DNA of 31,024 bases. Source: a virus. The notes under the pieces are model-generated. The model saw only the letters and a list, made by a program, of their open reading frames with translations. It was not told where the DNA came from and searched no databases. Below, piece after piece: positions 1 to 31,024 of this stretch (the first letter of the stretch is position 1; each line of letters opens with the position of its first letter). The stretch is from positions 1 through 31,024 of IMG/VR virus record IMGVR_UViG_3300043449_000513; one strand, 5' to 3'. Position numbers and translations under genes: made by a program.

Positions 1-194
1 ATTACCTCGTCGGGCAGATGAAGCCTTGCAGGGTAACGCTCCGAAGGATTTTAAACCTCGCTGAATTTGCACCGACATCAACGACACCGATAGCGAATGA
101 CCCATCCGCAAGGTACAATGGGCCTATCGACCCCGACCCAGCGGATCCCGACTACGAACCACCCATCAACCCTGAATTACCAACCCCCGGATAA
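1..194 (+). CDS. 3' end of tail protein (gene begins at 29119 if the genome is circular)
   Basis: An open frame enters at the window edge (codons from base 3) and stops at TAA 192-194. It encodes about 63 residues ending in a proline- and aspartate-rich tail (PDPADPDYEPP, then PTPG). The segment KPCRVTLRRIL looks like the final beta-strand region of the tail protein that starts at 29119, whose frame is conserved across the end-to-start junction (last base plus first two bases make AAT, Asn). The joined product would be 699 residues. The stop overlaps the tape-measure start by one base (TAATG), the usual coupling in this genome. Identity as the same gene is inferred from frame and context. Confidence 0.7.
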   Translation, partial: YLVGQMKPCRVTLRRILNLAEFAPTSTTPIANDPSARYNGPIDPDPADPDYEPPINPELPTPG

Positions 195-1843
195 TGGCAG
201 TAACTAAAGAAATCGTCCTCGAAGTAGGGCTTAAAGACTCAACCGCACAAGGCACGGAATCCGCAAAGAAACGGCTCCGTGATTTACAACGTGCGCTCGT
301 TGACCTTGCGGTTGCAGGGCAAGAGAACTCCGCAGAGTTTCGGAAGTTAGAGGCCGAGGCAGGGGAACTATCCGATACTATTGGCGATGTCGGGCAACGA
401 GTCAAAAACCTTGGCTCGGACACCAAAAACATTGAGGCATTCACGCAAGCGGTTCAAGGCGTTGCTGCTGGCTTTCAAATCGCTCAAGGTGCTGCTGCTT
501 TGTTTGGCGAGGAAAACGAGGACATCCAAAAGGCTATGTTGCAGGTCAATGCGACCATGGCTATTGCCAACGGAATCCAACAGGTAACGGTCCTCCTTCA
601 AAAGGAATCGGCTATCTCAATGACGGCCAACAGGATTGCAACGGCCCTCTACGATAAGACGCTCAAAGGAACCATCGTAAGCCTTCGCCTCTTTAGGACT
701 GCATTGATTTCAACGGGTATTGGTGCAGCGATTGTTGGTGTTGGATTGCTTGTTGAGAACTGGGAAAAACTTACAAAAGTCGTAAAGGATTTCTTGGGCA
801 TTGAAACTAAAGACCTCAAGGCCGTATCCGAATTAGCACAAAGGCAGGTTGAACTTGCAGAGGCAAGAGGCGAAAGCGAGGCAAAGGTTCAGAATCTCTT
901 GATGGCTGCTTACGATGCAAGGATTGCAGCAGCCGAGAAAGAAGAAGAGCGAGCGCAACTGATTCACGAGAAAGAGGTCGCAAGGCTGACTTATCAAACC
1001 AAACTGCGAACCGATGCGGTCGCTAAACAAAAAGAAAATACAGAAAAATTAAAAGAACTTGATAAAGATGCACTTAAAACCTCCGAGGAACTTCATTTAT
1101 CTAAGATTACGAATGAATCCGAACGAGAAAAAGAATTACTTACTCAAAAACTTGATGCACTTAAATTAGAAGAAGAGGAAGAAAGAAAAGCAATAATAAA
1201 ACAATTCACCAATGAAGAGCAACGAGAATATGCGTTATTAAAACTTAAAGAAAAATATATTGATTTAAATGTATTGCTTTCAGAAGAAAGTGCGAAAAAG
1301 CAAAAAGACATAAAATTACGAGAGAGAGATACCACCATCAACCTTGCGGGAGAAGCCTTTACGGGAGTACTCGCTTTAACTCAGGCTATGATGGGAACAA
1401 GCGAGGCCGATGCACGAAAAGCATTCAACCTAAACAAAGCAGCATCCATAGCAGACGCAACGGTCAACACCTTCCTTGCTGCGACACAGGCTCTGCGTGA
1501 CCCGAAATTGCCCACCGTAGCCAAAGCCTTTGCGGTTGGGGGTATCATTGCAAATGGTTTAGCACAAGTCCGTAAGATTGCTGCAACGCAATTTAAAGCA
1601 AGCGGAGGCGGAGGGTCTGCGCCTAATAATAGTTCGTTATCAGGGGGAAGTGGTGCAGGAGCAAGCGCAGCACCACCGCCCATCTTTGCGAACCCACAAA
1701 CGACCAACCTCGGCACGGGCGAACTCTCGGCAGGCCAAGGTCAAGGCTCATCGCCTATGCGAGCCTATGTGGTGGAGAGGGACATCACGCAAAGCACTCG
1801 CAGGGTTCGGAGGTTGGAGGAATTTGCAACTCTTGGAGCCTAA
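194..1843 (+). CDS. Tail length tape measure protein
   Basis: This 549-residue protein has the composition of a short siphovirus tape measure protein: alanine/glutamate/lysine-rich helices, an N-terminal coiled coil (about 20-85), a hydrophobic segment near residues 168-190 (TALISTGIGAAIVGVGLLV) and a long charged coiled coil at about 215-390. The C-terminal part is Gly/Ser-rich (SGGGGSAPNN and following). Tape measure proteins set tail length and are ejected with the DNA; at about 0.15 nm per residue this one suggests a tail near 80 nm (inference). It starts one base inside the previous stop. The stretch around 1026-1330 is markedly more AT-rich than its flanks. The family call rests on composition, length and position after tail-tip genes. 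Confidence 0.75.
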   Translation: MAVTKEIVLEVGLKDSTAQGTESAKKRLRDLQRALVDLAVAGQENSAEFRKLEAEAGELSDTIGDVGQRVKNLGSDTKNIEAFTQAVQGVAAGFQIAQGAAALFGEENEDIQKAMLQVNATMAIANGIQQVTVLLQKESAISMTANRIATALYDKTLKGTIVSLRLFRTALISTGIGAAIVGVGLLVENWEKLTKVVKDFLGIETKDLKAVSELAQRQVELAEARGESEAKVQNLLMAAYDARIAAAEKEEERAQLIHEKEVARLTYQTKLRTDAVAKQKENTEKLKELDKDALKTSEELHLSKITNESEREKELLTQKLDALKLEEEEERKAIIKQFTNEEQREYALLKLKEKYIDLNVLLSEESAKKQKDIKLRERDTTINLAGEAFTGVLALTQAMMGTSEADARKAFNLNKAASIADATVNTFLAATQALRDPKLPTVAKAFAVGGIIANGLAQVRKIAATQFKASGGGGSAPNNSSLSGGSGAGASAAPPPIFANPQTTNLGTGELSAGQGQGSSPMRAYVVERDITQSTRRVRRLEEFATLGA

Positions 1844-1853
1844 CCACATTTAC
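1823..1853 (+). promoter_or_regulatory. Candidate late promoter, TTG-N18-CACATTTAC
   Basis: TTG at 1824-1826 is followed after exactly 18 bases by CACATTTAC at 1845-1853, four bases before the protease ATG at 1858. The same TTG-N18-NACATTTAC arrangement occurs before 5827 and 10183. It resembles the Bacteroidota TTG/TAnnTTTG promoter with an altered -7 element. If it is a promoter, the mRNA would start at or very near the ATG. A translational role for ACATTTAC is the alternative. Confidence 0.45.
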
Positions 1854-1857
1854 CTGC

Positions 1858-2451
1858 ATGGAACTACCCATTTACAGGATGACCGTGGACGAGGTGGATG
1901 AAGGGGTCCAATTCGTGGCTTTGACCGATATGCCAGCGATTGAACGGCCATTCCAAGCCTTCGCAAAGACACCACAAAAGTTCACCGAAACAGGCGAACG
2001 CAGGGTCCTGACTGGCCCTCTCATGCTTGCAGACACGCCCATCTTTAGGAAGGACGAAACCTACGGGGAATACTACGTCATATTCGACAAAGCCACCATC
2101 CGCAAGATAGTCCAAAAGTATTTCAAGCAAGGCAACCAGCACAACGTCAACGCTTACCACAACGCTGAACTGGATGGCGTGTTTATGTTCGAGAGTTACA
2201 TCACCGACTCCGAGCGTGGCATCATGCCTCCCAAGGGCTACGAGGACACCCCCGACGGCTCTTGGTTCGGTTCCTTCAAGGTTGAGAACGACGAGGTGTG
2301 GGACAACCGCAATCTATTCCGGGGTTTCTCCGTTGAAGGGCTGTTCGGGATGGACAAGACCGAATCCGAACTGGAGGTCGCACTCGCTGGCCTTGCTGAC
2401 GAATTAACCGCTTTTTTGCAACAATTAACCCCCACCTACAAATCCCACTAA
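1858..2451 (+). CDS. XkdF-like putative prohead maturation protease
   Basis: This 197-residue protein resembles the PBSX XkdF family of putative phage serine proteases. It has the N-terminal EGVQFVALTDMPAIER segment, a histidine-bearing stretch HNVNAYHN (95-102), the FESYITDSERG strand (111-121) and the hallmark end WFGSFKVENDEVW...FRGFSVEG (136-161), where Ser158 is a plausible nucleophile. It should trim scaffold and capsid proteins during head maturation. It lies directly upstream of the scaffold-like and major capsid genes, the usual order for such a protease. It is separated from the tape measure by 14 bases carrying an ACATTTAC box. The catalytic triad cannot be fixed from sequence alone. 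Confidence 0.7.
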   Translation: MELPIYRMTVDEVDEGVQFVALTDMPAIERPFQAFAKTPQKFTETGERRVLTGPLMLADTPIFRKDETYGEYYVIFDKATIRKIVQKYFKQGNQHNVNAYHNAELDGVFMFESYITDSERGIMPPKGYEDTPDGSWFGSFKVENDEVWDNRNLFRGFSVEGLFGMDKTESELEVALAGLADELTAFLQQLTPTYKSH

Positions 2452-2453
2452 CT

Positions 2454-3086
2454 ATGAACCTGAAAAACGCAATCGAATCCCTGCGGACTGAACTCCGCAA
2501 ATTCAGCACCCAAAAGCAGTCCTTCGCTGACTACAAGTTGACCGATGGCACGGTTGTCCGTGTTGACGGGGACCTCGTTGCCGGAACTGCCGTTTACGTC
2601 GTTGCCGAGGACGGCACTCTCCCTGCCCCCGATGGCGAGCATGTTGTCGAAGGCGTTGGCACGATCAAGACCGAAGGAGGCAAAATCGTCGAGGTCATCG
2701 CTGCCGAAGTCGCAACCCCCGAAATCGAAGCCTTGCCCGTTGCTGCTGAAATCACCCCCGAAGTGGCCGTTGAGGTTACCGAAGAAATCAAAGAAGCCTA
2801 TCCTGCAATGACCCCCGAAGTTGTTGAGGCCATCGTTGCCAAGCACCTCGGAGCCATCATGGAAGAACTCAAGGCTGCCTATGCCGAGATGGGAAAGATG
2901 AAGGAGAAGATGTCCGCATTCGCATCGCAGGTCGAAACCATGGCCGACATCGTCGAGAAGGTTTCCGAACTCCCAACCGAAGCCCCCAAGGCAAGCGGTT
3001 CCGCAATCGTTGAGCAACGCAAGGCTCAGGCATCGCAGAACTTCAATGCACTCGCACAAGCACTTCAATCACTCAAAAAAAACTAA
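2454..3086 (+). CDS. Putative capsid scaffold protein
   Basis: This 210-residue acidic protein sits between the protease and the major capsid protein. It begins with a short helical segment (MNLKNAIESLRTELRKF), then a small beta domain containing TDGTVVRVDGDLVAGTAVYVV and AEDGTLPAPDGEH (about 29-70), then an Ala/Glu/Val/Pro-rich linker. A coiled coil at about 125-175 (EELKAAYAEMGKMKEKM) and a basic C terminus (LAQALQSLKKN) follow. An acidic coiled-coil body with a basic tail placed just before the capsid gene is typical of phage scaffold proteins, which the neighbouring protease would remove. The start lies two bases after the protease stop. Function is inferred from position and composition. 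Confidence 0.6.
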   Translation: MNLKNAIESLRTELRKFSTQKQSFADYKLTDGTVVRVDGDLVAGTAVYVVAEDGTLPAPDGEHVVEGVGTIKTEGGKIVEVIAAEVATPEIEALPVAAEITPEVAVEVTEEIKEAYPAMTPEVVEAIVAKHLGAIMEELKAAYAEMGKMKEKMSAFASQVETMADIVEKVSELPTEAPKASGSAIVEQRKAQASQNFNALAQALQSLKKN

Positions 3087-3107
3087 CCCCCTAAACCCCC
3101 ACTAACC

Positions 3108-4043
3108 ATGGCATTTACTTTCACCAACCTTAGTTCGTATACCGACCAAGAGCGGTTACCACTAATCACCAAAGCGGTATTTTCCGCTCGGTCAGCATCT
3201 TTGTTCACCAAGCAGGTGGGCATCAAGTTCGCTGCAAACCTCAACCTCATGGACACCGATGCGGTGTTGCAAGGTGGAGACGCTTGCGGATACACAACTT
3301 CTGGAACAACCACAATCAGCGCAAGGGTTTTGACCGTTGGCCGCATGAAAGTGATGGAAACTTTGTGTCCTCGCTCCTTGGAGCAGTATTGGACGCAGAC
3401 CCAGTTGACTGCTGGTTCAATGTACGATGGCATTCCTTTCGAGCAGGCGTTTGCCGAGCAGAAGGCTCTTCGCATTGCTGAGGCTTTGGAAACTGCAATT
3501 TGGCAGGGTAACGCTTACTTCAGCGGTATGCTTCAAATTTTGAACGCTGCTTCAGGTTCAACTATCAGCGGTAACACAGGTGCGGTTTCTGCATCCGTTG
3601 GTATCACCGCAAGCAATGTGATTTCCATCTTTGACGGAATCTACAACCAAATCCCACAGGCCATCCTGACCAAGAACGACCTCGTAATCTTCTGCGGTTG
3701 GAATAACTACCGCACCTTGGTTCAAGCCTTTAAGCAAGGAACGAATACAGGTGGTTTGGCAGTATTGTACAACCAAGTTGACCTTGCGAGCCTTGCCAAT
3801 GGTGAGTTCGTTTATCCCGGCACAAACGTCCGTGTCATTGCGGTTCCCGGATTGACTGGAACAAACCGAATCGTTGCATCTTACCTCGGTAACTTCCATT
3901 TAGGGACCGATTTGCTGTCCGACGAAGAGCAGTTTTCCATCTTTTATTCGAGGGACAACGACGAAGTACGGAGTATCGCAGCCTTCAAATGCGGGGTGCA
4001 ACTGGCGTGGCCAGACTTGGTTGTTGACTTCCGCTTGACCTAA
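3108..4043 (+). CDS. Major capsid protein
   Basis: The 311-residue product is the best major capsid candidate. It follows protease and scaffold genes, has no membrane or enzyme motifs, and shows mixed alpha/beta content typical of HK97-fold subunits, with a long helical stretch near EQAFAEQKALRIAEALETAIWQ split here as EQAFAEQKAL and RIAEALETAI. It has strongly biased codons and ends with a canonical terminator, both expected for a highly expressed gene. The leader before ATG is CTAAACCCCCACTAACC, with no Shine-Dalgarno element. Position, size and the strong terminator make the assignment solid even without a search. Confidence 0.85.
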   Translation: MAFTFTNLSSYTDQERLPLITKAVFSARSASLFTKQVGIKFAANLNLMDTDAVLQGGDACGYTTSGTTTISARVLTVGRMKVMETLCPRSLEQYWTQTQLTAGSMYDGIPFEQAFAEQKALRIAEALETAIWQGNAYFSGMLQILNAASGSTISGNTGAVSASVGITASNVISIFDGIYNQIPQAILTKNDLVIFCGWNNYRTLVQAFKQGTNTGGLAVLYNQVDLASLANGEFVYPGTNVRVIAVPGLTGTNRIVASYLGNFHLGTDLLSDEEQFSIFYSRDNDEVRSIAAFKCGVQLAWPDLVVDFRLT

Positions 4044-4051
4044 TGTGTAGG

Positions 4052-4079
4052 GGGGAGGGAAACCTCCCCTCGCTTTTTT
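4052..4079 (+). terminator. Rho-independent terminator after the capsid gene
   Basis: GGGGAGG (4052-4058) pairs perfectly with CCTCCCC (4063-4069) around a GAAA tetraloop, followed by a six-T tract at 4074-4079. It would end the capsid transcript and permit separate control of the tail genes. Confidence 0.85.
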
Positions 4080-4111
4080 GTTCTCTTGAAACTTAAACCC
4101 CAAATACACAT

Positions 4112-4642
4112 ATGTCCTGCGCACTAACAACTGGTTACACACTCGGCTGCCGTGATTCAGTCGGTGGCATCAAAGCAATTTACGTCCAAAACTGGATTTC
4201 TACCGGGTCCTGTAACGTTAACCTTTCAGGTGCGGTTACGGGGTTCACCGGATACAATGCAAGCGGTTTTTTTGAATACGACTTGACTAAGGCAACTTCG
4301 TCGATGACGGAAACGCTGAACGCAAGCATGGAGAATGGCACAATCTTCTACTCACCGGAGGTTACATTCACCATCAACAAAATGCAAGTTGCAGTCCGCA
4401 ACGAACTCCGTTTGCTCGCTCGTAGTAAAGTCATCGTCATCGTTCAAGACAACAACAGTCGTTACTGGTTGCTGGGTGCTATAAATGGCCTTGAGGCAAC
4501 CGCTGGAACCGCTGGAAGTGGTACTGCATTCGGCGACCGAAATGGCTACGAAATAACGCTTTCCGGGATGGAGCCTGACCCGATGTTCCTAATCGCATCA
4601 ACAGTCTTTACACCATCGACTACGCAGATACTCGGTTCGTAG
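4112..4642 (+). CDS. Putative major tail (tube) protein
   Basis: This 176-residue protein starts MSCALTTGYTLGC and contains SSMTETLNASMENGT, VTFTINKM, NELRLLARS and the strand-rich segment SRYWLLGAINGLEAT, then GYEITLSGMEPDPM. Predicted all-beta content, size and position between two strong terminators fit a tail tube subunit made in many copies. Similar proteins in Bacteroidota phages are, as I recall, often left as hypothetical structural proteins, so the tube role is an inference. The leader is CTTAAACCCCAAATACACAT-ATG. No catalytic motif was seen. Confidence 0.55.
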   Translation: MSCALTTGYTLGCRDSVGGIKAIYVQNWISTGSCNVNLSGAVTGFTGYNASGFFEYDLTKATSSMTETLNASMENGTIFYSPEVTFTINKMQVAVRNELRLLARSKVIVIVQDNNSRYWLLGAINGLEATAGTAGSGTAFGDRNGYEITLSGMEPDPMFLIASTVFTPSTTQILGS

Positions 4643-4680
4643 TATCTTCGCATCAGGTTTTCATCACTGAGGTTTGGGAG

Positions 4681-4713
4681 GGGCAGTCAGCAATGGCTGC
4701 CCTTCTTATTTTT
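4681..4713 (+). terminator. Rho-independent terminator after the putative tail tube gene
   Basis: GGGCAGTC (4681-4688) pairs with GGCTGCCC (4695-4702) with one G-U pair and a six-base loop, followed by the T-rich tract TTCTTATTTTT. The stem contains the ATG at 4693, which argues against using that ATG as the start of the next gene. Confidence 0.75.
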
Positions 4714-4719
4714 ACGGCT

Positions 4720-5796
4720 ATGAAGATTTGCATTGTTTACAACGCCCATCCAACCGGGTGCAGTTTCTACCGCCTCGAAATGCCGAACGCATATTTGGGC
4801 GACAACTACCCGGAGTTTGATTACGTCTGCGTGGAGAACATCACGACCATCAGCGACGAGGGATTGAAGTCGATTGACCTGTTCCTGTTCAGCAGGCTTT
4901 GGTGTCAGGGAACCATGGAGCAAGTTGAAAACGTCTACAAAGCCCTGACCCAATACGGGGCGAAAATCATCCTTGACTTGGACGACTACTGGGTCCTTGA
5001 ATCGGGCCACATCATGTACCGCCACTACCACGAAACCAAACTCGCAGAGGTCATCCGTAAGCACATCAAATTAGCCGATTGGGTTACCTGTACCACCGAG
5101 CATCTTGCCTCTCGCATACGGCCTCTAAATGCGAATGTGAGCATTCTGCAGAACGAACCCTACGAAGCCTATCAGCAGTTCATCCCCAACCCCGAAGAAG
5201 AACCCGACAAGCACCTCGTCAAGTTCGGTTGGTTCGGTGGTGCGCAGCATGGCGAGGACATGGAACTGCTCCGGGAAGGGATGCAGAAGTTACGCTGGGA
5301 TGCAAATCTTGACGGCAAGTACCGCATCTATCTTGGAGGGTGGAACGACAACAACCCCGTTTACGAGGGCTACGAGAAAATCATAAGCGACCAAGGCAAC
5401 AACCCGAACTACGGGAGGATTCAGGCTGCTGACATCTACTCCTACGTCGGGGGCTACAACTTCGTGAACGTAACCCTTGCACCTTTGCGAGATACCAAGT
5501 TTAACAAACTCAAGTCCGAGTTGAAGGTCGTAGAGGCAGGGTGGATGAATAAGGCAATTATCGCATCCGAAACCATCCCCTACACCGACGTAATCCGGCA
5601 CGGAGAGAACGGGTTCTTGGTTTCTTACAACAAGCCGAAAGATTGGTACAAGTACATCAAGCAGTTGATTCTTGACCCCGACCTTCGCAAAGGCTTGGCT
5701 GACAACCTCACGAGGGACATCAAGAAGCGGTTCAACGTGGCCGAAACCGCCAAGAAGCGGGCCGAACTATACAGGCAGATTGGGCGCAAATTGTGA
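4720..5796 (+). CDS. GT-B glycosyltransferase (group 1/GT4-like)
   Basis: The start is placed at ATG 4720 (MKICIVYNAHPTG) rather than 4693, because 4693 lies inside a terminator stem and adds only nine unlikely residues. The 358-residue product has the GT-B layout: an N-terminal MKICIVYN strand, a domain with IILDLDDYW, then FGWFGGAQHGEDMELL. The C-terminal donor site is KLKSELKVVEAG (E267, E272) with IIASETIPYTDVI and HGENGFLV. It would transfer an activated sugar, perhaps to a virion protein, to phage DNA or to host surface glycan; the acceptor cannot be told. It sits alone among structural genes, separate from the cluster at 24775-26506. Confidence 0.75.
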   Translation: MKICIVYNAHPTGCSFYRLEMPNAYLGDNYPEFDYVCVENITTISDEGLKSIDLFLFSRLWCQGTMEQVENVYKALTQYGAKIILDLDDYWVLESGHIMYRHYHETKLAEVIRKHIKLADWVTCTTEHLASRIRPLNANVSILQNEPYEAYQQFIPNPEEEPDKHLVKFGWFGGAQHGEDMELLREGMQKLRWDANLDGKYRIYLGGWNDNNPVYEGYEKIISDQGNNPNYGRIQAADIYSYVGGYNFVNVTLAPLRDTKFNKLKSELKVVEAGWMNKAIIASETIPYTDVIRHGENGFLVSYNKPKDWYKYIKQLILDPDLRKGLADNLTRDIKKRFNVAETAKKRAELYRQIGRKL

Positions 5797-5820
5797 AATT
5801 CGGGGGCATCGCACATTTAC
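5791..5820 (+). promoter_or_regulatory. Candidate late promoter, TTG-N18-CACATTTAC
   Basis: TTG at 5791-5793, the last sense codon of the glycosyltransferase, is followed after 18 bases by CACATTTAC at 5812-5820, six bases before ATG 5827. Spacing and box match the elements at 1823 and 10136. Confidence 0.45.
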
Positions 5821-5826
5821 AAGCAG

Positions 5827-6216
5827 ATGCTTTACCTGAACCCTGACACGACCAACACGATAACGGTTACTTGGACCGAGCGTTCCAGCACGGGGGACCG
5901 CTACATCCTTCGCCTTACAAGCATCGCCAAGAACACCACGACCGATTTCACCCTGCTGAAATCCGCAAACCTGTCATCTTATACCAACCGCTATGACCAA
6001 TTTCAGATTGCCGTGGGGTCGCTTGAAACAGGCTCGTATCGTTACGAAGTTTACGATACCAATAGCACGGTTGCCGCTGCTTTGGCGGTCGTTGAAACGG
6101 GCTTGGCTTTTGTACAAACCGCAACGATAGGCTTCAACACCTACTCCAATTCAATCACTTACAACGTCTATGCCGGGGGCATATTCGACCCAACTTTTGA
6201 CCAAACCTTTAACTAA
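5827..6216 (+). CDS. Conserved-looking virion-region protein, unknown function
   Basis: This is a 129-residue, strand-rich protein beginning MLYLNPDTTNTITVTWTE and containing RYILRLTS, SLETGSYRYEVYD and NVYAGGIFDPTFDQTFN. It looks like a small immunoglobulin-like or beta-sandwich virion protein, a type found in structural modules of Bacteroidota phages; I do not recognise a defined function. Its stop overlaps the next ATG by one base (TAATG), so the two are probably translated together. A candidate promoter motif precedes it, and the glycosyltransferase upstream is separated by 30 bases. Confidence 0.65.
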   Translation: MLYLNPDTTNTITVTWTERSSTGDRYILRLTSIAKNTTTDFTLLKSANLSSYTNRYDQFQIAVGSLETGSYRYEVYDTNSTVAAALAVVETGLAFVQTATIGFNTYSNSITYNVYAGGIFDPTFDQTFN

Positions 6217-6776
6217 TGAGCGTACAAACAAGAGCGCAACTTCAAGCGAGTTCTGCGACCATTGCCAACGAAACCGCTGCTGGAGCAAACACCGCTGCAC
6301 GAGTGGGTGGTCTATTTGACGACCTTGCCGATACTGCAACCCTGAACAGGGAACGGGGTTTTGGCTCTTTGAGCGTTGCATCCAACACGAATTTCACCCC
6401 GACATCAAACCAAGCCGTCAAGTTGACGATTGCGATGGATGAAGGGATTTTGTCAACCTACAACTTCACGATTAACAAAACCACCTGCGTTATCACTTAT
6501 ACAGGCATCGCTGGGGCTGCGTTGAAAGTATCGGCTAACCTAACTTTTTCAGCAAGCAACCAAAGAGAGTTTGACTGGTACATTGCTAAGGGAGGAAACA
6601 CGATTGCCTCCAGCAAGGCAGGCATTACGATGAGCCACGACAACGGCCACGCAATTTATTTCGAAGCCTACCTCACGGCTGCGGTCAACGATGAATTCAC
6701 CATCATGGTCAACTCCAAGAACTCTTCCGAAGCCATCACGATTCAGTCCCTCAACTTTACTGCTACAACGCTATGA
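6216..6776 (+). CDS. Putative virion accessory or fibre-like protein
   Basis: The 186-residue product has an N-terminal helical segment (SVQTRAQLQASSATIANETA, about 2-21) of the kind that attaches or trimerises tail and head fibres. A C-terminal beta-rich domain follows (FTPTSNQAVKL, ITMSHDNGHAIYFEAYL, EFTIMVNSKNSSEA), resembling jelly-roll or C1q/TNF-like tips of phage accessory proteins. This suggests a surface-exposed decoration, baseplate or fibre protein. It starts one base inside the previous stop and overlaps the portal start by four bases (ATGA). The fold is inferred from strand pattern only. Confidence 0.55.
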   Translation: MSVQTRAQLQASSATIANETAAGANTAARVGGLFDDLADTATLNRERGFGSLSVASNTNFTPTSNQAVKLTIAMDEGILSTYNFTINKTTCVITYTGIAGAALKVSANLTFSASNQREFDWYIAKGGNTIASSKAGITMSHDNGHAIYFEAYLTAAVNDEFTIMVNSKNSSEAITIQSLNFTATTL

Positions 6777-9031
6777 GCAAGTCAACGCAGCACTTCACCC
6801 AATGGCTTGGGATAGAGCATAAGGTCCCTGTAATGCTGGAGAACCGCTCCGGCAAGTACATAACCTATGGTTTTGCGAACGAATATCCATACTATCTGCT
6901 GGACAACTACCGCAGGTCAAGCAAGCACAACGCTATTGTGAATGGTAAGGTCAACTACATTATGGGCGGAGGATGGCAGGCAGGCGACAACCTGACCGTG
7001 GAGCAACAAGCCCGTTTCATCAAGTTCTTCGATGGACTTTCCAGCACGGAGGACCTCAACGACATTACCGAGAAATTGGTTCTTGACTTGGAGATCTTCA
7101 ACGGGTTTGCGGTTGCAGTTACTTGGTCTAAGTTGGGAACCATCGCCAAGATGGAACACGTTCCCTTTGAGAAAATCAGGGTTGACAAAGAGGAGAAGAT
7201 GTTCCAAGTTGCGGATTGGTACAACGATGATATGATGCAACTCTTCCCCAAGGTGGGCGACATCGAGAAAATCCCTGCATTTGACACCGAGAACCGCATC
7301 GGTAAGCAGTTGTTTTATTACAGGGTCTATGCAGCAGGCGTGAAGCACTATCCTCTCCCCGAATATATTGGGGGCAATGCTTGGATTGAAGCAGACGTGC
7401 AAGTAGCGAATTTTCACAACAACAACCTCCGCAACAACTTTTGGGGCGGTTACTTGATTAATTTCAACAATGGCATCCCGACCCCTGAAGAACAGGGCGA
7501 CATTGAGAGGCAGATTAAACGCAAGTTCAGCGGTACGGATAATGCTGGAAGGTTCGTTGTAACCTTCAACGACGATGCAGCCAAGGCCCCGACGCTGGAG
7601 CCATTAACTCCGAGCGACATGGATAAGCAGTTTGAGATACTCAACAAAGCCATCCAGCAAGAGATATTCATCGCACATCGTGTAACGAATCCAGCGTTAT
7701 TCGGTGTCAAAACCGAGGGCCAACTCGGAGGAAGGACTGAATTAGTCGAGGCTTACGAACTATTCAAGGCGACCTACGTCAACGACCGGGTGCAGAAGGT
7801 CGAAAGAATGATAAACTACTTGGGGTCTTTCAACGGTGTGGAAGGCATGGAGTTAATCCCTACCAACCCCATCACGGAGCAGTTGAGCGAACAGGCTCTC
7901 CTTCAAGCCATGACCCCCGCAGAACTGCGTGAGAAAGCAGGCTTGCCACCGATTGAAATCAAGACCGAATCAAGCGTCCAAGACGTTATCACGGCTATCA
8001 ATTCGCTCTCTCCGTTGGTTGCCAACAAGGTCTTGGAATCCATGTCAGCAAACGAAATCAGGGCCTTGGTGTCCTTGCCTCCAAAGGCAGAGGGTTCGGG
8101 TCTTGCTGGGGAAACGGCAGCCGTAGAGGTCAGCCCTGAACCTACTGCACCGCAAGGCTTGGCATCGAACGACAACATCAAGAAACTATCAGGCCGTGAG
8201 TACCAAAACCTGATGCGTATTGTTAGGCAGTATATGCAGGACAAAATCACGCTGGAGATGGCTCGGACCATGCTATCAGCAGGCTTCGGTCTATCAGCCC
8301 AAGAGATTGACACGATGCTGGGCGTTCAGTCCCAAGAGTTTAGCGAACCGACTTGGGGCGAAGAAGATGACGAGGACTACGGCTGGGGCGACGAAGAGTT
8401 CAAGGTCTTGGAAGTGGTTGCAAGTAAGTTCGGGTGCCATGCCGACGATTACCATGTCATGCACTCCAAGCCGATGCGGTTCGACACCAACATCGACGAG
8501 AATATCCGCTTGGCCTTTGCTGAACTGGGAGAGGAAGAAAAGGAACTGGACCTGAAGATTGAGGCTTACCGCAAGAAGAACCGGGATGCGTCGGTTGAAG
8601 AAATGGCTAAAGAGTTCGGGGTCAGCAAGGCCAAGGTCGCCAAGCGGGTCGCTTACCTAATCACAAAGGACCGCTACCCAATCAGCCGGGCGGTGGACAA
8701 GATTGCCGAGCAGAACCTTCCCAAGAATGTCAAGGAAGTTGCCGAGCCTGTACTGGAGGTCCGCTACAAGTACGCTTGGGCCACGGGTTTCAGCAACAAG
8801 GACAAAGGCTCCAGCCGTGAGTTCTGCAAGGTCATGCTGGACTTGGCAGGTCAAGGCAAGGTTTACACCCGTGAGGACATCGACGGGATTTCTGCAATCA
8901 TGGGCTACTCGGTTTGGAACAGGAGAGGCGGTTGGTATCACACACCGAGCGGAGTGAACAGGCCACAATGCAGGCACGTATGGGAGCAGCAGTTGGTAAT
9001 CCGCAAAGGCAACAAAATTTCAAAGGCATGA
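6773..9031 (+). CDS. Portal protein with long C-terminal extension (MuF-like end)
   Basis: The first ~430 residues look like a phage portal: NAIVNGKVNYIMGGG near 49-63, a DLEIFNGFAV segment, the beta strands VPFEKIRVDKEEKMFQVADW and the helical LTPSDMDKQFEILNKAIQQ stretch around 280-298, then HRVTNPALFGVKTEGQLGG. The portal forms the dodecameric DNA gate and docks the terminase. The rest is unusual: a helical hairpin (SGREYQNLMRIVRQYMQDK), an acidic spacer, a helix-turn-helix-like segment near 605-635 (SVEEMAKEFGVSKAKVAKRV), and a C-terminal part with SREFCKVM, VWNRRGGWYH and CRHVW (about 733-737) resembling minor head/MuF-type proteins. At 752 residues it is longer than most portals. It couples to neighbours by ATGA overlaps on both sides. 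Confidence 0.8.
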   Translation: MSKSTQHFTQWLGIEHKVPVMLENRSGKYITYGFANEYPYYLLDNYRRSSKHNAIVNGKVNYIMGGGWQAGDNLTVEQQARFIKFFDGLSSTEDLNDITEKLVLDLEIFNGFAVAVTWSKLGTIAKMEHVPFEKIRVDKEEKMFQVADWYNDDMMQLFPKVGDIEKIPAFDTENRIGKQLFYYRVYAAGVKHYPLPEYIGGNAWIEADVQVANFHNNNLRNNFWGGYLINFNNGIPTPEEQGDIERQIKRKFSGTDNAGRFVVTFNDDAAKAPTLEPLTPSDMDKQFEILNKAIQQEIFIAHRVTNPALFGVKTEGQLGGRTELVEAYELFKATYVNDRVQKVERMINYLGSFNGVEGMELIPTNPITEQLSEQALLQAMTPAELREKAGLPPIEIKTESSVQDVITAINSLSPLVANKVLESMSANEIRALVSLPPKAEGSGLAGETAAVEVSPEPTAPQGLASNDNIKKLSGREYQNLMRIVRQYMQDKITLEMARTMLSAGFGLSAQEIDTMLGVQSQEFSEPTWGEEDDEDYGWGDEEFKVLEVVASKFGCHADDYHVMHSKPMRFDTNIDENIRLAFAELGEEEKELDLKIEAYRKKNRDASVEEMAKEFGVSKAKVAKRVAYLITKDRYPISRAVDKIAEQNLPKNVKEVAEPVLEVRYKYAWATGFSNKDKGSSREFCKVMLDLAGQGKVYTREDIDGISAIMGYSVWNRRGGWYHTPSGVNRPQCRHVWEQQLVIRKGNKISKA

Positions 9032-9609
9032 AGGCACTATTCATAAGCGAAGAAACGCTACTGGACAATAGCATCATCAACGAGAACGTCAGTTACACCC
9101 AGATACGTCCAACGGTTGTCAAGGTCCAAGAGATGCGGATTCAGCCAATCGTTGGCTCTGCACTCTACGGGGAATTGGTTACGCAGGTCGTCAGCGGTTC
9201 AACGTCTGCACTCAACCAAACACTGCTGGAGGATTACATCCAGCCTGCGATGATTCAGTGGCTTTACTACGAGTTGCCGATGGTCCTTGCGTTCAAGTAC
9301 ATGAACAAGGGCATGGTCCGTAGAACGAGCGAAGAGTCCTCCCAAATGAGCATGGAAGAGATTACCCGGCTGACCGATAAGGTCAAGAACGATGCCGAGT
9401 GGTATTCCGAACGCATTACCCGATACCTCATGGAGAACCGCAATTCCTATCCGCTTTGGAACTCGCCTCCGTCTGCTTTGGATACCATCTACCCGAACGC
9501 TACCAACTATCGCACCGGGATGGTCCTTGACCGCAACAGGAGGATGGGAATCAGCAACTTGGATTACCCCTACCCCTACGGTCAATTCGGGGCGTGTAAT
9601 GACTGCTAA
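9028..9609 (+). CDS. Putative head-tail connector protein (DUF6712-like)
   Basis: The start at 9028 gives an ATGA overlap with the portal stop; the longer frame from 8914 would run through the portal C terminus out of frame and is rejected. The 193-residue protein begins MKALFISEETLLDNSIINEN, and continues with SYTQIRPTVVKVQEMRIQPIVGS split as IRPTVVKVQEMRIQPIVGS, then a helical body including LEDYIQPAMIQWLYYELP. Helical proteins of this size directly after the portal commonly act as the first connector ring below the portal, and the N terminus resembles the DUF6712 type that I recall from Bacteroidota phages. Connector function is inferred from position. Confidence 0.6.
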   Translation: MKALFISEETLLDNSIINENVSYTQIRPTVVKVQEMRIQPIVGSALYGELVTQVVSGSTSALNQTLLEDYIQPAMIQWLYYELPMVLAFKYMNKGMVRRTSEESSQMSMEEITRLTDKVKNDAEWYSERITRYLMENRNSYPLWNSPPSALDTIYPNATNYRTGMVLDRNRRMGISNLDYPYPYGQFGACNDC

Positions 9610-9651
9610 CGATGGGCGCACACAAGAAGAACATACTGAAACTGCAAAACT

Positions 9652-10155
9652 ATGTCTTGGATAAAAATCAAGCAAGCCCTGCTGGACCTTGCAAATGCTC
9701 ATCCTCAGGTCAACTCCTTCGGGACGGGCGACCCGCTTGCAATCGGCACGGACAACACCATCAACCTGCGAACCCCAAGCCGTGAGCGCATCGTGTATCC
9801 GCTCGTTTTTGCGGACGTTCAGTCTGCAAATACTGATGCTGGGACTTTGGACCTTGTGGTCGGTGTCTATTTTAGCGACCGGGTGGAGTCCATCAAGCCG
9901 ATGGGCGGAGTGGTTTCAGGCAGCCCTACGCTGGGTTGGCAGGATAACGAGGACGAGGTCCTAAGCGACCAATTACAAATCGCACAGGACTTCATATCGT
10001 CGCTTACAAACGACCCGAACGAGGACTGGAATCTCTCGTCCACCGTGAACCTTACGAGGTTCGTAGAGAGCCGAGATGACCGCACGGCTGGGTGGCAGGC
10101 GACGATGACTTTTGAAATCCCCTACGGTCATTCAGTTTGTGAAATTCCAACTTAA
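9652..10155 (+). CDS. Putative tail completion/terminator-type protein
   Basis: This 167-residue protein begins MSWIKIKQALLDLANAHPQV and contains NSFGTGDPLAIG, RIVYPLVFADV, TLDLVVGVYFSDR, a helical segment with LSDQLQIAQDFIS, and a final strand WQATMTFEIPYGHSVCEIP. An N-terminal helix, a beta sheet and a helix between strands is the layout of tail terminator or head-tail joining proteins, and the location after portal and connector agrees. No catalytic residues are evident. Its 3' end carries the TTTG of a candidate promoter for the next gene. A short overlapping frame from 9612 is probably a shadow. Confidence 0.5.
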   Translation: MSWIKIKQALLDLANAHPQVNSFGTGDPLAIGTDNTINLRTPSRERIVYPLVFADVQSANTDAGTLDLVVGVYFSDRVESIKPMGGVVSGSPTLGWQDNEDEVLSDQLQIAQDFISSLTNDPNEDWNLSSTVNLTRFVESRDDRTAGWQATMTFEIPYGHSVCEIPT

Positions 10156-10166
10156 AAGACATTTAC
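10136..10166 (+). promoter_or_regulatory. Candidate late promoter, TTTG-N18-GACATTTAC
   Basis: TTTG at 10136-10139 is followed after 18 bases by GACATTTAC (10158-10166), 16 bases before ATG 10183. It is the third site with this exact spacing. The box continues into an 18-bp sequence (10159-10176) repeated exactly at 16454-16471. Confidence 0.45.
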
Positions 10167-10176
10167 AATTAAACGC
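10159..10176 (+). repeat. Copy 1 of an 18-bp direct repeat
   Basis: The sequence acatttacaattaaacgc occurs here and identically at 16454-16471. Here it lies immediately upstream of a short virion-region gene. An 18-bp exact repeat in non-coding DNA of a compact phage genome suggests a shared regulatory function. Confidence 0.7.
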
Positions 10177-10182
10177 TAAAAA

Positions 10183-10458
10183 ATGCCTACACCAATTTTA
10201 CAACAGATGCTCGGCCAAGGCGGTACGATGGAGTTTATCAATGGATCCGTTACCGGCAAGAACTACGACTTCCTTGTAGTCAACACTGCTGCGACCTTCA
10301 CAACCCTTACCGGAACTGGAAGCGAGAACCTGCTAACCGCTTACAACTTTTCGGGGGCTTCTATTTCTGCTGGTATCGTGATAAGCGGTCGCAATGGCGG
10401 TAAGATTACGGCCGTTACTCCTTCGGCCGGTACAGTCATCGGTTATACCTTCCTGTAA
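10183..10458 (+). CDS. Small virion-region protein, possible decoration protein
   Basis: This 91-residue, strand- and Gly/Thr-rich protein begins MPTPILQQMLGQGGTMEFI, with KNYDFLVVNTAATFTTL and GIVISGRNGGKITAVTPSAG. Its predicted all-beta nature resembles small head decoration or tail accessory proteins, but I do not recognise a family. It is preceded by a candidate promoter with an A-rich leader, and its stop overlaps the next micro-gene start by one base (TAATG). Its N terminus MPTP is shared with the adhesin at 10631, which may reflect a common start context rather than homology. Confidence 0.6.
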   Translation: MPTPILQQMLGQGGTMEFINGSVTGKNYDFLVVNTAATFTTLTGTGSENLLTAYNFSGASISAGIVISGRNGGKITAVTPSAGTVIGYTFL

Positions 10459-10628
10459 TGCTAATCGGCTACGGCTACGGCTACCCGACCAATATGCTCC
10501 AAGGCGGAGTCGCTGCTGGGGTGTGGGCCTTGTTTAACGCAAGGGCAACCACTGACGGTGCAATCGCTGCCGAGGCTGCCGTTGATGGATGCCTCTTTAA
10601 TCGCTTTGCAGTCATCTACAACTTCTAA
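10458..10628 (+). CDS. Small hypothetical protein, 56 residues
   Basis: ATG 10458 overlaps the preceding TAA by one base, and TAA at 10626-10628 is two bases before the next ATG, so the frame fills an operon gap exactly. The product begins MLIGYGYGYPTNMLQGGVAA, is rich in Gly, Ala and Tyr, and has a weakly hydrophobic centre (GVAAGVWALF). No family is recognised. The tight packing and absence of another frame in this gap support it as a real gene, perhaps a small virion or fibre-linked protein. Confidence 0.6.
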   Translation: MLIGYGYGYPTNMLQGGVAAGVWALFNARATTDGAIAAEAAVDGCLFNRFAVIYNF

Positions 10629-10630
10629 GA

Positions 10631-11914
10631 ATGCCGACACCATCGCTAATCCTTGTCCCTGCTCGCTTTAAGACAGGCAAACTCTACACCCCTGTTGCAA
10701 CGACTTCGGGCGGTGTGGTATTGGGAGCATCGGGCGATTTCAATGTAACCCGTGCAACGACTGCAACAAGGGTCAACGCAAGCGGATTCATTGAGGTCGT
10801 GGCTTCGGGGATTCCGAGGTTGGACTATCCGATTGGCGGTGGCTGCCCTGCTCTCTTGGTGGAACCGAGTGGGACGAACTTTGCGAGAGGTGTTGAACGC
10901 TTGAATACACCAACGCCAACGACTGCTGCTGGAGGAATAACGGTAACAACTGGAAGCACTGATTTCCTTGCCCCTGATGGCACAAGTGGAACGATTACTA
11001 AATACGTTGGAGGAACTGCTTCGGGGTCAAATTTCTTAGAGTACGTATCATCGACTTCTGTTACCGCAGCAGGTGTTCATACATTCAGTGCCTTTGTAAA
11101 GGCAGGAGCAACCAACCCTCTCAATTTTTGTGCTTTACAATTTACTGCATTTACGGGCGGAAGTGGAACAGGAACATCATATTTCAGCCTTGCAAGTGGA
11201 ACCGCATTAACCACTGGGGCAAGTATTCAAGATTACGGCAATGGATGGTATCGGATTATTTCTGCGCCTTACACTATTGCTGCTGGCGACTTGACTGGAG
11301 ACATACGCCTTTTGTTTGCGGAGGGCAATAACGACGCATCATTCCTTGCATCGGGTGCATTAAATCTAACCCTTTACGCTTGGGGCATTCAATTAGAGGC
11401 AGGCTCCGTTGCTACCTCCTACATCCCCACAACCACCACAAGCGCAACACGCAACGCAGACAATATTAGCCTGTCGGGCGCAGTCAGCGGATGCATCGGG
11501 CAGACCGAGGGTACGATTTATTTAGAAACAAGTTCACTTGTTAGCGGGGCAAGTGATTTATTTTGCTTTGCAAGGACTTTAACGAATACTGTATCAATAA
11601 GCAAAAATTCTAACAATATAATTCAAGCCACGGTATATACATCTGGACAAGTTTTAAATATAGCAGCATCAGGCACCGTGTCAGGAAATCTAAAAATAGC
11701 GGTTGCATACAAGACTGGCGACAGCGCTTTGTATATAAATGGGGTTCAAATTGGGACGAGTTCAACCGCATTCTCTTTTACTGCTGCATTAACTCAGATA
11801 AATATAAACCCGACTGGATTTTTTGAGGGGAGAGGTAACCAAAGGATTAGTGCTTTACCCCTCTACACGACTCGCTTAACCAACGCAGAACTCGCTGCCC
11901 TTACGACCCTCTAA
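10631..11914 (+). CDS. Lectin-like tail fibre/adhesin
   Basis: This 427-residue, almost entirely beta protein is rich in Ser, Thr, Gly and Ala. A first carbohydrate-binding-like domain ends with the motif WGIQLEAGSVATSYIPTTT (about 250-268), a signature frequently seen in phage fibre and adhesin domains. A second domain near 285-427 has the concanavalin A/LamG pattern (GTIYLETSSL, KIAVAYKTGDSALYINGVQI, ISALPLYTTRLTNAELAALTTL). It probably recognises host surface glycans. It lies at the end of the virion operon before lysis genes, and its stop overlaps the next ATG by one base. The stretch 11520-11830 is more AT-rich than its surroundings, perhaps an exchanged domain. No reverse transcriptase was seen to suggest a diversity-generating system. 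Confidence 0.7.
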   Translation: MPTPSLILVPARFKTGKLYTPVATTSGGVVLGASGDFNVTRATTATRVNASGFIEVVASGIPRLDYPIGGGCPALLVEPSGTNFARGVERLNTPTPTTAAGGITVTTGSTDFLAPDGTSGTITKYVGGTASGSNFLEYVSSTSVTAAGVHTFSAFVKAGATNPLNFCALQFTAFTGGSGTGTSYFSLASGTALTTGASIQDYGNGWYRIISAPYTIAAGDLTGDIRLLFAEGNNDASFLASGALNLTLYAWGIQLEAGSVATSYIPTTTTSATRNADNISLSGAVSGCIGQTEGTIYLETSSLVSGASDLFCFARTLTNTVSISKNSNNIIQATVYTSGQVLNIAASGTVSGNLKIAVAYKTGDSALYINGVQIGTSSTAFSFTAALTQININPTGFFEGRGNQRISALPLYTTRLTNAELAALTTL

Positions 11915-12180
11915 TGGCTACATTCCGAAAATACGAATTTGCAGTTTACGCTGACTTCCGAACCATTAACGACTCGGAGGTCGAGCCTCGCACAGTTGTT
12001 GAACTCGGCCATATCAACCCTGCAAATCCAAAGGCTTGGTGCGTTGATATCCTTTGGGAGAACGACGAGCCCAAGAACTGGACAAAAGACCAAACTTGGC
12101 CCGAACCAGTCGGAATCCACACCTTCGCAGGATGGGACGAGCAGTACGCAGCCGACTACCACCAACACAAATCCTTATGA
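11914..12180 (+). CDS. Small conserved-looking protein, unknown
   Basis: The 88-residue product begins MATFRKYEFAVYADFRTIND and ends with the Trp-rich run GIHTFAGWDEQYAADYHQHKSL split as GIHTFAGWDEQYAADY and HQHKSL; the middle holds VVELGHI and AWCVDILWENDEP. I recall similar WxEPVGIHTFAG-type small proteins near lysis modules of Bacteroidota phages, but not a function. It is soluble, with no signal or membrane segment. It overlaps the adhesin stop by one base and the holin start by four (ATGA), so it belongs to the same operon. Confidence 0.65.
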   Translation: MATFRKYEFAVYADFRTINDSEVEPRTVVELGHINPANPKAWCVDILWENDEPKNWTKDQTWPEPVGIHTFAGWDEQYAADYHQHKSL

Positions 12181-12395
12181 AACTCTTTCGCAAACGCAAC
12201 CCCGAAACCCCTAAACTCCCAATAATGAAATCAGCAGTCATCGCTTTACTTCGCCACCTGTTAACCTTTATCGGTGGTACACTTGTTGCCAAAGGCTTGT
12301 TAGACACCGAAACCTTGCAAGAGATTATCGGTGCATTAATCACCTTGCTTTCAGTAGGTTGGATGGCCTTGGATAAAACAAAGGGTAAGGAGTGA
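12177..12395 (+). CDS. Putative holin (Pam3 gp28-like)
   Basis: Start 12177 gives an ATGA overlap with the upstream gene; the frame from 12054 would add an implausible basic extension. The 72-residue protein has a basic N terminus (MKLFRKRNPETPK), a helix ALLRHLLTFIGGTLVAKGLL (about 24-43), a short polar turn (DTETLQ) and a second hydrophobic helix IIGALITLLSVGWMAL (about 50-65), then a charged tail. RHLLT...GG.L...GL.D..T...I.GAL.TL..VGW is characteristic of the Pam3_gp28-type putative holin. It would open the inner membrane at the end of infection. The adjacent spanin-like and amidase genes support this. Confidence 0.75.
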   Translation: MKLFRKRNPETPKLPIMKSAVIALLRHLLTFIGGTLVAKGLLDTETLQEIIGALITLLSVGWMALDKTKGKE

Positions 12396-12667
12396 ACCTG
12401 ATAGAAACCACCATCGTCGGGAGCGTTGCAGCAATCGTCGGTGGAGCGGTCGCTTGGTTCACCAAGGGCCGTGTCGAATCGGACTCCCTGCAAGTCAGGC
12501 AAGCCCAAGCGGTCCTCGCTATGTGGCAGGCAACCAGCGAGTCACAAAACAAGGAATTAACACAACTTCGTAACGAGGTCGTAAGTTTGCGTCAACGATT
12601 GGAAGACATGGAACAACTGGTTCATGAACTCCAAGCCGAGAATGCCAAACTTAAAAGCCTCTCATGA
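12392..12667 (+). CDS. Membrane-anchored coiled-coil protein, candidate i-spanin
   Basis: GTG at 12392 overlaps the holin stop (GTGA) and follows AAGGGTAAGGA, one of the few Shine-Dalgarno-like elements here. The 91-residue product has one N-terminal membrane helix (TTIVGSVAAIVGGAVAWF, about 6-23) followed by a charged helix with a leucine-rich coiled coil (LTQLRNEVVSLRQRLEDMEQ near 56-75, then VHELQAENAKLK). One membrane anchor plus a periplasmic coiled coil is the layout of an Rz-type inner-membrane spanin subunit. No embedded Rz1-like lipoprotein frame was identified; the lipoproteins at 19426 and 19614 are distant alternatives. Confidence 0.6.
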   Translation: MNLIETTIVGSVAAIVGGAVAWFTKGRVESDSLQVRQAQAVLAMWQATSESQNKELTQLRNEVVSLRQRLEDMEQLVHELQAENAKLKSLS

Positions 12668-13548
12668 TTTTACCAGCCACCAAGCACACCCGAAACATCC
12701 ACGAAGTAACCTGCCAATCAGGGCAGGAGTTCTTACTTGTCAGCGACCTGCATTGGGACAACCCCCATTGCGATAGAGGCTTGCTGAAAAATCACTTGGA
12801 CGAAGCCGTCAAGCGGAATGCTGCCATCATACTCAATGGCGACACCTACTGCTGCATGGGTGGGAAATATGACCGTCGAGCAGACAAGTCCCTGATTCGT
12901 CCCGAACACAACACCGACCGATACTTTGACGCTATCGTGGACACCTCGGTGGAATGGTTTGCCCCCTACGCCAAAAACATCTTGTTGATAGGCTACGGCA
13001 ACCACGAAACCGCTATAATCAAGCACGGGGAAACGGACCTCCTGCAACGCTTCGCAAGCACCCTCAACTACGCCACAGGATCAGCGGTTCAGGTTGGCGG
13101 ATATGGTGGAACCATTGACATCCGAGTGCTGCACGATACAATCCGTGGAGTCAACTTCGTAGTGCATTATTTTCATGGGCATAGTGGGGGAGGGGTGGTT
13201 TCGCGCGGAGTAATTCACGATCAGAGGCTCCTTGCCGGGACCGAAGGCTACGACTTGACTTGGATGGGCCACGTCCACGAATTGTACTACCATCAAAATA
13301 TGATTCACCGCTATGACCGTTCGACCAAAACCCTCATTCAAAAACCTATTCACCAACTTCGCACGGCTACTTACAAGGAGGAGTGGGATGGAGGATACAT
13401 GGGTTTTCATACTGAGCGAGGAAGAGGCCCGAAGCCTTTGGGAGGCTATTGGTTGAAACTGGAAACCTCACGGAATACCAGCAAAGACAACAAGGGTCCC
13501 GAACTTCAAGTCCACGCCACCTTCACCCCTGCAGATAGGTTGTACTGA
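12664..13548 (+). CDS. Calcineurin-like metallophosphoesterase
   Basis: The 294-residue protein carries the full metallophosphoesterase motif set: SDLHWDNPH (D28, H30), NGD (58-60), GNHE (112-115), histidines in VVHYFHGH (168, 171) and GHVHE (202-206). These bind two metal ions and hydrolyse phosphoester bonds in nucleic acids, nucleotides or proteins. The substrate is unknown. It starts inside the stop of the spanin-like gene (ATGA) and ends two bases from the stop of the oppositely oriented amidase, so it lies within the lysis region, an unusual place for a nucleotide-acting enzyme. Function class is well supported; biological role is not. Confidence 0.85.
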   Translation: MILPATKHTRNIHEVTCQSGQEFLLVSDLHWDNPHCDRGLLKNHLDEAVKRNAAIILNGDTYCCMGGKYDRRADKSLIRPEHNTDRYFDAIVDTSVEWFAPYAKNILLIGYGNHETAIIKHGETDLLQRFASTLNYATGSAVQVGGYGGTIDIRVLHDTIRGVNFVVHYFHGHSGGGVVSRGVIHDQRLLAGTEGYDLTWMGHVHELYYHQNMIHRYDRSTKTLIQKPIHQLRTATYKEEWDGGYMGFHTERGRGPKPLGGYWLKLETSRNTSKDNKGPELQVHATFTPADRLY

Positions 13549-13549
13549 C

Positions 13550-13996
13550 CTATTTGCTTCCTTCGCCCCCTGCGACAGGTTCTACACCGCTGGCAGTTAG
13601 GTACAGGTAACCGTATTCCTTTTCAGCATTAAACTGGGGACAGGCTTTCGTAACGCCCGGAAAGTCCCTGTGTCCGCATATCCTTGCGGTAGGGTACTTC
13701 TTGAGCCAATCTAAGAGTACCACGGCAATCGCTTGACGCTGCCCGATAGTTCGGTCGTCTTTGTCTTTGCCTCCAATGTAGGAAACGTGAAGGCTTGTAG
13801 CGTTGTGTCCTTGAACGCCATTCGTTACGGCACTATCAGGAGCCAAGACCGTTACATTCCCGGTTGAGTCTATAATCTTGTGATACCCGACCGACTTCCA
13901 TCCAAGGGCCTCCTTCCAGTGCTTGCGGATGGAGGCGATGGTCGTGTTCTTCGGGGTTGCCGTACAATGGACGACGAGGTGGGTAATGGTTCTCAT
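13550..13996 (-). CDS. Endolysin, N-acetylmuramoyl-L-alanine amidase (Amidase_2)
   Basis: This 148-residue protein matches T7 lysozyme-type amidases that cut the lactyl-amide bond of peptidoglycan. Zinc ligands are H10 in VVHCTAT, H109 in CGHRDF and C119 in TKACPQF. Y38 (VGYHK) and K117 correspond to the catalytic Tyr and Lys of T7 lysozyme. No signal peptide or membrane segment is present, so release would depend on the holin. It is one of only two minus-strand genes and is translationally coupled (ATGA) to the small gene upstream. Its stop faces the metallophosphoesterase stop with one base between, and no terminator separates them. The C-terminal ~20 residues are Gly/Val-rich and probably disordered. 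Confidence 0.9.
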   Translation of the reverse strand: MRTITHLVVHCTATPKNTTIASIRKHWKEALGWKSVGYHKIIDSTGNVTVLAPDSAVTNGVQGHNATSLHVSYIGGKDKDDRTIGQRQAIAVVLLDWLKKYPTARICGHRDFPGVTKACPQFNAEKEYGYLYLTASGVEPVAGGEGSK

Positions 13997-14250
13997 TCTT
14001 CGGGGTTTAGAGCGTGAAAATAACTAACCTGCACTTCGTCCGCAAGGTTCTGCTGACTTGCGATGCTGACCTCCTTGGTCGCTGCCCATTGAGCCATGGC
14101 CGGATCGTAGCCGAGTAACTCGCAACACTTGCGGTATTCAAGCAGCAGGGCGTGGTTGCCTTCCAAATCAGCGTTGTCAATGGCTATCATGATCCGTTCC
14201 AAGGCGTTTGTGAGTGCCTTGGCAGGTCGGAGGGAGTGGTATTCGTGCAT
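13993..14250 (-). CDS. Small helical protein coupled to the endolysin
   Basis: The 85-residue product begins MHEYHSLRPAKALTNALERI and is predicted mainly helical, with NADLEGNHALLLEYRKCCEL and a polar tail ending FHALNPEE. No family is recognised. It lies first in the two-gene minus-strand operon, eight bases downstream in transcript terms of a well-formed Bacteroidota-type promoter, and its stop overlaps the amidase ATG (ATGA). This suggests it is co-expressed with the endolysin, possibly as a regulator or chaperone of lysis, but that is speculation from position. Confidence 0.65.
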   Translation of the reverse strand: MHEYHSLRPAKALTNALERIMIAIDNADLEGNHALLLEYRKCCELLGYDPAMAQWAATKEVSIASQQNLADEVQVSYFHALNPEE

Positions 14251-14264
14251 GGGTTAGGTTTCTA

Positions 14265-14294
14265 CAAATGTATGGAAATAGCCTTAAATCGCAA
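14265..14294 (-). promoter_or_regulatory. Bacteroidota-type promoter for the endolysin operon
   Basis: Read on the minus strand, TTG (plus-strand CAA 14292-14294) is followed by exactly 19 bases and then TACATTTG (plus-strand 14265-14272). This is a full match to the TTG-N19-TAnnTTTG promoter of Bacteroidota. It lies 14 bases upstream of the minus-strand ATG at 14250. Confidence 0.7.
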
Positions 14295-14354
14295 TAAAAC
14301 GGGGGATGAATAATTTTTTTGCTACGAGGTGGCACAAATAGGGTTGGACTGCAT

Positions 14355-14362
14355 TATCTTTG
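14355..14362 (+). promoter_or_regulatory. Candidate early promoter -7 element TATCTTTG
   Basis: TATCTTTG matches TAnnTTTG and lies about 30 bases upstream of the first rightward early gene (14394). No TTG is present at the ideal upstream distance, so only the -7 element is supported. With the minus-strand promoter at 14265-14294 it makes 14251-14393 a divergent control region, AT-rich around 14275-14320. Confidence 0.5.
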
Positions 14363-14393
14363 CTTTACAAACCAACCACTAAACCTCAAAACC

Positions 14394-14513
14394 ATGAACC
14401 ACGAAACCAAAGCCAAACTCAAAGCAGCCCTCGCAACGGGCTACATCCTGCTGACCGCCTGCCTCGGCATCGCCTTCTTCGGCAGATTCATCATCGCACT
14501 TATCACCAACTAA
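14394..14513 (+). CDS. Single-pass membrane micro-protein, 39 residues
   Basis: Start 14394 is chosen because the identical 19-base leader actaaacctcaaaaccatg precedes both this ATG and the next one (14525); the longer frame from 14319 would begin upstream of the promoter element. The product has a charged N terminus (MNHETKAKLKAAL) followed by a hydrophobic stretch with TGYILLTACLGIAFFG and RFIIALIT. ILLTAC resembles a lipobox, but hydrophobic residues continue after it, so a membrane helix is more likely. First gene of the rightward early operon; small membrane proteins in this position often affect host membrane functions or superinfection, which is only a guess here. Confidence 0.55.
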   Translation: MNHETKAKLKAALATGYILLTACLGIAFFGRFIIALITN

Positions 14514-14524
14514 ACCTCAAAACC

Positions 14525-15088
14525 ATGTCAACCCACAAATTCAAAACCACCAACATCAAGGGGAAGGACTACGTTGAAGTCAATCAACGCCTCCTGTACT
14601 TCCGCAACGAACCGGCCTACGCAGGCTGGTCGTTGGAATCCGAACTCATTGACCTGCAACCCGACCGCTGCTGCGTCCGTGCAGTTATCCGGGACAACGA
14701 AGGTCGCATCCGTGCAACAGGCCATGCCTCCGAGGACAGGACTTCCAGTATGATTAACAAGACGAGTTACGTCGAGAACTGCGAAACATCTGCTTGGGGC
14801 CGTGCCTTGGCCTGCATCGGAATCGGAATCGAAACGAGCATCGCATCGTCTAACGAGGTGCAGATGGCTATCGCCCAGCAGAACCTCGGCGATTTCAACG
14901 ACAAACTCGGACTGGTTCCTTCGTATGACGAACTGACCACCGCAACGCTAAAGGCCGACTTCCTTGCTCTTGTCAAGAAACTCCCAGACGAGCAGCAGGC
15001 CAAGTTCATGAAGGATATCGACCAAATGACCCCTGCCCGATTTGAGAAAGGCATCCAATTCATCCAAAACCAACTTGCGAAATCATGA
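14525..15088 (+). CDS. Putative ERF/Rad52-like single-strand annealing protein
   Basis: The start at 14525 follows the repeated leader actaaacctcaaaaccatg; the frame continuing up to 14360 runs through the previous gene out of frame. The 187-residue protein contains GKDYVEVNQRLLYFRNE, ESELIDLQPDRCCVRAVI, DNEGRIRATGHASE, INKTSYVENCETSAWGRALA (around 79-98) and IASSNEVQMA. The order 'variant strands, ATG.A.E, N.TSY.E..ETSA.GRAL, I.SA.E' resembles the ERF/Rad52-type annealing proteins used in phage recombination. It is grouped with SSB-like and nuclease genes, as expected. The family call is from motif memory only. Confidence 0.55.
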   Translation: MSTHKFKTTNIKGKDYVEVNQRLLYFRNEPAYAGWSLESELIDLQPDRCCVRAVIRDNEGRIRATGHASEDRTSSMINKTSYVENCETSAWGRALACIGIGIETSIASSNEVQMAIAQQNLGDFNDKLGLVPSYDELTTATLKADFLALVKKLPDEQQAKFMKDIDQMTPARFEKGIQFIQNQLAKS

Positions 15089-15306
15089 ACCTACTTGAAA
15101 AAATGAATGCCGAGGAGTTTAAGAAACTCCTTGAGTTCAAAGAGCAGTACCCGACCATTGGCGAGGAACTGGTCAAAGCCCTGACCGAAAAAGAATACGT
15201 CCATCAGTTGACCTTGAATCAAGCAATTGACCTAAGCAGAATTTTTGGAATAAATTACGCCATTTGGTTAGGCCCTTTTTATGACGCTTTTAAATCCAAG
15301 CCATGA
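15085..15306 (+). CDS. Small acidic helical protein, unknown
   Basis: The 73-residue product begins MNLLEKMNAEEFKKLLEFKE, is helical and acidic in its first half, and ends with an aromatic stretch (FGINYAIWLGPFYDAFKSKP). No family is recognised. Start and stop overlap both neighbours by four bases (ATGA at each end), so it is a secure member of the early operon and probably co-translated with the annealing protein. Confidence 0.6.
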   Translation: MNLLEKMNAEEFKKLLEFKEQYPTIGEELVKALTEKEYVHQLTLNQAIDLSRIFGINYAIWLGPFYDAFKSKP

Positions 15307-15752
15307 CCTACGCAACCCTAATCACCATCCCCAAGAGCGACATCTGCAAGGCAGAGATAGCCCAAATCGCCCAGCAACTGACCGACCGAATCAACGACGG
15401 AGAGGTCAACCCGGTGGAGGCCCACATCAAACTGAAAGCCATCGTCAAGGCTTTGGAAGCAACCATCAAGGCCACCGAGCAGACCGTAGCCGACGAAGCC
15501 GGCAAGCACGGCAAGACCTTCCGAGCCTTTGGAGCGGAGATTACCCTCAAGGAAGGGAGCCTGACCCCGAACTACGAGGAAGACGAAGTGTATGCCGACC
15601 TCAAAGCACAAATGAAAGCGAGGGAGGAACTGCTCAAGATGGCGTTCAGGCAAGCAGGGAAGACCACTATCTTTGACGAATTAACAGGCGAGCAGGTTCC
15701 AGTCTGCACCGCCAAGGCCACCAAAGCGTCCATAGCCGTATCTTTCCGATGA
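15303..15752 (+). CDS. Early operon helical protein, unknown
   Basis: This 149-residue protein begins MTYATLITIPKSDICKAEIA. It has a long helical region with KLKAIVKALEATIKATEQTV and DLKAQMKAREELLKMAFRQA, separated by a beta hairpin (TFRAFGAEITLKEGS). A C-terminal segment KATKASIAVSF follows. Alternating helices and a short hairpin resemble phage proteins that accompany recombination or nuclease-inhibitor genes (Gam- or gp157-like), but I cannot assign one. ATGA overlaps join it to both neighbours. Confidence 0.55.
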   Translation: MTYATLITIPKSDICKAEIAQIAQQLTDRINDGEVNPVEAHIKLKAIVKALEATIKATEQTVADEAGKHGKTFRAFGAEITLKEGSLTPNYEEDEVYADLKAQMKAREELLKMAFRQAGKTTIFDELTGEQVPVCTAKATKASIAVSFR

Positions 15753-15946
15753 AGCAAGTCATCAACACCATCAAGGCTTTGCGGTTATTGTCGCAGAAGC
15801 CTCTCAGAGCCTCTCAGTTGCAAGATATTCTTGGAACGAGCAAAGGGGCCACCTACCGAATCATAAGGGATTTACGGGCCTCAGGAGAGGTCGTAGAGAG
15901 AACCCTTTGCACTTACTCAATCAAAACCAAAAATCAAGAACCATGA
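15749..15946 (+). CDS. Winged helix-turn-helix DNA-binding protein
   Basis: The 65-residue product is essentially one wHTH domain: helix MKQVINTIKALRLLSQ, then LRASQLQDILGTSKGATYRI with the recognition helix around GATYRIIRDLRAS (33-45), then the wing GEVVERTLCTYSIK. It resembles IclR/MarR-type or other small wHTH regulators and probably controls early transcription or replication initiation. It is coupled by ATGA to both neighbours. No dimerisation or ligand domain is present. Confidence 0.65.
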   Translation: MKQVINTIKALRLLSQKPLRASQLQDILGTSKGATYRIIRDLRASGEVVERTLCTYSIKTKNQEP

Positions 15947-16206
15947 AAGACGGACAAACATTTGGCCAATGGCTGAAATGGGACTTTAAGGCCAATGGCA
16001 GCCTTAAAATTAAAGACAAAATTGGCAACGATATATACTTAGAAGTTTATGATGGACGCTGGCGTAAGCGTGAATACGATTCGGATGGCAATCTTATATA
16101 CGATGAGTGTTCAGAAGGTATAATTCTTGACAACCGCATCCCCGAAGTCATCGAACACAATGGACGCAAATATCAACTAATCCCTAACCAAAACCCCCAA
16201 CCATGA
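15943..16206 (+). CDS. Small hypothetical protein, 87 residues
   Basis: Start 15943 overlaps the wHTH stop (ATGA); the alternative at 15907 adds residues from the previous gene out of frame. The product begins MKDGQTFGQWLKWDFKANGS and contains GNDIYLEVYDGRWRKREYDS, then ILDNRIPEVIEHNGRKYQLI. It is a small beta-rich protein, slightly more AT-rich than its neighbours. No known family is recognised. The stop overlaps the SSB-like ATG by four bases. Confidence 0.6.
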   Translation: MKDGQTFGQWLKWDFKANGSLKIKDKIGNDIYLEVYDGRWRKREYDSDGNLIYDECSEGIILDNRIPEVIEHNGRKYQLIPNQNPQP

Positions 16207-16433
16207 GCTACACCCCCCAACCCAACACCTTCACCCTGTTCGTCAATGATAAGGGCGACAACCCTAAGCGTCCCGATTACCGGGGTGATGCGGTCCTTCC
16301 TGACGGAACCAAGATGAAACTATCCTGCTGGCTCAAAGAATCAGCCAACGGAAAGAAGTTCCTATCAGGTAAAATGGAGCCGATGCAAGAGCAAGAAAAT
16401 TCACAAAAACAAGGCTCGGACCTGCCTTTTTAG
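16203..16433 (+). CDS. SSB-like small protein with acidic tail
   Basis: The 76-residue product starts MSYTPQPNTFTLFVNDKGDN and contains the strands GDAVLPDGTKMKLSCWLKES and GKKFLSGKMEP, consistent with a minimal OB-like barrel. It ends GSDLPF, close to the DDDIPF-type tail through which single-stranded DNA-binding proteins recruit replication partners. Position after an annealing protein and before the replication organiser and helicase fits single-strand binding. At 76 residues it is shorter than usual SSBs (over 100), so it could instead be an accessory protein that mimics the tail. Confidence 0.5.
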   Translation: MSYTPQPNTFTLFVNDKGDNPKRPDYRGDAVLPDGTKMKLSCWLKESANGKKFLSGKMEPMQEQENSQKQGSDLPF

Positions 16434-16435
16434 TG

Positions 16436-16443
16436 TAAATTTG
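16436..16443 (+). promoter_or_regulatory. Candidate promoter -7 element TAAATTTG for the leader RNA
   Basis: TAAATTTG fits TAnnTTTG and begins three bases after the stop of the SSB-like gene. Transcription would start near 16450, making a ~114-nt leader that ends in the terminator at 16530-16563. No TTG lies at the ideal upstream spacing. Confidence 0.5.
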
Positions 16444-16453
16444 CAGGCGTACT

Positions 16454-16471
16454 ACATTTACAATTAAACGC
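16454..16471 (+). repeat. Copy 2 of an 18-bp direct repeat
   Basis: Identical to 10159-10176 (acatttacaattaaacgc). Here it sits at the 5' end of the predicted leader RNA, after the TAAATTTG element, and not next to a start codon. Confidence 0.7.
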
Positions 16472-16529
16472 ATCCGCTTGAATTCAGGCCAAGCAGGTGT
16501 TAGATAAAGGGTTCCTCCACTTAACCCTG

Positions 16530-16563
16530 CCCCGGCTGCCTGAATCAGTCGGGGTTTTTTTTT
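16530..16563 (+). terminator. Strong Rho-independent terminator before the replication operon
   Basis: CCCCGGCTG (16530-16538) pairs with CAGTCGGGG (16546-16554), nine pairs with one G-U, seven-base loop, followed by nine Ts (16555-16563). Its position immediately before ATG 16570 suggests regulated readthrough rather than simple operon separation. Confidence 0.85.
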
Positions 16564-16569
16564 ACCAAT

Positions 16570-17175
16570 ATGAGAGATTCATTCGTCTTTTACCGCTCGT
16601 TCCAACGCAGCATTCAGCACCTTGATGCAGGTGAGCAACTGGAGGTCTATCACGCAATAATTGCGTACGCACTTGACCAAGTTGAGCCTGAACTCACACG
16701 TTACTCACAAGCAGTATGGGAGGCCATAAAACCGCAAATCGCTGCTAATCAGCGTAAATACGAAGCAGGTTTGCGTGGTGGTAAACCAAAGGCTAACCAA
16801 GACCTAACCATACCCGAACCATCTCCTAACCTAATGTATAATGATAATGGAAATGATAATGAGAATGGAAATGAAAAGGACAATGAAAAGGAGAATGAGA
16901 ATGTGCAGAGGTTTGACCAATTTTGGACAACATTCCCAAGAAAGACCGACAAAGCAAGAGCCAAGCGTTCCTTCCTTCGCTTAACCAAGACCGAGCAAGA
17001 ACTTGCGGTAAGCAACATCCAACGCCTCTACTCCGAAACCCCTGCTCAATTCATTCCGCATCCTTCCACCTACCTCAACGGCAAGCGCTGGGAGGACCAA
17101 GCCATCCAACGAACCCCTAATTTCGCATACTCAAACCTAACCTCCGATGATGAACCCCTACCAATTGTCCGCTGA
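16570..17175 (+). CDS. Replication organiser/helicase-loader-like protein (DUF6291-like N terminus)
   Basis: The 201-residue protein has an N-terminal domain MRDSFVFYRSFQRSIQHLDA...LEVYHAIIAYALDQVEPELT...AVWEAIKPQIAANQRKYEAG, of the type I recall as DUF6291 in phage replication proteins. A low-complexity Asn/Glu linker (about 90-111, encoded by an imperfect aatgataatga-type repeat at 16836-16905) follows. The C-terminal domain FDQFWTTFPRKTDKARAKRS...HPSTYLNGKRWEDQ resembles the DNA- or helicase-binding ends of phage primosome proteins. It immediately precedes and overlaps the DnaB-type helicase gene by 29 bases, so it likely recruits the helicase to the origin. It lies just after a strong terminator. 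Confidence 0.65.
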   Translation: MRDSFVFYRSFQRSIQHLDAGEQLEVYHAIIAYALDQVEPELTRYSQAVWEAIKPQIAANQRKYEAGLRGGKPKANQDLTIPEPSPNLMYNDNGNDNENGNEKDNEKENENVQRFDQFWTTFPRKTDKARAKRSFLRLTKTEQELAVSNIQRLYSETPAQFIPHPSTYLNGKRWEDQAIQRTPNFAYSNLTSDDEPLPIVR

Positions 17176-18415
17176 GCGAAAACTCCTTGGATGCCTAATG
17201 GACAAGTTCGTGAACCGAACCGTCCTCCTAACCCAAATCCCGGAACGCCTGTTCACAGGCAACAATGTCCTCCTGTACCGGGCCATTGAATCCCTCCACA
17301 AAGCAGAGCGAGAGGTCGATGTCGTAACCGTTTACAAGTATCTTGCAGACCAAGGCCAAGCCCATGTCCTACTCGAAGGCATCGACCCCGAAGCAGGCCT
17401 TGTCAGCAATTGGAAGACCTACGCATCCGACCTCCACGACCTTTGGAAGGAACGTGAAGAAGCGAGAATCATGGAAGAACTGGCCCATGACAGGGACATC
17501 CCTAAAGCCTTCCAACGCTACCAATCTATCCAAGCCGTTGAATCCAACGCCTCCGAGACATCTGCCCACGAACTTGCCAAGGACTTCCTCGCCAACATGA
17601 ACGAGGTCCGGGAAGGCAGACGCAAGGACCAAATCTACCAAACATTCATCCGACCGCTCGACAACATCTGCACGGGGTTTAAGCCGTCCGAGTTCATCCT
17701 CGTAGGTGGTAGGCCGGCAATGGGCAAGACCCTGCTTGCTCTCCAAATAGCGATGAACCAAGCCATGGCCGATATTCCCGTCGTATTCTTCACGATGGAA
17801 ATGAGTGCAGACCAACTGACCCAGCGGATGCTTTCTAACCTCGGAACGATGGACGGATCAGCGTTCCTGAAACCCGACGAGCGAATTAGCACGGAGCAGT
17901 ACCTGACCTTGGCACAAAAGGCCGACCAACTCAAAGGGAAGCCTCTCTACATCGTGGACCTGCACCAAGCCAACCTCGACCGAATTGAGGGCGAAATAGC
18001 TAAACTCAAGGCCAAGTTCGGAATCGTCGGTTTCTACCTTGACTACCTGCAACTTGTAGAACCTGCCAAGATTGACAAGCCCAAGCCCAAGATCGAACAA
18101 ATGACCAACATCTCCAAGCAACTGAAAGCAATCTGCAAGAGGCAAAAGGTGTTCGGGGTCGTGGTTTCTTCGCTCTCACGTGCAACCGAAGGCAGGTCCG
18201 ACCATCGGCCCATCATGTCCGACCTTCGGGAAACGGGGCAACTGGAATTCGATGCCGACAAAATCGCCTTTGTCTATCGCCCCTACGAACACGACAAGAA
18301 CGCAGAGCAGGACCTGATGGAGGTCATCTTCCGAAAGAACAGGAACGGAAGCCTTGGCATCGCACAAGTCCAATGCCAACTGCCCTACACTAAAGCAAAC
18401 GAATATCCTTTATGA
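17147..18415 (+). CDS. dnaB: DnaB-type replicative helicase
   Basis: The 422-residue protein has a short DnaB N-terminal domain (SAERKLLGCLMDKFVNR, VDVVTVYKYLADQG) and a RecA-like motor domain. The Walker A motif is GGRPAMGKT (187-195), the catalytic glutamate is likely E218 in VVFFTMEMS, Walker B is GFYLDYLQLV (D299), and the arginine/glutamine sensor region reads SDLRETGQLEFDADKIAFVY. It unwinds the phage replication fork as a hexamer. The start could be 17147 or 17150 (ATGATG); both lie inside the upstream organiser gene. The VRR-NUC gene follows with an ATGA overlap. Confidence 0.9.
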   Translation: MMNPYQLSAERKLLGCLMDKFVNRTVLLTQIPERLFTGNNVLLYRAIESLHKAEREVDVVTVYKYLADQGQAHVLLEGIDPEAGLVSNWKTYASDLHDLWKEREEARIMEELAHDRDIPKAFQRYQSIQAVESNASETSAHELAKDFLANMNEVREGRRKDQIYQTFIRPLDNICTGFKPSEFILVGGRPAMGKTLLALQIAMNQAMADIPVVFFTMEMSADQLTQRMLSNLGTMDGSAFLKPDERISTEQYLTLAQKADQLKGKPLYIVDLHQANLDRIEGEIAKLKAKFGIVGFYLDYLQLVEPAKIDKPKPKIEQMTNISKQLKAICKRQKVFGVVVSSLSRATEGRSDHRPIMSDLRETGQLEFDADKIAFVYRPYEHDKNAEQDLMEVIFRKNRNGSLGIAQVQCQLPYTKANEYPL

Positions 18416-18738
18416 CCCCCGAATACACCTTGCAAGCCGCTTGCGTCAAGTTGTTTAAACTCTTGAAGCCACACGAAGAAGGGCGGTTGTTCCTGAACCT
18501 CAACAACCCCCGAAGCCGAACGAACGGTCATTTTCTCAAAGGCATTGGCCTGACCGCTGGAGTGGCCGATATGACCTATCTATCTGACAAGGGAGCCATC
18601 TTCCTTGAATTCAAGGCCGAGAAGGGCAAGCAGTCGCTCTCGCAAAAGTGGTGGCAGGGAGTGGTCCAAGAGGCAGGATACAGGTACGAGGTCATCAGAA
18701 GCATTGAGGATTTTCAAAGAGCAATTATGAAAACATGA
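18412..18738 (+). CDS. VRR-NUC domain nuclease
   Basis: This 108-residue protein is a stand-alone VRR-NUC nuclease of the PD-(D/E)XK superfamily. The active-site pattern is GLTAGVADMTYL (D53), then FLEFKAEKGKQS with E66 and K68, and the conserved QKWWQ near 78-82. Phage VRR-NUC proteins act on branched or structured DNA and often sit beside replicative helicases, as here (ATGA overlap with the helicase). It probably resolves replication or recombination intermediates before packaging. The next gene overlaps by four bases but is much more AT-rich. Confidence 0.85.
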   Translation: MTPEYTLQAACVKLFKLLKPHEEGRLFLNLNNPRSRTNGHFLKGIGLTAGVADMTYLSDKGAIFLEFKAEKGKQSLSQKWWQGVVQEAGYRYEVIRSIEDFQRAIMKT

Positions 18739-19232
18739 TAATTGTCCCAATCACAAACGAACAAAGGGCAAGAGCCAAGGAATTGTATCATTTTGATAAA
18801 CTTAAGTGGTCGTTTACAGAAGGAAAAGGAAATATCTATGGGGCTATTGGTGAAATAATTGTTTTTGATTATTACAAAAACAAAGGTTTTGACGTAAATA
18901 ACGAAATTATTGGACAAGATAAATATAATTACGACCTAATAATCAATGAATTTAAGGTTGAAATAAAAACCAAAAGGACAAGATTTTATCCTCAAGGGCG
19001 TTTTTTATGCAGCATTTCAAACCATAATATCAACCAAAGGTGCGATTTCTATTTTTTTGTTAGGGTCTTAGAAGATATGCGAACCGGGTTTTTATTGGGC
19101 TATAAATCAAAGGATGATTTTTTCAAGAACGCTCAATTTAATGAAAAAAGAAGTACCGATGTTAATGGATGGGTTTTTAAGGCCGATTGCTGGAACCTTC
19201 CAATCAAAGATTTAGATAAATTCAAAAAGTAA
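18735..19232 (+). CDS. PD-(D/E)XK-like protein, possible endonuclease (AT-rich)
   Basis: The 165-residue product contains GAIGEIIVFDYYKNKGF (E40) and NYDLIINEFKVEIKTKR with D67, E76 and K78, the spacing of a PD-(D/E)XK active site (D-x8-E-x-K). The remainder is mixed alpha/beta with DFYFFVRVLEDMRTGFLLGY. It could be a restriction-like or accessory nuclease. Its codons are strongly AT-biased compared with the helicase and VRR-NUC genes, marking the start of an island to about 20264 that may have been acquired separately, although the ATGA overlap ties it to the operon. Confidence 0.6.
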   Translation: MIIVPITNEQRARAKELYHFDKLKWSFTEGKGNIYGAIGEIIVFDYYKNKGFDVNNEIIGQDKYNYDLIINEFKVEIKTKRTRFYPQGRFLCSISNHNINQRCDFYFFVRVLEDMRTGFLLGYKSKDDFFKNAQFNEKRSTDVNGWVFKADCWNLPIKDLDKFKK

Positions 19233-19270
19233 TTACAACCAATTAAACCAAACAACTAAACCCCCAAAAT

Positions 19271-19378
19271 ATGATAAAAATAATTAAAGAGTTTAATCAC
19301 GAAATATGGAAATTGTGTTGTGGTAAATGGTTTGATAGAAGGAATGAGGTATATTGCAGTATATGTGGAAAAAAATAA
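19271..19378 (+). CDS. Micro zinc-ribbon protein, 35 residues
   Basis: ATG 19271 follows the usual A/C-rich leader (ccaaacaactaaacccccaaaat). The product begins MIKIIKEFNHEIWKLCCGKW and ends VYCSICGKK. Cysteines at 16, 17, 29 and 32 (CC...CxxC) suggest a tiny zinc-binding knuckle. It is AT-rich like its neighbours. The leader and cysteine pattern support a real gene, but its small size leaves doubt. Confidence 0.5.
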   Translation: MIKIIKEFNHEIWKLCCGKWFDRRNEVYCSICGKK

Positions 19379-19413
19379 ACTACCTGTTAGGTCGAAAATG
19401 TGGAATAGTTGTG

Positions 19414-19421
19414 TAGATTTG
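19414..19421 (+). promoter_or_regulatory. Candidate promoter -7 element TAGATTTG
   Basis: TAGATTTG matches TAnnTTTG and ends four bases before ATG 19426. TCG lies exactly 19 bases upstream (19392-19394), one mismatch from TTG. If used, the mRNA would be leaderless or nearly so. Confidence 0.45.
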
Positions 19422-19425
19422 TTCT

Positions 19426-19617
19426 ATGGCCCGACTGATACTGCTGCTCCTGCTGACCGCTTGCACCAACGACCGCCCTTGGAAGGTGATTGAGGTCCGA
19501 GCCAAGGGTAACGCCTGTGAGTACGTCCTAAGCCGTAGCAACGGATTCGGGCCACAAGTCAAGACCCTGACCGATTCGTGTGGTGCGTACAAACTATTTC
19601 AAACCTTAAACCTATGA
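19426..19617 (+). CDS. Small predicted lipoprotein A
   Basis: The 63-residue product has a very short signal (MARLILLLLLTAC) ending in a lipobox LTAC with C13 as the lipid-modified residue. The mature part is about 50 residues with two more cysteines (NACEYVL, DSCGAYK) that may form a disulfide. It would sit in the inner or outer membrane of the host envelope. It is coupled by ATGA to a second lipoprotein gene. Possible roles include superinfection exclusion or an outer-membrane spanin; neither can be decided. A candidate promoter lies directly before it. Confidence 0.6.
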   Translation: MARLILLLLLTACTNDRPWKVIEVRAKGNACEYVLSRSNGFGPQVKTLTDSCGAYKLFQTLNL

Positions 19618-19883
19618 AACAGGAATTTTTAATTAACCGATTCACCATCGCTTTTACCGTCTTGTTGTTAGCGGTAGTGCTATTCAGTAGTTGCGAGAGC
19701 CAACCAAATGACAAAATTTGGTATGGTAATAATGGGATGGTAGTTGAATTAAAATCAACTAACGATAGACAATATGGTAAATGGAAATATATTATAAGAG
19801 ATGATTTTGGCGAAATATTAATTAGAACAAATGAAGAGTGGAATGTTGGTGATACGTTGTATGTCGGAAAGCATTACCGCTAA
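19614..19883 (+). CDS. Small predicted lipoprotein B
   Basis: Start 19614 overlaps the stop of lipoprotein A (ATGA); the longer frame from 19578 is rejected. The 89-residue protein has an N-terminal signal with hydrophobic core TIAFTVLLLAVVLF and a lipobox-like FSSC (C27), followed by a polar, strand-rich mature domain (NDKIWYGNNGMVVELK, KWKYIIRDDFGEILI, GDTLYVGKHYR). No family is recognised. Tandem lipoproteins in an AT-rich accessory segment suggest a host-envelope or superinfection function, by inference. Confidence 0.6.
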   Translation: MKQEFLINRFTIAFTVLLLAVVLFSSCESQPNDKIWYGNNGMVVELKSTNDRQYGKWKYIIRDDFGEILIRTNEEWNVGDTLYVGKHYR

Positions 19884-20030
19884 CTCGCTTATTTGTGAAG
19901 TCAATTATGTTAAAATTTTTAAAAACAATGATACTAAACCCGATTATGCACAATAAATCATATCGCTTTATTATACGCAATCGGATACAATGAATGAGAA
20001 ATCGGTCAATAAGCACCCTTATCGGGTATA
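19884..20030 (+). other. Candidate replication origin, AT-rich non-coding stretch
   Basis: These 147 bases without an obvious gene contain an AT-rich run (ttaaaatttttaaaaac near 19910-19926), a perfect DnaA-box consensus TTATGCACA at 19944-19952 (TTATNCACA) and a one-mismatch box TTATACGCA at 19971-19979. An imperfect 29-bp direct repeat begins at 19980. A DnaA domain IV-like protein is encoded 700 bases downstream (20707) and the helicase genes lie upstream. These features suggest an origin, but two boxes are few and no skew analysis was done. Confidence 0.35.
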
Positions 20031-20049
20031 ATGAATGATAAATCCGTCA
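19980..20049 (+). repeat. Imperfect 29-bp direct repeat with duplicated start region
   Basis: 19980-20008 and 20021-20049 match at 25 of 29 positions (period 41). Copy 1 contains a 13-codon frame (19990-20031, MNEKSVNKHPYRV) whose stop overlaps the start of the 20031 gene by one base (TAATG); copy 2 encodes MNDKSVS, the start of that gene. It looks like a duplicated gene start, now perhaps a coupled leader peptide. Confidence 0.6.
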
Positions 20050-20264
20050 GCCCATACATGAAAACAATATACTTTCAACCAAAGGGAATAAACCCAAAAT
20101 TTTGCGAAGCAGGTGTCATTCACGAAAGCGACAGTGAATCTATCTGCTACTTAGGTGAACCTTGCAAAGTATCAATTAATGATGTAAAAATCATACCTAA
20201 CGAGAGCGTCACTTATGATGAAAAAAATGGATTATATCTTGTTCGGGAAAGTACTCATTCGTGA
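20031..20264 (+). CDS. Small hypothetical protein, 77 residues
   Basis: Start at 20031 is favoured by the TAATG coupling with the upstream 13-codon frame; ATG 20058 (MKTIYFQPKG) is an alternative. The product contains KFCEAGVIHES, ESICYLGEPCKVSINDVKII and ENGLYLV-like strands (written KNGLYLVRES), suggesting a small beta-barrel. Three cysteines are present. No family is recognised. It is the last gene of the AT-rich island. The following 106 bases (20265-20370) hold no gene, but two copies of CGTCAGCCT at 20271-20279 and 20304-20312. Confidence 0.5.
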   Translation: MNDKSVSPYMKTIYFQPKGINPKFCEAGVIHESDSESICYLGEPCKVSINDVKIIPNESVTYDEKNGLYLVRESTHS

Positions 20265-20370
20265 ACAAATCGTCAGCCTCTGTTCTTACCAAACCTCCCC
20301 CAGCGTCAGCCTATAACCTGTCATAAATTACCCAAAACCTCGCAAATTGTCCCATATAAACCCCAAACCC

Positions 20371-20523
20371 ATGAAAACCACACCAACCGATTTCCGACGC
20401 TGGCAACTCCACATCCGCAAGGCTTGCGTCAACTGCAACCGTCCCGACAAAAGCGAAACCATTAAGGCTTGGTCCGTCAACTGGACCCTGCTCGGTCGAA
20501 TCCTTCAAGCCAAAAACGCTTAG
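20371..20523 (+). CDS. Small hypothetical protein, 50 residues
   Basis: ATG 20371 follows a typical leader (ataaaccccaaaccc), and TAG 20521-20523 lies two bases before the next ATG. The product begins MKTTPTDFRRWQLHIRKACV and includes CVNCNRPDKSE and a C-terminal helix (WTLLGRILQAKNA). It is basic, with two cysteines (CVNC) that could bind metal or form part of a compact fold. GC content returns to the phage average here. No family is recognised. Confidence 0.55.
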   Translation: MKTTPTDFRRWQLHIRKACVNCNRPDKSETIKAWSVNWTLLGRILQAKNA

Positions 20524-20525
20524 TC

Positions 20526-20705
20526 ATGGAATGGATTAAATGCTTGGACCGAATGCCGACACCTTACGAGCCTGTCCTGATTTTCACGACCGACATGAAC
20601 CAAGCCTACGCATGGCTCGGAGATGGCCGTTGGTACTACGAGCATCAAACGTGGTTCCTAATTGAAGTAAGCCATTGGATGCCCCTACCCCCAAACCCGT
20701 TTTAA
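20526..20705 (+). CDS. DUF551-like small protein
   Basis: Start 20526 is chosen as it follows the previous stop by two bases; the longer frame from 20469 overlaps that gene. The 59-residue protein reads MEWIKCLDRMPTPYEPVLIF, then DGRWYYEHQ, then VSHWMPLPPNPF. The pattern W-I...D..P......V......W..V.HW.PLP..P is characteristic of the DUF551 domain common in phages. Its function is unknown. It ends one base before the DnaA-like gene. Confidence 0.7.
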   Translation: MEWIKCLDRMPTPYEPVLIFTTDMNQAYAWLGDGRWYYEHQTWFLIEVSHWMPLPPNPF

Positions 20706-20706
20706 C

Positions 20707-21012
20707 ATGGACCTAATCACTCGTACAATCCTCGGCTACACGGCAGAGGTCGTTGGGGTGAACCCCGACCAAATCATCAGCAACATCAAGACCCGTGAAT
20801 TTGTACTGGCTCGCTCAATCTTTGCCGACATAGCTTACTCCGAATACATGTACAGTTATTCTCGCATCGGCCGAATCCTCAATAGGGACCACGCCACGGT
20901 CATGCACAACATAGAAGTCCTGAACAACCAGATGTGGCAATTACCATCAATCAAGCACCTTCGTAAGGAAGTTTTCAACAGGACCAAAGAATTTCTGCAA
21001 CATCCGCAGTAA
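20707..21012 (+). CDS. DnaA domain IV-like DNA-binding protein
   Basis: This 101-residue protein matches the C-terminal DNA-binding domain of DnaA: an N-terminal helix MDLITRTILGYTAEVVGVNP, LARSIFADIAY, then SYSRIGRILNRDHATVMHNI, with the signature RDHATVMHN at 60-68 (host DnaA has RDHTTVLHA-like). There is no AAA+ ATPase domain. It would recognise DnaA boxes and could mark the phage origin or compete with host DnaA. A perfect box lies at 19944-19952. The gene sits between a DUF551-like gene and a sigma-like gene. Confidence 0.75.
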   Translation: MDLITRTILGYTAEVVGVNPDQIISNIKTREFVLARSIFADIAYSEYMYSYSRIGRILNRDHATVMHNIEVLNNQMWQLPSIKHLRKEVFNRTKEFLQHPQ

Positions 21013-21032
21013 TCTATGCAATCTTTGCGTGA

Positions 21033-21581
21033 GTGAACGCAGAGAGCATCGTCCTCGAATTATACCGCAGCGGTGAAATCCGCAAGGCTTGCCTCACCAT
21101 AACCGGGGGCAATCCGCTTTGGAAGGACCTCGAACAAGAGGTCGTCCTGATTCTGCTGGAAAAAGACCCCGACAAGATTACCAAGATGCAGGTCCAAGGC
21201 TACCTGCGTTTTTACATCGTTCGGCTGATCATGAACCTGTACCGGGGCAACAACAACCAGTTCGCGAAGAAGTACCGTCATCACGACGAGCGGGTCGAAG
21301 TGGATCCCGAAACCCAAGAACTAAGCAAGGACTACGACTCCCTGCTTGACGACCTTTGGGCTATTGCCCAGCAAGAGATGGACTCTTGGGCCAAGGACGG
21401 AGCCTTTCCGTACGACAAGGAACTGCTGAACCTGCTGATGCAGACTGGCAATATGAAGGCTATGAGCAGGGAAACGGGCATCCCGTACCGTTCCATCATT
21501 TACTCCATCGAGCAGGCCAAGGTCAAAATCAAAAACGCAATTGAGTCCAATGGATATACTGGTCTATCCCATCCTGATTAG
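21033..21581 (+). CDS. RNA polymerase sigma-like protein
   Basis: The GTG start at 21033 is six bases after AATCTTTG (21020-21027), one mismatch from a TAnnTTTG element. The 182-residue protein has sigma region 2-like features: PLWKDLEQEVVLILLEKDPD, then QVQGYLRFYIVRLIMNLYRG (about 54-73), then basic FAKKYRHHDERV. The C-terminal helix-turn-helix MKAMSRETGIPYRSIIYSIE with QAKVKIKNAI (about 139-168) resembles region 4. It may redirect host RNA polymerase to phage promoters, such as the NACATTTAC elements (hypothesis). It overlaps the next gene by 32 bases. Confidence 0.6.
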   Translation: MNAESIVLELYRSGEIRKACLTITGGNPLWKDLEQEVVLILLEKDPDKITKMQVQGYLRFYIVRLIMNLYRGNNNQFAKKYRHHDERVEVDPETQELSKDYDSLLDDLWAIAQQEMDSWAKDGAFPYDKELLNLLMQTGNMKAMSRETGIPYRSIIYSIEQAKVKIKNAIESNGYTGLSHPD

Positions 21582-21801
21582 TGCGCTTGCGACCCTTGCG
21601 GTCGTGGAGTTCAGGGTCCTGCCTTCGTGGTTCTACGCTTTGCCCTTCGCCAAGCGGAAGCCGTTTTCGTGCATGACCTGCTTTGGGTTTTGGCTCGGCT
21701 TTGCTCTGACCCTGCCGACCTGCCAATGGTACTTGGCCCCTATCCTCGGCCTTGCATCTTCAGCCACCGCAATAATCATCCGGGAATGGACCTTCAAATG
21801 A
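21550..21801 (+). CDS. Small membrane protein with CxxCxGFW motif
   Basis: ATG 21550 is preferred over TTG 21541. The 83-residue protein has two or three hydrophobic helices: ILVYPILISALATLAVVEF (3-21), FGFWLGFALTLPT (about 48-60) and YLAPILGLASSATAIII (about 64-80). The cysteine motif FSCMTCFGFWLG resembles DUF1360-type small membrane proteins. It overlaps the sigma-like gene by 32 bases and the next gene by four (ATGA). The role is unknown. Confidence 0.6.
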   Translation: MDILVYPILISALATLAVVEFRVLPSWFYALPFAKRKPFSCMTCFGFWLGFALTLPTCQWYLAPILGLASSATAIIIREWTFK

Positions 21802-22067
21802 CCAACGAGCAGTTCGTCGTGGCCCAAAAGCATCGCAAGTACTGGGACCAATATGTGGCATCGCTGACCATGCGACTGCCACCCGATGCCGTTGGGGAAC
21901 TGCAAGCCATCCTGACCGCTCACGGACGACCGCCTACGAATTGGTGGTGTGCGGACTGCGTAAAATCAGCCCTCCAATACATTTACCTACAAGCGGACTT
22001 GTTCCTCGAAGTCAACCAAAACACCGTAACCCACCCCCTGAATGCCCCTGCCAATCCCGAACAATAA
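21798..22067 (+). CDS. Small hypothetical protein with WWCADC motif
   Basis: Start 21798 gives the ATGA overlap with the membrane protein gene; the frame from 21627 overlaps it out of phase. The 89-residue product begins MTNEQFVVAQKHRKYWDQYV and carries PTNWWCADCVKSALQYIYLQ (about 45-64), where CADC may bind metal. It is probably helical. No family is recognised. An internal copy of TACATTTAC lies at 21978-21986 but without the upstream TTG. It overlaps the next gene by 26 bases. Confidence 0.55.
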   Translation: MTNEQFVVAQKHRKYWDQYVASLTMRLPPDAVGELQAILTAHGRPPTNWWCADCVKSALQYIYLQADLFLEVNQNTVTHPLNAPANPEQ

Positions 22068-22506
22068 CGAGTCAAGAGAAGGCTTCATCGGTCGTTGCAT
22101 GAGCAATAACGAGGCCAATGCGGAGTTCCCCGATACGGCTCAAAGATTAGCCGTTTGCGGCTCAACATGGGAGAATCACAAGAGGCAGCAGTTCGAGTCT
22201 TATTCGGATTACGGCCAAGAGATTCGGGCCAATGCAAAGAGGGGGATAGAACTCAACGAACGCAACGGGAACAGGTGTGCGACGCAGACGGGTAAGGTCC
22301 GAGCGCAGCAGTTAGCCAATGGGGAAGCCATATCGGTTGAAACCATCAAGCGGATGCACTCCTACCTCTCAAGGGCTGAAACCTACTACGACAATGCAGA
22401 CGATACCTCGGACTGCGGTTACATCTCCTACCTCCTTTGGGGTGGCAAGTCGGCTCTCTCATGGTCAAGAAATAAACTCCGAGAACTTGGCGAACTCGAA
22501 GGCTAA
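22042..22506 (+). CDS. Phage-region protein with FxxRCM...RxAVC domain
   Basis: The 154-residue protein has an N-terminal segment FIGRCMSNNEANAEFPDTAQ followed by RLAVCGSTWE (about 15-44). This is a pattern I recall from phage proteins encoded near terminases and proteases. A C-terminal segment ISVETIKRMHSYLSRAE...CGYISYLLWGGKSALSWSRNKL (about 97-147) resembles a domain often fused to head maturation proteins. It could be a packaging or capsid-assembly accessory protein. It lies 172 bases upstream of the terminase small subunit, with one small gene between. No catalytic residues are evident. Confidence 0.55.
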   Translation: MPLPIPNNNESREGFIGRCMSNNEANAEFPDTAQRLAVCGSTWENHKRQQFESYSDYGQEIRANAKRGIELNERNGNRCATQTGKVRAQQLANGEAISVETIKRMHSYLSRAETYYDNADDTSDCGYISYLLWGGKSALSWSRNKLRELGELEG

Positions 22507-22537
22507 GGATGACGAAGAGGCCCAAGTGCAGGCTCGG

Positions 22538-22678
22538 ATGGACTCGCTGATGATGGTGATAACCACCCTCTGCGACTGCATCGGAGCGGTGGATGAATCC
22601 AATGCCCCGAACCAGTACGAAGTGAAAATGAAAATCGTAAACAAGATAAGCGACCTAATCGACAAAATCGAATACTAA
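22538..22678 (+). CDS. Small helical protein before the terminase
   Basis: The frame ends at TAA 22676-22678, overlapping the TerS ATG by one base. ATG 22538 gives 46 residues starting MDSLMMVITTLCDCIGAVDE and ending KIVNKISDLIDKIEY. A TTG at 22487 would give 63 residues with an acidic N terminus (MANSKAKDDEEAQVQAR) and a 20-base overlap with the upstream gene. The longer frame from 22319 is unlikely since it overlaps that gene for most of its length. No family is recognised. Confidence 0.5.
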   Translation: MDSLMMVITTLCDCIGAVDESNAPNQYEVKMKIVNKISDLIDKIEY

Positions 22679-23091
22679 TGGCAGGCCGACCCCCAATTTG
22701 GAATACCCCCGAAGAACTATGGGCTGCGTTTGAGCAGTATCGAGCCGAGAACAAGGCCAACCCCTATCGTGTGCAGGACTATGTCGGTAAGGATGGGGTC
22801 ATGGTTTACCGGGACAAGGAGCGTCCGATTACCTTTCGGGGCTTTGAGGGATACCTTGCAGAGAATGGTGTTTGCCACAACCTATCGCAGTATCAAAAGG
22901 GAGATAGCGACCATCACAAGCAATTTTTACCCATCATCACACGCATAAGGCTTACCTGCGACAAGGATATGCTGGAGGGTTCAAGTGCTGGCGTTTACTC
23001 GGCCAACATCGCCTCACGTCTGCTTGGCTTGGTTGACAAGCAAGAGAACACGGTCCACATCGAGCAACCCCTATTTGGCGATGGACTTTAA
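22678..23091 (+). CDS. terS: Terminase small subunit (P22 gp3-like)
   Basis: The 137-residue protein begins MAGRPPIWNTPEELWAAFEQ and contains RPITFRGFEGYLAENGV, HKQFLPIITRIRLTCDKDML and EGSSAGVYSANIASRLLGLVDK. This is the order seen in P22 gp3-type DNA-packaging proteins: a GRPP N terminus, a helical DNA-recognition core and a C-terminal oligomerisation segment. It recognises phage DNA and stimulates the large subunit. It overlaps the previous stop by one base and contains the TerL start at 23081 within its last 11 bases. Confidence 0.8.
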   Translation: MAGRPPIWNTPEELWAAFEQYRAENKANPYRVQDYVGKDGVMVYRDKERPITFRGFEGYLAENGVCHNLSQYQKGDSDHHKQFLPIITRIRLTCDKDMLEGSSAGVYSANIASRLLGLVDKQENTVHIEQPLFGDGL

Positions 23092-24291
23092 GTACACCAC
23101 GGCCATAAAAAGAATTAGGCAGATGCAAGCCCGAAAGAAGGTTATTCAGGGCGGGACATCTGCCGGAGGTTAACCCCCGCTCGGCAACGGGTGGGGGTAG
23201 GAAAAACGCTCGCCATCCTTGCGGTCCTAATCGACATCGCAGCCAAGAACAAGACCGAGATTTCGGTAGTTTCCGAATCCATCCCCCACCTACGGAGGGG
23301 GGCAATCAAAGACTTTGCCAAGGTCATGCAATGGACGGGCCGATGGGTCGCAGACCGATGGAACAAGACGCTGCTGACCTACAACTTCGCTAACGGCTCG
23401 GTCATCGAGTTCTTTTCGGCCGATTCCGAGGCAAGGCTCCGAGGGGCAAGGAGGCAGGTCGTTTACATCAACGAGGCGAACAATATCGACTTCGAGTCCT
23501 ACTACCAACTTGCAATTCGTACCAGTGAGGCCATCTACATCGACTTTAATCCGACCCACGAATTTTGGGCGCATACCGAGGTCCTGCGAGAGGACGATTC
23601 CGAACTGCTCATCCTGACCTATCAGGACAACGAGGCTTTGCCCGACACGATTAGGAGGGACATCGAACTGAACCGCACCAAAGCCGAAACCTCTGCCTAC
23701 TGGGCGAACTGGTGGAAGGTCTACGGCCTCGGTCAAGTCGGGACGCTCCAAGGTGCGATATACGAGGACTTCGAGGTCGTGGAGGGTATAGATGTCAGCC
23801 GTGCGAAATTCGTCGCCCTTGGGCTTGACTGGGGCTTTAGCAACGACCCTACGGCATTGGTCGCTATCTACCGCCAAGGGGACTGTCTGCTGATCCAAGA
23901 ACTGCTCTACGCAACAGGCCTCACGAACCAAGACATCGCAGACAAGTTGCGGTCCTTGGGGATCACAAGGGCTTGGGAGATAGTGGCCGATTCAGCAGAA
24001 CCGAAGTCCATCGAGGAAATCTACCGACTTGGTTTCAACATCAAGCCTGCCGAAAAAGGTCCCGACTCGGTCAGGAACGGGATAGACATCCTGAAACGCT
24101 TTAAATTGCAGGTTACCAAGGATAGCACCAACCTGATTAAAGAACTGCGGTCCTATACTTGGGCGACCGACAAAGAGGGCAAGAACACGGGGGTTCCCAT
24201 TGATTCATTCAACCACGCCTGCGATGCGATGCGGTATGTGGCACTCAATAAGTTACGGGTCAGTAACTCAGGGAAGTACGTTGTGGTGTAG
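23081..24291 (+). CDS. terL: Terminase large subunit, interrupted in Walker A (candidate translational bypass)
   Basis: From ATG 23081 the frame reads MDFKYTTAIKRIRQMQARKK, then VIQGGTSAG, then GGT and stop TAA 23171-23173. The rest of the protein continues in another frame from GGA 23200-23202 as KTLAILAVLI to the stop at 24291. Joining GGA 23165-23167 to GGA 23200-23202, which removes 35 nt, gives a 391-residue terminase with canonical Walker A GGTSAGKT (24-31) and Walker B VVYINEAN (115-122). The nuclease-domain features LGLDWGFSNDPTA, ADSAEPKS and NHACDAMRY follow. This ATPase/nuclease packages DNA. Without joining, the product either stops at 30 residues or, from GTG 23191, lacks the P-loop start. 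Bypass, insertional inactivation and assembly error all remain possible. Confidence 0.85.
23168..23202 (+). other. 35-nt hairpin insertion in terL, candidate byp element
   Basis: The segment between the matching GGA codons contains the in-frame stop TAA (23171-23173) and a hairpin. ACCCCCGCTCG (23173-23183) pairs with CGGGTGGGGGT (23188-23198), 11 pairs including two G-U wobbles, around GCAA (23184-23187). It ends with the second GGA (23200-23202). G-U pairs indicate RNA-level folding. Length 35 shifts frame, so readthrough cannot rescue the gene. T4 gene 60 has the same elements: matched GGA codons, a stop just after take-off, and a hairpin with a tetraloop. No similar element was seen elsewhere in this window. 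Confidence 0.6.
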
Positions 24292-24296
24292 CTTTG
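24289..24296 (+). promoter_or_regulatory. Candidate promoter -7 element TAGCTTTG after terL
   Basis: TAGCTTTG fits TAnnTTTG; its TA is within the terL stop (TAG 24289-24291). It is 20 bases before ATG 24317, with a leader agtactaaacctctaaaca that resembles the leaders at 14378 and 14509. No TTG is found at the ideal spacing. Confidence 0.45.
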
Positions 24297-24316
24297 CAGT
24301 ACTAAACCTCTAAACA

Positions 24317-24544
24317 ATGACACACACAAGAGAACAAATCAATCGACTGAAGCACTGGAATATTGAAATCTCATTCCTTGACCGAGGATGCCTTGTCAGG
24401 GTGGGATGCAAGTCATTTGCCTTTGAGAGCATTGAACAGGCAATGGCAGAACTTGTAGCATACACCAAAGACCCGATTGGTGTTAGCAAGAATTATGCGC
24501 CAGAGGAGTTTGTTGAACCAGAGAAATGCAGGGCAGAGGGATGA
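24317..24544 (+). CDS. Small hypothetical protein, 75 residues
   Basis: The product begins MTHTREQINRLKHWNIEISF and contains LDRGCLVRVGCKSFAFESIE, a small alpha/beta arrangement, then AMAELVAYTKDPI. It is acidic at the C terminus (EEFVEPEKCRAEG). No family is recognised. It follows a candidate promoter and is coupled to a membrane micro-gene by ATGA, starting a small-gene cluster between terminase and glycosyltransferase genes. Confidence 0.6.
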   Translation: MTHTREQINRLKHWNIEISFLDRGCLVRVGCKSFAFESIEQAMAELVAYTKDPIGVSKNYAPEEFVEPEKCRAEG

Positions 24545-24642
24545 ACACCGAACGCATCCTTGACCTGCTCATCGAAATCGGCAAGACGCTTGCAGCCGTT
24601 TTCTTCATCATCACCCTTCTAACCCTCCTTTGGACCCAATGA
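24541..24642 (+). CDS. Single-pass membrane micro-protein, 33 residues
   Basis: ATG 24541 and TGA 24640-24642 overlap both neighbours by four bases, filling an otherwise unassigned gap. The product MNTERILDLLIEIGKTLAAV continues as a hydrophobic helix (FFIITLLTLLW). A polar N terminus with one membrane helix is typical of small phage membrane proteins. Function unknown. Confidence 0.55.
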   Translation: MNTERILDLLIEIGKTLAAVFFIITLLTLLWTQ

Positions 24643-24773
24643 ACAAACATTACAAATTTGAACTGCATTGCGAGGCTGGCGTTTACTACGCTGACTCGCT
24701 GCTTGGCCTAATCCTTCAAGTCATTAGGCATCGCTTTTGGCATTTGACGCATGATGGTGTTTGGATGGATTAG
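24639..24773 (+). CDS. Small hypothetical protein, 44 residues
   Basis: ATG 24639 overlaps the previous stop (ATGA), and TAG 24771-24773 lies one base before the next ATG. The product begins MNKHYKFELHCEAGVYYADS and ends HRFWHLTHDGVWMD; it is rich in His, Tyr and Trp. No family is recognised. Precise fit between two coupled genes is the main support. Confidence 0.55.
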   Translation: MNKHYKFELHCEAGVYYADSLLGLILQVIRHRFWHLTHDGVWMD

Positions 24774-24774
24774 T

Positions 24775-25428
24775 ATGAAAGTCGTCCACTACTACCACAT
24801 CTACTGCGGAGGCAACTGGCAGTTAATCCTGAACCAACATATGATGGCGGTCTGCAACTACGGCCTCATCAACGTATTGGACGAGATAAGGGTCGGCATT
24901 GTCGGTCCTCCCGAACAACGCAAAGCGGTCAAGGAGGTGCTGGAGAACTCGATGGTGGCCGATAAGGTCAAGGTCGTGGTTACCCGAACCAACGCTTGGG
25001 AGCAGGCGACCCTGACCGAGATGTACAAGGCGAGCCAAGAGGAAGAAGCCGTGTACCTGTACGCTCACACCAAGGGAGCAAGCGACCCATCGCTTATAAA
25101 CCAACTTTGGAATCGAAGTATGACCTTCTTCAACGTGGTGGCTTGGGAACGCTGCCTTCAACTGCTGGAGGGAGTCGATGCCGTAGGCTGCCATTGGATC
25201 ACCAAAGAACAGTTTCCGCACATGGCAGACCACAACAACCCCGAAGGCTATCCCTACTTTGGTGGGACCTATTGGTGGGCGAAGTCGAGCCACATCAAGG
25301 AACTCGGTGAGCCGAAACGGGACCACCGCTGGCAAGCCGAACATTGGATTGGCAAGAAGCCCGACACGAAGGTTCACGATACCAACCCCGGATGGCCTTC
25401 ACCAGAACGCTTTGTCATAACTTTTTAA
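24775..25428 (+). CDS. Putative glycosyltransferase-like protein
   Basis: ATG 24775 (MKVVHYYHIYCGGNWQLILN) is preferred to 24751, which lies in the previous gene. The 217-residue product contains LDEIRVGIVGPPEQRKAV, VYLYAHTKGASDPSLINQLW (around 97-116), then a domain with VDAVGCHW, YPYFGGTYWWAKSSHI and HWIGKKPDTKVHD. The YxYxHTKG, WN and FGGxxWW features are those of a GT-A-like glycosyltransferase family found in surface-glycan loci; the DxD is not obvious. Gene neighbours (GT2 and methyltransferase) support sugar chemistry. The acceptor is unknown. Confidence 0.6.
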   Translation: MKVVHYYHIYCGGNWQLILNQHMMAVCNYGLINVLDEIRVGIVGPPEQRKAVKEVLENSMVADKVKVVVTRTNAWEQATLTEMYKASQEEEAVYLYAHTKGASDPSLINQLWNRSMTFFNVVAWERCLQLLEGVDAVGCHWITKEQFPHMADHNNPEGYPYFGGTYWWAKSSHIKELGEPKRDHRWQAEHWIGKKPDTKVHDTNPGWPSPERFVITF

Positions 25429-25970
25429 TGTCCTTCATCAATATCGTTACGCCCTGCTCAAGACCCGAAAACCTTGGAGCCATTGCGGATTCAATAAACA
25501 TTCCTAAGAATCATTACAGGTGGATTGTGGTGTTTGATGCAGACGAGGTTCCTTCCATTGGAATCCCTGCAAATGCAGAGGCACACGCCTATCACGTTGA
25601 AGGAGGTTCTGCTGGACATTCCCAAAGGAACTTCGCAAATAAACTGATTCAAGGTGGCTATGTCTTGCAAATTGATGATGATACCATCCTGCATCCTGAT
25701 TTTTGGGAAGCGGTCAAGGACTGCACCGAGGACTTGGTATGTTGGAAGCAGTGCCATAAAGACGGCCTACACCGTCTAAATGCAGGTGAGTGGCATCTCG
25801 GCCACATTGACTCTGGGTCTTTTATGGCTGACCGCAAAGTCATAGGCGACTCTCAATGGATTTTCAACCGATACGATGCGGATGGCTACTTTGCGCAAGA
25901 GATGCGAGCCAAGACCGAAAGCGTTAAAACAATTCAACAATACCTTTCATTTTACAACTATTTACGATGA
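25428..25970 (+). CDS. Glycosyltransferase family 2-like protein
   Basis: Start 25428 overlaps the previous stop by one base (TAATG). The 180-residue protein begins MSFINIVTPCSRPENLGAIA, followed by YRWIVVFDADEVPS, SAGHSQRNFANKLI and GYVLQIDDDTILHPDFWE with the DDD (83-85) metal/sugar-binding motif near the centre. These are hallmarks of GT-A fold family 2 transferases. It is short, so it is a minimal catalytic domain. It overlaps the methyltransferase by four bases, suggesting a coupled modification pathway, possibly for virion glycan, host surface glycan or phage DNA. Confidence 0.75.
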   Translation: MSFINIVTPCSRPENLGAIADSINIPKNHYRWIVVFDADEVPSIGIPANAEAHAYHVEGGSAGHSQRNFANKLIQGGYVLQIDDDTILHPDFWEAVKDCTEDLVCWKQCHKDGLHRLNAGEWHLGHIDSGSFMADRKVIGDSQWIFNRYDADGYFAQEMRAKTESVKTIQQYLSFYNYLR

Positions 25971-26506
25971 AACAAGACAAATCCGAACGCTTGCAGGAAT
26001 TACGCAACACACCGAGGGTTTATTGGACCGCTCTTGAGAATGAAAATAAGGTGGACGGCCTCATTGACCTTTGTCAAAAGTACCTCAATCCAACAGACAA
26101 ATGCGTAGAGGTTGGATGCTTTTCAGGGGTCAGTAGTCAGGTCATCGCCCTGCATTGCGGAGAGTTGCATTGCGTTGACCCTTGGTCTTGGGGTGCAGTA
26201 GCACAAGCCGAGCAAATGTTTGACTCAATGCTTGCGAATTACCCTAACATCATCAAGGTCAAGATGACCAGCGTTGAGGCATCCAAGCAGTATGCCGACG
26301 GCTCTCTTGACTTCGTGTACATTGACGCTGACCATTCCTACGCCTCGGTCGTTGCAGACATCAACGCTTGGAAGCCCAAGGTCAAGCCGGGCGGTTATAT
26401 CGCAGGCCACGACTCCTATATGCCCGAAGTCTTGAAGGCGGTTATGGACTGCCTCGGTGAACCCTTGCAATACTTCACCGACACCTCTTGGATTGTTAAG
26501 TTATGA
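25967..26506 (+). CDS. Class I SAM-dependent methyltransferase (Methyltransf_24-like)
   Basis: The 179-residue protein has the SAM-binding motif VEVGCFSGVSS (47-57), a motif II acidic residue at D71 (HCVDPWSW) and LDFVYIDADHSYASVVADIN (114-133). The last strand region is KVKPGGYIAGHDSYMPE. This is a Rossmann-fold methyltransferase like those acting on sugars or small molecules in glycan loci. Following a GT2 gene, it may methylate a transferred sugar. Overlaps of four bases link it to both neighbours. Confidence 0.8.
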   Translation: MKQDKSERLQELRNTPRVYWTALENENKVDGLIDLCQKYLNPTDKCVEVGCFSGVSSQVIALHCGELHCVDPWSWGAVAQAEQMFDSMLANYPNIIKVKMTSVEASKQYADGSLDFVYIDADHSYASVVADINAWKPKVKPGGYIAGHDSYMPEVLKAVMDCLGEPLQYFTDTSWIVKL

Positions 26507-27072
26507 AACTCCAAGACCTCACCATAGACCAGTTCCAACGCATCGGAGCCATTGAGTTTTCAAGCGTGCTTGGTGATTATGACAAGCGTGCAGGAGTCGT
26601 TGCAATCGTTGAGGGGGTCGATATATCACTCGTCCGAGAAATGCCCGCCAAGAGCGTCCTAAAGCGTTACAAGGCCATTATCAGCGAGTGGAATGCATTG
26701 CCTGCCTTGGGTTACAAGCGAAAGTTCAAAGCCGGGGGCAAGTGGTGGATTCCGACGGTGTTCACGGATGAGTTAACCGCTGGGCAGTTGATTGAACTCA
26801 TGGACATCAACACGACCGACGAGAAGCAACTCCTGCAGAACCTGCACCGCATCATGGCGACCCTGTGCCGGGAGGGCGGTCTATTCGGATTCTTCCCGAA
26901 AAAGTACGACGGGGCTGCCCATGCTGAAAGGGCCGAGTTATTCAAGAAACACGCCAAGGTGGGCGACGTTTGGGGGGTTGTCAGTTTTTTTTTGCTAAGT
27001 TCAGAATCCTACTTGAAAGTTTTGAGCGACTATTCCAAGCACCTGATGACGAAGGCAGGGGAGTTGACGTAA
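26503..27072 (+). CDS. Tail assembly chaperone, short form
   Basis: The 189-residue protein begins MKLQDLTIDQFQRIGAIEFS, with ISLVREMPAKSVLKRYKAII, GKWWIPTVFTDELTAGQLIE and IMATLCREGGLFGFFPKKYD. This composition, size and location upstream of tail genes fit the G-type tail assembly chaperone of siphoviruses. After a run of nine Ts it continues as FFLLSSESYLKVLSDYSKHL and stops at 27072. The T-run is the probable -1 frameshift site for the longer form. It starts four bases before the methyltransferase stop. Confidence 0.65.
   Translation: MKLQDLTIDQFQRIGAIEFSSVLGDYDKRAGVVAIVEGVDISLVREMPAKSVLKRYKAIISEWNALPALGYKRKFKAGGKWWIPTVFTDELTAGQLIELMDINTTDEKQLLQNLHRIMATLCREGGLFGFFPKKYDGAAHAERAELFKKHAKVGDVWGVVSFFLLSSESYLKVLSDYSKHLMTKAGELT
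26985..26993 (+). promoter_or_regulatory. Probable -1 frameshift site, nine-T slippery run
   Basis: Nine consecutive Ts (26985-26993) within the chaperone gene provide a T TTT TTT slippery heptamer. A -1 slip moves translation from the upstream frame into the frame running to 27248, giving SFFFAKFRILLES in place of SFFLLSSES. The ratio of the two chaperones is expected to be set by such a slip. Confidence 0.65.
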
Positions 27073-27248
27073 GCCCTCTCGCAGGGTACGGTTGGCTGAT
27101 GGTCGTGTGGCGGATGGCAAACAAGGACGTTTTAAAATTCGATGCCATCTTCGCAATGAAGGCGGTTGAGTTCCTGAACTACGCTCTACTTATTCACGAT
27201 ATCTTGGAGGCGGAACGGATGGAGGCGGAGCGAGCAAGACGCAGATAG
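26991..27248 (+). CDS. Tail assembly chaperone, -1 frameshift extension
   Basis: After the T-run the alternative frame encodes about 85 residues beginning FAKFRILLESFERLFQAPDD and continuing GYGWLMVVWRMANKDVLKFD, then AFAMKAVEFLNYALLIHDIL-type helices (IFAMKAVEFLNYALL) and a charged end (EAERMEAERARRR). No credible start of its own exists: ATG 26970 lies in the upstream gene out of frame. The fused protein would be about 248 residues from 26503, matching the G/GT arrangement of siphovirus tail chaperones. Helical YGW...VLKFD signatures resemble T-type extensions. Confidence 0.65.
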   Translation, partial: FAKFRILLESFERLFQAPDDEGRGVDVSPLAGYGWLMVVWRMANKDVLKFDAIFAMKAVEFLNYALLIHDILEAERMEAERARRR

Positions 27249-27275
27249 ACACATTCCAGCACGGGGGACATTTAC
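27246..27275 (+). promoter_or_regulatory. Possible fourth NACATTTAC element
   Basis: GACATTTAC (27267-27275) lies four bases before ATG 27280, and TAG (27246-27248), one mismatch from TTG, lies 18 bases upstream. The stretch ACATTTACCCGTATGGAAA closely parallels that at 1846 (ACATTTACCTGCATGGAAC). Confidence 0.3.
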
Positions 27276-27279
27276 CCGT

Positions 27280-27927
27280 ATGGAAACAACCATCCTTGCG
27301 AATGGACAACCCGTAGGTAAGTTCGGTAGCGGTTCGATGAAAGGCATCGACCAAACCGCTCTTGAGGGGATTGGTTCGGTCGTCGGCCCCAAAGGTGGAG
27401 GCAAGTCCCCAGCCCATGACGTGCTGGTCAAGTGGATTGAACGGGTCATTGAACTTGCGAAGAAGAACCTCGAAGCAGCCAACGCAAATGCAGGGGGAAC
27501 GCTATCGGCATCCATCGCCCCCGAAGACATCGAACTATCCGCAAAGCAAATCGTGGTGGCTATCATGGCCAACCCCTATTGGAAGTACGTGGACCAAGGG
27601 GTGCGAGGTAAAACGTCAAGCGCAAAGGCTCCGAGGTCGCCATTCCAATACAAGGACAACTACCCACCTGCCCAAGCAATGGCCGATTGGATAGCCAACA
27701 AGGAAAAAGCAGTTGTGCCAACCTATTCCCGTAAACTTAAACGGATGCGGACCAAGCAGGAGCAAGGGTTGGTGGATGGGAGGTCGGTTGCCTATTGGGT
27801 ATTCCATCGAGGAACACGGGCCACGAACTTTATGTCTAACGCCCTATCCCCCGAAATGATAGACGTTTTGGTGAACACAATTGCTGAAACCCTTGGCAAA
27901 TCCATAAGCGTAGCAACCAAACTATAA
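27280..27927 (+). CDS. Putative neck/tail completion protein
   Basis: The 215-residue protein has a flexible N terminus, a helix VLVKWIERVIELAKKNLEAA (about 48-67), then IELSAKQIVVAIMANPYWKY, VDQGVRGK, and later AYWVFHRGTRATNFMSNALS. The pairing of YWKYVDQG and YWVFHRGTRATNFMSNAL is, as I recall, typical of HK97 gp10-like neck or tail-completion proteins. It likely joins head and tail. It lies after the tail chaperone and immediately before a tail structural gene (one base apart). Confidence 0.55.
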   Translation: METTILANGQPVGKFGSGSMKGIDQTALEGIGSVVGPKGGGKSPAHDVLVKWIERVIELAKKNLEAANANAGGTLSASIAPEDIELSAKQIVVAIMANPYWKYVDQGVRGKTSSAKAPRSPFQYKDNYPPAQAMADWIANKEKAVVPTYSRKLKRMRTKQEQGLVDGRSVAYWVFHRGTRATNFMSNALSPEMIDVLVNTIAETLGKSISVATKL

Positions 27928-27928
27928 A

Positions 27929-29122
27929 ATGGCAACAACCGTCCTATCAGGGTCGCCCCAAGTAGCAACCCCCGTTTACAACAAGATGCTCTTCAAAGTC
28001 AGCGGTTCGCTGACTGCACAACCAAACTACCGGTACGTCTGCGATGTCAAGAACCCAGCAGGGACGACCCTTGCCCGGCTGAAGTGCGACAAGTTACCGA
28101 CAACCAGTTACGGCTTCTTTGACGTTGCCAAGGTCGTTGAAACCCTGATTGCACCGACCAAGCCAACCTTGACCCAAACGGGCTTTGTGGACCATGCCGG
28201 GTATTATTCGGGGTATCGCCTTGACTTCATGGAGGAATACGGCAACACCCCAGTCGTGCAGACAGGAACGGTTACAACCGTGTCGGGCCGTGTTGCCTTT
28301 GCAGGAAACTTGGAGCAACTTGAACTTGCAACTTGGAGCGGTGGCCTGTACTTTCCGAGCGGGGCTATCGTCAACGACACGACCCGAATGCTGACAACCC
28401 CGACGACTCGCACGGTCTATGCGGACGGCTACGGATGGCTTTCCATTGGGCAGTTCAACTACGCGGTCGAAAAGGCTTACATCCAATACTGGAGCGCAAC
28501 AGGCGGCACCTTTGCAAGGCAGTTCGATGTTTCTGCGTCGAGTGTATCGGGGTCAAATGTCGTCCGCTTCGGGGTCGGGCCGATGAATCTCAAAGCCCTT
28601 ACGTCGGGGCAATGCTCGGACGGGAACCCCGGAGATTACCTGTTCCAAGGCAATGCCGGGGACTTCTACGACGTTTACTTTCAAAAGGGGGCGAACATCA
28701 CGATTCGTCAACGCTACGTCATCGGGCAATGCCAGCGATTCAACTCCATTCCTATCCATTTTCAAAACAAGTACGGAGGCATTGATTCTTACACCTTTAC
28801 GCTCAAGAACCGCAAGAGGGCCAACATCAGCAGGCAAACGTTCGGCTATAACTCGGACGTTTATGCAACCACGACCTACGACAAAGTGTGGGCAGGGGGC
28901 TTTGACTACGTTTACGCACTCAACTCCGATTGGCTAACCGATGCCGAATCCGCTTGGCTGATTGAGATGATCCGATCCGGGCAGGTATGGCTTGAACTGG
29001 ATGGGCAGTTAGTGGAGGCCATTGTCAACGCCAATACCTATCAATTCACGACCCGCAGGAACGACCGCTTGACGCAGTTGCAGGTCGAGGTTGCATTCGC
29101 TTACAAGAACAACATCCTATGA
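27929..29122 (+). CDS. Tail structural protein, possibly distal tail-like
   Basis: This 397-residue protein is largely beta-structured, beginning MATTVLSGSPQVATPVYNKM. It contains YRYVCDVKNPAGTTLARLK, GYYSGYRLDFMEEYG, GDFYDVYFQKGANITIRQRY, FQNKYGGIDSYTFTLKNRKR and, near the end, LTDAESAWLIEMIRSGQVWL and TQLQVEVAFAYKNNI. Proteins with the FQNKYGGIDxYTF...R pattern precede tail-tip proteins in Bacteroidota phages and prophages (recollection). It overlaps the next gene by four bases. A structural tail role is well supported by position; the precise part is inferred. Confidence 0.6.
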   Translation: MATTVLSGSPQVATPVYNKMLFKVSGSLTAQPNYRYVCDVKNPAGTTLARLKCDKLPTTSYGFFDVAKVVETLIAPTKPTLTQTGFVDHAGYYSGYRLDFMEEYGNTPVVQTGTVTTVSGRVAFAGNLEQLELATWSGGLYFPSGAIVNDTTRMLTTPTTRTVYADGYGWLSIGQFNYAVEKAYIQYWSATGGTFARQFDVSASSVSGSNVVRFGVGPMNLKALTSGQCSDGNPGDYLFQGNAGDFYDVYFQKGANITIRQRYVIGQCQRFNSIPIHFQNKYGGIDSYTFTLKNRKRANISRQTFGYNSDVYATTTYDKVWAGGFDYVYALNSDWLTDAESAWLIEMIRSGQVWLELDGQLVEAIVNANTYQFTTRRNDRLTQLQVEVAFAYKNNIL

Positions 29123-31024
29123 GCGTAACTCTCATCGCTTACCCTCTCAACGAATCGGACGCAGAGGTTCCCTACGTCCTTGACACGATGGGCGAAATTG
29201 ACATCGCCCTGACCTATTCCATATCCGACATTGAGGACGTAACAAAGCAGCGAGGCAGTTTCAGCAAGACGATTCAGTTACCCAATACGCCTACCAACAG
29301 GGAGTGCTTTGGGTATGCCTACAACATTCAGTCCTTTGTGGGCGGATTCCAACCCAACAAGCGAATCCGTGCAGCGATGTGGGAGGATGGGGTGCAGATA
29401 TTCAGCGGAGTTCTGCAACTCCTGTCCATGGCTAAAATCAAGGGACAGGTTACTTACGAAGTCGGGCTATTTACGGACAACGTGAGCCTCTTCAAAGCCA
29501 TTGAGGGCAATATGCTCGTAAACACGGCTGGCGTTACAGGAATGAACCACGTCCCTAATTCGGGCCACGTTTCAGGCACTTGGACTGCAAGCGGTACGGC
29601 ATCGAGCGGTTACGTTTACGGCTTGGTGGATTCAGCAGGGTTCAATGACGTGCAAGCCCTTGGGAACTTTGACGTTCCTTGGTGGAGGCTCGGTCCTTCC
29701 ATCTACGTCAAGAAGATGGTGGACCTCATCTTTGCCGAAGCAGGATTCCGCTATTCATCCAACTTCTTCAACTCTGCGACCTTCGGCAAACTGGTCATCC
29801 CGTATGCAAACGGCTTGATGGCGACCAACCTGTCGGGGTCCAATATCTTCGCCCAAGCAACTGGTTCAGTCAGCGCATCACTCGCTGGGCCAGCCATCAA
29901 CTTTGAGTTCAGCAGGGACAACGTATCGCCCTTCTATGATAATAGCGGTTATTGGGTCGCATCGTCCAGCACCTTCGTCGCTCCATCCGTCCCGACCCGT
30001 TGGAACATCAACCTGTCCTACGTTGTCAGCGGTGTAACCTTCGGTCTTGATGGCGTTGCTGGAGGAGATTTCACGGCCTACAACACGGCCACGAGTTCAA
30101 CGATTGCTTTAATTGGAACGGTTGACCTTACTCGGTCAAGTTATCCGCTTTCGGGGAATGTTTACTTTGAGAACGTAACCATCCCGGCAAATGCAGTCGT
30201 CAAATTTCAATACGATGAAACGGAGGGAGCCACGTCGATAACCTTTAAGTCAGGAGGCACATTGCAGATGATTTGCCTCGAAAACCCTCAAAGCATCGGG
30301 ACCTTGGATATGCGGACGGCTCTTCCTGCTGACGTAAAGCAGAGCGACCTGTTGGAGGACTTGCAGAAGATGTTCAACCTCCAGTTCATGCCGGACCCAC
30401 AAGACCCGAAACTGCTATACATCGAGCCTTGGGTGGATTTCTACTCCAGCGGTTCGGTTGATTGGTCGCAGAAAGCAGACGAGAATCAGGAGCAGGTGCT
30501 GACCAATGGCGACCCGAACGCCTACACCAACGTCATCTTCAAGTACAAGGACATGGGTGATTACCTGTCCAAGACGTACAAGCAGTCCTATCCGCTTGCA
30601 AGGGAAGGGTACGGAGGCCGAATCTTCAACACGGCTAATTTTTACGGCAAAGGGGACAAGATTGTAGAAACCATCGCAGGGACACTTATTCCCGCATCGT
30701 TCACGACGGACAAAATCGTGGGTAGAACTTGGGACTTGGAGGGAACCTTCACAAGCGGAAACATTAAGGCCCTGCAAACGGGTTACCGCTTGGCTCAGTA
30801 CAACCTCATCACCCCACCGACCGAATGGCGTTATCAGTACGGGGTAACAGGCACGACTGGCGTTCCTTTGGCCGTTCCTCAAACACGGCTGCCCTTCATC
30901 AGCCACATTGACAACCCATACGCTCCGACGATGGACTTGGCCTTTGGTCAGCCTCGGACGGTATTCTACAATGCCGTAAACGCATCGGGTAATTTTGTCA
31001 ACTACACGAACAACAACCTCTACA
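29119..31024 (+). CDS. Tail tip/baseplate-like protein, 5' part (runs off the window)
   Basis: From ATG 29119 the frame stays open to the window end (635 complete codons). It begins MSVTLIAYPLNESDAEVPYV and contains ISDIEDVTKQRGSFSKTIQL, MWEDGVQIFSGVLQLLSMAK, WWRLGPSIYVKKMVDLIFAE and LLEDLQKMFNLQFMPDPQDP. It also has AYTNVIFKYKDMGDYLSKTY and the end NYTNNNLY. The sequence fits a large tail-tip or hub protein. The frame matches positions 1-194, so a 699-residue product results if the ends abut. By memory of such proteins about 45-50 residues might be expected between the two parts, so a short missing segment is possible. Confidence 0.7.
   Translation, partial: MSVTLIAYPLNESDAEVPYVLDTMGEIDIALTYSISDIEDVTKQRGSFSKTIQLPNTPTNRECFGYAYNIQSFVGGFQPNKRIRAAMWEDGVQIFSGVLQLLSMAKIKGQVTYEVGLFTDNVSLFKAIEGNMLVNTAGVTGMNHVPNSGHVSGTWTASGTASSGYVYGLVDSAGFNDVQALGNFDVPWWRLGPSIYVKKMVDLIFAEAGFRYSSNFFNSATFGKLVIPYANGLMATNLSGSNIFAQATGSVSASLAGPAINFEFSRDNVSPFYDNSGYWVASSSTFVAPSVPTRWNINLSYVVSGVTFGLDGVAGGDFTAYNTATSSTIALIGTVDLTRSSYPLSGNVYFENVTIPANAVVKFQYDETEGATSITFKSGGTLQMICLENPQSIGTLDMRTALPADVKQSDLLEDLQKMFNLQFMPDPQDPKLLYIEPWVDFYSSGSVDWSQKADENQEQVLTNGDPNAYTNVIFKYKDMGDYLSKTYKQSYPLAREGYGGRIFNTANFYGKGDKIVETIAGTLIPASFTTDKIVGRTWDLEGTFTSGNIKALQTGYRLAQYNLITPPTEWRYQYGVTGTTGVPLAVPQTRLPFISHIDNPYAPTMDLAFGQPRTVFYNAVNASGNFVNYTNNNLY

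Follow-up and report, generated by a model that had tools for sequence, protein, structure and literature searches.

The window, as we term the whole 31,024-nt stretch of viral DNA analysed here, carries on its plus strand a terS gene (22678..23091; profile matches to DNA-packaging protein gp3-like sequences) that overlaps the start of terL, the ATG at 23081. The terL 5' exon (23081..23167, plus strand) translates as MDFKYTTAIKRIRQMQARKKVIQGGTSAG, in which the final residue is the P-loop glycine encoded by GGA 23165-23167, and its amino acid sequence is conserved in relatives with and without an insert. This GGA, the proposed take-off codon, is followed by GGT (23168-23170), by a TAA stop (23171-23173), and by a hairpin at 23173-23198, ACCCCCGCTCG-GCAA-CGGGTGGGGGT, of 11 bp including two G-U pairs and with a GNRA tetraloop; the last A of the stop codon pairs with T 23198. 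A second GGA, the proposed landing codon, occupies 23200-23202 and precedes AAA ACG, the KT of Walker A, with which the 3' exon begins (23203..24291, plus strand). From the landing glycine, 363 amino acids of TerL are open to 24288, the stop codon lies at 24289-24291, and this downstream part matches Terminase_3 / Terminase_3C and TerL PHROGs. Every element that an earlier note had described for this site, the GGA / GGT TAA / hairpin / GGA layout within Walker A, was present in the sequence.

The gap that would be bypassed is 23168..23199 on the plus strand, 32 nt in length, or 35 nt when one glycine codon is counted. Removal of 35 nt in silico restored GGTSAGKT, as had been claimed, and this equals the sequence of approximately 74 insert-free close relatives. 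Among the 80 closest relatives in IMG/VR, six contigs contained the identical insert (with GGC for GGT in one) and the rest encoded an uninterrupted GGTSAGKT. A hairpin-based scan recovered the same 35 nt at the same site in 18 IMG/VR contigs besides the window, from 16 metagenomes, and on account of this recurrence the insert is not an assembly error. Folding of the isolated 91-nt region was unremarkable relative to shuffles (z -0.9) because the region is GC-rich; the insert folded alone gave z -4.4, and equal stability was reached in 1 of 1000 shuffles. Fold prediction also indicated a possible 5' stem-loop, GGCGG-GACAT-CTGCC (23150..23164, plus strand), which ends just 5' of the take-off codon.

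The hairpin is present as a single copy in the 31,024 nt of the window, and only one terL per genome was seen in the records searched for a second one. A Pfam search of the window recognised no homing-endonuclease gene; in some other alleles such a gene lies between terS and terL. Elsewhere in the window are glycosyltransferase-like (4693-5796), methyltransferase-like (25967-26506) and DnaA-HTH-like (20707-21012) genes. Matches to the hairpin pattern outside terL were rejected as unrelated GC-rich hairpins. A separate recurrent GC-rich hairpin with conserved flanks, CCCCGTCC-GNCA-ACGGAYGGGG, unrelated to terL, was observed in otherwise different viral contigs (L082, L085, L093, L096, L097, L098 with two copies, L106, L108, L112, L116, L123 and L125).

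Hairpin inserts at one codon of terL

The observation in the window is real and larger than first stated, and extends to a family of hairpin inserts at one terL codon. Both kinds of homologue that the earlier note had sought were found: beside the insert-free relatives, at least 95 IMG/VR terL contigs carry a hairpin at the same P-loop codon, in TerLs whose identity falls to approximately 41%; this is a hand count and a lower bound from pattern-based scans, and because the contigs are related they are not wholly independent observations. A search that left the sequence of the insert unspecified (pattern GGTSAGG, 7-37 nt, GGN AAAAC) yielded at least five further types at exactly the P-loop codon, types B and C among them, and later scans yielded five more. 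Eleven sequence types of 32-43 nt, one edge codon being counted in each length, were thereby distinguished: A (35 nt; GGA GGT TAA ... GGA), B (32 nt; GGA TGC TTG ... GGA), C (36 nt; GGA TGT TGA ... GGA), D (37 nt; GGG CAA TAG ... GGA), E (39 nt; GGT TTT TAA ... GGA), F (39 nt; GGT GTT TAG ... GGC), G (43 nt; GGT TTG TAA ... GGT), H (41 nt; GGT GTC TGG ... GGT), I (37 nt; GGG CGT TAA ... GGA), J (38 nt; GGA CTT TAG ... GGA) and K (39 or 40 nt; TCG GTT TAA ... TCA or TCT). These lengths span all three frame classes (0, 1 and 2 mod 3), and within type K a spacer indel changes the frame (39 versus 40 nt) while the TerL ORF is intact in both.

In all eleven types the two edge codons specify a single amino acid, Gly/Gly in ten and Ser/Ser in type K, and the pair could plausibly be decoded by one tRNA in 10 of the 11. 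They are identical in types A, B, C, G, H and J and non-identical in D and I (GGG/GGA), E (GGT/GGA), F (GGT/GGC) and K (TCG/TCA or TCT). GGA stands at both edges in all 57 distinct A-C alleles, the take-off codon of every type A allele included, whereas 51 close insert-free relatives encode the same glycine with GGG (26), GGC (24) or GGA (1). A stop occupies codon +2 in nine types, including the in-frame inserts C, E, F and K1, and is absent from that position in types B (TTG) and H (TGG); its frequency is unbiased only for A-F (5/6) and K, because the patterns that recovered types G to J demanded TRR and CCC following the start of the gap.

Every type contains a 9-11-bp stem (z approximately -3 to -6) that begins 5-6 nt past take-off, at the third base of codon +2 or one base later, and the landing codon follows after a short 3' spacer. 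In nine of the eleven types codon +2 ends in a base that pairs with the nucleotide following the stem, A with T and G with C. Stable tetraloops were recognised in seven types: GCAA (A, C, I), GAAA (F), GTAA (J), UUCG (K) and UAAC (B). Canonical pairs filled 105 of 108 stem cells, whereas 20,000 swaps of 3' arms between types averaged 86.9 and never exceeded 102; the stems covary at the level of RNA, G-U pairs included. A 5' stem-loop before take-off was predicted in types A-D (-3.3 to -7.5 kcal/mol) and was absent from E, F, J and K, and a universal 5' stem-loop is not supported.

The inserts are strongly conserved. Variable sites numbered 1/38 in type A, 2/35 in type B and 0/39 in type C, compared with 9, 20 and 17, respectively, of approximately 29 third codon positions in the coding flanks (Fisher p of 1.6e-3, 1.2e-7 and 1.5e-8). 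Between types, gap-free alignments gave pN well below pS for the exons on both sides, a comparison from which several 3'-exon pairs that were out of register were left aside, and the downstream ORFs were complete (359-382 aa).

A scan of 2.28 Mb for the element in other genes returned only chance-like matches and no convincing non-terL instance; a scan of the genome collection gave only chance matches among the matches listed; 395 genomes from the phylum of a Flavobacterium MAG contained no element; and a scan for inserts combining TAA/TAG, a GGA take-off and a non-G codon after it returned none. Among the listed relatives from cultured phages no insert was recognised, terL being annotated as a single ORF in Flavobacterium FpV9, Phocaeicola BV200P1 and Elizabethkingia TCUEAP1, and no split terL was annotated in cultured phages with related HNH genes.

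Gain, loss and linked endonuclease genes

On a TerL tree from which the insert was omitted, its presence and absence require at least ten changes, seven of them forced by strongly supported branches, and types B, C and K do not form single clades. In L140, L164 and L177, compared with L152, type B inserts reside in TerLs otherwise of the type C clade, which suggests that insert types have been exchanged between close relatives. In the window, the last 60 nt 5' of take-off are 0.90-0.95 identical to other insert alleles and 0.67-0.68 identical to insert-free relatives, whereas identity to insert-free relatives is mostly about 0.9-1.0 in the adjoining 60-nt segments further upstream and in the downstream exon; the other insert alleles have upstream sequence of their own that is not alignable with that of the window over that stretch. 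Exon and insert therefore moved as a block, for which we infer approximate boundaries of 23095..23199 (plus strand; the insert with most of the 5' exon before it) from windowed identity to insert and insert-free alleles.

Endonuclease genes recur at the same place. Members of types A, B, C, F, I and K have an HNH gene (HNH_3, in some cases with NUMOD4) in the interval separating terS from terL; in type G the gene there combines a GIY-YIG-like start with a NUMOD3 motif, and in type D it appears GIY-YIG-like by eye only, Pfam returning no match. Members of eight of the eleven types carry an endonuclease gene directly upstream. By locus, such a gene was found at 19 of 71 insert loci (a hand count of those with enough upstream sequence) and at 2 of 106 insert-free loci, with a p of 5.5e-7 that is indicative only, because the loci are related. 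Within an insert type the HNH proteins share 94-100% identity, and across types 47-68%.

Three observations concern the terS-terL interval itself. Two insert-free terL genes (L397 and L430) are preceded in this interval, approximately 500 nt upstream of terL, by an HNH gene whose product is only distantly related to those of the insert loci; L397 and L430 may represent an intermediate state, or their HNH genes may have a different target site. In several loci of types A, B and C the interval contains a small conserved ORF (about 60-68 aa, M[TAS]D.I.E.V..Q.RTRAE.G..KYGTTM..DDLT; L009, L030, L088, L099, L107 at -247..-61, L134, L164, L217 and L225), which occupies the place of the HNH gene in other members. 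In Enterococcus phage AL3 (L460, MH203383.1), approximately 400 nt at 1480-1880 between terS and terL are unannotated, and an HNH gene lies just before terS.

We reasoned that the hairpin, together with the terL 5' exon and the HNH or GIY-YIG gene that follows terS, probably makes up a homing cassette, in which the hairpin would interrupt a conserved P-loop target and protect its carrier from cleavage. The window would then retain the exon-plus-hairpin block from which the endonuclease gene is absent; this absence, there and at most insert loci, is as expected if the endonuclease is lost after fixation. The same absence would also fit a selfish or regulatory hairpin, kept for control of terL expression and unconnected with homing, which bypass only renders tolerable; this proposal competes with the cassette and not with bypass. 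We regard it as unlikely, though not negligible, given that an endonuclease gene occupies the equivalent position in members of eight types and that HNH subtypes track hairpin types.

Expression of terL across the insert

Taken with the anatomy of the family, these data make it highly probable that the insert is a translational bypass element and that the family has spread as a homing-endonuclease cassette. The ribosome would translate terL to GGA 23165 and stall against the hairpin at the mRNA entry; codon-anticodon pairing would be lost, the hairpin passed, and peptidyl-tRNA-Gly would re-pair at GGA 23200, whereupon translation would resume at AAA-ACG to give one uninterrupted TerL with an intact Walker A. 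Were the hairpin kept folded, the unpaired distance would be approximately 6 nt in the window and approximately 6-13 nt in other types (hand count), which falls within the range of short stop-hops in synthetic constructs (PMC5009743). The stop two codons past take-off probably catches ribosomes that fail to hop, a fail-safe being the more likely role because the A-site codon here is a sense codon.

Skipping from edge codon to edge codon would serve all types, and the comparison supports the proposal that the phage hops in an essential gene: a single codon is the site of all eleven types, every frame class is represented, the edges agree in amino acid and the insert is invariant. Exons selected as one protein, and neighbouring homing-endonuclease genes such as occur in the T4 gene 60 region, lend it further backing. 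The basic residues upstream, previously suggested as a nascent-peptide signal, do not count as evidence of one: ARKKVIQ is equally present in insert-free relatives, in which the peptide upstream of take-off is nearly identical, and no KKYK-like signal could be distinguished from the sequence shared with them.

The main rival to bypass is removal of the hairpin from terL mRNA, by a nuclease and a ligase or by an unknown mini-intron, which would give a continuous frame and accounts equally well for the frame independence, the exact GGTSAGKT and the conserved hairpin. At 32-43 nt, however, the inserts are far under the size of group I/II introns, in agreement with the earlier dismissal of an intron at 35 nt, and no bulge-helix-bulge is visible. 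Under RNA removal one edge codon would be free to drift, whereas both edges encode the same amino acid in 11 of 11 types, Ser/Ser included; likewise, a stop at codon +2 (nine types, in-frame inserts among them) would have no role in splicing. Since both edges encode the P-loop residue in every type, re-pairing of a tRNA, and hence bypass, is favoured without being proven, and we hold RNA removal to be distinctly unlikely. A group I/II intron or an intein was rejected, the inserts being only 32-43 nt, usually with a stop, and matching Rfam families only below threshold.

Alternatively, the frame might go unrepaired, leaving terL inactive or TerL made in two pieces by termination and re-initiation. 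The 30-codon 5' ORF does end in a stop, and type A has an in-frame GTG (23191) within the hairpin, but this GTG is out of frame in type C, an equivalent start was seen in no other type, and a re-initiated piece would miss the first half of Walker A. Inactivity in turn sits poorly with strong purifying selection on the inserts and both exons, ORFs intact in all types, common carriers and a single terL in the records searched; an unrepaired frame is very improbable. Programmed frameshifting or stop readthrough across the insert is scarcely credible: the -1 frame is open through the type A insert, but the required shift differs between types (0, 1, 2 mod 3) and within type K, so that no single frameshift or readthrough rule applies, in-frame types retain a stop, and a translated insert would break the Walker A loop, the argument made earlier against -1 frameshifting, which holds and is strengthened by the 39- and 40-nt inserts that precede the same intact type K ORF.

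Known bypass systems and implications

In T4 gene 60, a 50-nt gap with GGA/GGA edges and a tetraloop lies just downstream of the mob homing-endonuclease gene and has been proposed to protect against endonuclease cleavage (PMC5009743, PMC3014915); the A-site stem-loop, nascent peptide and take-off stop cooperate (PMC11194080). The terL inserts resemble it in their GGA edges, stop near take-off and tetraloop hairpin in the gap (PMC11194080, PMC3014915, PMC5009743), in the position of the gap near the gene start and, in some members, in the homing-endonuclease gene upstream. T4-like anatomy had been claimed for the window, and the matched GGA codons and tetraloop hairpin bear this out; the stop was said to adjoin take-off and is instead the second codon, a sense codon occupying the A site in which gene 60 has its stop. 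The terL family differs further in its gap length (32-43 nt including one edge codon, against 50 nt), in its gene and P-loop motif, in its many types across phage lineages, in its Ser/Ser edges and in having no demonstrable KKYK-like peptide signal; as the stop position differs and bypass in terL is proposed from sequence, we do not claim membership in the T4 class.

The byp elements of Magnusiomyces capitatus mitochondria, known from 81 sites in 12 genes (PMC5009743, PMC8211752, PMC6649704), are likewise short hairpin inserts in essential genes, apparently mobile, tolerated by bypass and with edges that are not always identical. They occur in many mitochondrial genes, whereas the terL inserts sit at one codon of one gene, and no linked endonuclease gene figures in the cited descriptions (PMC5009743, PMC8211752, PMC6649704). 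Another hop has been proposed in a phage terminase gene, at a UUA codon and thought to exploit Streptomyces UUA usage, but its gap is much shorter and it was not described as a P-loop hairpin insert (PMC5009743). We found no description of the terL hairpin-insert family in the open-access literature searched. Prevotella loescheii is a member of the Bacteroidota. A 29-nt translational hop was described in its adhesin gene, in a single report without follow-up (PMC5009743). Gap size and a Bacteroidota host make this case similar to the terL inserts; it differs in lying in an adhesin gene and in not being mobile.

The family is best explained, on comparative grounds, as bypass elements spread by homing endonucleases. 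It is likely that bypass is a common mode of terL expression across a broad group of freshwater phages with probable Bacteroidota hosts, that it has been gained and lost repeatedly, and that endonucleases targeting the P-loop drive it; hairpin and endonuclease subtypes would have co-evolved, and landing would need only the same or a wobble-equivalent tRNA. For decades, well-studied programmed bypass has meant T4 gene 60 alone, besides the yeast mitochondrial byps; if our reading is true, a decoding trick detailed in one T4 gene would be common in nature, in the phages of lake water. The terL genes offer a natural library of eleven hairpin types in three frame classes, with both Gly and Ser edges and with nearly identical genes that either carry or lack the element, in which codon match, stop position, loop type and spacer length, as minimal requirements for bypass, are now directly testable. 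Standard gene callers would miss or truncate terL, a main marker for phage identification, in insert-bearing phages. The family would also support a general origin of bypass elements in immunity to homing endonucleases.
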